Positions 1 to 64,000 of a stretch of DNA of 64,000 bases are shown here, in pieces (the stretch's first letter is position 1; each line of letters begins with the position of its first letter). This DNA comes from Paracoccaceae bacterium (GTDB taxonomy: Bacteria > Pseudomonadota > Alphaproteobacteria > Rhodobacterales > Rhodobacteraceae). The notes below the pieces were generated by a model. It saw nothing but the letters and a program-made list of their open reading frames with translations, was not told the DNA's origin and searched no databases. Position numbers and translations under genes: made by a program. Where the stretch lies: NCBI GenBank assembly GCA_022824005.1, contig JAJEBG010000019.1:1-64000 (forward strand), given 5' to 3'.

Positions 1-194
1 GACATGGTCACAATTTGCGACGCAAGGTGAAGAGTGTCTTCATCATGAAAAAACGCTCAATCCGAGAAGAGACGGGGTTGATGACAAAGCCACACGTGAT
101 ACCAAACACTGTGTCATGACGACACGAAATCCCCACAATCAAGCGGAAAACCAAGAATCTAATTTCCTATCAGAGGCGCGATGCTATTCAGAGC

Positions 195-3173
195 TCATTC
201 TTTGACCATTTCTGAGACGAGTTGTTCAATGATTCCCGTCAGCGATCCATGGTTCTGCCGCTCAGCTTGGCGCGCCGCACGAATTTCGATATCCGCTTTG
301 GCGGAACCCGTTGGATATTTTGCCGCCAGTTTAACTCGCGCCGCCCGAGCTCCGAGCCTGTCGGTGAGACTCTCACGAAGGAGAGAATCTTCGGCTGTGG
401 TTGACAAAGCCCAGAGTTCAGCGGCACCAAGCGTCAGATAGAGGAGTTGGCGGGCCACACCTTTGGAATGTCGAATCACGGCAAAAAATGGCGCTCCCTC
501 TTCAGTCGGCCCGTTGAGTTGATGACGCAAAACTTTCATTTCAGCGTCACTCAGACCAAATCGTTTGGCAAGGAAAGTCGCGGTGGATTCAGAGGGCGCA
601 TCAAATATCAACATCGTGGAGACCACATCCAAGATTTCTGAACCAAAATCACTCGGCAATTGCGAGGCGAGGGCAATGCGAATATTATTCTTGCGGCCTT
701 CACGGGCATCTTGAAGAATCTGTCGCCGCAGGCCGGCCAATCCACCGGTACGATGAAACTCATCAATGCAAAGCAATTTAGGGATAAATGGATTTGTCTT
801 TGCCGCTTCAAGATGAAAAGCCTGATAAGCGGGCGGGCAGGTGCCATCGGCGAGGGCTTTATTGATTTCGCTGCGACTGACGAGCCAATGGCTCACCATG
901 GATTGTCGGGCTAACATATACATAAGTGCAGCCTGTCGCGTGGCGTTGGCACCCCCTTGAAATCCGCCAGTCACCTCCTCAAGATCAAGGGCCGCGATAC
1001 GCGCCGGGCCGACATCGAATCGTGTGGGGGCCGAAAGAATACAATAGTCACGCATGGCCTCAGCGATAAGACGATGAAAGGCGTTCATAACCGGCTCGTC
1101 ACTCCCCGGCACACGGGCTTGTGAGTAGAGCGAGGCGATGGGGTCGGCATGACTTGCCGTGATCAGGTCAGCGAGAACTGGCACAGCTCTTGTCTGTGCT
1201 TTCTGAGCCGCCCCCTTAAAGCCCATTGAAAACAGAGCATCTGTGGCTTCCCACCATGTGCCTATGTCATTTGATGACAACCCCGCCTTTGCTATGGCCA
1301 AGTCAACTTCTGGTTCATCGCCCTCAATATATGGTTTTGGATTGTTGCTATCGCGGACATCCTCAAACGCTTGGTCCAATGAAGCGGTCGCGACCCCGGT
1401 GATGGGACATCGCGTCGTTTCTGACCCACATAACAGACTCAAAAAGTTGACCATGAACGAGCGACCCTCTGCCAGTGGACGCCGCAGACCGAGGAAGGTG
1501 TCGAAGGGATTGATGGCATGTTCCACTGTCATTGATAATTTGAGGTGAGCCGCCTCGAGGCGGCGGTCGGCTGGCAACGAATCGCGGATGAGATCAATAA
1601 ACCCTTTTGATGATCGCCCAATGTCAAGGATGGCGATTCGCGGCAATTCGGCACGGGACGAGTCAACCGCGTGCGGCGCGAGCAGGCAGCTGCGATTGAT
1701 GGCATGCATTGCCACAGATTTGCCTGAACCCGGCGTACCCGAATAAATTTCAACCCAATTGTTCTGGCGTGATGAGCCGGGCCAATACGGCCAGATTTTA
1801 CCATCTTGTGAACGAAAGATCACCGGCCCCTCTTTCCACGGACTCGCTTGCCTTGCCATCGGCAGCATCGCCAAAGCGTCAGAGAGGGGCGCAGCGACAG
1901 ACGGGGCGGTCGCTTCTGGGCCAAGTCCAGCGGACGTGGCAAGAAGGGCGGCCACTGGATCGGCGGATATGCCATCGGTGGAGAGATTACCCCATTGCTC
2001 GGCGGCGCGCTGCAGAATGGCCCTTTTGCGGCGCAACTCGGCCCCCTCATGAACGCGTGACCATGTGGCAAATGATAGGCGCAGGCGCACCACTGTGTCG
2101 CCCGCCCCGTCGAGTTCTCTCAAAGCCGCGATGGCATCGCGGATGCGTGCGTTACGAAGGGGCGCAGAGAAAGCAAAAAGTCTGGCCAGTTGTTCCTTGA
2201 GGCGCAGGGCTTGCAAACCGCCTGGCTCGATCAAAAAGCGACATCGCCATGACATGGGCATTGGTGATGCCAAGGTTTCGGCCACCAAATCATTAAATGG
2301 TGTGAGAATTTCTGGCGCAACCGTCACATCAAAGGCAGAAAAAATCGTATCGCCCATACGCACCGAGCGGCTATCGAGAACTTGGACATCCTCCGTCGCG
2401 AGTTGTTGATCAAATGACGGTGCGGCGAGATTCGAGAAATCACCGAGCTCCATTTCAACGTCACGGGCCGGCATCATGGCAAGGCGGTTTTTCTTGGCCT
2501 GACGCAGAGAGAGATGAAACGGCAATTTCGGTGTCCATTCCGTTTTCCATGGGGCAGAGAATGGATAGAGCGCGGCGCGGATTTCTTGCAAAGCTTCAAC
2601 CACGTCGAGCTTGCGAGCTTTGCGACCTCGATTGTGGAGATCTCGGCACAGAGCGTCGGTCAAGGTCTGATGACGTGCCACCATATCATTCGTCAAGGAA
2701 GGCGCATTCAGACACCGCTCTTCGGGTGTCGAGGGATACCTCCGATCAGCATGGAATTCATCAAGGGGGCGCGTGTAAACTATGCAAAGGCAGGTTTCGC
2801 CCACGAGAACATTTGACCATCTATCGCCGCCATCCGCTATAATATCCGATAGATCCAATCCCAGGTCATGGGCGCGGCGGTTCTGGCGCGCCACAATTTG
2901 CTCGACATGCCGATAGGCCGCGGCCGGATCTCTGGAAAAGAAGAGTTCAATCGCATGGCCCGGACGGGAGAGAAGAGGCGCGAGGGACACACGAAGACTT
3001 TGTGCGAATTGGGTCAACTCTGAAGGGTCTTCAAGCCGCATCGCCCCATCAATACATAGGACCGACATCAACGAGCCGTCCTTCAACGTTAATGCGTCAC
3101 GGTCATCGGCTGATTCAAGACGGATCCGTTGAGCAAGGCTGGGGCCGAGTCCCAAATCGTCGAAAAAACTCAC
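195..3173 (-). CDS. icmB: IcmB/DotO-like (TraU-type) ATPase of an I-type/T4BSS conjugation system
   Basis: 992-aa ORF; Walker A GTPGSGKS, Walker B-like LLCIDEFHRT; size and position next to IcmJ- and IcmD-like ORFs as in Dot/Icm loci. Confidence 0.8.
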   Translation of the reverse strand: MSFFDDLGLGPSLAQRIRLESADDRDALTLKDGSLMSVLCIDGAMRLEDPSELTQFAQSLRVSLAPLLSRPGHAIELFFSRDPAAAYRHVEQIVARQNRRAHDLGLDLSDIIADGGDRWSNVLVGETCLCIVYTRPLDEFHADRRYPSTPEERCLNAPSLTNDMVARHQTLTDALCRDLHNRGRKARKLDVVEALQEIRAALYPFSAPWKTEWTPKLPFHLSLRQAKKNRLAMMPARDVEMELGDFSNLAAPSFDQQLATEDVQVLDSRSVRMGDTIFSAFDVTVAPEILTPFNDLVAETLASPMPMSWRCRFLIEPGGLQALRLKEQLARLFAFSAPLRNARIRDAIAALRELDGAGDTVVRLRLSFATWSRVHEGAELRRKRAILQRAAEQWGNLSTDGISADPVAALLATSAGLGPEATAPSVAAPLSDALAMLPMARQASPWKEGPVIFRSQDGKIWPYWPGSSRQNNWVEIYSGTPGSGKSVAMHAINRSCLLAPHAVDSSRAELPRIAILDIGRSSKGFIDLIRDSLPADRRLEAAHLKLSMTVEHAINPFDTFLGLRRPLAEGRSFMVNFLSLLCGSETTRCPITGVATASLDQAFEDVRDSNNPKPYIEGDEPEVDLAIAKAGLSSNDIGTWWEATDALFSMGFKGAAQKAQTRAVPVLADLITASHADPIASLYSQARVPGSDEPVMNAFHRLIAEAMRDYCILSAPTRFDVGPARIAALDLEEVTGGFQGGANATRQAALMYMLARQSMVSHWLVSRSEINKALADGTCPPAYQAFHLEAAKTNPFIPKLLCIDEFHRTGGLAGLRRQILQDAREGRKNNIRIALASQLPSDFGSEILDVVSTMLIFDAPSESTATFLAKRFGLSDAEMKVLRHQLNGPTEEGAPFFAVIRHSKGVARQLLYLTLGAAELWALSTTAEDSLLRESLTDRLGARAARVKLAAKYPTGSAKADIEIRAARQAERQNHGSLTGIIEQLVSEMVKE

Positions 3174-4624
3174 GAAGGAAACCGCGCGAGGGCCGCTTCA
3201 AGTTGATCAAGTTTTTTGCCTTGTCGAGATTTGCCATTGCCAGCTATCTCGTCCATTCGCCTCACTAGTCCGCACAGACCAAGTTGCGAGGCGACCGCCA
3301 TCATCGCATCGCCTTCCTGTCCACCAAATTCATTGGATTGAGCTTTGAGATCAATGTCCTGCTTCTTCAAATGGCGGGCCAATCCAACAGGGAGGTGATG
3401 TCCGGTCTGCCACAGAACGCTGACGACACGAGATATCACCTCGCGTTTATTCTCAACTGCAAAAGTGAGCGAGCCGCCTTGTGCAGCCAAGAATTTTGCC
3501 CCCTCTGCTTCGGCTGCCTCAATCGCGTTGACGCTCTCGAGCCGATCGTTAACCGCGATCCAGATCGCCTCCATGGCGGCCAATGGACGAAGCGTTGGGC
3601 GTTGGATGCATAGGGCGCGAAGGTTGTTTTCAATCGCCAATTCGGCCGAAAATGCGCAGCGTGCCGAGCGTTCACTTCCACACGCGGCGATCACACCTTG
3701 TATCAGCTGATTTAAAACTGTGTTCTTATGAGGGCGGACGAAACCCTGACCTGCGTAGATATGCGTGACAAAGAAATGGCCCACTTTGCGCATCAAGGTG
3801 ACCTCTGGCAAAGTGAACCAGTTCCGACCCCAAGTTGGATCTAATCCTTGACACCAACTATGCACCCAAGCGGGTGGCATGAGTTTATGTGATTGAAACG
3901 ATCCCTGCACGATCACGGGCTTTTTCAGTCTGACCAATGTCGCTTCCGTCTCGTCTGATAGGGGCTCACCCTTATGCGGGCATTCAATTTTCTGCCATTC
4001 ACGTCCCGATGGATAATCCTGTTCGGCCAATTGTTGAAGATAACTGAATTTTGGCCGTATCACCTTGACGATCACGCTATCCTCAAAATGTCTGACCCCT
4101 CGGCTTCTGCACCCGTAAAGAAGGAGCGACATGCCATTCTCGGCAAGGCATGAATGTTTGGGCGTGGAAGGCACAAGCAAGGGTCGCCAATAATCGGCCA
4201 AGGCCAGCGCGAGACTGGGTCGACCAAAACTGCGGCGATGATGGAGTTGTTGGCCGCTATGGATCCAATGATCACTCTTGGTCACAGCACAAACTGATAA
4301 CCGAATGATCCGCTCACTCATTGTCGCCAAATGGATCATCTCTGAAACCGACGGGCAAGCGCTTAATCCGCAATCATGAAGAATGTCTCGCCATCTAGCG
4401 CCTAACCAACCATCGGAGTGAATGACGCGATTGATTTTACGCCTGTCGCTGATGGTTTGTGCTTCTTCGTATGAGAGGTCGGTCAACCAAAATCCATTGG
4501 GCAATTGGGCCGCCTGGCTGGTGACAAATTGACCCGACTTAACCACAGAAAGTCGGCTTTGATCAGGCAAAGCCAATGACACACCAGGGCGGGTCGGCAA
4601 ACGTCGTGTCGGACAGAGATTCAC
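3170..4624 (-). CDS. uncharacterised 484-aa protein inside a T4BSS operon
   Basis: Long ORF; 4-nt overlap with the IcmB-like gene and 10-nt gap to the IcmJ-like gene imply co-transcription; no family recognised. Confidence 0.75.
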   Translation of the reverse strand: MNLCPTRRLPTRPGVSLALPDQSRLSVVKSGQFVTSQAAQLPNGFWLTDLSYEEAQTISDRRKINRVIHSDGWLGARWRDILHDCGLSACPSVSEMIHLATMSERIIRLSVCAVTKSDHWIHSGQQLHHRRSFGRPSLALALADYWRPLLVPSTPKHSCLAENGMSLLLYGCRSRGVRHFEDSVIVKVIRPKFSYLQQLAEQDYPSGREWQKIECPHKGEPLSDETEATLVRLKKPVIVQGSFQSHKLMPPAWVHSWCQGLDPTWGRNWFTLPEVTLMRKVGHFFVTHIYAGQGFVRPHKNTVLNQLIQGVIAACGSERSARCAFSAELAIENNLRALCIQRPTLRPLAAMEAIWIAVNDRLESVNAIEAAEAEGAKFLAAQGGSLTFAVENKREVISRVVSVLWQTGHHLPVGLARHLKKQDIDLKAQSNEFGGQEGDAMMAVASQLGLCGLVRRMDEIAGNGKSRQGKKLDQLEAALARFPS

Positions 4625-4633
4625 GGCTTGGCC

Positions 4634-5362
4634 TCAAATTTTGCGCATTTGATGCTCATGAACGAGACGGCGCAACGCCAATGGTGGTCTCTGATGATCG
4701 GCGAGAAGCTCCGATGGGATGGCGTGGAAATCCCCCTCACGCCAGTGACTCAGATCGGCTGTTCTCGGCAATGATATGTTGAGAACGCGGTCGGTGGCGA
4801 CAGGCCAGAACCGAACATACTGATCCAATCTTTTGACCGTCTTGATATAGGCTTTTTCACCCTTGAGGCGCTTGAGCGAGCGCAAAGCCTCAATGAATCC
4901 AACGGGGTGAGTGCCACCGATGATGTCGGCCAGAATTCGCTCGCGTCGGTGCGTCGCCTTGACCACGCTTTTAGCGGCTTCCGTCAATTCCTCGTCGATC
5001 AATTGTCCCGTGGTCGTGGGAGATGCGAGCAAGACTTGCCAAGCCATGATATTGAGCAAAATTTGTGACGATTTTGGGGCCCAGATGAGACGCAATCGCC
5101 CCCTTTGAGCCGCCCAGACTAGGTGTCGAAGTTGGTGACAAAATTGACAAATCGTGCGGATTTCATCAACACCACAGGGCTGGTGACCGGCGAGATGGTC
5201 GACTTCCATGAAATGCCGCAAGCGAATGCCACATATATGGCATGTCCAGTCATCGCGTTCACAGCAAGCATCAACGGCATCGGCCATTTGTGCCGCCAAG
5301 ACAGCATGACGACGGGCACCCATCAGCAACCTGTCCCACTTCGTGTTGAAAAGCGATTGCAA
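4634..5362 (-). CDS. icmJ: IcmJ/DotN-like HNH-type zinc protein
   Basis: CHICGIRLRHFMEVDHL...CQFCHQLRHLVWAAQRGRL motif; listed ORF runs to 5482 but that would overlap the upstream gene by 116 nt; TTG at 5362 is a better start. Confidence 0.65.
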   Translation of the reverse strand: MQSLFNTKWDRLLMGARRHAVLAAQMADAVDACCERDDWTCHICGIRLRHFMEVDHLAGHQPCGVDEIRTICQFCHQLRHLVWAAQRGRLRLIWAPKSSQILLNIMAWQVLLASPTTTGQLIDEELTEAAKSVVKATHRRERILADIIGGTHPVGFIEALRSLKRLKGEKAYIKTVKRLDQYVRFWPVATDRVLNISLPRTADLSHWREGDFHAIPSELLADHQRPPLALRRLVHEHQMRKI

Positions 5363-5366
5363 CACG

Positions 5367-5726
5367 TCAATTGATATTGCGAAGCGAGCCGTCGACCGAC
5401 ACATTCGTCGCACCGGTTCCAAAGAGCGAGCCAATTCCGACGCCAAGAGTCGTGGGAACGGCCACAAGGGCCGCGCCGACAAAAACCAAGGTAAAGGCTG
5501 TCGAGAGTCGCGCCGAAGGATCGTTTGGGTTTTGCGAATGTTGCCGAAATTTCAGCAGGCCTATCATCGCGATGCATATGCCGAGCAAGAACGCCGCGGC
5601 ACCAATCAGATCGGCAATGTCCCCCGCTTGCGACTGCAATCCAGACGCCATGTCACCAATATCTACGACTTGCGTCCAACCCAGAGTGGGTATTAGGCAA
5701 ATCAAACCGACAATTATCCATTTCAT
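5367..5726 (-). CDS. small two-TM signal-peptide protein, IcmD/DotP-like
   Basis: 119 aa; N-terminal signal and two hydrophobic segments; located directly upstream of the IcmJ-like gene. Confidence 0.6.
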   Translation of the reverse strand: MKWIIVGLICLIPTLGWTQVVDIGDMASGLQSQAGDIADLIGAAAFLLGICIAMIGLLKFRQHSQNPNDPSARLSTAFTLVFVGAALVAVPTTLGVGIGSLFGTGATNVSVDGSLRNIN

Positions 5727-5991
5727 CAGACGTGTTCCTCATTTGAGCATAGCGAGACAAGCTCACTCGATACCGCTTTCATGAACGCACTCCATGAGAT
5801 TTCCTTGATGCTAAAGAGGCACGTCTCCCTCAATTGCGTGGAAAAGTCTCATTGAGCGGCCAACCTGACAGTCAATGACTCCCACACTCTGGCCATTTAA
5901 AGGCCAAGCAAAAAGCCGATCTGACGACATATTGTGTTGGCCTATTTTGGGTTTAACTCTTTCACCAACCTATAACGAAAGAGATCAAACT

Positions 5992-6369
5992 ATGAATGAA
6001 GTTGAGTGTCCTGCTGATCAGTCTCAAACCTTAACCAAGCGTCATTTGAAGGGACTAGAATGGTCCGACCATGAAGTTGAGACTTTAATCGCCGCATGGA
6101 AATCCCGAATTTCCTTTAAAAAAATTGCCCGTAAGATTGGACGCAGCCGGAAATCTGTCGTCATCAAAGCCTGTCGATTGGGTCTGACCGCGCGGCCCTA
6201 CTGGAATGACCAATATGTCGAGAACGCCCGCCGCAACGGACGCTCTCGACGCTGCTTAAACTGCCGCAATATTTTCTTTTCAGAAAACTCTGGAAATCGC
6301 ATTTGTTTGCAATGCAAAGACCGTCAAGCTTGGCAAGCCGGCAATGACCTCGCCGGACCGAGCGGCTGA
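5992..6369 (+). CDS. Myb/SANT-like HTH protein with C-terminal zinc ribbon
   Basis: WSDHEVETLIAAWKSRISFKKIARKIGRSRKSVVIKACRLGL plus CLNC...CLQC; ATG at 5992 preferred over the listed 5875 start. Confidence 0.6.
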   Translation: MNEVECPADQSQTLTKRHLKGLEWSDHEVETLIAAWKSRISFKKIARKIGRSRKSVVIKACRLGLTARPYWNDQYVENARRNGRSRRCLNCRNIFFSENSGNRICLQCKDRQAWQAGNDLAGPSG

Positions 6370-6380
6370 GGATTGAACCC

Positions 6381-7577
6381 ATGAAAGGGCGACCGCGCGG
6401 CCCTATTCCGCCGACATGGATTAGCGAAGTTAAAGCGGCTCTGCCCTTGCGGGAGACGATTGAACGATTGGCAAAGGTCAAATTTGATCGCGCCGATGGG
6501 CACCAAGCCAAAGCCTGCTGTCCCTTTCATCAAGAGCGAACCCCCTCCTTCTTCGTTAACGAAAGAACCGGGCGCTACCGCTGTTATGGCGCCAGTTGTG
6601 GTAAGCATGGCGATGTCATTCAATTCATCGCCGATTGGCATTCTTTGACGTTCAGGGAGGCCATCCTTCAGGCTCGAGAACTCGCGGGACTGCCGACTGA
6701 GTGGGATGGCAGGGCAGCACGAAAGCCAACCTTTGTTGATTCCAACCGCGCCATGTGGCGACAAACCATCCCCCCACCACCGCTGCGATCGGTGGCCCTC
6801 AAGGCGATTCCCGACTCTGTCGATTTGCCACGTCTTGGTGAGTGGGTCACCATCGAGGATGAACAGAGAAGCCGGCCCATCCGAATAAAGCCAACGCATG
6901 TCCACGTCTACAGAAACGAGCAGAACTATCCCCTCTGTCTGGTGTTGCGCTCACCGACACAAAAAGGTGGAAAATTCTTTGTGCAGACTGGCTGGCAAGC
7001 GGGCAGATGGAAACTCATTCGTTTTCCTGGCCTTCGCCCCATCTATGGTCTCGAGGACATGCCAGAATGGTGCCAAAACCGTGGCGAGAAGATTTTAATC
7101 GTCGAGGGCGAAACAACGCGGGAGGCCGCCGCCAAACTTCTGCCCTTGGCATCGACAGGCTATTTGTCATTAACAACGATGGGTGGCGGCAACGCGATCA
7201 ATCGCGCCGATTGGCAACCGTTGGTGAAAAGACTCGCCGAGGATCAAGAGGTGACACGGCGTTCAATTGCCATCACCGTTTGGCCCGATGCTGATTTATC
7301 ATACGAAGATCAAAAGGGGCATCATATTGACCCACAATTCGCCTATTTCAATCGCGTTAAAGCCTCCCTAATGACCTTTGTCGACCGTTACCCAAGCCTC
7401 GCCAACTCTCTCACCTTTTCGCGAGTCAAACCCCCAAAGGCGGTACCGAAAGGATGGGATATCGCTGATGCCATGAAGGAGTGTTGGTCAGGCCAAAAAC
7501 TGTTGTCGTGGATCTCCCAATCAACGGTGACAAGAAATGATCCAGAATATCCATCCCATAGTGATCTCACCATTTGA
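6381..7577 (+). CDS. CHC2 zinc-finger / TOPRIM primase (plasmid or ICE type)
   Basis: CCPFHQERTPSFFVNERTGRYRCYGASCGKHGDVIQFIADW (DnaG-type zinc finger) and EKILIVEGETTREAAAKL (TOPRIM). Confidence 0.85.
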   Translation: MKGRPRGPIPPTWISEVKAALPLRETIERLAKVKFDRADGHQAKACCPFHQERTPSFFVNERTGRYRCYGASCGKHGDVIQFIADWHSLTFREAILQARELAGLPTEWDGRAARKPTFVDSNRAMWRQTIPPPPLRSVALKAIPDSVDLPRLGEWVTIEDEQRSRPIRIKPTHVHVYRNEQNYPLCLVLRSPTQKGGKFFVQTGWQAGRWKLIRFPGLRPIYGLEDMPEWCQNRGEKILIVEGETTREAAAKLLPLASTGYLSLTTMGGGNAINRADWQPLVKRLAEDQEVTRRSIAITVWPDADLSYEDQKGHHIDPQFAYFNRVKASLMTFVDRYPSLANSLTFSRVKPPKAVPKGWDIADAMKECWSGQKLLSWISQSTVTRNDPEYPSHSDLTI

Positions 7578-7620
7578 AATCTCTCGAAACATTATGGCTG
7601 GGTATGACGTCTCACCGACC

Positions 7621-8610
7621 TCAAAGGGCGTCTTCAACACTGTATGGGCAGGCGACACGGCGCTGATCAGAGATTGGAGTCATGGGAGGCATCTCGTGAG
7701 CGCAGGCCTGCCGCGCGATAATGCAGCGGGTACGGAAAACGCAACCCGAGGGGGGATTCAATGGGGATGGGATCTCCCCCCGCAATAACTTTTGCCGGCG
7801 CGGCCCACCCGCGGATGGGTCGGGAGATGGGATACTTTCAATCAGGGCTTGTGTGTATGGATGGCGGGGCTCTTGCACCACTTCACGGCTCGGTCCCTCT
7901 TCAATCAAATGACCAAGATACATGACTGCAATTCGGTCAGAAACATGTTGGACGACGGAAAGGTCATGGGCGATAAAAATCATTGACAGACCCAACTCCC
8001 GTTGCAGGCTTGTCAGAAGATTGATGATTTGCGCCCGCACCGAGACATCCAAAGCTGACACGGCCTCGTCACAGATCAGCAATTTGGGTTTGAGCACGAG
8101 CGCCCTTGCGATGGCGGCTCGTTGACATTGTCCGCCGGAGAATTCGTGGGGATAACGGTTGATATGGGAGGCATGAAGGCCCACTCTCTCGAGCATCTCT
8201 AGGATGTGCTCCTGCCGCTCATTGCGCTTCATGCGGGGACAATGGGTTCGTAATGGCTCCTCAATGATGTCACCGATTGTCATGCGCGGATTGAGCGCGG
8301 CGAGAGGATCTTGGAACACCATTTGCACATCTTTGGCAGAGGCGCGCCGTTCATGGGCCGACATTTGCGAAAGATTTTGGCCTCGCCACACGATAGCTCC
8401 CGTTGATGTCCTCACGATACCGACAATGGCTTTGGCCAAGGTCGATTTTCCTGATCCACTCTCGCCAACAATACCGAGCGTCTCACCTTCAAGCAGCGAA
8501 ACGCTGATATTGGATACGGCGCACAAGAGAGATGGAGGTCGCCAAGGCCAAGCATGGCGACGCCGTACCCGGAAAATCACCGAGATATTCTCAATTTGAA
8601 GCCCCGCTGT
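7621..8610 (-). CDS. oppF: oligopeptide ABC transporter ATP-binding protein OppF
   Basis: Walker [10 protein letters not shown], signature SGGQCQRAAIARAL, Walker B LLICDEAVSALDVS; ATG at 8610 overlaps oppD end. Confidence 0.85.
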   Translation of the reverse strand, partial: TAGLQIENISVIFRVRRRHAWPWRPPSLLCAVSNISVSLLEGETLGIVGESGSGKSTLAKAIVGIVRTSTGAIVWRGQNLSQMSAHERRASAKDVQMVFQDPLAALNPRMTIGDIIEEPLRTHCPRMKRNERQEHILEMLERVGLHASHINRYPHEFSGGQCQRAAIARALVLKPKLLICDEAVSALDVSVRAQIINLLTSLQRELGLSMIFIAHDLSVVQHVSDRIAVMYLGHLIEEGPSREVVQEPRHPYTQALIESIPSPDPSAGGPRRQKLLRGEIPSPLNPPSGCVFRTRCIIARQACAHEMPPMTPISDQRRVACPYSVEDAL

Positions 8611-9581
8611 CATGGAGGATTTCTGGGTTGGGCTAGTGGGCGATGACACGCATAACGGCGTCTTTCAATGGATTCCATTTTCGGTAACGTGGTCCGGCAA
8701 ATTGATTGAACAGAGTCACATCTGTCGTGAAAGGGACAGCCGAGGGGTAATTCTGTCATCAGAGGCGGCTCTCCGCCAATCGTCGGGAGGTCTTGGTGAC
8801 ACGCATCAAGGCTTAGGATCGCGGAAAGAAGACCTGACGTGTAAGGGTGTAGCGGGGACTTGAACAGCGTCTCGGTTCCTCCCGCCTCCATCATTCGTCC
8901 GCCGTACATGACGAGGGTGCTTTCACAAAATTCGGCGACAATGCCCATATCATGGGTGATCAGAATCACGGCCATGCCAAACTCGTCTCGGAGCGAGGCT
9001 AGCAAATCAAGGATTTGACGTTGAACGGTCATATCCAGCGCCGTCGTAGGTTCATCGGCGATAAGGATTTCAGGGCGGCAAAGGAGAGCCATCGCGATCA
9101 TCACTCGTTGGCGCATGCCGCCCGAGAATTGATGGGGATAATTGTTGATGCGGCTCACTGCATCGGGAATTTGCACCGCATCCAGCATACGAAGTGACTC
9201 CGACAACGCGTCTTGGCGTGACATGGATTGATGATATTGAAGCACTTCGGTCATTTGATCAGCGATTCGCATGTACGGATTCAATGAGGTCATCGGGTCC
9301 TGAAAAACCATCGCAAGTTGACGCGCCCGAACTCGGTTGAGCTCGCCCGCCGGCCGGTTGAGAATCTCTTTCCCCTTGAAACGGACAGAGCCAGAAGCAT
9401 ATCCGTTGCGGGCAAGAAGTCCGAGAATGGCAAACGCGGTTTGTGATTTTCCGGAACCACTTTCGCCCACTATGGCAAGGGTTTCATGGGCATCCAATGA
9501 AAAGGATAACCCATTCACGGCATTCACCTGACCATCACCTGTTTTGAACCAGACTTTGAGATTGTGGACATCCAGTAGCAT
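8610..9581 (-). CDS. oppD: oligopeptide ABC transporter ATP-binding protein OppD
   Basis: [37 protein letters not shown]. Confidence 0.87.
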
Positions 9582-9693
9582 GTCAATTCTCTATCCCGAT
9601 CAATGGCACCAATACAGAAGATTAATTTGATCCCTCACTGAATTAACGTCTCGTGGCCAGCAAATGTTTGTCTTTGAGGATGAACCATCCAAA

Positions 9694-10620
9694 TCATCGA
9701 TCTTTTGGGTCAAGGGCATCACGCAAACCATCGCCAATAAATACGAAGGAGAAAATGGTCACGACAAAAAAGAAGAGAGGGAAGAGCAATTGCCAGAGCG
9801 TGCCATACGACATCTGACTCGCGCCATCATTGATCAATACGCCCCATGAGGTCGCCGGCTCTTGAACGCCGAGACCAAGAAAGGAAATGAACGACTCGTA
9901 AATGATCATGGAGGGCACCAGTAGTGTCGCGTAGACGATCACAACGCCCATGAGGTTAGGAAAAATATGGCGCAAAATGATGATGATCGGCTTCACCCCC
10001 ATCGCAGCGGCGGCTTCAACAAATTCTTTTTTCTTGATCGACAACGTTTGCCCTCTAGCGATGCGTGAGATGTCCAACCAAGAAATCAGACCAATACCTA
10101 TGAACAAGACGAGCATCGAGCGGCCAAACATGACCAAGAGTAAGATCAAGACAAACATGTATGGAATGGACATAAGTATATCGACCAACCGCATCATCAA
10201 TCCATCAACTCGACCGCCCACATAGCCCGCGCAGGCGCCATAGAATGTACCGACAACAACGGCGATGAAGGCACCGACAATTCCCACCATCAATGAAATT
10301 CGGGTGCCTTGCGCGGTGCGGGCGAACAAGTCTCGTCCCAACTCATCGACACCAAAATAATGCCCATTCTGCCAACTCGGTGCGCCCTGTTCACGCACAT
10401 TGCCCAACAAGTTCCAATCAATATCTTCGTGATTCCATGCCGCAATATGGGGTCCGAAAAGAGCAAATAACACGACTAAGAACAAGGCCACGAGTCCGCC
10501 GGTGGCGGCACTGTTCTGAAAGAACCTGTCCCTCGCGTTCCGCCATAGGGAGCGGTTCGGAATTGATACGAATGTCAAAAACTTTTCGCTGCGAAGAAAG
10601 AGATTGGCCCCCTTGAACAT
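9694..10620 (-). CDS. oppC: oligopeptide ABC transporter permease OppC
   Basis: BPD-transport permease; EAAAAMGVKPIIIILRHIFPN motif. Confidence 0.87.
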   Translation of the reverse strand: MFKGANLFLRSEKFLTFVSIPNRSLWRNARDRFFQNSAATGGLVALFLVVLFALFGPHIAAWNHEDIDWNLLGNVREQGAPSWQNGHYFGVDELGRDLFARTAQGTRISLMVGIVGAFIAVVVGTFYGACAGYVGGRVDGLMMRLVDILMSIPYMFVLILLLVMFGRSMLVLFIGIGLISWLDISRIARGQTLSIKKKEFVEAAAAMGVKPIIIILRHIFPNLMGVVIVYATLLVPSMIIYESFISFLGLGVQEPATSWGVLINDGASQMSYGTLWQLLFPLFFFVVTIFSFVFIGDGLRDALDPKDR

Positions 10621-10623
10621 AGG

Positions 10624-11547
10624 TCAATATCTTATGCGGGGATCGATCCAAGCGTAAAGAATATCTACCACCGTCGTAAACAGAATGGTCAGCGTGCCCA
10701 CCAAGATGGTGACTCCCATCATCACTCCATAATCCCGGCTCAGGGCCGCGTTGGTGAAGAATTGACCAATACCGCCGGTGCCAAAATAATAATCGATGAT
10801 CATCGATCCGGTAATCATCGCCACAAAGACCGGCCCAAGAAAAGAAATGACCGGAAGCATGGCCGGTTTGAGCGCATGCCGCCATATTACGCTCGTCCCA
10901 TTCAATCCTTTGGCTCGCGCCGTACGGATAAAGTTGGAGTGAAGAATCTCCAGCATCGACGAGCGCGTCATACGCGCCACAGAGGCCATGAAACTTGTCG
11001 AGAGGGCGATAACCGGCATAATGACATACTCAATTTGCCCCCCCTGCCAACCTCCTCCGGGAAGCCAACCGAGCCACAGCGTAAAAATCAACACCAAAAT
11101 GGGGGCCATGACAAAATTGGGGAGAACTTGCGCTCCGATTGAAACGCCCACCGCGAGATAATCCAACCAACTGTTTTGGTGCACGGCGGCCGCCACACCG
11201 AGGGGAATACCGACGGAAATGGCCACAATGAAGGCCCAAAATCCATAGGTTAAGGTCACTGGAAAGCCCTGCAAAATGATGTCCCTGACACTCAAATCCT
11301 TGAAGACGAACGAGGGCCCAAAATCGAAATCTGTCACAAGATCAAAAAGATAGGTGCCGAACTGCCGCGCCAACGGTTCATCCAGACCATATTTGGCCTC
11401 AAGATTAGCCATCACTTCATCCGGCAATGGCTTCTCGGTCGTGAACGGGCCGCCCGGCGCGAGATGCATCAGAAGGAATGTGGCGGCGATCAGAATAAAT
11501 AATGTGGGGAGCGCAATCAGCAATCGTCGTAAAATGAATTGAAACAT
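10624..11547 (-). CDS. oppB: oligopeptide ABC transporter permease OppB
   Basis: MFQFILRRLLIALPTLFILI; RTARAKGLNGTSVIWRHALKPA motif. Confidence 0.88.
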   Translation of the reverse strand: MFQFILRRLLIALPTLFILIAATFLLMHLAPGGPFTTEKPLPDEVMANLEAKYGLDEPLARQFGTYLFDLVTDFDFGPSFVFKDLSVRDIILQGFPVTLTYGFWAFIVAISVGIPLGVAAAVHQNSWLDYLAVGVSIGAQVLPNFVMAPILVLIFTLWLGWLPGGGWQGGQIEYVIMPVIALSTSFMASVARMTRSSMLEILHSNFIRTARAKGLNGTSVIWRHALKPAMLPVISFLGPVFVAMITGSMIIDYYFGTGGIGQFFTNAALSRDYGVMMGVTILVGTLTILFTTVVDILYAWIDPRIRY

Positions 11548-11597
11548 GACTATCTCAGACCATTGGCGAGCCAGCTCAACACCTCAATGCGGAGATG

Positions 11598-13208
11598 TCA
11601 TGGGGCCGCCATATAGAGATTCTTCGAATACCAGTTGTTTTCAACATTGTTGAGCGGCCAGCCTTTCAGCGCAGGCACCTTCATAAATACCTGGCTGTAA
11701 TGGTAGATGGGTATGAGTCCCATCTCATCGGCGAGTATTTGCTCCACCTCCGAATAGGCTTTTTGCGGGTCAATTTCAGACGTGGCCGATTTTGCCATCA
11801 GTTCATCAATGCGAGCATTGGTGAATTTTCCATCGTTGAAATCATTGTCACTGGTGACGAGTTGGAGAAAGGTAGATGCTTCGTTGTAATCACCACACCA
11901 ACCCGACCGGGCGATATCAAAATCTTGGTTTGAGGCCTTGTCTAGAAAAGTTTTCCATTCGAAATTCTCGAGTGTCACACGGACCGCGAGTTTTTCTTTC
12001 CACATCTGGCTAATGACATTGGCAATCGCCTTGTGACTCTCGGATGTGTTGTAAATCAGTCGCAACTCAAGGGCGTCACCGTTAGAACCAAATCCGGCCT
12101 CGACGATCAACTCTTTGGCTTTGGCATCGCGTTCAGCTTGGCTTAAGGTGGCATAACCAATATCGGGCATATCGAAGCCAGATGTAGCCCAATGGGTAAA
12201 ACTGTAGGCGCCTCTCTGTCCCCCCTTTAGCACCTGATTAACAATCACATCTCGGTCAATGGCATACGAGAGGGCCTGACGGACGCGCACGTCGTCAAGC
12301 GCCGGATTGCCCGATTCGCTCTGATTGATAACATAATAGTAGGTGCACAAGAGCGGCATTGAAAACGTTTGGTCTGGATATTTGTCTTTGAGATTGGGAT
12401 ATTGACCCGCTGGCAAGCCATCAAGATGGTCAAACTCACCCGCAAGATAACGGGTTAAGGCCGTATTGTCATCGTTGACAATGATACCGGTCACCTTCTC
12501 AATGATGACATTGTCGGCATCCCAATAGAGGGGATTCTTGATACGACTGTGATATTCGGCCAGCACCAAATCTTGCAAAACATAGGCACCGTTCGAGACC
12601 ATATGGCTTGGCCGCGTCCATTCATCACCAAGTCTCTCAATGGTGGCTTGGTGAACAGGCATCAGGGTCGCATACGTCGTCATGCTTGGGAAAAATGGCA
12701 CAGGGGCAGACAGTTGCACCTGCAAACGATAATCGTCAAGGGCCGAGACTCCGAGTTGGTCTGGTGGCATGTCTCCAGCAATAATTTCACCGGCATTTTT
12801 GATTTGACCCACCTCCAGATACCACGAATAAGACGACGCGGTTTCAGGGTCGACGGCGCGCCGCCAAGCATAAACAAAATCATGCGCCGTCACAGAGTCT
12901 CCATTCGACCATTTTGCATCTTTGCGAAGATTGAATATCCAAGTTCGGTTTCCATCTACCGATGACCAATCGGTGGCCACACCCGGGGTCAAATCACCAT
13001 TCTCGTCCTGCGTGGTGAGACCTTCGAACAAATCACGAATGACGCTGAATCCCGCCGAATCTTCGTTCAATTGTGGATCAAGCGATGGAAACTGGTCAAG
13101 CAATCGGTAGGTGAATTCCTGATTCTCATCGAGGTGGTCGGCCGCCATACTGCCACAACCGAGGACCGCCGTGGCGGCTATGACCAAACCGAAATAACGT
13201 AATTTTGG
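11598..13208 (-). CDS. oppA: peptide ABC transporter substrate-binding protein OppA (SBP family 5)
   Basis: Signal peptide; HLDENQEFTYRLLDQFPSLDPQL..., typical SBP_bac_5 order; first gene of opp operon. Confidence 0.87.
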   Translation of the reverse strand, partial: PKLRYFGLVIAATAVLGCGSMAADHLDENQEFTYRLLDQFPSLDPQLNEDSAGFSVIRDLFEGLTTQDENGDLTPGVATDWSSVDGNRTWIFNLRKDAKWSNGDSVTAHDFVYAWRRAVDPETASSYSWYLEVGQIKNAGEIIAGDMPPDQLGVSALDDYRLQVQLSAPVPFFPSMTTYATLMPVHQATIERLGDEWTRPSHMVSNGAYVLQDLVLAEYHSRIKNPLYWDADNVIIEKVTGIIVNDDNTALTRYLAGEFDHLDGLPAGQYPNLKDKYPDQTFSMPLLCTYYYVINQSESGNPALDDVRVRQALSYAIDRDVIVNQVLKGGQRGAYSFTHWATSGFDMPDIGYATLSQAERDAKAKELIVEAGFGSNGDALELRLIYNTSESHKAIANVISQMWKEKLAVRVTLENFEWKTFLDKASNQDFDIARSGWCGDYNEASTFLQLVTSDNDFNDGKFTNARIDELMAKSATSEIDPQKAYSEVEQILADEMGLIPIYHYSQVFMKVPALKGWPLNNVENNWYSKNLYMAAP

Positions 13209-13518
13209 CATTGTCACTCTCTTGCCTGTCAATTTTTTGGCTCAACCCAGATATGGTGTGAGAACTTTACATTCGGAGGAGTAGACATTCAATTGTCTTA
13301 GCTTCAACACCCATTATGGAACCTTTTCGGTGTGCGTATCAGACCATGGTGTCATTTCCGCTTGGAGAGGACATAACAGAGAATTTTCACCCCGACCTCT
13401 CTCAGTGATGATCCTTTTGCTCATTCCAAGGCAAAAAGCGATACACCTTCATGATCAAAATTGATTTTGTCCATCTTTTTTCAGTCCAAATAAAATTTTT
13501 AGCCAGCATGATTCTTTA

Positions 13519-13732
13519 GAGCCTGACCAAAAAGTTTTACGTTTCGTGGCAATGTCGTGCTAATCTGTGCGTTACGAGGCGGATACTGGCAACGAGTGCC
13601 CAGACCGCTGAGCCTTCTACGGTACGTTCCCAGTCTTTGGCTAACCTCCGACACCACCCGAGCTAGGCAAAAGTGCGCTCAACAACCCATCGCCGGGGCA
13701 GTAGCACAAAGCCCTTGGCGGTGTCTGACCGC
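13519..13732 (-). mobile_element. truncated IS5-family copy (transposase 3' end only)
   Basis: 214 bp aligned to 16134-16347 with 15 mismatches and no gaps. Confidence 0.85.
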
Positions 13733-13808
13733 CAGCTTCCGATGATCTGGCAGACGGTAGGAATAGGAATTGAAAACAGGGTAGGAGGATAAAGCCCACC
13801 CCTAACGG

Positions 13809-14312
13809 CTATGCCCCGAGACCACGCAGCCGCTTGTCGATCTCGGCGGGAGGCAGGAAGACCGCCTCATCCGCCCGCCAGATTTGCAGGGCGGAGACAA
13901 GAAGCTCGACCTCGCAGACATCGGCGGCGTGCAGCTCGTCGATGATCCACAGGACGCCATGTACGCGCACCGTGCGGGCTGTGGCGACTTTGCGCAGCAG
14001 GTTGTCGCCGGTCAGGAGGATGCCATTCTCCTGGCAGATCGTCGTGACAAGAATGATGCAATCATTGGCCGACAGGCGGCTGTGTTCCCGCTTCAGCGTG
14101 AAGACCCGCTCGACCTCTTCTCCCGGCAGATCATAGGTGGTGAGGCCGCCATCTTCGAGCATCTGCCACTCCTCCGCTGTGAAGTCGAGGAGTTCCTCCT
14201 CTCGGATCGGCAGGGGCACGATGAACCGATAGGGCAGCCGCAACAGGACGTGCAGCAACTCCCCCTTCTTCAAGTCGGTCAGGCATTGACTACGATACAG
14301 GTCACTGGTCAC
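13809..14312 (-). CDS. PIN-domain (putative RNase) protein
   Basis: TSDLYRS..., LSANDCIILV, GILLTGDNLLRKVA; GTG start at 14312 overlaps the upstream ImmA gene. Confidence 0.6.
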   Translation of the reverse strand: MTSDLYRSQCLTDLKKGELLHVLLRLPYRFIVPLPIREEELLDFTAEEWQMLEDGGLTTYDLPGEEVERVFTLKREHSRLSANDCIILVTTICQENGILLTGDNLLRKVATARTVRVHGVLWIIDELHAADVCEVELLVSALQIWRADEAVFLPPAEIDKRLRGLGA

Positions 14313-15381
14313 GCGGCCCCCTGATATCGCGCTCGACAACGCTCAAGGGAAGCCCAAGCATCTGCGCCGCCCGTACGGGTGAAATCATCTCCTCGCCGAG
14401 CGCGCGCCAGACGAGGCGCTCGAAGCGCTGTGGCTTCTCGAAGGCCGCAAAGCCCTCGCCGGGACCGATAGGCTCCGGCTCTTCGCGCCGCCAGCTTCGC
14501 GCATAGGTCTTGAACGCATATTCCACAGCACTCTTCGACAGGATGCCCACCTGGCCGAGCCGCACGAGCATCGCAGCGGCGGAGACGCCGTAGGTGCGCT
14601 TGAGCCGCATGATCTCTATCCAGGTCATGCCGTGACGGTTTCGGCCAGCTTCCTCTTCCAGATGCTCACGCGGAATGAGGAACGCGCCCGCGAAGCGGTG
14701 CATCAAGGGTTCCTTCTTAAGCGCGGCATTGCCGGTTTTGATGATGATCCGGTGCGCGAGTTCGTGGGCGAGGTTGAAGCGCTTGCGCTCGACATTGGTA
14801 CGCCGCGAGACGACGATCACTTCAGTCGGTGCGCCTTCCGCCCGTTCGACATGACATGCCAGCCCGTTGATGCGCTCAGGAAGATCGGCCTCGATGACCT
14901 TGAGCCCCTTGTCTTCGAGCAGGGTGGTCATAATCGGGATGGGGTTGATGCCGAGTTTCCACGCGCGCCGCACTTCCCGCGCCTTGGCGTCGATGGCCTC
15001 TTCATCGGCCACCTTGTCCACGCGCAACGTTGCGAAGGGGTCTTCGGCAGGGTGCATATCGAGGATGTCCTCGATGGCGAGATAGTCTTCGAGCTTCTCG
15101 ATCACGATGGATTCCGCCATCGCGCGATCCTGCGCTGAGGCGGTCGCGTTCTTCCGCCACTCGACGCTTTCCAAGGCTTCGACCTGATCGCCGAGCAGGA
15201 AATCCAGCGACACGCCGAGTGCCTTACCGAGGCCGACCAGCACCGACGAGGACGGCATCATCTTGTCCGCTTCGTATTTGCTGATAGCCTGCGCCGACAC
15301 GCTTGGGGTTGCGCGCTCCGCGAGCGCTTGCATGGATAGACCCGCCCGCTTGCGGGCAAGCCTGAGTCTTTGTCCGAACAT
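14302..15381 (-). CDS. XRE-family HTH + ImmA/IrrE-type Zn-metallopeptidase
   Basis: RLRLARKRAGLSMQALAERA HTH and FNLAHELAHRII HEXXH motif; ATG at 15381 preferred. Confidence 0.88.
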   Translation of the reverse strand: MFGQRLRLARKRAGLSMQALAERATPSVSAQAISKYEADKMMPSSSVLVGLGKALGVSLDFLLGDQVEALESVEWRKNATASAQDRAMAESIVIEKLEDYLAIEDILDMHPAEDPFATLRVDKVADEEAIDAKAREVRRAWKLGINPIPIMTTLLEDKGLKVIEADLPERINGLACHVERAEGAPTEVIVVSRRTNVERKRFNLAHELAHRIIIKTGNAALKKEPLMHRFAGAFLIPREHLEEEAGRNRHGMTWIEIMRLKRTYGVSAAAMLVRLGQVGILSKSAVEYAFKTYARSWRREEPEPIGPGEGFAAFEKPQRFERLVWRALGEEMISPVRAAQMLGLPLSVVERDIRGPRDQ

Positions 15382-15490
15382 GGTCCTCTCCCAACGGTTA
15401 TTGTTGTGGTTGATAAACACCATTTTTTGATATATATTTAAACACAAGGTTGGCAGAATCGTCAACCAAAATCGACACATGAGGTTTAAA

Positions 15491-15715
15491 ATGTCTAAGA
15501 AAAACTGGCATGTTGTGCCCCGTCAGAGCGGTTGGGCAGTGAAGGGGACGGGCAACTCCCGCGCGTCTTCCGTCCACGGCACGCAGCGCGAGGCTATCGC
15601 GGCCGCGCGTAAATCCGCCATTCGTCAGGGCAGCGAGGTGCTGATCCACGGCAAGAGCGGTCGCATCCGCGAGCGCAACACCTACGGCGGCGATCCCTTC
15701 CCTCCGAAGGGCTGA
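15491..15715 (+). CDS. DUF2188-like small protein
   Basis: KKNWHVVPRQSGWAVKGTGNSRASSVHGTQREAIAAARKSAIRQGSEVLIHGKSGRIRERNTYGGDPFPPKG. Confidence 0.7.
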   Translation: MSKKNWHVVPRQSGWAVKGTGNSRASSVHGTQREAIAAARKSAIRQGSEVLIHGKSGRIRERNTYGGDPFPPKG

Positions 15716-15733
15716 CACGAAAGGAAAAAGCCA

Positions 15734-15943
15734 ATGTATGGCATCGAAATGCGCTTCAATGGCCGCAAATTCACGTCCGCTTCGCAGCTTCAGCGTGAGC
15801 TGACGCGCAGCATAGAAAAGCAGGTCAAAGACAACCTGAAGAAGGCTGCTGGTCCCGGCGTGCGGATGAAAAAGACCCGCGACGGCTACACCTTCGAGGG
15901 CTCGCCCGAGCAGATCAAGCGCATGAAGAGACGGCTGCGCTGA
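15734..15943 (+). CDS. hypothetical 69-aa basic protein
   Basis: Short ORF 18 nt after the DUF2188-like gene, preceded by an aaaggaaaaagcca RBS-like stretch. Confidence 0.5.
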   Translation: MYGIEMRFNGRKFTSASQLQRELTRSIEKQVKDNLKKAAGPGVRMKKTRDGYTFEGSPEQIKRMKRRLR

Positions 15944-16277
15944 CGTGGCCGTTGAAGCCGCCCATAGCGTCTTCGCCTCCCCAACTGGATTGCCCTTTCA
16001 GGTGGCGATCATAAACTCCGGTCGCTGAACCGCCGCTTGTCGCGGGAGACGGGAGTTCTTCTTTCGGTCAGGGCCCCGACCCGCCACGGCTGCCGTTCTT
16101 ACCGCTAGCCGAAACGACGTCCCCGATATCTCAGAGCCTGACCAAAAAGTTTTACGTTTCATGGCAATGTTGTGCTAATCTGCGCGTTGCGAGGCGGATA
16201 CTAGCAACGAGCGCCTAGGCCGCTGAGCTTTCCACGGTACGTTCCCAGTCTTTGGCTAACTTCCGACACCGCTCGAG

Positions 16278-16703
16278 CTAGGCAAAAGTACGCTCAACAA
16301 CCCATCGCCGGGGCAGTAGCACAAAGCCCTTGGCGGCGTCTGACCGCTTGATTATTTCCAGGGTCCACTCGTCTCCCATAGCTTGTCGAAGCTTATCGCC
16401 CGCATACCCGCCATCGGCAAAAATATGGCGCAACCAAGGGAATCTCTTGCCGATCGCCTTGAGCAGATCGGGAGCGCCGTCCCGGTCCTGGATGTGGGCG
16501 GCATGGACGACGATCAGCAGCAGAAACCCGGTGGTGTCCGTGACGATATGGCACTTGTGCCCATTAATCTTTTTACCGGCGTCATACCCCCGAATGCCTC
16601 CACTTTCAGTCGTTTTGACGCTTCGGCTATCAACCACCCCAGCTGTTGGCTCCGCCGCCCGCCCCTCCAATTCGCGCGCAGACATGACCAGCAGATCATT
16701 CAT
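16278..16703 (-). pseudogene. IS5-family transposase ORFB (DDE), C-terminus cut by an amber codon
   Basis: VVDSRSVKTTESGGIRGYDAGKKINGHKCHIVTDTTG...FADGGYAG...RRWVVERTFA then TAG where the family usually has Trp. Confidence 0.75.
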
Positions 16704-17025
16704 TGCATCCAGTACGCCCGCGTTCTGCCAGTCGTAAAAATACCCCCTGCACAGTCGTCATAGGCGGAAAATCACTTGGCAAGGCGCGCCATTGGCAACC
16801 TGTCGATCCAACGTAGAAAATCGCATTAACCACTTCGCGTATGTCTACGGCTCGAGGTCGTCCCCCAGATCGGGCTGGCGGCACCATCGGCTGAATGATC
16901 GCCCACTCTTCGTCCGTGAGATCACTTGGATAACGATCTGTTTTGCGTTTATACGTTTTGCGGGCGGTATCAGTCCAAGGCACAGTCGATCCTCCGTTCT
17001 GTGTTTTCATGAAACAGAGAATCAC
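16696..17025 (-). CDS. IS5-family transposase ORFA
   Basis: RYPSDLTDEEWAIIQPMVPPARSGGRPRAVDIREVVNAIFYVGSTGCQWRALPSDFPP. Confidence 0.82.
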   Translation of the reverse strand: MILCFMKTQNGGSTVPWTDTARKTYKRKTDRYPSDLTDEEWAIIQPMVPPARSGGRPRAVDIREVVNAIFYVGSTGCQWRALPSDFPPMTTVQGVFLRLAERGRTGCNE

Positions 17026-17064
17026 AACTTGCTGGTATCGCTCAACAACTTTTCGGTCAGGCTC

Positions 17065-17790
17065 TTAGAGACAGACGTTTTCAACCACCCCTTTATCCTC
17101 AACGGCCACAGACGCGGCAAAATTTGGTTGACTTAAATCGGCCATTCGCCACGATGAGATATTTCCATTTTGATCAGCCGTCTGCCAAAGGCCCGATTTG
17201 GCCCCCTTGAGCATCGTCTCAGGGATTTCGATTGTGTGTGGGTTGATTGAAAATCCCTTTCCTATCCCTTTTATCAAAGCCTCTTTGATGCACCACATCC
17301 GATAGAATTGGCAACGTTTTTGTTTATCTGACAGACCCACCAGACAACGGCGCTCTGGAGTTGTGAAGACAACTCGCGCCATCGCATCAAAGTCGTCTCG
17401 GGGCTTTCTGACCTCAATATCGACACCGACTTTCAATCCATTCACCAACGCGAGCAAGCCATACGGCTGACTGTGGCTCATGTTAAATTGCCATGAGACC
17501 CTTCGCTTATTCACTCTTATTCTGGGCTTTCCATGTTCGTTATGTAAGAAAGTCAACTGATCATTTCGAACCTTCAGGCGCTTACAAATGATCTGGCGAA
17601 CGGCGGCACGGCCCAGTACGAATTCTCGTCGTCGGCTTGGCGAGCTCTGGGTTTTCCAACGTTCTTGCTCATCCTCGTCAAGCCACATAATGGCTTCGCT
17701 TTCACAAGACTCATTCGGTGATAGATCAATACAGAACAACTCAGCGGCGATTGATGTTCGCCAAGTTGTCCACCAAGATTGACTTGTCAT
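17065..17790 (-). CDS. 4'-phosphopantetheinyl transferase (Sfp-type)
   Basis: KPRI...FNMSHSQPYGLLAL, VGVDIEV, WCIKEALIKGIGKG. Confidence 0.85.
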   Translation of the reverse strand: MTSQSWWTTWRTSIAAELFCIDLSPNESCESEAIMWLDEDEQERWKTQSSPSRRREFVLGRAAVRQIICKRLKVRNDQLTFLHNEHGKPRIRVNKRRVSWQFNMSHSQPYGLLALVNGLKVGVDIEVRKPRDDFDAMARVVFTTPERRCLVGLSDKQKRCQFYRMWCIKEALIKGIGKGFSINPHTIEIPETMLKGAKSGLWQTADQNGNISSWRMADLSQPNFAASVAVEDKGVVENVCL

Positions 17791-17928
17791 CTCCGCCGGC
17801 GAGTTTGGCTTGTGAGTTGCGAGATTTGCCGCCGGCTCATTCGCAAGTCCTGTTTCCCATTAGTGCCCTTTTAGACTAAATGTTGTTGCCACGGTTCTCA
17901 AGGCCGGTTCAACTGTACGCAAATTTCA

Positions 17929-18696
17929 ATGAGGCCCTCTATGAATGTCTTGGCTGGTGATCATTGGAAGGCCGAAAACTATGCCAAACACGCCCATTTC
18001 GTCGCCAAATTGACAAGTGAAGTGTTGCAAGATCTCAAACCCGAGATGGGTGAGCACATCCTTGATTTGGGGTGCGGCGATGGGGCACTGGCAAAAGACC
18101 TTCAGTTACGGGGTTGTCGCGTTGTGGGTCTTGATAACAGTCGTGAACTTCTCAGCATAGCGCAACGGAAGGGTATCAAGACCATTCTTGGCGATGCTCA
18201 AAAGATGGCGTTCAACGATGAATTTGATGCCGTCTTTTCTAACGCGGCCATGCATTGGATGCCGCTTCAGTCAGAACTAGCATCGCGAGTATATCGTTCC
18301 TTAAAACAGGGGGGACGCTTTGTCGGCGAAATGGGTGGCGCAGGCAATATCCAGACTCTGATACAGGCGTTGAAGGAAGTGCTGCCTCGATTTGGTCTAG
18401 ACTTTGCATCACGTAATCCTTGGACATTTCCAACCGTTCAGCAACAGCGAGACACGCTTGAAAAGGCTGGGTTTCAGGTCAAGAAATGCACTCTGCGCCA
18501 ACGTCCCACCAAACTGCCCACTGATATTCGTGGATGGTTTCTTACCTTCGGTCAAACATGGCTGTCCGATCTTGATCCCGAAACATGTGAGAAATTCTTT
18601 GATGAATTGGTTGAAATCTGCCATCCGTTACTCTGCAATTCGGCTGGCGAGTGGATGGTTGATTATGTTCGGCTCAACTTTGTCGCGCTCAAATGA
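17929..18696 (+). CDS. class I SAM-dependent methyltransferase
   Basis: ILDLGCGDGALAKDL, VVGLDNS motif I/II. Confidence 0.85.
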   Translation: MRPSMNVLAGDHWKAENYAKHAHFVAKLTSEVLQDLKPEMGEHILDLGCGDGALAKDLQLRGCRVVGLDNSRELLSIAQRKGIKTILGDAQKMAFNDEFDAVFSNAAMHWMPLQSELASRVYRSLKQGGRFVGEMGGAGNIQTLIQALKEVLPRFGLDFASRNPWTFPTVQQQRDTLEKAGFQVKKCTLRQRPTKLPTDIRGWFLTFGQTWLSDLDPETCEKFFDELVEICHPLLCNSAGEWMVDYVRLNFVALK

Positions 18697-18975
18697 ATGC
18701 CATTGTCGATTTTGCCTTGACCAAATTTTGATGGCGTGACGAACATCGTTCAACTTAAGGACGACAATCAGCGAAGAAACAGGATAGGACACACCGGTCT
18801 CTGTTTTCTATCCGCCCTTTGGGTATGATCTTCTGCCATTCTCGTAACCGAGATCAGCAGTGAGGATTCATCTCCCTCGTTTAAGCGCAAGTGATCAACC
18901 AATCAATGGCGTCACGGTTTAAGAGTCAGTGGAGAAGCCGCTTAATTTCCATTTTCCTCTGGCGTCCGAGATCGC

Positions 18976-21306
18976 TTATGACGACTTTCCTGTGATATGT
19001 TTATGGCCCCTATCCAAGGCGATGAGCAATGGGGGAAGACAAAGGAAATCGGTAAGAAAGGCAAAACTGATCGTGAGGGCCAAGAGGAAGCCGAGTGTCC
19101 AAGACAACTGAAAGCCAGACGTGGCAAAAACAAGGAAACCACAGGTAAGCACCACAGTGGTTGTCCACAGCGCGTATCCGGTAGCATTGAATGAAAAGCG
19201 GACCGCTTCTTCGGCCGTTGATCCACGACGCCGCGCCTTGAGATAGCGGGTCAGAAAATGGATAGTGTCATCAACAATGATACCGAAGGCAAAGGCTGTC
19301 ATCACCGAGCCGGCGAGGCCCACCCGTCCCAAAAGATATCCCCAGAGTCCCAAACTGAGCGCTGCCGGTAGGAAGTTAGGGATGAGACTGATAAAGCCAA
19401 TCCTAAAATTCTTGAAGACGGCCATCAGTATCAGGGAGATCAATCCCATAGCGGCAATTGTGCCTGACAACATACTGTAGATGTTGCGCTGAGATAAATG
19501 GGCAAAGGCGACATTCAATCCTGTCGCTTCGGTGGCAAGACCCGGGGCATTTTCAGTGATCCAAGCCTGGGCCCGTTCATCAAGCTGACGTTGACGCTCT
19601 GATGTAAGATTTTGAAGCGTGACGGTCATGCGGGTTGAAGATTTACCAACATCAATTTGATTATTCAGATCTTGCCCCTGTGGAAGTGAAAATTCATAAA
19701 GAAGCAAATATTGCGCCGCTAGGTCAGGTTGGTCTGGCAAACGCTTGAATGCAGGATCATCGCCGTGCATGTTCATGTTTAAGCGCTTCATGATATCTGA
19801 AAAAGCTTGGACATGCAGAACTTCAGGTTGCTCACGAAACCAATTGGCAAACTTCTCGACTTGATAAAGATATTCAGGATTGGTGATGCCATTACTGCGA
19901 CCCGACTCGAGCGAATATTCTAGTAAGGGAATGCCCGTCAGATTTTCACTGACAAAATCTGTGTCTTGACGAAAGGGGTAACGCTCATCAAAAAATGTCC
20001 ACCAATCGTCGGTCAATTCAAGCCGGAAAATTCCAACAGTCAAGATGACGGCCACCGATATCGACAAAACAAGCAAGATTTGTCGTTTGATAATCACAAA
20101 GGTGGCGAAGCGATCAAAGAAAGGTCGTGTTTTCTTCTTTGCCTTTTTCTTTGCCCGGATGGGAAGTACGGCAAGCAAGGCGGGCAGGAGGACAATTGAG
20201 TAGAGAAATGTACAAAAAACTCCCAATGCGACGAGATTGCCCATCACGCGGAAGGGCGGAGATTCCGAGAAGTTAAGACTGAGAAAGCCGATGATTGTTG
20301 TCACCGATGTGAGGAAAACCGGCCAGAGATTGGAATCGAGGGAATCGATGATGGCTGCAACACGAGTCTTGCCTCTCTCGCTCATTGCGGCCAAAAATGA
20401 ATCGACAATATGGATCGAGTTGGCCACCGCAACCGTTAACACAATAACCGGCACACCCGCGTTCGCGGGACTGAAGATGACACCGAACCAACCGGCAAAA
20501 CCAATGACGGTATTGGCCGAAAACATGACCATGAGGACGAGAGCCGCCGTGGCCAAGAGAGATCGCAACAAGATGAAGGCAACGACAGTGATAACGAGCA
20601 ATACTGAGGGACCTAGTGTGAGCAAGTCATCTTGCGTGGCATCGTAAAAGGTTCGATTGAGTGGCACATTGCCCGTGACATAATACTTGATATCAGGATT
20701 TTGGCGGCGCGCTTCATCAAGCATGTCGTTGATAAATTCGGTAATCTTAATGACCGCTGCATCCGGATCATCGGGGAGGGCAAAATTAACCACTAAACCC
20801 CCGACTTTTCCGTCTCTCGATACCAGACGACCCGCAACTTCGCTCTCGTTTAGGGCAATGTCTTGAATGCGACGGATATCTGGCGGCTCCAACAGAGCCG
20901 CATCAGAGACCAGCGATTCGACGATCAATTCGTCTTCATCGGCTGAACTATGGGCAAAATTGGTCAGTGATTCAACACGGATGGAATAGGGGATCGTCCA
21001 AGAGGCATCGGTGATTTCCTCCATCGCGGTCAACGCTTCACGGCTGAACATGGTACCTGCATCAGGTGCCACCGCGATCAAGGCATTGTCAGAACTGCCG
21101 TAGATATTCTCGAACGCATCCAACAAAGCGAGTTGCGGATTTTCCTTACCAAACATGCTTCGATAGTCGTTGGTAATGCCGATATTGGGCACACCGGCCG
21201 TCGTAACCAACATAAAAAGAGTCGATAAGATGATCATCCACCAACGAAGGCGGAAACTGTCATCCTGGATTAAGAAACCGGTTATAAAATTTTGCTTATC
21301 CGACAT
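18976..21306 (-). CDS. RND/MMPL-family exporter
   Basis: 776 aa; two repeated TM blocks, GIIVDDTIHFLTRYLKARRRG; NDYRSMFGKENPQL periplasmic domain. Confidence 0.85.
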   Translation of the reverse strand: MSDKQNFITGFLIQDDSFRLRWWMIILSTLFMLVTTAGVPNIGITNDYRSMFGKENPQLALLDAFENIYGSSDNALIAVAPDAGTMFSREALTAMEEITDASWTIPYSIRVESLTNFAHSSADEDELIVESLVSDAALLEPPDIRRIQDIALNESEVAGRLVSRDGKVGGLVVNFALPDDPDAAVIKITEFINDMLDEARRQNPDIKYYVTGNVPLNRTFYDATQDDLLTLGPSVLLVITVVAFILLRSLLATAALVLMVMFSANTVIGFAGWFGVIFSPANAGVPVIVLTVAVANSIHIVDSFLAAMSERGKTRVAAIIDSLDSNLWPVFLTSVTTIIGFLSLNFSESPPFRVMGNLVALGVFCTFLYSIVLLPALLAVLPIRAKKKAKKKTRPFFDRFATFVIIKRQILLVLSISVAVILTVGIFRLELTDDWWTFFDERYPFRQDTDFVSENLTGIPLLEYSLESGRSNGITNPEYLYQVEKFANWFREQPEVLHVQAFSDIMKRLNMNMHGDDPAFKRLPDQPDLAAQYLLLYEFSLPQGQDLNNQIDVGKSSTRMTVTLQNLTSERQRQLDERAQAWITENAPGLATEATGLNVAFAHLSQRNIYSMLSGTIAAMGLISLILMAVFKNFRIGFISLIPNFLPAALSLGLWGYLLGRVGLAGSVMTAFAFGIIVDDTIHFLTRYLKARRRGSTAEEAVRFSFNATGYALWTTTVVLTCGFLVFATSGFQLSWTLGFLLALTISFAFLTDFLCLPPLLIALDRGHKHITGKSS

Positions 21307-21344
21307 ATTTGCAACTTACTCGATTGAGAATGCAGACACATCAT

Positions 21345-22514
21345 TTACCAACTTGATGATTGTTCGGCATAGACATGGTCGGGTAGCTCCAGACTCACGC
21401 CCTTAGAATCATAGGCAGAAATATCAAGAATGGTCAGCATATTATTGTTCTGCGACGCCCGGGATGGCTTCACCTTGGTGATGAGATTCTCAAGCCGGTA
21501 CAACCACTTAAATTTCCACAACAACGCGAATTGTGATTCGCTGTCAAACATCAAATCATCGGCGAGTTGGTCACCAATAAGGGCGCGCGAGACCATGGAA
21601 ATATAATTGGCCAAGTTTTGGCGCTCCTCTGGTTGCGTCATACCAACGAATAATGGGGCCGAATTGATCAGCGAGGACGCCAGAACAATCGACTCAATCG
21701 AAGGAGACGGCTCGCAGATATGTCCCACTCGAAACATTGCGTTGGCTTCGTCTTCGGTGGTAAACAAGATGGTCTCGGGAATACCCATCAAGTGACCTGA
21801 ATAGCGCCATATTTGCATGAACGCTTCTCTTTCTTCAGGATTGAAAGAGGCCCCTAGTCTTTGAATGTGATAAATCAGTCGGGCGGAGAACGAAGCAATG
21901 GCTAGGCCCAAATTGGCCGAACTAATGGGAATACCCAACGCCTCATTGTCCCATTCTGACGATCGGCTAATCAATCGGCGAACCTTAGCATGCACGAGGC
22001 GGACTCGGATTGAAAAAGCCCATCCATCGTTAAAACGTTTCATACCGTCGGGCATGAATATCTCGACCATATGTCGATTATTTTGCTGCAGGCGGCGAAC
22101 GCCTTGGTCTCTTAACCGCCCAGTTAGAAAAAATGACTTAGCGATATTGGTAGCAAACCCCTCAATCAATACCCCACCTACCATGCCGGCGAGGACCAAT
22201 CTTGTATTGCGATGAAACATTCGGCAACCATACTGAAATGAGTCAAAGTCAACCCAGTCCGGCACATCGTAGCAAAATTCAAAAAATTCTCGTATCGCGG
22301 TTGGTGCTTGACGAATTTCAGAAGCGGTATCTTCTTGCATACCGAGACTAATATAGCGTTCGACTTCTTTGCTGCCGGTCTTGCCAGTCTCAGCAATCAG
22401 ACGGTCTGCAAGGGGGTCCCCGATAACAGTATGGTCAAGATAGCGCTTGGCCAATTCCGGATCGGATTGTTGGGCCGTTTCATAACCCTCATTATAGGAT
22501 GATGGAATATTCAC
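21345..22514 (-). CDS. oxygenase MpaB-family (DUF2236) protein
   Basis: VPDWVDFDSFQYGCRMFHRN..., FMPDGMKRFNDGWAFSIRVRLVHAKVRR, MQIWRYSGHLMGIPE. Confidence 0.7.
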   Translation of the reverse strand: MNIPSSYNEGYETAQQSDPELAKRYLDHTVIGDPLADRLIAETGKTGSKEVERYISLGMQEDTASEIRQAPTAIREFFEFCYDVPDWVDFDSFQYGCRMFHRNTRLVLAGMVGGVLIEGFATNIAKSFFLTGRLRDQGVRRLQQNNRHMVEIFMPDGMKRFNDGWAFSIRVRLVHAKVRRLISRSSEWDNEALGIPISSANLGLAIASFSARLIYHIQRLGASFNPEEREAFMQIWRYSGHLMGIPETILFTTEDEANAMFRVGHICEPSPSIESIVLASSLINSAPLFVGMTQPEERQNLANYISMVSRALIGDQLADDLMFDSESQFALLWKFKWLYRLENLITKVKPSRASQNNNMLTILDISAYDSKGVSLELPDHVYAEQSSSW

Positions 22515-22605
22515 GGTCTCACCGTCACCAATCCCATAAAATTACCTATCCTTGTCGAACTTCGATATAATAGTCGGCTGATTGCCCTCATTGACGTCAT
22601 CCAAC

Positions 22606-23670
22606 TTATCCTTGAAGTCCCATTTGCTCCTCTGGACATCGAGGCAACCTGCGCGTCAAGATAGCAAAAAACTGCCTCAACACCAAATTTGAACGTGCCA
22701 TATAGCTTGTCGAGACCATAATGGCTCTCACACTACGGCGCGAAATCTTGACATTCTCCCCTTTGGTGAATGTCGGCGTCGCATGAATTCGGCGCAGTGT
22801 CAGGACAGCCATACCCAAAGCCCAAAGACAATGTTGTCGGATTCCTATCTCGCGTGTGGGAATCAATAAGACATATTTTAAGGCTTGATCAAGATGAAAA
22901 CGGGCAATGCCCAAAAGCTCAGTAATGGCATCTTCAAAGCGCGGGTCATCACGGTACGTGGTGACAGAATCAAGTTCTAAACCGAGTTTTTCAAACACAT
23001 CCCTTGGCAACCAGCAACTTCCTCGCTGCCGATCCTCCCACATATCTTTCAAAATATTCGTCATTTGCAAGCCTTGACCAAAAGAAACCGACAGTTGAAA
23101 CAAGCGTTGCCGCTCCTCATTGATCTCTGATGAATAATCACAGAATAATTCGGTGAGCATTTCACCCACCACGCCAGCGACAAAATAACAGTATCGATTG
23201 AGTTCTGACAAGTCTTGTAATCCCTGATTGTCGTTCTCAACCTGGAATTCCATCATGCCCGACGACATGATCTTCACACATTTTTCAATCGCCTCCCGTT
23301 GCGGCTCGGATAGTCCGTGCAAAATCCCAATGACTCTTGGGAATTCAGCGATCAGTTCCTTTTCTCCCATGCTAGTCGTGTTGGAAAGATGTTTTGTTAG
23401 ATTTTGGGCGAACAGTTTGGCTTCGTTGTGATCATTGATCGCGGACATCAATTGATCGGAGAATTCCTTTTTCTGCTCGAGGGTGAGGGCCGTCTCATCC
23501 TCAATGATATCGGCGATACGACAGAGCAAATAGGCGTTCCCCACAGCGTCGCGTAAGGGGGGTGGCAATACGGGTATTGTCAACGCGAAAGTACGAGACA
23601 CATCATCAAGCATTCTCGCCTGAAAATGGTGATCGTCCTCTTGACCAAGTTGATTCGTTGCAATGACCAT
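22606..23670 (-). CDS. squalene/phytoene synthase-family (squalene synthase-like)
   Basis: DDVSRTFALTIPVLPPPLRDAVGNAYLLCRIADIIEDE; LQMTNILKDMWEDRQRGSCWLPRD. Confidence 0.85.
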   Translation of the reverse strand: MVIATNQLGQEDDHHFQARMLDDVSRTFALTIPVLPPPLRDAVGNAYLLCRIADIIEDETALTLEQKKEFSDQLMSAINDHNEAKLFAQNLTKHLSNTTSMGEKELIAEFPRVIGILHGLSEPQREAIEKCVKIMSSGMMEFQVENDNQGLQDLSELNRYCYFVAGVVGEMLTELFCDYSSEINEERQRLFQLSVSFGQGLQMTNILKDMWEDRQRGSCWLPRDVFEKLGLELDSVTTYRDDPRFEDAITELLGIARFHLDQALKYVLLIPTREIGIRQHCLWALGMAVLTLRRIHATPTFTKGENVKISRRSVRAIMVSTSYMARSNLVLRQFFAILTRRLPRCPEEQMGLQG

Positions 23671-23677
23671 GTCTTAA

Positions 23678-23715
23678 TTTCCTAGACCACTAGAAAATTT
23701 CCTAGACCACTAGAA
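23678..23715. repeat. tandem 18-bp repeat TTTCCTAGACCACTAGAA, period 20
   Basis: Two exact copies at 23678-23695 and 23698-23715; four CTAG tetranucleotides in 32 bp. Confidence 0.95.
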
Positions 23716-23986
23716 TCCATCCATTACAATACACTGATTCAGAAAACAAGCGAAACTATGTGAAATCAATTCGATACCAACATTTTCGTGCATATTCAAA
23801 TCACTGGCCTCACTTTACCACTCAATTTTGCTGGGGTGGGCATTGGCAGACGGAGGTCTATGGCTTTTCACGTCCACCGCCACGGGAGTCAACCCGTCCC
23901 TGACAAACCCTGTCATGATCAATTGGATTGAATGACCGGCCATGTTCTGTGATAAATGAGGGAGCCACTTTAATGCGAGGCAGAAC

Positions 23987-24781
23987 ATGAAAGCGCGACC
24001 CCATGATCAGGAATTGACCCTTTGTTCTTGTGAAAACGGCATCGCCTTTGTCACGATGAACCGCCCGAACAGCTATAACGCACTTTCGTCTGAATTGATG
24101 ACATCACTACAACAGGTCTTTGATGACATCGCCCAAGATCGTACCACCAAGGTTGTGGTTCTTTCAGGAAAAGGCAAGGGTTTTTGTGCCGGGCACGATC
24201 TCAAAGAACTCAAGAGTCGCAACGACCCTGAGTTTCACATGCAATTATTTTCCCAATGTTCTAAACTCATGATGTCAATTGTTCATCTACCGCAACCCGT
24301 TATAGCCTGCGTCCATGGAATTGCCACCGCGGCCGGGTGCCAACTTGTTGCCTCATGCGATCTTGCCATCGCAAGTAAATCCGCCTCATTTGCCACGCCG
24401 GGCGTGAATATCGGTCTTTTCTGCTCGACGCCGATGGTCGCGGTATCGCGAAAAATGCCTCGCAAGCAGGTCATGGCGATGCTGCTGACTGGAGAGAAAA
24501 TAACGGCGCCAAAAGCGTTGGAATTTGGCCTGATTAATGCCATCGCCGATGAAGAAAATCTGCATCAGAAATCGAGAGATCTCGCCGCTAAAATCGCTGA
24601 CAAATCACCTTCGGTCTTGACCATCGGCAAAGAAGCCTTTTATCGCCAAGCTGAAATGGGATTGGAAGACGCTTATGCCTACACATCTCAAGTGATGGTA
24701 GAGAATATGCAACTCTCTGACGCCTCGGAGGGCATCGCCGCCTTCATTGACAAACGCCCACCCAATTGGACCTCCTCTTGA
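23987..24781 (+). CDS. enoyl-CoA hydratase/isomerase family
   Basis: VVLSGKGKGFCAGHDLKEL, HGIATAAGCQLVASCDLAIA. Confidence 0.88.
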   Translation: MKARPHDQELTLCSCENGIAFVTMNRPNSYNALSSELMTSLQQVFDDIAQDRTTKVVVLSGKGKGFCAGHDLKELKSRNDPEFHMQLFSQCSKLMMSIVHLPQPVIACVHGIATAAGCQLVASCDLAIASKSASFATPGVNIGLFCSTPMVAVSRKMPRKQVMAMLLTGEKITAPKALEFGLINAIADEENLHQKSRDLAAKIADKSPSVLTIGKEAFYRQAEMGLEDAYAYTSQVMVENMQLSDASEGIAAFIDKRPPNWTSS

Positions 24782-25302
24782 CGAGAGTGTCCTCGCAAAT
24801 TCCACGCTGTGAGAGCCACGAGCACTACCCAGACTCGTATTTGCGTGCCATCCTAAACTCCATCAAATCCATTGCCATGATCGGCGTCAGTGCCGATGCG
24901 ACACGTCCCTCTCACTTCGCGATGAAATATCTTCAAGCCAGAGGGTATCAGATTTACCCTATCAACCCGGTGACCCCAGCAAGAGAAATCCTTGGCAGGA
25001 CCGTCTATCCCAACCTAGAAGAGTTGCCCTGCCAAGTTGATATGGTCGATATTTTCCGCAATTCCAAAGCCGCCGGTCCATTGACCAATGAGGCCATTGA
25101 ACATCGGGCGCGAGTCGTGTGGATGCAACTCGGTGTTATCAATTTTGAGGCGGCTCAACGAGCCGAAAGACGCGGTTTGCACGTGGTCATGAATCGCTGC
25201 CCAAAAATCGAATACGCGCGTCTTCGGGGAGAACTTTCTTGGTTTGGGATCAACTCACGAACCCTTTCATCTCAATGGCAACCAATCAAGAGCCTGAATT
25301 GA
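24766..25302 (+). CDS. CoA-binding domain protein (YccU-like)
   Basis: IKSIAMIGVSADATRPSHFAMKYLQARGYQIYPINP; VVMNRCPKIEYAR; true start may be downstream of 24766. Confidence 0.82.
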   Translation: MDLLLTRVSSQIPRCESHEHYPDSYLRAILNSIKSIAMIGVSADATRPSHFAMKYLQARGYQIYPINPVTPAREILGRTVYPNLEELPCQVDMVDIFRNSKAAGPLTNEAIEHRARVVWMQLGVINFEAAQRAERRGLHVVMNRCPKIEYARLRGELSWFGINSRTLSSQWQPIKSLN

Positions 25303-25318
25303 CGCCTGCCCAATCTCA

Positions 25319-26548
25319 TCAATCAAGAAGAGATGAGATGCGCTGCAACGCTTTTTCGATATTGTCCGCTGAATTGGCATAGGAAAAGCGAACAAAGCCC
25401 TCTCCCCAAGCCCCGAAAGATGTGCCGGCGACTGTCGCCACGCCCATCTCTTCTAGCAGACGATTTTGAAATTGGCGCGATGTCATTCCCGTCCCTTCAA
25501 TATTGGGGAAAACATAGAAGGCCCCGGCGGCATCAGCGCAGTAAATACCTTTGATGCGGTTCAAACCATCGACAATGATCCGCCGACGGGCATCGAATTG
25601 ACTCACCATTCTTTGCACATCGTCCTGCGAATGTTCGAGAGCCGCGATGGCCGCGTATTGGGCCGCAGCATTGACGCAAGAATGATCGTTGATACAAAGC
25701 CGCGTGACAAAATCAATACACGATGTCGGCCACACTGCGTAGCCGATGCGCCAGCCGGTCATAGCATACGTTTTTGACCAGCCATCGAGCACAATCACTC
25801 GGTCTCGCAGTTGGGGATAATGCAGGAAGGAGACATGCTCCCGTCCCTCATAGAGCATGCAAGAGTAAATCTCGTCCGATAACACCGTGACATGCGGATA
25901 CGCCATCAACCCTTCAGCTAATTTATCCAGTTCCTGCCGTGGCGTCACACCCCCTGTTGGATTAGCCGGTGAATTGACGATGATGAGACTGGTGTCCTCT
26001 GAAATTTGCTCTAGCACCGACTCGGCGGAAAAGGCAAAGCCATTCTCCTCTTGCAACGCGATCGGCACGGGTTTGGCACGGGAAAAATTGATCATGCTCT
26101 CGTAAATCGGAAAGCCAGGATTGGGATACATAATTTCTGAACCCTTCTGGCCGAACATCAGCATGGCAAAAAACAAGGTTGGTTTTCCCCCGGGAACAAC
26201 AACAATTTGCTCCGTATTGACCTCAACATTGTGACGCCGATTGAGATCACGACCAATCGCCGCGCGCAATTCAGGAATGCCCGTCGCCGGTGTGTATCCG
26301 TGATGGCCATCACGAAGGGCCTTGATAGCCGCCTCAACAATATGCGGCGGTGTTGAGAAATCCGGCTGCCCGATACCTAGATTGATAATATCGCGCCCGC
26401 TCAAGGCCAGTTGGTTGGCTCGAGCCAAAACCTCAAACGCCGACTCTGTTCCCAGATATGAAAGATTTTCAGCAAATTTCAATTTTGTCACGATCTCTCC
26501 CCTTAAAGAGTTTGGCGTCAAAAAGCCTCTTTGAGTATCCGATGTCAA
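25319..26548 (-). CDS. class I/II aminotransferase (aspartate aminotransferase-like)
   Basis: NSPANPTGGV, VLDGWSKTYAMTGWRIGY PLP-lysine; start may be GTG 26488. Confidence 0.87.
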   Translation of the reverse strand: MTSDTQRGFLTPNSLRGEIVTKLKFAENLSYLGTESAFEVLARANQLALSGRDIINLGIGQPDFSTPPHIVEAAIKALRDGHHGYTPATGIPELRAAIGRDLNRRHNVEVNTEQIVVVPGGKPTLFFAMLMFGQKGSEIMYPNPGFPIYESMINFSRAKPVPIALQEENGFAFSAESVLEQISEDTSLIIVNSPANPTGGVTPRQELDKLAEGLMAYPHVTVLSDEIYSCMLYEGREHVSFLHYPQLRDRVIVLDGWSKTYAMTGWRIGYAVWPTSCIDFVTRLCINDHSCVNAAAQYAAIAALEHSQDDVQRMVSQFDARRRIIVDGLNRIKGIYCADAAGAFYVFPNIEGTGMTSRQFQNRLLEEMGVATVAGTSFGAWGEGFVRFSYANSADNIEKALQRISSLLD

Positions 26549-26662
26549 TATTCGGCAAGAACGAAATGACCTCCATTTCGACGTCCGCCAAGGTCTGTCT
26601 TCTGGTTTTTGGACGCGGTCTTCGGTACATTATGACAGGCATAGAGAAAACGGGGTGACAAA

Positions 26663-27466
26663 TTGTACCGCCAAACCAAAGACCATATCCGCCTTTACAA
26701 GAAGGAAGATTTTGCCGGGATGCGGAAAGCTGGAAAGATGGTGGCCACCATCCTCGATGAGTTGGCTGACACTGTGGCGCCCGGCGTCACCACCGCCGAT
26801 ATTGATGCGCACAATATGGAGCTGCTCAAAAAGTATGGAGTTCGCTCGGCGACCATTGGATATCGCGGTTATAAACATTCAAGTTGCATTTCGGTCAACC
26901 ATGTCGTCTGCCACGGTATTCCTGGACGCAAACGGCTTCAGAAAGGCGATATCGTCAACATTGATGTCACAGTGATTGTTGACGGCTGGTTTGGTGATTC
27001 ATCGCGGATGTTTGTCGCCGGTCAGCCATCAAGACGCGCTGAGCGGTTGATTCAAGTGACCCACGATTGCCTGATGCTGGCGATAGACGAGGTTCGCCCC
27101 GGTGCCACTTTTGGCGATATTGGGGCCGCCATTCAAAAACATGCCGCCTTGCACCGCATGTCGGTGGTTCGTGAATTCTGTGGCCATGGAATTGGTCGGG
27201 AATTCCATTTGCCGCCCAATGTCGTTCATGTCGGTCAACGTGGCCAAGGCGCGGTGATTCAAGAAGGGATGATCTTCACCATTGAACCGATGATCAACTT
27301 GGGAGCCGCTGAAACCAAAATTTTGGCTGATAGCTGGACCGCGGTCACTCGCGATAAATCTCTATCGGCACAGTTTGAACATTCCATCGGGGTGACCAAA
27401 GACGGGGCAGAAATCTTCACTCTGTCACCTAAAGGGCGTTTTTTTCCTACATATGTCTCGCTCTGA
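26663..27466 (+). CDS. map: type I methionine aminopeptidase
   Basis: KGDIVNIDVTVIVDGWFGDSSRMF, REFCGHGIGREFH, GMIFTIEPMI; TTG start. Confidence 0.92.
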   Translation: MYRQTKDHIRLYKKEDFAGMRKAGKMVATILDELADTVAPGVTTADIDAHNMELLKKYGVRSATIGYRGYKHSSCISVNHVVCHGIPGRKRLQKGDIVNIDVTVIVDGWFGDSSRMFVAGQPSRRAERLIQVTHDCLMLAIDEVRPGATFGDIGAAIQKHAALHRMSVVREFCGHGIGREFHLPPNVVHVGQRGQGAVIQEGMIFTIEPMINLGAAETKILADSWTAVTRDKSLSAQFEHSIGVTKDGAEIFTLSPKGRFFPTYVSL

Positions 27467-27661
27467 TCCCGTTTTGGAGATCGCCCGTGTCATTGATTCA
27501 CTTGAAAAATCGGTCTCCTGTCCGCCTGTTGAGAAAAAAATAGGAAATTCACCCATTTTAATGATATAAAAGGAGTTTTATTTTCTTTTTTATTTTATGC
27601 ATTTCATTTTTTAGAATTATTTCCTATCCTTACAATGAACCTTTTTTGAAAACTGGCTCTG

Positions 27662-28723
27662 ATGCGACATTTTCCGCTTTTTCTTAACGTCAACCATCAA
27701 ACCGTTATTGTCTCCGGTAGCGGCGAGGCGGCGGCGGCTAAATTGCGCCTCCTCTTGAAAACACGGGCCAAGATTCGTGTTTTCGGAACTGAGACTCACT
27801 CAGCCGTTCGAGATTGGGCTGATCAAGGGCAGCTTGAATGGATTGAGAGGCGCATTCAGTCTGGTGATGTGAGAGGGGCAAGGCTTCTTTATTGCGCCAA
27901 TGACGAAGAGGTAGAAGACCAACGGTCGGCGAGAATTGGGCGTGCCGACGGCGCTCTTGTCTGCATTGTCGATAATCTCAAAGACAGCGACTTCATTACT
28001 CCCGCCATTGTTGACAGAGATCCGGTGACGGTGGCTATTGGAACCGAAGGGACAGCACCTGTACTGGCACGAAAAATCAAAGCCGACCTTGAGACGCGAC
28101 TGCCCACCGAGCTCGGCACGTTAGCCATCGAGGCACGTGAATTTCGCCATCGTGCGGCCCAATTGCCGGAAGGGCGAGTACGTCGTAATTTCTGGGCACG
28201 ATTTTTTTCCCATGAAGGCATGCGTGCCTTCACTCTAGGTGGAAGGCCTGCTGTTCAAGAACGACTCCAATCCCTATTTGATGACATCAAACAAGAGCGA
28301 CCGGAGGGCGGCAAAATTGTCTTCGCCGGCTCTGGCGATGGGGACCCTGGCAATCTCACTCTCAATGTTCGACAGGCTGTTGACCAGGCCGATGTCATTT
28401 TCCACGACGATGACATGTCACCAAGAATTCTGGAGTTGGCGCGTCGCGAGGCAGAATACATCTCCCGTCCTCTCTCGCTCAAACAGGCTATCGACATCCT
28501 TTTGCAACGGGTGGAAAACAGACAATTTATCTGTGTACTCCTCCGTGACACCTCGCCGCGAGCGCTCTTCATGCGTCAGATTCTTCCTCAGCTCGAGCGC
28601 CACAATATTGACTGGCACATCCACCCGGGAATCGTGCCTGAACTTTCGATGCCACGGTCGAGCCAAAAGGTCATAACCTCGCGCCAAACGGACACAAACT
28701 CGCCGCGTCTGAAAGTTGGATAA
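27662..28723 (+). CDS. cysG: siroheme synthase-like: precorrin-2 dehydrogenase domain + degenerate/truncated methyltransferase domain
   Basis: N-terminal MRHFPLFLNVNHQTVIVSGSGEAAAAKLRLLL; C-terminal GSGDGDPGNLTL in place of GAGPGDP. Confidence 0.8.
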   Translation: MRHFPLFLNVNHQTVIVSGSGEAAAAKLRLLLKTRAKIRVFGTETHSAVRDWADQGQLEWIERRIQSGDVRGARLLYCANDEEVEDQRSARIGRADGALVCIVDNLKDSDFITPAIVDRDPVTVAIGTEGTAPVLARKIKADLETRLPTELGTLAIEAREFRHRAAQLPEGRVRRNFWARFFSHEGMRAFTLGGRPAVQERLQSLFDDIKQERPEGGKIVFAGSGDGDPGNLTLNVRQAVDQADVIFHDDDMSPRILELARREAEYISRPLSLKQAIDILLQRVENRQFICVLLRDTSPRALFMRQILPQLERHNIDWHIHPGIVPELSMPRSSQKVITSRQTDTNSPRLKVG

Positions 28724-28728
28724 GAGAC

Positions 28729-29046
28729 ATGTCTCGGCGGGAGCAATTTTGGGTGATCACCAGCAATCATTTGATTGAAGGGGATGCCATCTGGCTCAAC
28801 AATAGCGGGGATTGGACACGAAAACTTGGCGAAGCCAAACTGTTTGATGATAGAGATTCAGCCGAGACAGCACTGATGACCGCCGACAAAGAGCGACATA
28901 TTCATGTCGGTGCTTATCTCGCCGCCGCGAGGCCGGGCCGTGACCAGAAGCCCGAACCTCAGCATGTGCGTGAACAGATTCGTACTACAGGCCCTTCAAA
29001 TTACTTCCACGGCAAACAGGCGACCGCTTCCGATGTATCAGTATAA
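28729..29046 (+). CDS. DUF2849-like protein of sulfite-reduction locus
   Basis: VITSNHLIEGDAIWLNNSGDWTRKLGEAKLFDDRDSAE; between cysG-like and cysI-like genes. Confidence 0.7.
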   Translation: MSRREQFWVITSNHLIEGDAIWLNNSGDWTRKLGEAKLFDDRDSAETALMTADKERHIHVGAYLAAARPGRDQKPEPQHVREQIRTTGPSNYFHGKQATASDVSV

Positions 29047-30700
29047 TGACTTTGATCAGGCCTTCGTTAGAGGAAGAGTCAAAGAATTTCGAGGGCAGGT
29101 TGAACGCCGACTCTCCGGCGCGCTGACCGAGGAGGAATTCAAACCACTCAGGCTCAAGAACGGACTTTATCTCCAGTTGCATGCTTATATGTTACGGGTG
29201 GCCATCCCCTACGGCACGTTAGATAGCCGCCAAATGCGTCGCCTCGCCGACATCGCAGAGCGTTGGGATAAGGGATACGGGCATTTTACAACGCGCCAGA
29301 ATGTTCAATTCAACTGGCCCCGTCTCGCTGATGTTCCCGATATATTGGATGCGCTGGCTGATGTCTCTATGCATGCCATTCAAACATCGGGAAATTGCAT
29401 CCGTAATGTCACCGCTGATCATTTCGCGGCCGCCGCTGATGACGAAATCGAAGACCCTCGCCAAACCGCCGAACTGCTTCGCCAATGGTCAACCGATCAC
29501 CCCGAATTTCAGTATCTTCCGCGGAAGTTTAAGATTGCCGTCACCGGCTCACAGAATGATCGCGCCGTCACTCGCGCCCACGACATCGGAATCCGTGCCC
29601 TGCAAGATTCGGATGGTCGTCATGGCTATGAAATTCTGATTGGTGGAGGATTGGGCCGCACACCGATGCTGGGCCAAGTTGTCCGCAGCTTTTTGCCAAA
29701 AGAGCATCTTCTACCCTATATTGAAGCCATCCTGCGCGTCTATAATTTGTACGGACGGCGTGACAACAAATATAAAGCACGAATCAAGATTCTTCTCCAC
29801 GAGACGGGTCTTACCCTCCTGCAAAATCAAATTGAAACTGAGTTTCAGGCTTGCCAATCTCGCTTTTCTGGAATCGACTCTGAATTGAGACAACATATTG
29901 AGCAGGCTTTTGCACCGCCATCATTTGTCGCTGTGCCGCATGACCAATTTGACATCCGCATGACGGGGGATTCGGCCTTTAGCGAGTGGTTCAAGACCAA
30001 CACCGCAAAGCACCGTGACAACCATCATGCGATTTTGACGATTTCCTTAAAACCAGTAGGGGGCACACCGGGCGATGCCACGTCTTCACAGATGCGCGTC
30101 ATCGCTGATCTTGCGGAGCAATTTGGTTATAACGAAATTCGTATCAGCCATGAGCAAAATATCATCCTCCCTCACCTCCCACTCGGCCACCTTCCTCAGG
30201 TCTACGATCGTTTAAGGGACGCCCAACTTGAAACTGCCAATGTGGGACTCCTCTCCGACATAATTGCCTGTCCAGGGATGGATTATTGTGCCCTTGCAAC
30301 GGCGAGGTCTATTCCCGTCGCCCAGGAAATTTCTCAACGTTTCGATACGCTGCGGCTTGAGCGCAAAATCGGCCCCATAAAGATTAAAATATCAGGATGC
30401 ATAAACGCCTGCGGTCACCACCATGTGGGCGATATCGGTATCCTCGGGCTTGATCGAGCGGGAGTCGAAAACTATCAAATTACGCTGGGCGGGGATGCTT
30501 CAGAAAAAGCGCGTATCGGCAAAAGAGCCGGACCTGGCTTTTCATTCGATGATCTCATTCCGGCTCTTGAGCGCCTTTTGGAAGCCTATTTGGAGTTGCG
30601 CTTGATGCCAGAAGAAACCTTTGGAGACTGTCATCGAAGACTGGGATCAGAACCATTCCAGCGGGCTCTTTATCCTGCTGATGTCCAACAAGCGGCTTGA
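29033..30700 (+). CDS. cysI: nitrite/sulfite reductase hemoprotein (CysI-like)
   Basis: YGHFTTRQNVQFNWP, TSGNCIRNVTADHFAG-like, CPGMDYCALATARS, KISGCINACGHHHVGDIGILG 4Fe-4S/siroheme motif. Confidence 0.9.
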   Translation: MYQYNDFDQAFVRGRVKEFRGQVERRLSGALTEEEFKPLRLKNGLYLQLHAYMLRVAIPYGTLDSRQMRRLADIAERWDKGYGHFTTRQNVQFNWPRLADVPDILDALADVSMHAIQTSGNCIRNVTADHFAAAADDEIEDPRQTAELLRQWSTDHPEFQYLPRKFKIAVTGSQNDRAVTRAHDIGIRALQDSDGRHGYEILIGGGLGRTPMLGQVVRSFLPKEHLLPYIEAILRVYNLYGRRDNKYKARIKILLHETGLTLLQNQIETEFQACQSRFSGIDSELRQHIEQAFAPPSFVAVPHDQFDIRMTGDSAFSEWFKTNTAKHRDNHHAILTISLKPVGGTPGDATSSQMRVIADLAEQFGYNEIRISHEQNIILPHLPLGHLPQVYDRLRDAQLETANVGLLSDIIACPGMDYCALATARSIPVAQEISQRFDTLRLERKIGPIKIKISGCINACGHHHVGDIGILGLDRAGVENYQITLGGDASEKARIGKRAGPGFSFDDLIPALERLLEAYLELRLMPEETFGDCHRRLGSEPFQRALYPADVQQAA

Positions 30701-31161
30701 TCCGAAACGCTGCGCTCATGGTTAAGTTGGTAATCGTTCGGGACGATGGTTTCCATAACGATGATCTTGATGGGGCGAAATTTGTCTCGAGTTCAGAGGT
30801 GGCGGTCTCGATTGGTGAACCCATCCATCTTAATCTCCAAGCCGATGATGAAATTGACAAGCTGCAGCCGCACTTCCCCCATATCAGAGTGATTCGTATT
30901 CAGTTTTCATCATTTGAGAATGGCACAGGTTTCAGCTTGGCTTTTCGCTTACGTCAACTCGGGTATCGCGGTCGCCTCCGCGCCGAGGGTCATCTGATTG
31001 CCGACCAATATCCCCTCGCTCGACGCAGTGGGTTTGATGAAGTGGCGATTTTTTCCGACATCGCGGAACGCCAACCGGCCGAGCAATGGCCCATCGACAG
31101 TGCTCAAAAAGGGCTCAGTTATCAATCCCGTTTGCAAAAAGCCGAAGATCAACTCAACTGA
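30697..31161 (+). CDS. DUF934-like protein
   Basis: FSSFENGTGFSLAFRLRQLGYRGRLRAEGHLIADQYPLARRSGFDEVAI. Confidence 0.8.
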   Translation: MIRNAALMVKLVIVRDDGFHNDDLDGAKFVSSSEVAVSIGEPIHLNLQADDEIDKLQPHFPHIRVIRIQFSSFENGTGFSLAFRLRQLGYRGRLRAEGHLIADQYPLARRSGFDEVAIFSDIAERQPAEQWPIDSAQKGLSYQSRLQKAEDQLN

Positions 31162-32077
31162 GCTGGCCTCGATGGGTTCCGGCCCGCCGCATGAGATCGT
31201 TAATCTCTTGAAGCTGTTCAAGATCCTTGAAGTCAACAATGAGACGGCCGGCCGAAGAGAACTCCCCGCCTTTTCGTGATAGATTGATGGTCACTCTCGT
31301 CGCTAAAGCGGCCGACAGAGAGGCCTCCATTTGTCGGGTGTGAATATCTTTTCTGTGCCCTTGCGGTTGGCTATTCTCAGTGGTGGATTTGTCGTGCGAT
31401 TTTCGCGTCAGCAATTCCGTTTGACGGACCGATAGGTCAAGATTGACCACCTTAGCGGCCAAAGTGCTAGGGTCAGCGGCCGCCGCAAGCGTTCTGGCAT
31501 GAGCCGCTGATAATTGTCCCGAACGAACATAATCTTTAACATCATCAGGAAGATTCAACAGTCGTAAGCGATTGGCAATAAAACTTCTCGATTTGCCCAT
31601 CACAGAGGAGAGTTTCTCTTGGGTATAATCAAATTTCTCCATTAATTGCCGGTAAGCTTGAGCCTCTTCAAGGGGATTTAAATCGCTTCGCTGGATATTC
31701 TCAATCACGCCAATCTCTAAACATTCACGATCTGATAGATCTCTAATGATGGCGGGAACTTCATGCAGTTGGACTTGTTGCGCCGCCCTCCACCTCCTTT
31801 CACCGGCGACAATCATATAACCTTTCGAATTCTTGGGATCAGGTCGCAATATCAAAGGCTGAATAATTCCCTTCTCTCGAACGGAAACAGCCAATTCTTT
31901 CAACTCATCCTCGTCAAATTTGGCCCGAGGCTGTGAGGGATTGGGCCGAATCAATTCGATAGGCACGGCCTGCTCTGATCTCGGTTGAGAGGGGTCAAGA
32001 TTCCCCGTGCCGAAATCGCCTAGTAAGGTCGATAACCCTCTGCCAAGGTTTAACTTTGGTTTCTTGTCTGCGCTCAT
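31154..32077 (-). CDS. parB: chromosome partitioning protein ParB
   Basis: IRPNPSQPRAKFDEDELKELAVSVREKGIIQPLILRP; GERRWRAAQ; GKSRSFIANRLRLL HTH. Confidence 0.95.
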   Translation of the reverse strand: MSADKKPKLNLGRGLSTLLGDFGTGNLDPSQPRSEQAVPIELIRPNPSQPRAKFDEDELKELAVSVREKGIIQPLILRPDPKNSKGYMIVAGERRWRAAQQVQLHEVPAIIRDLSDRECLEIGVIENIQRSDLNPLEEAQAYRQLMEKFDYTQEKLSSVMGKSRSFIANRLRLLNLPDDVKDYVRSGQLSAAHARTLAAAADPSTLAAKVVNLDLSVRQTELLTRKSHDKSTTENSQPQGHRKDIHTRQMEASLSAALATRVTINLSRKGGEFSSAGRLIVDFKDLEQLQEINDLMRRAGTHRGQLS

Positions 32078-32082
32078 ATCCG

Positions 32083-32931
32083 TTACCTTCCACCATTTTG
32101 CGTGTTTCTGCCGAGCATTTCCTCAGCCAAATTTTTATAGGCCACACTGCCCTTTGAATTCTGCGCATAAAGAAGCGCCGGAAGTCCGTGCGATGGCGCT
32201 TCACTCAGTTTGACGGTGCGGGGAATGACTGTATCGAAGACAAGCTGCTGCAGATTCTGTCTTGCATCCCGTTCCACTTGACGGCTTAGATTGTTGCGCC
32301 GATCAATCATTGTCAGGAGCACCCCCTCCAAATGTAATAATGGATTGGCCACGCTTCTGACCTGTCGCATGGAGCCGATCAGTTGAGCCAACCCTTCAAG
32401 CGCGAAGAACTCGGCCTGTAACGGTGCGAGTATGGAACTCGAGGCGACCATCGCGTTTAACGTCAAAATGTTGAGAGACGGCGGGCAATCAATCAAGATA
32501 TATGAGACATTTATTCTGTTAACTTCTGTATCCGATAATGCATCTGCCAGAAAAAAGAGACGTCTTTCTTCATTGACGAGCGCAATGTCGGCCGAGCTGA
32601 GTTGCTCGGACGATGGCAAAAGATACAAATTGTCCAAAGGTGACTTCTGGATAGCCTCCTGAAGGTTTGTCTTCTTTGACATGACTTCGTGGACAGACAA
32701 AGCGCGGTCTTTGGGCGTAAAGCCGAGACCGGTAGACGCATTGCCTTGTGGGTCAAGATCAATAAGCAATGTATGCGCACCGGCTTTGGCCAGCGAGGCC
32801 CCGAGATTGATGGCGGTGGTGGTCTTACCCACCCCACCCTTTTGGTTGGCGACCGCGATAATGCGCGGTGCTTTATGTCGCCGTTTTGGCACTCTCGGCT
32901 CCCTTAATGAGAAGAATGGCGGAATCGGCAT
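32083..32931 (-). CDS. parA: chromosome partitioning ATPase ParA
   Basis: IIAVANQKGGVGKTTTAINLGASLAKAG; start may be GTG 32892. Confidence 0.95.
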   Translation of the reverse strand: MPIPPFFSLREPRVPKRRHKAPRIIAVANQKGGVGKTTTAINLGASLAKAGAHTLLIDLDPQGNASTGLGFTPKDRALSVHEVMSKKTNLQEAIQKSPLDNLYLLPSSEQLSSADIALVNEERRLFFLADALSDTEVNRINVSYILIDCPPSLNILTLNAMVASSSILAPLQAEFFALEGLAQLIGSMRQVRSVANPLLHLEGVLLTMIDRRNNLSRQVERDARQNLQQLVFDTVIPRTVKLSEAPSHGLPALLYAQNSKGSVAYKNLAEEMLGRNTQNGGR

Positions 32932-33541
32932 CGGTCCGACTCATTTTTTCCTGTAAATCAAATGTCCACATCTGGCGGGCCTTCACGACCTCCTGCTGGC
33001 GTTTTCTCCCTTTAGGAAAGATGAGAACACCGTGCGGCGATACGTGGGGCGTGGTCATCGCCAACAGTTTTGGCAAAGGGGCCAAGGCCCGGGCTGTCAC
33101 AGCGTCAGCGTTTTGGGGCTCTGCATTCTCGCATCTGGTCTCCAACACATCGGCGGACAGTCCAATCTCGAAAAGGACACAACGAAGAAAACTACATTTT
33201 TTTGCTGAAGATTCAATCAGCGTAAACTCTGCTTCCCATCCACGTTCCGCGGCCATAATCACCAGCACCAATCCGGGAAATCCTCCGCCTGAACCCACGT
33301 CAAGCCATCTCTTTGCCTCGGGCGCACAATCCAACAATTGCGCCGAATCTTCAAAATGTCGCTCCCACAGGTGGTTCAATGTGCCTTTTGAAATCAAATT
33401 CACTGATCGATTCCACTTCTTCAGCATTGACTCAAACATGCGCAGACGCTCTCTCGTCTCGGTGGACACATGGTCCACAAAACGGGGATGGAGCGCGCGA
33501 GGAGAGAGATTATTTAGAGGCAATTTTTCCTCGCTACCCAT
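32873..33541 (-). CDS. rsmG: 16S rRNA (guanine-N7) methyltransferase RsmG (GidB)
   Basis: RWLDVGSGGGFPGLVLVI; SRALAPL-like VTARALAPLPKLL; next to mnmG. Confidence 0.92.
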   Translation of the reverse strand: MGSEEKLPLNNLSPRALHPRFVDHVSTETRERLRMFESMLKKWNRSVNLISKGTLNHLWERHFEDSAQLLDCAPEAKRWLDVGSGGGFPGLVLVIMAAERGWEAEFTLIESSAKKCSFLRCVLFEIGLSADVLETRCENAEPQNADAVTARALAPLPKLLAMTTPHVSPHGVLIFPKGRKRQQEVVKARQMWTFDLQEKMSRTDADSAILLIKGAESAKTAT

Positions 33542-33600
33542 CTATTTGGCACGATACATTCTATCTGATTCTTCATTGTGATTTCAGAAAACGATGACTT

Positions 33601-35481
33601 TCACCGATTTGACTGGCTTTCGGCGCGTCTTGATGCGGCTAGAATCAATGCCAGTGCCGCGGGCGTCATTCCTTCAATGCGTCGGGCTTGCCCGAGGGTG
33701 CGGGGACGAATTTGGCAAAGTTTCTCTTGGATTTCATTGGACAGACCATTGATGTCACGGAAATCGATACGGTTGGGAATGTGACGTCTTTCTTCCTTGT
33801 CCAACAATTCTGCGTCGCGTCTTTGTCTATCGAGATAATGCGCATACATCGCATCTCGTTCAATTTGGGAGGCCGTTTCTTGCTTGATTTGTGCCAAGTC
33901 GGGCCATATTTGGCAAAGACGTGACAAATTCACGCCTTCCATCTCAAGCAATTTCATACCTGATCGCCGCCCTCCACTTTTCCCGATCGTGATTCCGTGG
34001 TGTTGCGCCTCCATCGGCGCAAGAGAGACTGTCTGCAGGAGTTTTCGAGTCTTCTGAATGTCGGAAAGCTTGTCATCGAAAAGTTTCATCCGTCGATCGC
34101 TGACCAATCCCCACTTTTTGCCAAGTGGAGTTAGACGTTGATCCGCGTTGTCGGCGCGCAACGAGAGTCGAAATTCAGCCCTTGAGGTTAACATACGATA
34201 GGGTTCACTCACACCCTTGGTGACCAAATCGTCGATCATGACTCCGATATAGGATTGGGAACGCGACAAAACCACAGATTCTTGCTCTTTGGCCCGCCTT
34301 GCCCCGTTCAATCCCGCCACAAGCCCTTGCCCGGCCGCCTCCTCATACCCTGTTGTTCCATTGATTTGTCCCGCCAAGAAGAGATTGGGGGCCGCTTTCA
34401 TCTCGAGCGAAGAATTCAATGAGCGGGGATCGACATAATCATATTCAATGGCATATCCCGGTTGTAGCATCACCGTCTGCTCCAAACCCGGAATTGTTTG
34501 CAAGAACTCTTCTTGAGTCGTCGCCGGAAGGGACGTCGATATGCCATTGGGATAGACGATGTGATCGTCCAATCCCTCCGGTTCTAGGAACACTTGGTGC
34601 GAGTCCTTTTCGGCGAAACGAACGACTTTATCTTCGACGGAGGGGCAGTAACGGGGTCCGGTGCTCTCAAAATAGCCGCCATAGATGGCCGACAATTTAA
34701 GATCCCGTCGGATAATTTCGTGTGTCCTTTGGCTCGTGTGGGTGATGGCACAGGCAATTTGGCGGTTCACGGGCCGCTTTTTGGACAAAAACGAGAGCAT
34801 GATCGGATCTTCATCACCCGGTTGCGGCTCCAATCTCTCCCAGTCGATGGTTCGGCCATCAAGTCGGGGCGGCGTCCCCGTTTTGAGCCGCCCGAGAGAT
34901 ACCCCCATTGCGGCCAAGCGTTCAGCGAGTCTGACGCTGGCTTTGTCCCCGACACGACCCGCTTCCCGTGCCTCACTGCCGATGCGGATAATGCCTCGAA
35001 GAAAGGTTCCTGTCGTCAAGACAACGGCAGAACAGCTGATTTCACAACCATCGGCCAAAACAATTCCGCCCACCTTGTCGCCCTGCATCACAAAATCGAC
35101 GACTTCACCCTCAACACGATCAATCAAGGTTTGAGTTCCAATCAACCGCTGAACGGCTTGACGGTATAATTTACGGTCCATCTGCGCTCTCGGCCCCTGC
35201 ACCGCCGGTCCTTTGCTTCGATTGAGCAATCGATACTGAATGCCCGCCAGATCACCCGCACACGCCATCATCCCGTCAAGAGCGTCAATTTCCCTGACAA
35301 GATGGCCTTTACCGACACCGCCAATAGCTGGGTTACACGACATGACACCCATTTGAGAGAGACGCAGGGTCACTAGTGCGCAACGAGCCCCCACTCTCGC
35401 CGCCGCCGATGCGGCCTCAACGCCGGCGTGACCGCCACCAATCACAATGACATCAAAATGTTTCACGTGAAACAATCCCAC
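33601..35481 (-). CDS. mnmG: tRNA uridine-5-carboxymethylaminomethyl modification enzyme MnmG (GidA)
   Basis: [38 protein letters not shown]. Confidence 0.96.
35459..35474. promoter_or_regulatory. parS site TGTTTCACGTGAAACA
   Basis: Perfect consensus parS 16-mer overlapping codons 3-8 of mnmG. Confidence 0.93.
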
Positions 35482-35682
35482 TTGCCCAAATTGAGCCCAT
35501 TAAGTTGATGATGGGTTCAATGTCCCTATCCATCGCTATCAGTAAAAATTCAAGTCATAATTTATGGATCGATCAACGGATGATCGAGTTTTTATGTGTG
35601 TTGACGCTCATCCGTCGACGATCCTCATTTAATGAATACTACTTCTCATTTGGCAGACTCTCGTCAACAAAATTCAATGATT

Positions 35683-35714
35683 GGTGCCATTGTTTCACGT
35701 GAAACAATGGCACC
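35683..35714. promoter_or_regulatory. parS site inside a perfect 32-bp palindrome
   Basis: GGTGCCATTGTTTCACGTGAAACAATGGCACC; core parS at 35691-35706. Confidence 0.93.
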
Positions 35715-35913
35715 CGTCCGAAAATTTCAACACAATTTCTCGGTGTCCCAACTTTGAGCAAACGAAATTTCAGGAATCCATCTTGGCCATAACATCTGAC
35801 TGTTTATAGCATTTGTTTTGGTGATAACCTCACAGCTCTCCCTACTCATCGACTGGTTAACACCTGATCCGAAAGAGATGGAAGTGGCGATGAATAAGCG
35901 TCATATTCTCTAT

Positions 35914-36957
35914 CTAGGGTCCGGGGATTCTTTTTCCGCTCTCCTTATCGAAAAGATGGATGTGCTCAACCTTTGCTTGAAAGTGAAGCACCGTGCCTTT
36001 CGGCTCTTTCGGTATATCGTCCATCTTCACATTAAATTCGCCCCCATCTTCCGTCAATAAATGCACTAGAGCATACTCGCCTAATTGTTCGACCCGTTCG
36101 AGGACAGCAGAGACCAGATTTGATTCCCCGTCACAGATGCGCAAATGTTCGGGTCTGATACCCACCACTCGGCCTTCAGGATTAAAATCCTTGAATTTAG
36201 AAGGCGCATTCTTGGCCAAGACCGTTGGCAAGAAAAAGTTCATCTTTGGACTTCCAATAAATTGCGCCACAAAGCTGTTATCTGGCCGTTCGTAAAGGTC
36301 CATCGGCGATCCCTGTTGCTCGATTTTACCATCCCGAAGAACGACGATTCGGTCAGCTAAAGTCATCGCCTCAACCTGATCATGGGTGACATAGACCATT
36401 GTCGTGGCAAGTCTCTCATGCAAGCGAGCGATTTCAAGCCGTGTTTGAACACGCAACGCGGCATCAAGATTCGATAGTGGTTCATCAAACAAAAAAACCT
36501 CTGGCTCACGGACAATGGCCCGGCCAATCGCCACACGCTGCCGCTGGCCGCCGGAGAGAGCCCGTGGCGATCGCTGAAGAAAATCAGTGAGATGGAGAAC
36601 ATCGGCGGCGGCACGCACCCGCTGGTCAATCTCTTTGGCTGGAGTCTTGGCCTGTTTGAGCCCAAAGGCCATATTTCGATACACAGACATATGTGGATAC
36701 AGAGCATAGGTCTGAAAGACCATCGCGACGCCCCGTTTAGACGGGGCGACCTCATTGACCACGCGCCCATCAATCCAAATCTTGCCCTTCGTGATGTCTT
36801 CAAGACCGGCAATCATCCGTAGAAGTGTTGACTTTCCGCAACCAGATGGCCCCACAAAAACCACGAGCTCTCCATCAGCAATATCAAGAGTCACATCATG
36901 AATGACTTCAATATCGGCATAGGATTTAAAGATATTTTCAAGAGTCAAATTGGCCAT
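35914..36957 (-). CDS. polyol/sugar ABC transporter ATP-binding protein (MalK/UgpC/SmoK-type)
   Basis: GPSGCGKSTLLRMIAGLE, LSGGQRQRVAIGRAI, VFLFDEPLSNLDA; TOBE-type C-terminus. Confidence 0.9.
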   Translation of the reverse strand: MANLTLENIFKSYADIEVIHDVTLDIADGELVVFVGPSGCGKSTLLRMIAGLEDITKGKIWIDGRVVNEVAPSKRGVAMVFQTYALYPHMSVYRNMAFGLKQAKTPAKEIDQRVRAAADVLHLTDFLQRSPRALSGGQRQRVAIGRAIVREPEVFLFDEPLSNLDAALRVQTRLEIARLHERLATTMVYVTHDQVEAMTLADRIVVLRDGKIEQQGSPMDLYERPDNSFVAQFIGSPKMNFFLPTVLAKNAPSKFKDFNPEGRVVGIRPEHLRICDGESNLVSAVLERVEQLGEYALVHLLTEDGGEFNVKMDDIPKEPKGTVLHFQAKVEHIHLFDKESGKRIPGP

Positions 36958-38375
36958 TCGTCTTCCACTTCTTTGATAGCCGCCACCAATCCAGACACAA
37001 AGTCAGGAAATGTCTGCGGAAGATGTCCCCAAAGTTTTTTTGTCTTGGCAAACTCTGTCTCACACTCCGCTGCCAAAAAAGGTTTCAAAAGGTTCCAGTT
37101 GGGGTCGTGGTATTCAACACGCATCATCCCATCGGCGTAGCGACGGGCAAACACATACCAACTCGCCACAGATTTCAGTCCATGTCGAGGCACTCGACCA
37201 TTCTGGAAACAAGCCACCAGAGTGGGCAAAATATAGAGACGCATTTTGGACCATCCATCCATGTAGATACGCTCCAATTTATCGGCGATGGAAACGTTGC
37301 TGAACCTATTGATGATGTCCTCAAGATAGTGCGTTTTTGAGAATGGGACTTTATCCAAATTTGGCAACACATCCTCGCGCTCCCAAGCTTCAAAATGAGA
37401 ACGTAGCCGTGCGTCTAACATGACTTGATCAAATGTCTTATGGCCAGCGAGGGCACCGAGATAAGCCAATCCCAAATGTCCACCGTTCAGGATACGAATT
37501 TTTGCATCTTCATAAGGGGTCACATCCTTAACGATGTCCACACCTGCCAGCGTGAGATCGGGCATTGGGCCCGCGAACTGATCTTCAAGCACCCACTGAA
37601 TAAACGATTCCGATCTTACAGGTAGCGCGGTAAACTCTGGAAACAATGAATAGATTTCATGAACGAAGGCGTCTGACACTTTGGGGGTGATTCGGTCAAC
37701 CATAGAGCAGGGAAAGGAAACTTTTTCGCCAACCCAATCGGCGACGTCGCGGAGTTCAGCCGCTTCAAGATAGTTCAAGAGACTCGCCTTCAGCATCTGG
37801 CCATTGGAAAGGATGTTGTCGCAACACATGATGGAAAGCGGGGCATCGAGCAAGGCTGCCCGTCCCTTCAAAGCCCGCGCCAAATAGGCAAACACTGTGC
37901 GGGGTTTGCCGCCATTGAGTTCGGCCTGAACGGCGTCGCTCGTGACGTCCAATAGACCATTCTCGCCGAGATTGTATCCACTTTCCGTCACGGTAATTGT
38001 GACACCGGACACGCCTTTTCTTGACAACAGGGCTTCCGTTTCAGCCCGATGTCGAATCCAATCTGAAAATTCTACATGCGAACGCACCAGACGATGACTG
38101 TGCTGACCGGATGGGTTGATTGTTTTCAGCACATAGCCATGATGAGACTGTTGAGCCGCCGCCAAGAGGGCGGAGTCGCGTTCCATCAAATTCACTGCCG
38201 CGATACCCCATTTAAGGTCGCCCGTCGCCTCCATGTAATCATCAAAATACACCGCTTGATGGGCGCGGTGAAACATGCCAAAACCCAAGTGAACAATGCC
38301 AACCGACATGTCCGAACGATCGTAACTTGTTCGCTTGAGCGTCTCTCCTTTCTTCCTGTCCATCAGATTAACCAT
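36945..38375 (-). CDS. mtlK: mannitol 2-dehydrogenase-family polyol dehydrogenase
   Basis: IVHLGFGMFHRAHQAVYFDDYM; KIRILNGGHLGLAYLGAL. Confidence 0.87.
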   Translation of the reverse strand: MVNLMDRKKGETLKRTSYDRSDMSVGIVHLGFGMFHRAHQAVYFDDYMEATGDLKWGIAAVNLMERDSALLAAAQQSHHGYVLKTINPSGQHSHRLVRSHVEFSDWIRHRAETEALLSRKGVSGVTITVTESGYNLGENGLLDVTSDAVQAELNGGKPRTVFAYLARALKGRAALLDAPLSIMCCDNILSNGQMLKASLLNYLEAAELRDVADWVGEKVSFPCSMVDRITPKVSDAFVHEIYSLFPEFTALPVRSESFIQWVLEDQFAGPMPDLTLAGVDIVKDVTPYEDAKIRILNGGHLGLAYLGALAGHKTFDQVMLDARLRSHFEAWEREDVLPNLDKVPFSKTHYLEDIINRFSNVSIADKLERIYMDGWSKMRLYILPTLVACFQNGRVPRHGLKSVASWYVFARRYADGMMRVEYHDPNWNLLKPFLAAECETEFAKTKKLWGHLPQTFPDFVSGLVAAIKEVEDEWPI

Positions 38376-39255
38376 TCTCTCCTAACAATTCGCAACGGGC
38401 GATGGTTCGGTAGGCGGACGGCGTCACCTTTTTCATTTTCAGAAAGTGACGGTTGAAATTGGCCAGATTTTGAAATCCGACTTCAAAGCAAATTTCTGAA
38501 ATCGACTTGTCAGTGGCGTATAACATTGAACAGGCTTGGCCTATGCGCACACGATTGACAAATTCAACAAACCGGTTGCCTGTCATCTTATGAAAATTCC
38601 GTGAAAATGACGTCGGACTCATGGCCGCCATTTCAGCGGCCTCGGAGAGCGAAGTGTCAGCAGAGAAATTTTTGGTAATGTGATCAACGACGAGTGTAAT
38701 CCTCGTATGTTTGCTGTTGCCTTCAGAATGAGAAAGTTTGACAACTGAGAGGGCACGTTTTTCGGCATGCTCATTGATGCGCAGGAGAAATTTAAGGAAG
38801 GCAACTATGCGTTCGGCCCCCTTGCAGTCTCGGATCGACTCAAAGTGACCCCGGGCAAAGGTCGAATTGAAGCCCAAAAATTCAATACCAGAAGTCGCCA
38901 ATTCAAACATTTCCGACATTTCATTGAACTCGGGAAAAGCATCAGAGAGTCGGTCGATGCTCTCTTTGCTGAACTGGACCAACATATCTCTGATCTTGAC
39001 AGGTGCCGGATGTGTCACCTCATCAGTCACCCAGTTATGAGGAAGATAGGGACCTGTGAGAAACAACCCGCCAGGCCGAAATTCACCGATATAGTCGCCT
39101 ACAAAAGCCTTCCCTCGTGTGGTCACAACCAGATGCAGCTCATATTCGGGGTGACTATGCCATCTGCAGAGCGGGGTCGGCCAGCCGTGTTCAAGGTAGC
39201 GAATAGTCTCGGTGGCACGGTCGACATATTCAAATTCAGGCAAGATCAGAGACAT
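38368..39255 (-). CDS. AraC-family transcriptional regulator
   Basis: Cupin-like N-terminus; AAEMAAMSPTSFSRNFHKMTGNRFVEFVNRVRIGQA...SEICFEVGFQNLANFNRHFLKMKKVTPSAYR. Confidence 0.9.
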   Translation of the reverse strand: MSLILPEFEYVDRATETIRYLEHGWPTPLCRWHSHPEYELHLVVTTRGKAFVGDYIGEFRPGGLFLTGPYLPHNWVTDEVTHPAPVKIRDMLVQFSKESIDRLSDAFPEFNEMSEMFELATSGIEFLGFNSTFARGHFESIRDCKGAERIVAFLKFLLRINEHAEKRALSVVKLSHSEGNSKHTRITLVVDHITKNFSADTSLSEAAEMAAMSPTSFSRNFHKMTGNRFVEFVNRVRIGQACSMLYATDKSISEICFEVGFQNLANFNRHFLKMKKVTPSAYRTIARCELLGENG

Positions 39256-39263
39256 GTTAACAC

Positions 39264-40031
39264 CTAGCGCAGAACATTTCCGCCATCGACACTCAACGTC
39301 TGGGCGGTGATATATTGCGATTGATCCGAAGCAAGAAAGATGGCCACCCGCGCCACTTCAAAGGGGCGGCCCATATACCCCAGAGGCACCGCTTCGCCGA
39401 CTTCCTTTTTCTTTTGTCCGATCGATTTGTTTTCGAATTTTGCAAATAATTGGTCGACCCGTTCCCACATCGGCGTATCAATGACTCCCGGCGATATCGC
39501 GTTGACTCGGATTCCATATGGTGCCAGTGCCAGTGCGGCCGACTGGGTATAACTGATTACGGCGGCTTTGGTAGCGCAGTAATGAGCCACTAGGGCTTCC
39601 CCACGATGCCCGGCTTGGCTGGCTAAATTGATAATCGACCCTCGGCGTTTGGCTTGCACCAGTGCCTTCGCCGACGCCTGCATCACTCCATACATGGCTC
39701 GGACATTGAGAGAATAGAGCCGATCGAATTGATGCAAGTCCGCATCCAAGACTGATCCCATGTCAAAAGCTGCCGCGTTGTTGACAGTGACATCGGGCGT
39801 CTCAGCGGTGATCCAGTCTCGACAATTGTTCAACCCCGATGGTGAAGCCAAGTCGAAGGCTTGATGCAAACTGTCACAATCGCCCTTAAATTCCGACTCA
39901 ACATCTGTTGTCATAACTCTCGCATCAAGTGCGGCAAAATGCTCTGCAATAGCGCGACCAATACCTCCGTTGGCACCTGTGATCAGGCAGGTCTTGCCGA
40001 CAAGGTTGATGGCCACAGGATCGAAATTCAT
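39264..40031 (-). CDS. SDR-family polyol (sorbitol) dehydrogenase, SmoS-like
   Basis: CLITGANGGIGRAIAEH, YCATKAAVISYTQS, VNAISPGVIDTPMWERVD; ATG at 40031. Confidence 0.82.
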   Translation of the reverse strand: MNFDPVAINLVGKTCLITGANGGIGRAIAEHFAALDARVMTTDVESEFKGDCDSLHQAFDLASPSGLNNCRDWITAETPDVTVNNAAAFDMGSVLDADLHQFDRLYSLNVRAMYGVMQASAKALVQAKRRGSIINLASQAGHRGEALVAHYCATKAAVISYTQSAALALAPYGIRVNAISPGVIDTPMWERVDQLFAKFENKSIGQKKKEVGEAVPLGYMGRPFEVARVAIFLASDQSQYITAQTLSVDGGNVLR

Positions 40032-40864
40032 TTGACGGCTCCGAACGTCAGACCTTGCACAAGTTGCTTCTGCGTCACCCATCCGAACACAATGATGGGC
40101 GCACAGGCCAAGGTCGAAACCGCCGACAGTTTAGCCCAGAAAAGCCCTTCTGGACTTGAAAAGGACGCCACGAGGGCCACGAGCGTGCCCGCGTCTGCTG
40201 AAGTCAGAACGATAGACCAAAAAGCTTCATTCCATAACAGGACGATTGACAAGAGTGCTGTTGACGCAATTCCACCCCAAGCCAGTGGCAACACAATCTG
40301 AACAATTTCGTTGAAGGTTGATGTGCCGTCTATTTGACTGGCTTCCAATATTTCTTTGGGGATGTCTCGGAAATAATTGAACAGGATCAACATAATGACT
40401 GGGAGATTGATCAGGGCATAAATGACGATCAACGCGACTCGTGTGTCCAAAAGGCCAAGTTTTTGACAGATGAGATAAATCGGCATCATCACGCCAACAG
40501 CGGGAAGCATTTTGGTGGAGAGCATCCATAGAAGGATGTCCTTGGTTCGGCGACTAGGATTGAAAGCCATCGCATATGCAGATGGAATGGCAATCAACAT
40601 ACCGAGCAGGGTTCCACCAAAACTGGTGACCACTGAATTCCATGCATATCGGAGATAATCGGTGCGCTCCTCAATCAGCACGTAATTCTCTATCGTCGGC
40701 TCAAAAAAGAACAGCGGTGGCACAGCGATCGCCTGCAACTCGGTCTTGAAACTGGTGAGAATCATCCACAGGATTGGAAAGAACATCAAGCAAGCGATGA
40801 CCCAAGCCAGAGCAGCTCTAATTCTGTGTTTCAGCAGTTCCCGTTGGCGATCAGTCATCATCAT
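40028..40864 (-). CDS. polyol ABC transporter permease (MalG-type)
   Basis: EASQIDGTSTFNEIVQIVLPLAWGG EAA-like motif. Confidence 0.88.
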   Translation of the reverse strand: MMMTDRQRELLKHRIRAALAWVIACLMFFPILWMILTSFKTELQAIAVPPLFFFEPTIENYVLIEERTDYLRYAWNSVVTSFGGTLLGMLIAIPSAYAMAFNPSRRTKDILLWMLSTKMLPAVGVMMPIYLICQKLGLLDTRVALIVIYALINLPVIMLILFNYFRDIPKEILEASQIDGTSTFNEIVQIVLPLAWGGIASTALLSIVLLWNEAFWSIVLTSADAGTLVALVASFSSPEGLFWAKLSAVSTLACAPIIVFGWVTQKQLVQGLTFGAVK

Positions 40865-41733
40865 GCGACCGTCAGGGTCTTTCCGATGAAACGGACAAGT
40901 AAGATGGCGACAATATTGGCCAAGATGATCGCAAAAACACCGCCCGCAGAGGCCACGCCGACGTCAAACCCCAACAACGCCTGCGAATAGATCAAATAAG
41001 TGAGATTGGTAGACTGATATCCCGGACCACCCCCCGTTGTCACAAGAATTTCAGCGAAAATCACCAAGTGAAAAATCAGTTGAATGAGGATCACAATCGC
41101 GATCGGTCGAGCCAAATGTGGAAGTGTGAGGTTGAACAATTGTGAGAAAAACCCTGCCCCGTCAAGCAAGGCCGCCTCCTTCTGCTCCTGATCTTGGCTT
41201 TGAAGTGATGTGATAAAGATCAAGACTGCAAAGGGCGTCCATTGCCAGCTGATCATCATGACAATGGATAGCAAAGGCCAATCAGACAGCCAATTGATGG
41301 GCTCAAAACCCAACCCTGCGGATATCGAAGCAAAAAGACCATAAATAGGATTCATAAACATGTTCTTCCAAACCAAGGCATTGACGGTTGGCATAATGAA
41401 AAATGGCGAGATCAGCATCACTCTAACGATACCCCGTCCCACAAACGGCTGGTCAATTAAAATAGCAATCGCAAGCCCAAGGACAACTGTCAGGGTCAAG
41501 ATGCCGCTTACCATAAGAAGGGTGTTGACAACTGCCGGCCAGAATGCTGGATCGGTATAGAAGAACTCATAATTTGACCACCCAATGAAACCCGTTCGAT
41601 CGGGATACAGCAAATTGTAGCGGATGGTTGAAAAGTAGAGGGTCAAACCCAAAGGAATCACCATCCACATGAGCAATAGAGTCACGCTGGGTGCCTGCAG
41701 TAATCTTGACTGCACACGGTTCATTTCAACCAC
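40861..41733 (-). CDS. polyol ABC transporter permease (MalF-type)
   Basis: EAALLDGAGFFSQLFNLTLPHLARP motif. Confidence 0.88.
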   Translation of the reverse strand: MVEMNRVQSRLLQAPSVTLLLMWMVIPLGLTLYFSTIRYNLLYPDRTGFIGWSNYEFFYTDPAFWPAVVNTLLMVSGILTLTVVLGLAIAILIDQPFVGRGIVRVMLISPFFIMPTVNALVWKNMFMNPIYGLFASISAGLGFEPINWLSDWPLLSIVMMISWQWTPFAVLIFITSLQSQDQEQKEAALLDGAGFFSQLFNLTLPHLARPIAIVILIQLIFHLVIFAEILVTTGGGPGYQSTNLTYLIYSQALLGFDVGVASAGGVFAIILANIVAILLVRFIGKTLTVA

Positions 41734-41746
41734 TCCGGCTCTAAAG

Positions 41747-41775
41747 AGGCTTCGGCGGCTTAGCCGCCGAAGCCT
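41747..41775 (-). terminator. intra-operon GC-rich hairpin between solute-binding gene and permease
   Basis: AGGCTTCGGCGGC-TTA-GCCGCCGAAGCCT, 13-bp perfect arms. Confidence 0.7.
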
Positions 41776-41802
41776 TTCTTGTTTCTACATGATCAGTTCA
41801 GA

Positions 41803-43110
41803 TCAATAATAACCCGCTTTGCGCATTTCTCTATCGGCTGCATCTTGGGCGTTTTTCAACGCGTCTTCGACTGTGATGTCACCAGCCAATGCCGCGGTCA
41901 TTTGTTGCCCGACAGCGATACCGATCGCCTGAAACTCAGGAATCGCAGCGAATTGAACCCCAACATAGGGCGATGGGTTGAGGGTTGAATCATTTGGATT
42001 GGCAGACAAGATCGCTTTCAATTCCGCCTCATCAAATGTCGCCGCTTCTTGGAACATCGGGTTGTCGTATGTCGACTGGCGTGTGCCTGTCGGGACGTTG
42101 CCCCAACCGTTCACAGAAGCCACCAATTCGATGTAGGATTTGGATGTCGCCCATTCAATAAAACTCTTGGCATCTTCGGCCTGTTTGGTTCCCGCGGGCA
42201 CGGCTAGTGCCCAAGCCCAAGGCCAGTTGGCACCTTTTTTGGTCACCGCATAGGGTGCTTGGGCAAAAGCCATCTTGTCCGCGACCATGGACTGGCCCGG
42301 ATCGGTAACAAAAGAGGCGGCAATCGTCGCATCAATCCACATACCACATTTGCCGGCATTGATCAGTGCTAGAATTTCGTTGAACGAATTGCCCTCTGAA
42401 CCTGGGGGCCCGTATGTGGTCAACAGATCCACATAGAAGTTGACGGCCTTATTCCAAGCTTCACTGTCTAGCGCCGGTGTCCAATCTTCATTGAACCATT
42501 GCGCGCCAAAACTGTTGGCCATGGTGGTGATAAAGGCTATATTGTCGCCCCATCCTGGCTTACCCCGGAGACAGATACCGTAGACTTCGTTGCCGGGATC
42601 GTGGAGAGAAGCGGCAACGTCACGAATATGATCCCATGTGGGATTGTCATCAATCGACATCCCGGCGGCATCAACAAGGTCTTTCCGATACATGATCATT
42701 GAGCTCTCACCGTAAAACGGAGCCGCATAGAGCGTGCCATCATGGCTCAAACCTCCGCGCATCGCTGGCAACACGTCATTCACATCGTAATCGGCACCGA
42801 AGTCCAACGGCTCCAGCCAACCACGTGCCCCCCAGATCGGGGCTTCATACATCCCAATCGTCATGACGTCGAATTGGCCGCCTTTGGTTGTGATGTCGGT
42901 CGTCACGCGGCTGCGTAACACGCCTTCTTCCAAAATCACCCAGTTCAGTGAAATGTCTGGATTGGCCGCCTCAAATTTCGTCGACAACTTCTGCATTTCG
43001 ACCATATGACCGTTATTCACCGTCGCAATGGTCAATTCGCCTGCAAGAGCAGATCCTGCCCCTGCTGCACACAGAGCAACGCCTAACGTGGCCCGATAAA
43101 GTCTATTCAT
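41803..43110 (-). CDS. polyol ABC transporter substrate-binding protein (SBP family 1, SmoE-like)
   Basis: Signal peptide MNRLYRATLGVALCAAGAGSALA; ELTIATVNNGHMVEMQKLSTKFEAANPDI; ATG 43110 with AGGAGGT upstream. Confidence 0.85.
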   Translation of the reverse strand: MNRLYRATLGVALCAAGAGSALAGELTIATVNNGHMVEMQKLSTKFEAANPDISLNWVILEEGVLRSRVTTDITTKGGQFDVMTIGMYEAPIWGARGWLEPLDFGADYDVNDVLPAMRGGLSHDGTLYAAPFYGESSMIMYRKDLVDAAGMSIDDNPTWDHIRDVAASLHDPGNEVYGICLRGKPGWGDNIAFITTMANSFGAQWFNEDWTPALDSEAWNKAVNFYVDLLTTYGPPGSEGNSFNEILALINAGKCGMWIDATIAASFVTDPGQSMVADKMAFAQAPYAVTKKGANWPWAWALAVPAGTKQAEDAKSFIEWATSKSYIELVASVNGWGNVPTGTRQSTYDNPMFQEAATFDEAELKAILSANPNDSTLNPSPYVGVQFAAIPEFQAIGIAVGQQMTAALAGDITVEDALKNAQDAADREMRKAGYY

Positions 43111-43188
43111 GAGATTTACCTCCTTAAAATCAGCGCGCATCTCGCGCCATCTAATCATTGAATTAAGCTCATACATTACTCGGTGCCA

Positions 43189-43218
43189 ATACTTTTACAC
43201 ACAATGAATATACTTTTA
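43189..43218. promoter_or_regulatory. direct repeat ATACTTTTA spaced 21 bp, candidate AraC-type operator
   Basis: Exact 9-mers at 43189-43197 and 43210-43218 upstream of the SmoE-like gene. Confidence 0.5.
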
Positions 43219-43699
43219 TATCCGTTTTTCGTATAAAACCATAATTTTTTGTTATTTTTATACCATTTTGGTCTGTTCCATTCAGATCATACCGTTCTTC
43301 TCTATCGTCAATACAAAAAAGAATAAGAATAAAGCTTTGCTCAATCTCGACGCATGCGATTCAGACGTTAAGAAAGCCCCCAATCAATGAGGCCGTGCAT
43401 TATCGCAGCTGACCATTGAATGGGTTCCCTGTCGCAAAATCAAATCATCAATGGACTTTATGAAGCGCCACTTCCGCAGTGAAGTGGGGTAACAATCATC
43501 GTCAAAAGAATTAAAAGATAAATTGCATCCAAATAGCGCAATTCGAGGAAGCCTTACCCAAATGGTCGAGTTAATTTATAGTGGATATCAAGGAGAAGAC
43601 ATGTATAGTCCCAAAATCCAATCATAGCCAGAGCATTGTTAGAAGATATCGGTGGAACACTCATTCACTGGCGTTTTCCTCAACGGAGGAGTCAGACCA

Positions 43700-44044
43700 A
43701 TGAGTGAAATCAATATCGCTCGTGATTTTTCACGCACACCCATGGGCCGGACAATCAAAAACCATGGCCAAAATAGCGGTGAGGCTTTGCGAACTGATTA
43801 CCTTGCGCCAAAACTTCAACAAGCTATTGATAATGATGACACGCTGACTGTCGTTCTGGACGGTGTTGCTGGATACGCCGCGTCATTTCTTGATGAAGCC
43901 TTTGGAGGATTAATCAGCATAGACTCCTTCAGCCCAGACGATATTTCTCAGCATCTCAAGATTGTGGCAGAGAGCTTAAATTACGAAGTCTATAAGTCTT
44001 TGAGTCAAGACTATATTGATGAAGCCCAGCTCAAAAATTCGTAA
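43700..44044 (+). CDS. STAS-like DUF4325 protein
   Basis: NSGEALRTDYLAPKLQQAIDNDDTLTVVLDGVAGYAASFLDEAFGGL; ATG 43700 with GGAGGAG upstream. Confidence 0.72.
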   Translation: MSEINIARDFSRTPMGRTIKNHGQNSGEALRTDYLAPKLQQAIDNDDTLTVVLDGVAGYAASFLDEAFGGLISIDSFSPDDISQHLKIVAESLNYEVYKSLSQDYIDEAQLKNS

Positions 44045-44076
44045 TCATACTTTTTGGATTTAGTTTTCTGAATGGC

Positions 44077-44253
44077 ATGATTATCCTTGCTTCTATCCTT
44101 ACCTTTATTGGTGGTTTGTTCACCGCCAGTCGGGTTTTAGTTGTCACAAATAAAGGCCATTATTTATCCCATGAATTTGACCGTCTTTGTAACGACATTC
44201 GAAAGAGGGCCGACTTAGGTGTCGATGATTGGCCTTCAGACGAACAAAATTGA
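44077..44253 (+). CDS. 58-aa single-TM protein, partner candidate of the DUF4325 gene
   Basis: Read from sequence: MIILASILTFIGGLFTASRVLVVTNKGHYLSHEFDRLCNDIRKRADLGVDDWPSDEQN; absent from the ORF track because it is under 60 aa. Confidence 0.55.
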   Translation: MIILASILTFIGGLFTASRVLVVTNKGHYLSHEFDRLCNDIRKRADLGVDDWPSDEQN

Positions 44254-44462
44254 GAGCGTAAAAGTGGCAGAACGCATTGTTGGGTATCAAACTCCAATAA
44301 TCTATCTTTCAGATTTAGAAAAGGATCCGTGGCCAAACTCGGATTCACCGAGGACGGCCGCTATTGTCAGGAGTGGGCTTTTAATCTCAGTCAAGTTTCA
44401 ATATCAAAATTGAAGATTCGTATTCTCGACGAGTGTTGACCATAAACTGAGAGCAGACATTC

Positions 44463-45230
44463 ATGATCCCAACATTCGTATTGTCTCTGAGAGACAATAC
44501 CACACGCAGGAAATCAATCTCAGAAAAACTTGAGAAACTTGATATTCCCTTTGAATTTATAGACGCTGTTGATGGTCGAGATGGGCTTGCAGAGGAAGAT
44601 GCCGCTCTCATTGACAGAGACTCCTCGATCCGGCATGGGCGCATTTTATCAGATCCCGAATATGCCTGCGCCTTGTCACATATCAACGCTTACCGCCGCA
44701 TCGTTAAAGAAGACATTGCCTATGCCCTGATTTTCGAGGATGATGCGATTCCATCACGTGACCTGGTCAGGTTCCTAAAAGAAGAACACTATCGAATGGC
44801 AGACTTGACACAATTATTCGGATTTAGACAATATGTTCGTCGAGACGGAGCGATACCTATATTCAAGAATTTTAGACTCTATCTGCCAATGCCATGGCTC
44901 AGACTCCCGGGGGCCGCGGCTTACATCATCTCCTATGCCGGTGCCAAACATTTTATGGACCACGCGTTGCCAATTACCGCCGAGGCGGACTGGCCGCATT
45001 GCATAGGAGCACTTGTGCGGAAGAAAGCAGTTCGGGTAGTCTATCCAAGGTTGGCGGGCCACGGAATCTTTGAAGAGGGCGCGACAGCTTGGAGCAGTAC
45101 ACTCTCTCAGAGTCGAGTTCGGGCTCGAGACCCCTGGCGGATTCTTGGTGTTTTTATTCCTCCTTGGCGGTCTGTCTTATTCTCCATTCTGCGTGGGCCC
45201 TTGAAATGGGTGGGGAAAAGAATTGGCTAG
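44463..45230 (+). CDS. glycosyltransferase family 25 (LPS-type)
   Basis: TFVLSLRDNTTRRKSISEKLEKLDIPFEFIDAVDGRD; CALSHINAYRRIV; LIFEDDA. Confidence 0.88.
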   Translation: MIPTFVLSLRDNTTRRKSISEKLEKLDIPFEFIDAVDGRDGLAEEDAALIDRDSSIRHGRILSDPEYACALSHINAYRRIVKEDIAYALIFEDDAIPSRDLVRFLKEEHYRMADLTQLFGFRQYVRRDGAIPIFKNFRLYLPMPWLRLPGAAAYIISYAGAKHFMDHALPITAEADWPHCIGALVRKKAVRVVYPRLAGHGIFEEGATAWSSTLSQSRVRARDPWRILGVFIPPWRSVLFSILRGPLKWVGKRIG

Positions 45231-46629
45231 AGCGATGAATGACGGGAAATCAGTTTCCGACATGGCAAAACCGATGCGATTGGCCGTTCTTCCTTTGGGT
45301 CGTCCAACATTTGATGTCGAATTCGCACGATCAAAACTTCGTGACATGCTGAATGTATTGGAAAGGGGTGGATTTGAAATCTGCGGCTCTCGTGAACTGT
45401 TGCTCACCGATGATGACATCTCGCGAGCGGTGGAGGACTTTCTTGCTCAATCGCCGCAAGCGGTGGTGATTTTACAGACGACATTCACGGATGCCTCGGC
45501 GATCGGCACCATTGCTGAACGAACGGACGTGCCCATTTTGATTTGGGCCGCGCAGGAGGCGCGAAGCGGGGGGCGTTTACGACTGAACGCGTTCTGTGGG
45601 CTCAATCTTGCCGCCCACGCGCTTGGCTTGCGTCAACGACAATTCAAATGGATCTACGCCGACCCTGAAAATGTCACACCTCAGGACATCGAAGCCTGTC
45701 TAACGGCCACCGGCGATCCTGAGGAGTGGCCCTGCACAGAGACGCAAGCGACCGAGGACGGACACCGCATCGCCAACTCTCTCCGCGGTTCTGTCATTGG
45801 AAAGATTGGTGAGCCTCCTCACGGGTTCGACACGTGCCATTACGATCAACACCAATTGCGTCAGATGTTTGAGATTGATGTCGAATCCATCTCCCTTGAT
45901 GAACTTTTTGCCACCGCCCATAAAGTAGGACAGGTTGAACGGCCAAAATTAACGGGCTTGGACAACCTAAACGAGGATAGCCTTGATCGGTCATGCCGTC
46001 TCACCCCCGCATTGAAGACTCAGGCTGAACAAAGAGGTTGGAGCGCGATTTCAATCCGTTGCTGGCCAGAATGCTTTACCGAATACGGCGGCGCTGTTTG
46101 CGCGCCTGTCTCGATGTTGGCCGATGAAATGTTGCCTTGTGCGTGTGAATCGGATGTTCTTGGCGCGCTATCGCAGCTTTTTGTTCAGCGAACGGCACAA
46201 GCGCCTGTGTTTCTGGCCGACTTGGTCGACATCGATATCACTGATGATACCGCTGTCGTTTGGCATTGTGGACAAGCCCCCTTATCGATGTGCGATTCTG
46301 ACTTCACCGCAAAGGGCACGCTTCACTCCAACCGCCAGCTCCCCTTGTTATGCGAGTTTCCACTGAAACCTGGAGCCGTCACCCTGGCGCGAATATCCAA
46401 GGCGTGGGGTCATTACAAACTGGTGTTGTCGTCAGGACAGATGCTGCGCCGCCCCCTCGCCTTCTCTGGCACCGCTGGCGTGATAAAACTCAATCGCCCG
46501 GCGGCGGATTTGCTTTCCGCCGTCCTTGATGGCGGGCTTGAACATCATTTTGTGGTCGCGTTCGACGATATCCGACCACAGCTGAAAGCCGTCGCCGCTT
46601 CGTTTTCTCTACCGGTCATGGAGATCTAA
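45223..46629 (+). CDS. L-fucose/L-arabinose isomerase-family-like protein
   Basis: ISIRCWPECFTEYGGAVCAPVSMLADEMLPCACESDVLGALSQL. Confidence 0.7.
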   Translation: MARAMNDGKSVSDMAKPMRLAVLPLGRPTFDVEFARSKLRDMLNVLERGGFEICGSRELLLTDDDISRAVEDFLAQSPQAVVILQTTFTDASAIGTIAERTDVPILIWAAQEARSGGRLRLNAFCGLNLAAHALGLRQRQFKWIYADPENVTPQDIEACLTATGDPEEWPCTETQATEDGHRIANSLRGSVIGKIGEPPHGFDTCHYDQHQLRQMFEIDVESISLDELFATAHKVGQVERPKLTGLDNLNEDSLDRSCRLTPALKTQAEQRGWSAISIRCWPECFTEYGGAVCAPVSMLADEMLPCACESDVLGALSQLFVQRTAQAPVFLADLVDIDITDDTAVVWHCGQAPLSMCDSDFTAKGTLHSNRQLPLLCEFPLKPGAVTLARISKAWGHYKLVLSSGQMLRRPLAFSGTAGVIKLNRPAADLLSAVLDGGLEHHFVVAFDDIRPQLKAVAASFSLPVMEI

Positions 46630-46631
46630 CA

Positions 46632-47726
46632 ATGACTTTGCGTTATGGACTTATCGGATGCGGCATGATGGGGCAGGAGCATATCCAAAACGTCGCCCTC
46701 TTGGAGGGCGTCGAGGTCACGGCTCTCGCTGACCCGAACGATGAGATGCGCCAAGCGGCGCAGACTTTGGTGGGGTCTGATGTCGGCACCTATCGTGATT
46801 TCAATGACATGATCGAACAAGAATCGTGTGATGCCTACATCATTGCCACACCCAACGACATGCATCTTGAGCCATTGCTGCGCCTTTTGAAGTATGGCAA
46901 ACCTATCCTCGTGGAAAAGCCTCTATGCACCACGCTCAACGATTGCCGACAGGCCTTGAAAGCGGCCGAAGAGAGCGGCGTTCCGGTTTGGGTGGCGATG
47001 GAATATCGTTTCATGCCGCCACTGGCGGAATTGATCCGTTGTGTGACCAATGGTGACGTGGGGCAGCCGATCATGATGTCGTTCCGCGAGCACCGTTTTC
47101 CCTTTCTCAACAAAGTGAAAAACTGGAACCGTTTCAGCCAGCGCACCGGTGGCACGCTGGTCGAGAAATGCTGCCATTTCTGGGATTTGATGCGACTTGT
47201 GCTCAACAGCAATCCGCTACGGGTCTTTGCCTCCGGGTCAATTGACGTTAACCACCTCTCTGAACAATACGATGGACAAATGCCGGACATTCTCGATAAT
47301 GCCTATGTCATTGTCGATTTTGAGAATGGGGCGCGCGGTCTTGTCGATCTTTGTATGTTCGCAGAAGGCTCATACTGGCAAGAAACCGCCTCAGTCACCG
47401 GCGCATCAGCACGGGTTGATGCCATGATCCCTCCGCCTGAAAGTTTCCTGCCCGATGGAGAAAAACGAGTACCATTGGTTGAAATCAGCCACCGCGAAGA
47501 CCGCGAGATATTTCGTTATGAGACGCCCGTTGATCCCGAGATTCTTCATGCCGGGGATCATTGCGGATCCACCTTTTATCAGCACGTGAACTTTCTTGAC
47601 CTCGTCAAGGGAGACTTGGCCAAACCTCTGGTCAGTTTAAGCGATGGCAGCTGGGCGGTCGCCATCGGGGAGGCGGCAGAAACTTCTGTCAAAACAGGAC
47701 AATCGGTGGCGATTGTTCCGCCGTGA
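46632..47726 (+). CDS. Gfo/Idh/MocA-family oxidoreductase
   Basis: YGLIGCGMMGQEHIQNVALLEGVEVTALADP; YGKPILVEKPL. Confidence 0.9.
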   Translation: MTLRYGLIGCGMMGQEHIQNVALLEGVEVTALADPNDEMRQAAQTLVGSDVGTYRDFNDMIEQESCDAYIIATPNDMHLEPLLRLLKYGKPILVEKPLCTTLNDCRQALKAAEESGVPVWVAMEYRFMPPLAELIRCVTNGDVGQPIMMSFREHRFPFLNKVKNWNRFSQRTGGTLVEKCCHFWDLMRLVLNSNPLRVFASGSIDVNHLSEQYDGQMPDILDNAYVIVDFENGARGLVDLCMFAEGSYWQETASVTGASARVDAMIPPPESFLPDGEKRVPLVEISHREDREIFRYETPVDPEILHAGDHCGSTFYQHVNFLDLVKGDLAKPLVSLSDGSWAVAIGEAAETSVKTGQSVAIVPP

Positions 47727-47727
47727 G

Positions 47728-49017
47728 TTAATCGACCGGCAATCCACTAGGCACCGCATCAGGCCTTCCCAAACGTCCTTCCACACTTTTATTGCCCGTC
47801 AGCGCTGTTAAGAAGGCAATGAGATCAGAAATTTCTTCTTCTGATAGAGTGGTCTTTTGGATATCGACCGCGGCGCGGAATCGATCCATCTCAAGCCGAT
47901 CGTCCCAAACACGAAAATCCATGTGATTGATCCACGACACATCGGCAAGTTCAACTTGATTGCGATCCCAAGATGACAGCTCGGCCAATGGATCAAGATG
48001 ATGTTTAATGATGCCTCGAAGATCGGCATAGGCACCATTATGCCCATATGGAGCGGTCAATTCCACATTGCGCAAAGACGGTGTGCGGAAGCGATAAGCA
48101 TCGGCCAAATCATCCGATTCTCCCATTCGCCCCACATCACGGTTTTGTAAATCAAATCGGCGGATTCGACCCGGCCCAAACGGTGGGACCGCCAGCGCAT
48201 GAAATTGATGATCGGTAAACAAAGGACCGCTATGGCAACTGGCACAGCCACCTTTTCCAATAAATAAATCCATGCCCGCCAATTGTCTCGCTGACAAAGC
48301 CGTTCTCTCCCCTGAAACATAACGATCAAAGGGACTGTCGAAAGAGCGCCACTCCGCAGAAACAAAGTCTCCAAGGGCATTGGCGATATGGGTGATGGTG
48401 ATATCCTGTATCGTGTTCACATCATCATAGGCAGCCACGAACAGAGGCTCGTAGCCGGCGACTGATCGCACGCGCGCGACCAACAACGGCCAGCCATAAT
48501 CGAGGCGCTCATTGATCGCGACAGCGACTTCATTCTGCTCGGGTGATCCCCCCATTTCCACTTCACCAATTAAAGGAAACAGACTCTGCGCCGCGAGGAG
48601 GGAGTCGATTCCTAGTGGAAGGAATTCCTCGGCTGGCGTATTGAATCTATTGCCAAAAATCGGATCCTCACTGATACGTCCGTCCGCCATCAAACGTTTG
48701 ATCTCATGAGCGCCAAGATTGAAAAGGGCCGGCGTGTTTCTGGGCATACGTTTTTTGATGCGTTGTACGCCATCAAGAGCCACACGCTCCGTCCCTATCC
48801 CTTCTCCGCCCTGGCCGATGCCAAGCGAAACCGCGTCGGCCCCGGCCATGTCATGGTGATGGCAGGTGCCACAAGAAATGTTTTGATTGCCGGAAAGAAT
48901 CGGATCATAAAACAGAAGACGCCCGAGCCGGGCGGTATTTTCATTTATCGCAGGAAAATCTTTGGCAGTGAGTTTGAACGGGGTTAAATTCTCATTGGCG
49001 GCGGCGGGCAAAGCCAT
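47728..49017 (-). CDS. di-heme cytochrome c peroxidase/MauG-family protein
   Basis: CGTCHHH and CASCHSG heme motifs; start uncertain (listed ORF extends to 49659 through an antisense frame). Confidence 0.85.
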   Translation of the reverse strand: MALPAAANENLTPFKLTAKDFPAINENTARLGRLLFYDPILSGNQNISCGTCHHHDMAGADAVSLGIGQGGEGIGTERVALDGVQRIKKRMPRNTPALFNLGAHEIKRLMADGRISEDPIFGNRFNTPAEEFLPLGIDSLLAAQSLFPLIGEVEMGGSPEQNEVAVAINERLDYGWPLLVARVRSVAGYEPLFVAAYDDVNTIQDITITHIANALGDFVSAEWRSFDSPFDRYVSGERTALSARQLAGMDLFIGKGGCASCHSGPLFTDHQFHALAVPPFGPGRIRRFDLQNRDVGRMGESDDLADAYRFRTPSLRNVELTAPYGHNGAYADLRGIIKHHLDPLAELSSWDRNQVELADVSWINHMDFRVWDDRLEMDRFRAAVDIQKTTLSEEEISDLIAFLTALTGNKSVEGRLGRPDAVPSGLPVD

Positions 49018-49053
49018 GATTGCAATTCCAAGCGCAATCAGCCAAGAAAGATT

Positions 49054-49563
49054 ATGGACTTTATGATTTTCAGAACCATGAGATTTGTGCTGTTCGGCAT
49101 GACCATTTCCTTGACCCTTGGGTGGGGATGTCCTGGCACAGCGGAAATTGAAAAGGCCCGCCAACTGATGGAAAACAGCCAGTTTGAGGAAGCCTTTGCG
49201 GCTCTTGAGCCCGCCGCCCGCTCTGGCAACGCCGATGCCGAAGAATTGATTGGCGTCATGTATGCCATGGGTCTCGGTGTCGAAAAGAACGATGTCCGAG
49301 CCTTTGAATGGTATCTCCGCTCGGCGATGAAGGGCCATCCGGGAGCTCAATCGGGTATTGGATGGTATTTTGAAACTGGCCGTGGCCTCGCCGCGCCGGA
49401 TTTGGTGCGGGCTTATCTCTGGTACACGCTGTCGGCTATCGGCGGTGATCCTGATGCAAAGTTGACCCTTGAGGACTTGGTACCACGCATGACAGCTGAA
49501 CAAATTGACGAGGGCCGAAAATTGGTGTTGGACTATGTCCCTTGGATGTATCCTTTGCGCTGA
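49054..49563 (+). CDS. Sel1-repeat periplasmic protein
   Basis: Signal peptide; GNADAEELIGVMYAMGLGVEKNDVRAFEWYLRSAMKGHPGAQSGIGWYFETGRG. Confidence 0.8.
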   Translation: MDFMIFRTMRFVLFGMTISLTLGWGCPGTAEIEKARQLMENSQFEEAFAALEPAARSGNADAEELIGVMYAMGLGVEKNDVRAFEWYLRSAMKGHPGAQSGIGWYFETGRGLAAPDLVRAYLWYTLSAIGGDPDAKLTLEDLVPRMTAEQIDEGRKLVLDYVPWMYPLR

Positions 49564-49739
49564 TGGATTAAGGTTGATGTGTGGAAAGTCCGTCATGACG
49601 GGTTGAGCCTCACCCGTCACGCAAAACCTTATGCCCAGAGACCTCACCATCAAAGCCAAGTTGAATCCAAACGGGTGTCAAAGTCTTGGAACACCCCGAA
49701 CCCACCATATCCAATCCAAGTTAGAACATCAGAGGGCTG

Positions 49740-49768
49740 CGGGCCGCATCATTGATCGACGCGGCCCG
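49740..49768 (-). terminator. hairpin downstream of TRAP operon
   Basis: CGGGCCGC...GCGGCCCG, 8-bp arms, 13-nt loop; no clear T-run. Confidence 0.4.
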
Positions 49769-49791
49769 AACCAATATTGAGAGTCACTCGC

Positions 49792-50916
49792 TTATTGCGT
49801 GGCCGCCATGTTGGATTCGGAAATTTCCATTTCCGCTGCTGCCGCCGCTTCCACAAGCGCATCAAAAACTTCTTGTCCGCCTTTCACATTATCCTTGAAC
49901 CAGACATAAACTGGTGACGCGGCGTCCCTAAACATTTCCTTCTCTTCTGGTGTGGGTACGTAAAGCGTGCCCCCAGCTTCCATAAAATCCTCATAGGCTT
50001 GAATGGATTTGCGTTTCGGTGAAGCAAATGTCGCTTGCTGCAATGCCGAAAATCCGTCGGCCACAACAACCCGTAAACCTTCGGGCATTGCCATCAACTT
50101 TTCATTGTTCATCCACCATAGAGCGCCCATATAGGCGTGACCATCAAGCGTCACATATTTGAGACCCGCATCAGGGAATTTCATTCCCATTATGTCAGTG
50201 ATGCCGTTCTTGGATCCCTCAACAACGTTTGTTTGTAATGATGTGAAAAGTTCCGGCCACGGAATGGGCGTCGGGTTGGCACCCAAGGCTCGAACCAGCT
50301 CCTGCGGCAAATCAGCGACAACTGTTCGGATTTTCATCCCCTCGAGGTCACTGGGCACTCGGACTGTTTTCACGGTGTTGGCGAAATTTCTCCAACCGCC
50401 GGTGTTTCCAATGGTCATCAAGCGAATAGTTCCGCCGGAGTCTTCAAGTGCCTTATCCCGAAGCAAATCGACAAAATCTCCACGCAAAACTGTTTCTGCC
50501 ACTCGGTCGTCTCGAAGCAGGTAGGGGAGATCAAAAATCTGCACATAAGGAAATATACCCGCCGCGCCACCGGATGTAGAAATGTACACATCAATGGTGC
50601 CATCGGAAATTCCCTGTAGGCATTCAGCACCGTTGGCGCAGAGCTGCGTACCCTGGAATATCTCGACGGTTACCGCGCCGTTGGAGCGGGACTCGACATA
50701 GTCTTTGAAGACAACAATACCATCATAATCTTCATCATTAATGTCGCCCCCGACAACCGCTCGCAGGTTGTAATCCGCGGCTAAAGCCGCAGAAGTGGCG
50801 ATGGAGATCGCGGCGACAACTCCTAGCAGGGATGTCAACAAGTTTAAGAATAATTTCGTCATCGGTTTCATCTTTCCTCCGTATGAAATTGTTTGACACA
50901 GACTCGGTAGTACCAA
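49792..50916 (-). CDS. dctP: TRAP transporter substrate-binding protein DctP
   Basis: LEGMKIRTVVADLPQELVRALGANPTPIPWPELFTSLQTNVVEGSKNGITDI; internal start likely about 50871. Confidence 0.88.
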   Translation of the reverse strand: MVLPSLCQTISYGGKMKPMTKLFLNLLTSLLGVVAAISIATSAALAADYNLRAVVGGDINDEDYDGIVVFKDYVESRSNGAVTVEIFQGTQLCANGAECLQGISDGTIDVYISTSGGAAGIFPYVQIFDLPYLLRDDRVAETVLRGDFVDLLRDKALEDSGGTIRLMTIGNTGGWRNFANTVKTVRVPSDLEGMKIRTVVADLPQELVRALGANPTPIPWPELFTSLQTNVVEGSKNGITDIMGMKFPDAGLKYVTLDGHAYMGALWWMNNEKLMAMPEGLRVVVADGFSALQQATFASPKRKSIQAYEDFMEAGGTLYVPTPEEKEMFRDAASPVYVWFKDNVKGGQEVFDALVEAAAAAEMEISESNMAATQ

Positions 50917-51003
50917 TAATCCTCGTCTGTGTCAAAATAATTCTCTAGTCATAACGTTCGGTCATGCACGGCCCAGCCCAAGAGAGAGAAGACAAGAGGA
51001 GCC

Positions 51004-52296
51004 CTATTGCACGAAGCCAAAGAATCTCGGCATGAACATCGAAATTGACGGAATGTAAGTGATCAAAAAGATCACGATGATTTCCACCGCGAGGAAAGGA
51101 AGAATGGTCTTCGCTAGTGCTTCGACACGCTCCCCAGAAATAGCTGAGGCTACAAACAACACCAAACCCATCGGTGGTGTCACCAATCCAACGGTTAGAT
51201 TGACCGACATAATGATAGCGAAGTGAACGGGATGTACGCCAAGATCGACAAAAATCGGTCCCAGAATCGGTCCCAAAATTATGATGGCCGGGCCCGCGTC
51301 TAAGAACATGCCAACGATAAACAACAGCACATTGATAAGAAAAAGCAAAATCAGCGGGTCAGACGATAAGCTCAAGACCCAACCAGCGAGAATTTCCGGT
51401 AGATGGCTGAGACCGACAATGGATTTGAAGGCAATGGCCGCTCCGACAAGCAAAAGGACAACAGTCGAGGTTAAGCAGGCACGGGTCAAAACCGTCGGCA
51501 GATCACGCCATGACATCGTCTTGAGTACAAAAATACTGATGAGCAGTGCGTAACCCACGGCCACTGCTGAAGCTTCTGTCGGTGTAAACACGCCTCCTAG
51601 TATTCCACCCAGAATGATGAGGGGTGTCAATAAAGGAAAAAAGGCCCGCCCGGCCGTGACGCCTCTCTGCTTCCACGACGCCCGTTCTGACGCCACCGGA
51701 AAACCATACCGTCGCGCCAGAACTCCAGTCATCATCATCAGCCCCAAGCCCATCAAAATTCCCGGAATCATCCCGCCAAGAAACAACGCCGCCACCGACT
51801 CGCCCATGACATAGGCATAGATAATCATAATCCCCGAGGGTGGAATGATCGGGCCGATGACCGATGAGGCGGCGGTGATCGCGGCCGCAAAACGGCGCGA
51901 ATACCCATTTTTCTCCATCGCCGGTATCAGCATTGAACCCAAGGCCGAGGTATCCGCAACCGCTGAACCAGACAAGCCGGCAAAGAGCATAGACGAGAGG
52001 ATGTTCACATGCGCCAGACCGCCCCTAAAATGACCCATCATCACTTGCGCGAAATTGACCAATCTTAGTGTGATCCCCCCACGGTTCATCAATTCTCCGG
52101 CCAGCATAAAGAATGGAATAGCCATGAGAGGAAATGAATCGATACCGTTGTAGATATTGCGGTAAAGAAACGCGATGTCACGCTCTTGACCATTCAACCA
52201 GAGGATGATGCCCGGTGCCGCCAACATGGCGAAAAACACCGGCACTCCAAAGCACAAAAACAGCAGAAACAATGGAAGAAAGGTAACCAGCATCAC
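51004..52296 (-). CDS. dctM: TRAP transporter large permease DctM
   Basis: AITAASSVIGPIIPPSGIMIIYAYVMGESVAALFLGGMIPG. Confidence 0.92.
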   Translation of the reverse strand: MMLVTFLPLFLLFLCFGVPVFFAMLAAPGIILWLNGQERDIAFLYRNIYNGIDSFPLMAIPFFMLAGELMNRGGITLRLVNFAQVMMGHFRGGLAHVNILSSMLFAGLSGSAVADTSALGSMLIPAMEKNGYSRRFAAAITAASSVIGPIIPPSGIMIIYAYVMGESVAALFLGGMIPGILMGLGLMMMTGVLARRYGFPVASERASWKQRGVTAGRAFFPLLTPLIILGGILGGVFTPTEASAVAVGYALLISIFVLKTMSWRDLPTVLTRACLTSTVVLLLVGAAIAFKSIVGLSHLPEILAGWVLSLSSDPLILLFLINVLLFIVGMFLDAGPAIIILGPILGPIFVDLGVHPVHFAIIMSVNLTVGLVTPPMGLVLFVASAISGERVEALAKTILPFLAVEIIVIFLITYIPSISMFMPRFFGFVQ

Positions 52297-52297
52297 A

Positions 52298-52969
52298 TTA
52301 TTCCGCTATTGCCGAAATCCGGTCCGCTGGGGGCGCGTAATGGATTGAAGAATCAAAAACCTCATGAGTCTTTTTCAATATCAACTCAATGCTGACAAGA
52401 ATCATCAGGACAAAGCCTAGCGGCAACGACATGTACATCCACGCCAGTTTGATACGAATCGATTCTTGCCCGATCAGCTGCAAAGGAATTTTGAGTGAAC
52501 TTGAGTTGAAGAGCCAGCCACTGTTGATATGCTTTTCGGCATGCTGAAGCACGATAACCAAGACAACGGCACCAAGAAGAAGAATCAAGAGAGACAGGAT
52601 CCCTCCCCAACGCTGACCGAGGAAATCCCTTATGAGGTCAATCGCGACAAAGTTTCCCCATCGATAGGCTGATGGAGCCATCAGACCCGTCATCCACAAC
52701 ATGCAGAAGCGGGCCGCTTCGTCTGGCCATGCAAGCGAATTATTCAAGACATAACGGAAGAATACCTGCAGCAACATGATGATCACCATCAGGCCCAGAC
52801 CCACAATGGCAATCCGTCGGCAGACGAGGAGGAGTGTTGAATTGACTTTTTCCAATGCGGAAACGACTCGACGGAATGGCGATGTCCCTCCTAGGGTTTC
52901 TCTTCCCTTAGTCACCAGATCGTCCTTTTGTGACCTCTCTTGAAGAGGGCGATCTCTTTGCATTCCCAA
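52298..52969 (-). CDS. dctQ: TRAP transporter small permease DctQ
   Basis: FFRYVLNNSLAWPDEAARFCMLWMTGLMAPSAYRWGNFVAID. Confidence 0.88.
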   Translation of the reverse strand: MGMQRDRPLQERSQKDDLVTKGRETLGGTSPFRRVVSALEKVNSTLLLVCRRIAIVGLGLMVIIMLLQVFFRYVLNNSLAWPDEAARFCMLWMTGLMAPSAYRWGNFVAIDLIRDFLGQRWGGILSLLILLLGAVVLVIVLQHAEKHINSGWLFNSSSLKIPLQLIGQESIRIKLAWMYMSLPLGFVLMILVSIELILKKTHEVFDSSIHYAPPADRISAIAE

Positions 52970-53075
52970 TACGGCTTGTTGTCGTCAACGCCAAAATTCC
53001 CCCCATTCCTAGTTCACGTCTCGGTTACCCCACAAAGCCCTATTATCAGATTTTCTGTTTCACCTGACCGGACCC

Positions 53076-54368
53076 TTATTTACCGATACAAAAACCGGCA
53101 AAAACTTCATCAAGTACATGTTCAATATCTACGTTTCCAATCAGAGTTTCAAGTTGATTTATCGAAAGCCAAATTTCTTCAGCCGCCAATTCGATCCGAT
53201 TCACTTTCATCATTGAGTCTCTCGCTATCTTCAAATGCCCGATACCGCCCTCTATGGCGGCTCGATGTCGAGCATGCGCAGCGGTCATCGCTATTCCTGA
53301 ACGCTTTTCCAATTCATCGGCGAGGGATTGCGTCAAATGATCCACGCCGAATCCCGTCAGGCCAGAAATCCCGTTTGGTGGTGGAGGACGATAGAGATCG
53401 GCCTTGCATTTTAAAATCAAATCACCGGTCAAAAATTCGGGACTATTGTCTGGAACCCCATCACCCTCGACAAGAAAGACCCGCAGATCAGCTTCCTTAG
53501 CCCTTTGACGGGCTTTGTTCACTCCCATTTTCTCAATCGGATCGATGGCATCTCGTATGCCGGCTAAATCAAGCAAAGTTACGGCCAATCCGGCGATTTC
53601 CATTCGCACTTCAATGACATCACGCGTCGTGCCAGAGCGTTCAGACGTAAGGGCGGCTTCGCGGCCAGCAAGACAGTTCAACAAGGTTGATTTTCCTGTA
53701 TTTGGAGCCCCAACGATGGCCACTTCAAAACCATCACGGATACGCTCCGCGGCTTGGACGCCTTGAATCTCCTTTTCTAAAGACTGGATCAGATCTTCTA
53801 TCCTATCATGCGTTGAAGACATCAGATCATGGGGCAAATCTTCATCAGAGAAATCAAGTGATGCCTCTAAAATTGCCGCACATTGGGTTAGACTCTGTCG
53901 CCACTCTTCAACCCTTTGTCCAAGTTCACCGCGAAAAAGTCGCAAGGCTTGTCGCCGCTGCGCATCTGTTTCGGCATCAATAAGATCTCCGAGCCCCTCA
54001 ATCTCTGAAAGATTCAGGCGACCATTCATCAGCGCTTGCAGGGTAAATTCCCCTGCTTCAGCCATACGCAATCCCTCTAGTGAACCTAAGGCCGCGAGAA
54101 CCGATTTGACCGTCGCCACGCCCCCATGAACATGAAATTCAACACTATCCTCACCCGTATAGCTGGCGCCTTTCGGGAAATAGAGTATGAGCGATGTATC
54201 AAGATGGCCCCATTCAGGCGAGTGCAATCGCCGCAGCGTCGATTGTCGAGGCGGCGGGAGAACACCAGCCAATTCGATGGCCGCGGTCGGGGATTTCGGT
54301 CCTGAAATGCGTATCACGGCTACGCCCGCTTTGCCGCGAGCAGAGGACAAGGCAAAAATGGTGTCCAT
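53076..54368 (-). CDS. mnmE: tRNA modification GTPase MnmE (TrmE)
   Basis: DTIFALSSARGKAGVAVIRISGP; GAPNTGKSTLLNCL; C-terminal FCIGK. Confidence 0.95.
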   Translation of the reverse strand: MDTIFALSSARGKAGVAVIRISGPKSPTAAIELAGVLPPPRQSTLRRLHSPEWGHLDTSLILYFPKGASYTGEDSVEFHVHGGVATVKSVLAALGSLEGLRMAEAGEFTLQALMNGRLNLSEIEGLGDLIDAETDAQRRQALRLFRGELGQRVEEWRQSLTQCAAILEASLDFSDEDLPHDLMSSTHDRIEDLIQSLEKEIQGVQAAERIRDGFEVAIVGAPNTGKSTLLNCLAGREAALTSERSGTTRDVIEVRMEIAGLAVTLLDLAGIRDAIDPIEKMGVNKARQRAKEADLRVFLVEGDGVPDNSPEFLTGDLILKCKADLYRPPPPNGISGLTGFGVDHLTQSLADELEKRSGIAMTAAHARHRAAIEGGIGHLKIARDSMMKVNRIELAAEEIWLSINQLETLIGNVDIEHVLDEVFAGFCIGK

Positions 54369-54390
54369 TCCTTCAATCCATGAAGAAATA

Positions 54391-55680
54391 TCAGTTCTTC
54401 ATAGAATTGAAAAAGTCAGCATTTGTTTTTGTGGCTTTAATTCGAGGCAACAGAAATTCAATCGCTTCTGTTGTCCCCATCGGATTGAGTATACGACGAA
54501 GAATATACATTTTGTGAAGTTCTTGCTGCTCCACCAGCAAGTCTTCCTTGCGGGTACCAGATTTCAGAATGTCTATGGCCGGGAACATTCGCTTGTCAGC
54601 AATTTTCCGATCAAGCACGATCTCTGAATTTCCTGTGCCCTTGAATTCCTCGAAAATCACCTCATCCATACGGCTGCCTGTATCAATCAGAGCGGTCGCG
54701 ATAATGGTCAATGAACCTCCCTCTTCGATATTACGCGCCGCGCCAAAAAAACGTTTTGGCCTTTGCAAGGCGTTGGCATCTACACCGCCACTCAAGACTT
54801 TCCCAGACGATGGCACCACCGCATTGAACGCCCGTCCTAGTCGGGTAATGGAATCAAGCAAGATCACCACGTCACGTTTGTTTTCGACCAGCCGTTTCGC
54901 CTTTTCAATCACCATTTCAGACACTTCAACATGGCGTTCGGCTCTTTCGTCAAAGGTTGAAGCAATAACCTCACCATCAACGCTTCGCTGCATATCGGTG
55001 ACTTCTTCGGGTCGCTCGTCAATGAGGAGAACAATCAAAAAACACTCAGGATGATTTTCTGAAATCGAGTGGGCGATATTCTGTAATAAGACCGTCTTGC
55101 CGGTTCGAGGCGGGGCCACGATCAAGGCCCTTTGTCCTTTGCCAAGCGGGGCCACCAAATCAATGACGCGAGCCGACCAGTCCTGAACATCCGGTTTATT
55201 GACCTCCATCATCAATCGTTCATCGGGATAAAGCGGCGTTAGATTGTCAAAGGCAACAAGATGCCGAGACGCTTCTGGTGCATGAAAGTTGATGGTCGAG
55301 ACGCCATCAAGACTAAAATATCGCTCCTCTTTGACCGTGGTATCGCCGCGATTGGGCGCGATAATACCGCCCCCAACCGTCGCCCCTGTTCGTAGCCCGT
55401 ATTTGCGAATAATTTTTGGGTGAACATAAATGTCATCAGGTCCGGGAAGATAATTTGACTCGGGTGAACGCAGCATTGCAAATCCATCCGAGAGAATTTT
55501 TGCAACCCCATCTCCGTAGGTCTCCCAACCATCTTGGGCACGGGCGCGCATGATCTCATACATCATGGTTCCCTTATCCATTGAGGAGGCCCCCTCTATC
55601 TCTAACTCCTCTGCCATGGTTACCAATCGCTTCGGTGTCATGGTCTTCAACTCAGAAAGTGAAATCCTTTCTTCAGGCAT
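54391..55680 (-). CDS. rho: transcription termination factor Rho
   Basis: [37 protein letters not shown]. Confidence 0.97.
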
Positions 55681-55853
55681 TTAAATATCCTTTGATTATC
55701 GCAAGCCTTGCGGCCTCTCTGTCATGTCGGGGAATTATCGGGCTGGCGCGCCCATCATTTGATTGTACACGCACCTGATCAGACCTGTCAAGCGCCGAGA
55801 AAGGTATTTTGACCAACAACGGGAGTCTCCATCCATGACCGAATAACGCTTTC

Positions 55854-56297
55854 TCAAAATGGACGAACAATCACCATGATCACAATGACAATCAATAGCA
55901 CCGTTGGCACCTCATTCATCCTTCGGAACATTTTGGCACTGAGGCGACAGTCTCCATTGAGCAAATCTCGCCTTCGTGCCGCTAACCAAAATTGAAACCA
56001 AGTCATTGCCAAGATGGCGGCAAGTTTGAGCCAGGGCCAAAACGCCTGCCAATCTATAATGCCCGGAACCCATAGCAGTAAGAGACCAAAAATCCATGTC
56101 AGTAGCATGGCCGGTGTCGCGATAATTTGAAGCAAACGCCTTTCCATCACCGAAAAAATGTCGTGCGAATTTGACTCTCGTCCACCGCTGCTAACATGAT
56201 AAGAATAAAGTCGCGGCAAGTAGAAAAGAGCGGCCATCCAAGCGACCATGGATATGATATGCAAGGCTTTGAGCCAGGGGTATAGAACAATCATCAT
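55854..56297 (-). CDS. hemJ: protoporphyrinogen oxidase HemJ
   Basis: YPWLKALHIISMVAWMAALFYLPRLYSYH; MFRRMNEVPTVLLIVIVIMVIVRPF. Confidence 0.9.
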   Translation of the reverse strand: MMIVLYPWLKALHIISMVAWMAALFYLPRLYSYHVSSGGRESNSHDIFSVMERRLLQIIATPAMLLTWIFGLLLLWVPGIIDWQAFWPWLKLAAILAMTWFQFWLAARRRDLLNGDCRLSAKMFRRMNEVPTVLLIVIVIMVIVRPF

Positions 56298-56645
56298 GAC
56301 GATTTCGTTTCAATAACCTACAGACCTTATAATATAAATAAATAAATAAATAGTAATATATTTTGTTGATGTTGGAGGCTGTGGAAATTGTGAATAAGTA
56401 AAAATTTTTGAGAGATTTCGATTTTTTTGAAGCCTGATAGCAACTGTTAACAGATTGTTTTGACACCAAAAAGAGATGACAATTCTGGCAACAGATACGA
56501 GAGGGTTGGATCGTTATGAATATTGGATATGATGGTAATTCTTGAGTATAAAGCCATGAGAGATTCTGGAAAACGCGCGTATCATTGAATTTTCATCACT
56601 CATCAACCTCACCATTCATGGCTTATCAACAGGTTTATTGAAGAG
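56298..56645. other. candidate chromosomal origin of replication (oriC)
   Basis: AT-rich AAAT-repeat tract 56326-56362; DnaA-box matches TTATTCACA (complement of 56389-56397) and TTATCAACA (56623-56631); located between rho-hemJ and maf-aroE-coaE-dnaQ. Confidence 0.6.
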
Positions 56646-57245
56646 ATGACAGTTGGTATTGTGCTCGCTTCTGGCTCAAAAACCCGCAGGAAGATATTGG
56701 AGAACGCGGGGATTTCTCTCGTTGTTGAACCGGCTAGAGTTGATGAACAATCGTATCGACAATCACTTGAGGCGGAAGGCGCGAATCCGCTATCAATGGC
56801 CACCGCGTTGGCTGAAATAAAGTCGCGACGCGTATCTCACCGACACCCGCAAAACCTCACCATCGGGTGCGATCAAATTCTGGAATTCGAGGGCAAAAGC
56901 CGTGGCAAGGCGGCGGATATGTCAGTGGCGAGGGAATTCTTGCGGGAATTGCGGGGTCACACACATCAACTTCATTCGGCGGCGGTGATTTGCCAAGATT
57001 CACAACCTGTTTGGCGAGATGTCTCAACGGCTCATGTTACCTTCAGACACTTCTCTGATACCTTTCTGGAAAATTACCTCCAAAACGTCGGTCCAGAAAT
57101 CCTTGATAGTGTGGGCGGCTATCAGATTGAAGGTCAGGGAATTCGATTGATTGCTAACCTTCGAGGCGATATCTATGCCGTATTGGGCTTGCCAATGATC
57201 CAACTTCTTGGCTATTTAGTGAGAAGGGGGGCGATTGACGGCTAA
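56646..57245 (+). CDS. maf: Maf-family nucleotide pyrophosphatase
   Basis: IVLASGSKTRRKILENAGI; VGPEILDSVGGYQIEGQGIRLI. Confidence 0.92.
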   Translation: MTVGIVLASGSKTRRKILENAGISLVVEPARVDEQSYRQSLEAEGANPLSMATALAEIKSRRVSHRHPQNLTIGCDQILEFEGKSRGKAADMSVAREFLRELRGHTHQLHSAAVICQDSQPVWRDVSTAHVTFRHFSDTFLENYLQNVGPEILDSVGGYQIEGQGIRLIANLRGDIYAVLGLPMIQLLGYLVRRGAIDG

Positions 57246-58096
57246 TGGATTCACAACCTAGAAGGCCATTCCTGACGGGCGTGATAGGTGAACCCATTGG
57301 GCATTCCCTATCACCACTTATCCACGCTCACTGGCTTCAGCAGCACCAGATTGTAGGTCATTATGTTCCGCTGGAAGTCACAAGAAGTGATTTGGCCGCC
57401 GTCGTCAATTTGCTGCCGCGAATGGGATTTCGCGGTGTCAATATCACCATACCCCACAAGGAATCGGTTCTCAAAATTTGCGACTCGGTGTCTGACCAAG
57501 CGGCATTAATTGGGGCCGTCAACACTTTGACAATCCTTGATGGAGAGAAAATTCATGGCCATAATACGGATGCCTATGGAATCATTCAAAGTTTGAAAAC
57601 AGAGAGTCAGGTTGAAGGAACTTGGAAAGCCGAAGATGGACCCATTTTGGTGTTGGGAGCTGGTGGGGCGGCTAAAGCGGTCGTCTTTGGGTTGATTTCA
57701 GATGGCGCGAAGGAGATCCATATTGTCAATCGGACGCGAGAGAAGGCAGAATTGATCAAAAAGGAATATGGAACCCGCATTTCTGTCCATAGTCGGCCAG
57801 CTTTGGAACATTTGGTCAGCAAAATGCAAACCATAATCAACACCACGTCGCTTGGAATGGAAGGAAAACAATCGCTGCCCTTTCCCTACGACGAACTGGT
57901 CGCCAAGACGGTTGTGTTAGACCTTGTTTACGCGCCGCTTTGGACTGAGCTTCTTCGCGAGGCGAAAAAGCGGGATTGTACAGTGATCAATGGCTTGGGT
58001 ATGTTGCTTCATCAAGCGGCCCTGTCTTTCAAGCATTGGTTCAATATCCTCCCAACAGTCGATGTCTCTCTCCGTGAAGCGGTTCTGTCCAAATGA
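57245..58096 (+). CDS. aroE: shikimate dehydrogenase
   Basis: GVIGEPIGHSLSPLIHAHWL; GVNITIPHKESV; VLGAGGAAKAV. Confidence 0.95.
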   Translation: MDSQPRRPFLTGVIGEPIGHSLSPLIHAHWLQQHQIVGHYVPLEVTRSDLAAVVNLLPRMGFRGVNITIPHKESVLKICDSVSDQAALIGAVNTLTILDGEKIHGHNTDAYGIIQSLKTESQVEGTWKAEDGPILVLGAGGAAKAVVFGLISDGAKEIHIVNRTREKAELIKKEYGTRISVHSRPALEHLVSKMQTIINTTSLGMEGKQSLPFPYDELVAKTVVLDLVYAPLWTELLREAKKRDCTVINGLGMLLHQAALSFKHWFNILPTVDVSLREAVLSK

Positions 58097-58695
58097 ACAA
58101 TAAACGGTTTTGTCTCGGCCTCACCGGTTCAATTGGAATGGGAAAGACAACGGTCGCGGCGATGTTTGCGGCCCACGACGTATCTATTTGGAATGCCGAT
58201 GACGCGGTCAATAGGATTTATCAGACGGGGGGTGGTGGCAGCCAAGCTTTACGCGATATCGTTCCCAAAAATGTGTGTGAGCCGGGGGATCGGATCAACA
58301 AGAAAAAGCTACGGACGCTCCTTGAGGACGAGCCGAACCTTCTCAACAAGATTGAAAGCGCCATTCATCCCTTGGTCAAACGTGATCGCCAGGACTTCAT
58401 GTCAAGAACAAAAAATGGCATCGTCGTGGCCGAAGTTCCATTGCTCTTTGAGACTCAATCACAGTCAGAATTTGATGCCGTTGCGGTCGTTGTGGCACCG
58501 GCCGAAATTCAGAAAGATCGGGTTATGAAACGAGAGGGGATGACGCGCGAGCGATTTGAATTGTTGAGAGGTCGCCAAATGCCAGATGCCGAAAAACGGC
58601 GGCGCGCCGATTACGTCATCTGTTCTCTGAACAAGGACACCGCCAAAAGGGATGTGATCGCCATTTTATCGCGAATAAGGGGTTCGAAAGAATGA
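58093..58695 (+). CDS. coaE: dephospho-CoA kinase
   Basis: GLTGSIGMGKTTVAAMFAAHDVSIWNADDAV. Confidence 0.95.
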   Translation: MNNKRFCLGLTGSIGMGKTTVAAMFAAHDVSIWNADDAVNRIYQTGGGGSQALRDIVPKNVCEPGDRINKKKLRTLLEDEPNLLNKIESAIHPLVKRDRQDFMSRTKNGIVVAEVPLLFETQSQSEFDAVAVVVAPAEIQKDRVMKREGMTRERFELLRGRQMPDAEKRRRADYVICSLNKDTAKRDVIAILSRIRGSKE

Positions 58696-59399
58696 CATTG
58701 TTGGCTTTTGATGTCGAAACCACAGGTCTGAAAATTGAAGATGGAGACCGGATCATCGAAATTGGATTGGTGGAACTTGATACCAATCTCATGGAACTGA
58801 CGGGCCGAGAATTTCATCAATACCTCAATCCAGAACGCTGGATCACTGAGGACGCTTTGAGTGTTCATGGACTGGACAATGACTTCTTACAGGACAAACC
58901 AAAATTTAGTGAAATTTCACAGGAATTGCGTGATTTTATTGGCGATTGTCAGCTCATCGCTCACAATGCACAATTTGATCTTGGATTTCTCAACCACGAG
59001 TTCAAACGCGTCAAATCACCAATAATTCCATCGAAGAAGGTGCTCGATTCGTTAGAGATAGCGCGCCGTGAATTGCCGCATCTCAGTCGATTCAGCCTTG
59101 ATGCGCTGTGCCGACATTTTGAACTTGACTTGAGCCGTCGTCAAAAACACGGCGCGCTTGTTGATGCGATGCTGCTCGCGGAGGTTTATTTCCGCTTGCT
59201 TGGGAATGGTCGAGATCTTTTTGAGTCTTCTGAGAGCGAAGACCAAAAAGGAAGATCGAGATTGTTCCACAACGATCAAGCCGTCGCCAAAAAACGTCCC
59301 AGACCCCTCCCTTCTCTTCTCACCGCCGAGGAGAAACAGATGCACCAAGAAAAAATGAAAGAGTTGGGTGAAAAAGTTCTATGGGCTCAATATTTGTAG
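58692..59399 (+). CDS. dnaQ: DNA polymerase III epsilon subunit
   Basis: LLAFDVETTGLKIEDGDRIIEIGLVEL; AHNAQFDLGFLNHE; LSRRQKHGALVDAMLLAEVY. Confidence 0.95.
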   Translation: MTLLAFDVETTGLKIEDGDRIIEIGLVELDTNLMELTGREFHQYLNPERWITEDALSVHGLDNDFLQDKPKFSEISQELRDFIGDCQLIAHNAQFDLGFLNHEFKRVKSPIIPSKKVLDSLEIARRELPHLSRFSLDALCRHFELDLSRRQKHGALVDAMLLAEVYFRLLGNGRDLFESSESEDQKGRSRLFHNDQAVAKKRPRPLPSLLTAEEKQMHQEKMKELGEKVLWAQYL

Positions 59400-59400
59400 A

Positions 59401-59889
59401 CTAAGCCTTGTCTGAGGTTTTGGGTTTTCGAAGCATCTCATTTTCATAAATGGCCGAAAAATTGATGAGTTCCATATTGTAGGGTGAGAAACCGCCATCG
59501 CGCGTGGTATCGGCCACAATTCGGCGAACGAACGGAAACATCAAGTGCGGGCATTGAATCGCCAGAAAAGGTTGGAGTTGGCTTTTTGGCATTTTGTCGA
59601 CCTGAAACAAGCCACAATAGTCGACTTCCATAATGTAAGCCGTCTGTTTTCCGCTCTTCCCCTCAAGATGGACTTTCATAGACACCAGATACAAGTTGTT
59701 ATCCTGATGGTTGATGTCCAATTGCAACTGGACATCATAATTCAACTTGTCTGTTGTCCAAATTTTGCGCTGGGCGGCAAGATTTTCGAACGACATATCG
59801 CGAATGAACTGTCCCGGCGAAGTGACGGCGATGGTGGAACCTCCGCCATCTTGGACGGCCTGTCCATTGCTCTTTTTTTTGTCAGTCAT
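59401..59889 (-). CDS. secB: protein-export chaperone SecB
   Basis: QFIRDMSFENLAAQ; CPHLMFPFVRRIVADTTRDGGFSPYNMELINFSAIYEN. Confidence 0.95.
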   Translation of the reverse strand: MTDKKKSNGQAVQDGGGSTIAVTSPGQFIRDMSFENLAAQRKIWTTDKLNYDVQLQLDINHQDNNLYLVSMKVHLEGKSGKQTAYIMEVDYCGLFQVDKMPKSQLQPFLAIQCPHLMFPFVRRIVADTTRDGGFSPYNMELINFSAIYENEMLRKPKTSDKA

Positions 59890-60110
59890 AATGATGACCC
59901 CCTTTTATGCGTGCCCAATGCCATCAATAAAGACCGCCCATTCTCGATTTGAAACGCAACGAATGTGGCTTGTCAAATCGTTTCAATTCATCAATAACCG
60001 AGAAACTCTACTATGAGAGTCTGTTCAAAGAAACCAGACGTGGGATCGGACTATGGGGTGCAAAATGGGATTTTCATCAGAGACTCTACGTGTGAGCTCA
60101 AGGTCGTGTC

Positions 60111-60821
60111 GTGATTGAAGGCGACACTCTATCGGCGCTTCATGCCGCGACCGCCTCGGTCTTATGCGGTATGGGTCTTGACAATTGCCAAGCGGTAGGG
60201 GCGACGTTGAGCAAAGTCGCCCAAATTATCTTTGCCGATATCATCCTCTCAGGTGACAATGCATTGGTCATCGCCATGGCCGCGGCGGGACTTCCCGCGG
60301 GTCAGCGCCGGATCGCCATCGTTTGTGGCCTTGCCTTGGCAGCCCTTATGCGAATCGTTTTTGCCATTATCGCGTCAATACTGCTCAAGATTCCAGGTAT
60401 CCTACTTCTTGGAGGTCTACTTCTGGCGTGGGTTTGCGTGCGTTTCTATAAAGATTTACGAGAATTTAACCGTCATCAAGATTCCCAATCCGAAAATACA
60501 GTGAAAGCGGAAACGGCCGATGGTGATACCCGTGCGTTGTTGTTTCGTGCTCTCGCGACGATTACGCTGGCCGATGTGTCGATGTCACTCGACAATGTCA
60601 TCGCCGTGGCCGCGATCGCCCGCGAAGATACCGTGATGTTGGTGATGGGCCTCGCTCTGGCCATACTCTTAATGGCGTTCTGCGCCACCATCATCATGAA
60701 AATTCTCACTCGATTTCCATTGCTATCGTGGGCTGGCCTCATCTTTCTTTGCTATTTGACATTGATTTTGCTATTTGATGGAGTCATGGATGTCGCTAGA
60801 CTTATGGGAGTGATGGTCTAA
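60111..60821 (+). CDS. TerC-family integral membrane protein (YjbE-like)
   Basis: ADIILSGDNALVIAMAAAGLP; ADVSMSLDNVIAVAAIA. Confidence 0.88.
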   Translation: MIEGDTLSALHAATASVLCGMGLDNCQAVGATLSKVAQIIFADIILSGDNALVIAMAAAGLPAGQRRIAIVCGLALAALMRIVFAIIASILLKIPGILLLGGLLLAWVCVRFYKDLREFNRHQDSQSENTVKAETADGDTRALLFRALATITLADVSMSLDNVIAVAAIAREDTVMLVMGLALAILLMAFCATIIMKILTRFPLLSWAGLIFLCYLTLILLFDGVMDVARLMGVMV

Positions 60822-60964
60822 ACGGCGACATAATGATGGGAGAAATGCATCCGGGAGAGACACTCTCGTTTGTTTGGATCACGCGATGACAGGATTTCTT
60901 TCGCTTTCAACGACGCGTGATGATAAAGACAAGAAAGCGTATAGGATAAATTAGGAGGTAAACC

Positions 60965-62059
60965 ATGTTTAACACATTTAAATTGGCCGCGATCTCAATG
61001 ATGGTGGCGTCGTTTGCTTTTGCCGTCGCACAGGCCGAGACGGTATTAAGGATTCAATCTGCGACACCGGCCACCGCTGACGAACACCTGATGCTTGAAC
61101 AATTTGCCCAAGATGTGGCCGATTTGACCAATGGCGAAGTGCAATTCGAAGTGCTGCCCGCCGGTGCGGTCGTGGGTGTGGGTGATATTATCGACGCCGT
61201 TGATTCAGGTCTCGTTGATGGTGGTTTTGCTTGGACGCATTATTGGTCCGGAAAACATCCAGCCGCTATGCTGTTTGGCTCGCCCGTCGCTGGCGCTGGC
61301 CTCGGAATTGACAATATCGCGTTCCTATCGTGGTTTCTCTATGGTGGCGGAAGCCAACTCTATGACCAGTTATGGGATGAAATGGGTGTCAATGTGAAAG
61401 GCTTTATGCTTCAGCCGGTAGGGCCCGAAGCTCTCGGTTGGTTCAGCGAGCCGATCAACTCAATGGACGATTTCCGCAAATACCGCTTCCGCACACCTCC
61501 AGGTATCCCGGGCCAGACCTATAAGGATATCGGTGTCGCCTCGGTGGCGATGGGCGGCGGTGATATTCTGCCGGCCCTTGAGCAAGGGACGATTGACGCG
61601 GCTGAATGGTGCTGCCCAAAACCAGACAGTATTTTTGGCTTTCAAAAGGTCTTGAAACATTACTATCTGCAAGGACTTCATCAAGTTGTCGTTAATGCTG
61701 ACCTCTACCTTAATGGAGATGTCTACGACAAACTGACAGATCACCAGAAGAAATCCATAGAAGTCGCGGCCAACGCGTCGTTGATTAAGTCCTTGGGTTA
61801 CCGAATCTATGAGAACGGTAAAGCGTTGAAAGACCTGACCGAAAACCATGGAGTTCAGCTTCACGATACGCCAGCAGACTACTTTCCCGCGTACATGAAT
61901 GCGGCCAAGGCGACACTGCAGAAAAACGCTGCCGAAAATGAGTTTTTCTCGAAGGTTTGGAACAGCCAGCGTGAATTTGCAGAGATTGCTGTCCCGTTTT
62001 GGGCAGGTGCACAAACGTCGAATGCGGGTCTCGGTAAAGCATTTGCTGATGCTCAGTAA
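60965..62059 (+). CDS. dctP: TRAP transporter substrate-binding protein DctP
   Basis: Signal peptide; ALEQGTIDAAEWCCPKPDSIFGFQKVLKHYYLQGLHQ. Confidence 0.88.
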   Translation: MFNTFKLAAISMMVASFAFAVAQAETVLRIQSATPATADEHLMLEQFAQDVADLTNGEVQFEVLPAGAVVGVGDIIDAVDSGLVDGGFAWTHYWSGKHPAAMLFGSPVAGAGLGIDNIAFLSWFLYGGGSQLYDQLWDEMGVNVKGFMLQPVGPEALGWFSEPINSMDDFRKYRFRTPPGIPGQTYKDIGVASVAMGGGDILPALEQGTIDAAEWCCPKPDSIFGFQKVLKHYYLQGLHQVVVNADLYLNGDVYDKLTDHQKKSIEVAANASLIKSLGYRIYENGKALKDLTENHGVQLHDTPADYFPAYMNAAKATLQKNAAENEFFSKVWNSQREFAEIAVPFWAGAQTSNAGLGKAFADAQ

Positions 62060-62100
62060 TCAACCTGTATCTGGTTGATTGACTAGCCAAATAACGCAAA

Positions 62101-62133
62101 CGCCGCTGGCGGGGTTGACCCTCGCCGGTGGCG
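62101..62133 (+). other. intergenic hairpin between dctP and dctQM
   Basis: CGCCGCTGGCGGGG-TTGA-CCCTCGCCGGTGGCG imperfect stem with G-U pairs and one bulge. Confidence 0.5.
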
Positions 62134-62148
62134 GCAAGGTATTTGCGG

Positions 62149-64000
62149 ATGGCAGTACAAGAAATTCCTGACAATTTGGATGTCACTGACGAGCTGATTG
62201 CCGAAAGACGCTCCATGCGTCCTGGTGAAACACCCGAGGACATGGTCCCTTGGCAGCGCACCACCATCAAAATCATTGACAACGTCAATCTTTGGATTGG
62301 CCGCGTCACTTGCTTTCTCCTTTTGCCGGTGATCTTGGCAATGGTGTATGAGGTGGTGGCGCGCAAACTTTTCGTGGCCCCGACTCTTTGGGCCTACGAT
62401 GTCAGCCGAATGTTTGCGGGGGCCTTGTTTATGCTTGGTGCGGGATACGCGCTCATGCAAGGTGTGCACATTCGCGCCGATTTTCTCTATCGAACGTGGA
62501 GTCGAAAGGTACAAGCGACGACCGACAGCTTGCTCTACCTCGCCTTCTATTTCCCCGCGATGCTGTTCTTTTTCTGGATATCCCTAGACTTTACGATCGG
62601 CGCTTGGGTCAATTGGGAGCGCACGATGGACAGCACCATGATGGCCCCCCTCGCGCCGGCCCGCACCGCTATGCCCGCCGGGGCTCTCTTTCTCATTTTA
62701 CAGGGTTTTGCCGAATTGTTGCGAGCCTTCCACGATATGGGGAGTCATCGGGCCAGGATTATGGTTCGCATCCTCCCCGTTTATTTCATTGTGTTGCTAG
62801 GCATTTTTGTCAGTGCGATCTTTCCGGGTCTGCTGCCATTGGGAGATGTGTGGGGACAATTCGTGAGTGTTATCGGTGCCGACAGGGTGCAGCCAGAAGT
62901 CATTGGTATCTTTATGATCGCCGTGATGCTTTTCGCCATCTTTGTTGGATTTCCAATTTCTTTCACCCTCATTTTTCTAGGCTTTGTCTTTGGGGCGTGG
63001 GGATTTGGTGCCAAACTCGTCTTTTATCTACAAACCTTTCAGTTCAACTCGGTCATGCTAGAGCAAACCCTAGCGGCTGTCCCACTCTTCGTCTTCATGG
63101 GGATTCTGATGGAGCAAGCGGGGCTTATGGAACGTCTGTTTCAGTCGGTTCAATTGATGTTGTCGCGAACCCGAGGTGCTCTTTATATGGCGGTGTTGTT
63201 TGTGTCGACCATCTTTGCGGCGGCGACCGGTATTGTCGGGGCGTCGGTGACCATCCTCGGAATCATGGCGTCAAAGACGATGGACCGTGCTGGGTATGAC
63301 ACGCGGCTCGCCGCTGGAACCATCACGGCCGGTGGCACATTGGGGATTCTCATTCCGCCATCAATCATGTTGGTGGTGATGGGACCGGTTTTAGAGGTGC
63401 CGGTGACAGATCTCTTTGCCGCGGCCATTATACCAGGCATCATGCTGGCCGTTATTTATGCCGGATACGCGCTGATCCGATGCCGATTGAATCCGTCGCT
63501 CGGCCCCATCCTACCCATTGAAGAACAGCCGCAAACCTCGCCGTACTACTGGCTTGAATCGATATTGGTGATCGTTTCGCTGATCACGCTTTTTGGCCTT
63601 TTCATTATGGCACTCTCGGGATCATTAAACGGTTTATTTCCACTCTCCTTTGTGATTTTGCCCTTGGGTTGGGCGGCTCTCATGTATGGCGCGGCTCGTT
63701 GGGTCCGGCGGGCGAAGCCGGCTGGATTTTATTTTTCTGATCTGTGGTTGGAATTCTTTATCGGATTGGTGCCACCGGCCGCTTTGGTGGCGTTCGCCTT
63801 GGGCTCGATTTTGTTCGGTTGGGCCACACCTACCGAGGGCGCGGCTTGTGGGGCTTTCGGCGCGGTCTTGCTTTCAATGTTCTACCGACGATTGAACTGG
63901 CAACGATTCTTTGACGCGTTGATCAAAACATTGGAAATCACCGTTCTGATCCTCTTTTTAGTGGCCGCTTCAAACTTCTTTGGTGCCGTGTTCTCAAGGT
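62149..64000 (+). CDS. fused TRAP transporter permease DctQM (3' partial, runs off window)
   Basis: Open frame read from ATG 62149 to window end: MAVQEIPDNLDVTDELIAERRSM...DctQ-like then GIMASKTMDRAGYDTRLAAGTITAGGTLGILIPPSIMLVVMGPV (DctM); missing from ORF track because it has no stop in the window. Confidence 0.88.
   Translation, partial: MAVQEIPDNLDVTDELIAERRSMRPGETPEDMVPWQRTTIKIIDNVNLWIGRVTCFLLLPVILAMVYEVVARKLFVAPTLWAYDVSRMFAGALFMLGAGYALMQGVHIRADFLYRTWSRKVQATTDSLLYLAFYFPAMLFFFWISLDFTIGAWVNWERTMDSTMMAPLAPARTAMPAGALFLILQGFAELLRAFHDMGSHRARIMVRILPVYFIVLLGIFVSAIFPGLLPLGDVWGQFVSVIGADRVQPEVIGIFMIAVMLFAIFVGFPISFTLIFLGFVFGAWGFGAKLVFYLQTFQFNSVMLEQTLAAVPLFVFMGILMEQAGLMERLFQSVQLMLSRTRGALYMAVLFVSTIFAAATGIVGASVTILGIMASKTMDRAGYDTRLAAGTITAGGTLGILIPPSIMLVVMGPVLEVPVTDLFAAAIIPGIMLAVIYAGYALIRCRLNPSLGPILPIEEQPQTSPYYWLESILVIVSLITLFGLFIMALSGSLNGLFPLSFVILPLGWAALMYGAARWVRRAKPAGFYFSDLWLEFFIGLVPPAALVAFALGSILFGWATPTEGAACGAFGAVLLSMFYRRLNWQRFFDALIKTLEITVLILFLVAASNFFGAVFSR

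Follow-up and report, generated by a model that had tools for sequence, protein, structure and literature searches.

The window, i.e., the whole stretch of 64,000 nucleotides that was analysed, begins with the first base of contig C40 (G000:C40) in a 2.26-Mb draft genome, and there is no DNA leftward of it. Its first 5.7 kb are occupied by a single tight operon on the minus strand, in which icmD is followed by icmJ, by the gene of a 484-residue protein (protein X) and by icmB (Table 1). The four reading frames lie where the first-pass annotation had placed them and in the order that it had given. Its assignment of the block to a type IVB secretion system (T4BSS) is borne out by the matches of IcmJ to DotN in the PDB and of IcmB to annotated and Legionellales IcmB proteins.

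Table 1. Features of the icm block and of the adjoining divergent genes (positions in the window)
Feature	Position	Strand	Evidence
IcmB/DotO, VirB4-class ATPase, 992 aa, GTG start	195..3173	-	full-length tblastn matches, Walker motifs
Protein X, 484 aa	3170..4624	-	14 loci, AF2 model, Foldseek, motif residues
GTGA overlap, X stop/icmB start	3170..3173	-	sequence
IcmJ/DotN, 243 aa, GTG start	4634..5365	-	PDB DotN match, NCBIfam NF038221, alignment
IcmD/TraQ-like small membrane protein, 119 aa	5367..5726	-	weak TraQ_IncI1 match; family profile
GcrA-like regulator, divergent, probable start ATG 5992	5992..6369	+	Pfam GcrA, E 9.8e-8
Primase-like protein, CHC2 zinc finger and Toprim-like C-terminal region	6381..7577	+	Pfam Zn_ribbon_DnaG, E 1.1e-19

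The best start of icmJ is the GTG at 5365, 1 nt past the icmD stop at 5367; its open frame extends up to 5482, and a start at the upstream TTG there was rejected because it would give a 116-nt overlap with icmD. The GTG start of X is preceded by a Shine-Dalgarno-like GAGG box and lies 9 nt past the icmJ stop, and its TGA overlaps the GTG of icmB by 4 nt (junction sequence CTTCGTGAG); the overlap with icmB and the abutting of icmJ had been annotated. The GTGA overlap makes translational coupling of X and icmB likely.

The open frame of the GcrA-like regulator extends from 5875. A GcrA-like gene occurs in 10 of the 14 loci that carry X (see below) and a primase-like gene in nine; the GcrA-like and CHC2/Toprim-like primase genes stand divergently beside the block in most of these loci (L014-L016, L031, L034, L038-L041, and L044), and the pair also lies within a second T4BSS of genome G003 (L030). 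Adjoining the block at 7621-13232 (minus strand) is an apparently ordinary oligopeptide-type ABC transporter operon, its first ATPase being assigned by Pfam.

The conserved proteins of the block and the rest of the machine

The large reading frame had been proposed as a member of the IcmB/DotO family, and its full-length match to annotated IcmB places it there. In tblastn it matches thousands of plasmid records over its full length, several of them annotated as IcmB (33-39% identity for the best ones), and it aligns end to end with IcmB of Legionella and Coxiella (34-36% identity). The Walker A (GTPGSGKS) and Walker B (LLCIDE) motifs are present in its sequence. The protein has no match in the PDB, so its identity rests on annotated homologues. 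The IcmJ profile matches the PDB entry of DotN (5x1h) over residues 35-195 with E 2.8e-10, and the NCBIfam family IcmJ_DotN (NF038221) is matched with E 8.5e-8, at a score under the curated cut-off. IcmJ displays a zinc/HNH-like pattern, CxxC...EVDH...CxxCH; in the X lineage the pattern (CxxC, M-E-[VI]-D-H, CxxCH, H) is kept, while it is partly lost in the aligned Legionella DotN, and the Pfam and PHROG HNH families are matched near E 0.001. Direct matches of the IcmD-like protein are weak (TraQ_IncI1, E 0.0065), and a profile made from it detects icmD-like genes in most of the Legionellales loci, in the place expected from synteny.

Further components are encoded on other contigs of the same genome: DotI, DotH, a DotG-like TrbI protein, and DotM (DotM_C) on C32, DotD, DotC, a DotB-like T2SSE-type ATPase, and an IcmT-like protein on C5, and a DotL-like TraG-D_C protein in a 1001-residue open frame on C23. 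Of the proteins by which type IVB systems are recognised, IcmB/DotO, IcmJ/DotN, DotH, DotG, DotC, DotD, DotI, DotB, DotM, and DotL are all present. The machine is chromosomal and near-complete, in scattered blocks. Near DotG/H/I and DotM on G000:C32 (L026, L138) lie genes for a PilS/bundlin-type pilin, a weakly shufflon-like protein, and T2SSE/T2SSF proteins, resembling an IncI thin-pilus set.

In four genomes (G001, G002, G017, and G062, the last also with ptsN) an hpf homologue is located close to the IcmB block, a neighbourhood that argues for a stable chromosomal site. Relaxases of the MOBP and MobA/MobL families were not found in the window's draft genome, nor was a complete relaxase of the TrwC family; a TrwC-family fragment with an internal stop is located at G000:C58:11981-12229 (L168). 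The system is a chromosomal one of Rhodobacteraceae-type Alphaproteobacteria, and not an IncI-type plasmid system.

Distribution and inheritance of protein X

A search of genome contigs with IcmB yielded 80 named loci. In these and further genomes taken together, protein X adjoins icmB in 14 distinct loci, all alphaproteobacterial and mostly from metagenome-assembled genomes (MAGs) of Rhodobacteraceae/Paracoccaceae; the X-bearing MAGs include Rhodobacteraceae, Paracoccaceae, Boseongicola, Hasllibacter, and one unplaced alphaproteobacterium. Wherever the contig extends far enough, icmJ precedes X. In several of the MAGs, pieces of genes may be missing owing to draft assembly. Among 148 relatives, X is present in six, which belong to the same family and each possess IcmB, and it was never found without IcmB in the same genome. 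Evenly drawn samples of the order (395 genomes) and of the class (385 genomes) contain X in the window's own genome only. In one X-bearing relative, G017, icmB extends over two frames, and one match contains an internal stop (L015, G017:C35:23519-26750); the gene is either truly broken or wrongly assembled at this place.

Protein X was not found in about 65 loci of Legionellales and other Gammaproteobacteria, where icmJ is usually followed directly by icmB, in keeping with the contiguity of these genes that had been noted for Legionella. It is likewise not found on the conjugative plasmids examined (Martelella, Aminobacter, Shinella, and Komagataeibacter), and tblastn of X against plasmids gave no match. 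Genome G003 carries a second T4BSS that lacks X and has icmJ abutting icmB; its order is icmD-icmJ-icmB-dotM-gcrA-primase, then dotH (L030/L066, G003:C142).

In the IcmB tree, a single branch (98/96, recovered in 97% of bootstraps) separates all X-bearing rows from the others, and the tree of X is broadly similar. X is co-inherited with one IcmB clade. For close pairs, dN/dS amounts to 0.30-0.37 for X, 0.15-0.21 for IcmB, and 0.18-0.29 for IcmJ; X is under purifying selection, which, like its recurrence with the same neighbours in 14 loci, speaks against a chance reading frame.

Predicted fold of protein X

The first-pass annotation had recognised no domain in X. This holds for the sequence libraries, as Pfam, NCBIfam, and PHROGs gave no credible match, but not for the predicted fold, which resembles that of a family-B DNA polymerase (PolB). 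Two weak matches, to Cas1 (E 0.0035 over 28 residues) and to COMM-domain proteins, were judged to be due to chance. Aligned with ten phage protein-primed PolBs (pPolBs) in hhalign, the X profile was not significant in any mode (probability about 0.1%); in a pPolB HMM search X ranks with the background and not above random ORFs, and the colinearity of the weak X/pPolB segments is not better than in control families. As no sequence method gives a polymerase signal, no homology is claimed at that level, and the putative ancestry rests on predicted structure.

An AlphaFold2 model made from 12 aligned members has a pLDDT of 85.5 and a pTM of 0.88; it is the one usable model of X, a single-sequence model of the L041 homologue having a pLDDT of 34. 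In a Foldseek search of the PDB with the X model, phi29 DNA polymerase takes ranks 1-8 (E 2.3e-6 to 2e-4, probability 1.00), followed by archaeal PolB1 at rank 9 and then by other PolBs. Against viral models the top matches are nearly all PolB, mainly protein-primed, plus poxvirus M21L, which we take to be a homologue of F12. The TM-scores of 0.36-0.42, with an rmsd of about 9 A, lie under the usual threshold for a whole fold, and values of about 0.4 indicate a partial or domain-shifted match. From the model we infer an exonuclease-palm-fingers-thumb layout, as in family-B DNA polymerases of the protein-primed type, and X probably descends from such a family-B polymerase. This predicted ancestry is the least certain part of the interpretation.

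The residues of the presumptive active site may be located in the model. A helix of 23 residues (351-373), a three-residue loop, and a hairpin (377-382/385-391) correspond to the palm helix and the motif-C hairpin of the polymerase. Just one segment of notable length emerges from hhalign (X 353-374 with phi29 427-448, not significant); it has the same register as the model, setting AAQGGS of X opposite YCDTDS of phi29. In all 14 X proteins x(A/G)Gx replaces DTDS, with glycine at the position of the second aspartate, which shows that the motif-C carboxylates of the polymerase are absent from every member. The apparent motif A, in a strand and helix at 183-200, has no conserved aspartate; it was initially placed at the strand 237-245 and moved to 183-189 after a maximum-accuracy alignment, the assignment being our own reading. 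Only two acidic residues of X are invariant, E274 and D458, and they lie in different subdomains. Judged by these residues, catalysis by X is very unlikely.

Possible role of protein X and comparison with known systems

On balance, X is best explained as an exapted, catalytically dead polymerase-like protein that serves as a dedicated component of a chromosomal, vertically inherited T4BSS of the Rhodobacteraceae type, between IcmJ and IcmB. Having lost catalysis, it would act on the cytoplasmic face without enzymatic activity, as a scaffold or as an adaptor that holds substrates, and may touch both IcmJ/DotN, in the coupling complex, and the IcmB/DotO ATPase, each from a different side. Since its gene is co-translated with icmB and lies next to icmJ, X may be a structural partner of both the coupling complex and the ATPase; the suggestion of a contact with IcmJ or IcmB comes from the position in the operon. 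A role as machine component or adaptor is plausible, and the earlier proposal of an undescribed, co-translated component of the machine has survived all tests made, X standing beside icmB in 14 loci and matching no named conjugation protein. A more tentative account of its history, close to evenly balanced, is that an alphaproteobacterial T4BSS acquired, in a single event, a protein-primed-type PolB that probably came from a mobile element; after the loss of its catalytic residues, this protein would have become a constitutive link between the coupling complex and the IcmB motor.

The likeness to polymerases might itself be an artefact or a convergence, X then being a lineage-specific T4BSS protein with a fold of its own. 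Support for PolB at the level of sequence is nil, the TM-scores are moderate, and the usable model is a single one, from 12 sequences; however, the confidence of that model is high, the leading matches are PolBs without exception in the PDB search and with few exceptions in the viral one, and the hhalign segment shares the register that places AAQGGS on YCDTDS. This reading appears rather unlikely. Activity of X as a DNA polymerase or exonuclease, priming or completing the DNA to be transferred, would agree with the predicted fold and with the primase-like neighbour, but it is hardly credible for a protein that lacks the motif-C carboxylates in 14 of 14 members, has no conserved aspartate in the apparent motif A strand, and retains only E274 and D458, in different subdomains, as invariant acids.

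If the machine moves DNA, X could instead be a nucleic-acid-handling part placed at the channel entry, where it would bind single-stranded DNA or guide it. The pI is 8.8-10.7 in 11 of the 14 members, a CHC2-type primase-like gene is adjacent in 9/14 loci and present in the second T4BSS of G003, IcmJ of the X lineage retains the HNH-like pattern, and IncI-type thin-pilus genes (PilS/bundlin, T2SSE/F) occur with DotG/H/I in the same genome. The mostly basic character of X, its primase-like neighbour, and the HNH-like IcmJ thus leave room for such a role, but three members are acidic or neutral (pI 5.4-6.8), and the window's genome has no MOBP or MobA/MobL relaxase and only the interrupted TrwC-family fragment; this explanation, too, is regarded as rather unlikely. 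Far less probable is a hitch-hiking cargo gene with no role in the machine: X does evolve faster than IcmB and IcmJ, but it has been retained beside icmB across a deep clade, with overlapping translation and purifying selection, and never without IcmB among the 148 relatives.

As a dedicated part of the machine, X would be a new lineage-specific component added to the T4BSS family. The loci also reveal intact-looking chromosomal Dot/Icm-like systems in MAGs of marine, partly sponge-associated Rhodobacteraceae; full-text searches of an open-access library found no paper on T4BSS in this group. If the structural reading is true, secretion has recruited the fold of a DNA polymerase for a part that is not an enzyme, and if the capture is true as well, X is a polymerase-derived component of a secretion machine and a bacterial counterpart of poxvirus F12. 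With X beside an HNH-like IcmJ and a primase-like gene, the assembly of T4BSS coupling modules from DNA-processing enzymes becomes testable.

With the Dot/Icm systems of Legionellales the present one shares homologues of IcmJ/DotN and IcmB/DotO and the order of their genes, as well as DotB, DotC, DotD, DotG, DotH, DotI, DotM, DotL-like, and IcmT-like proteins encoded elsewhere in the genome. It differs in that X lies between icmJ and icmB, the genes are spread over several chromosomal blocks, a GcrA-like and a primase-like gene are neighbours, thin-pilus genes of the IncI type are present, and IcmJ is more HNH-like. IncI/MPF_I conjugation systems, including those of rhizobial and acetic-acid-bacterial plasmids, resemble it in IcmB (33-39% identical) and in PilS/shufflon-type pilus genes; they are without X, whereas the present system has X, is chromosomal, and lies in a draft genome where no complete relaxase of the MOBP, MobA/MobL, or TrwC families was found.

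The phi29 protein-primed PolB appears similar to X in the predicted overall fold and in the register of palm helix and motif-C hairpin, but X is about 90 residues shorter, has no catalytic motifs, and shows no detectable sequence similarity. Reuse of a dead PolB has a precedent in chordopoxvirus F12, an inactivated PolB with a role in transport and morphogenesis (PMC4304020), and one such poxvirus protein, M21L, was returned when the X model was compared with viral models; unlike X, F12 belongs to a eukaryotic virus and has a similarity to phi29 polymerase that is detectable by HHPred. A search of the PDB with the X profile, including the coupling-complex entry 6sz9, gave no sequence match to DotY or DotZ. 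In Legionella, DotN is a platform for these lineage-specific partners (PMC7280309), and by analogy the position proposed for X would be that of a lineage-specific partner of DotN.
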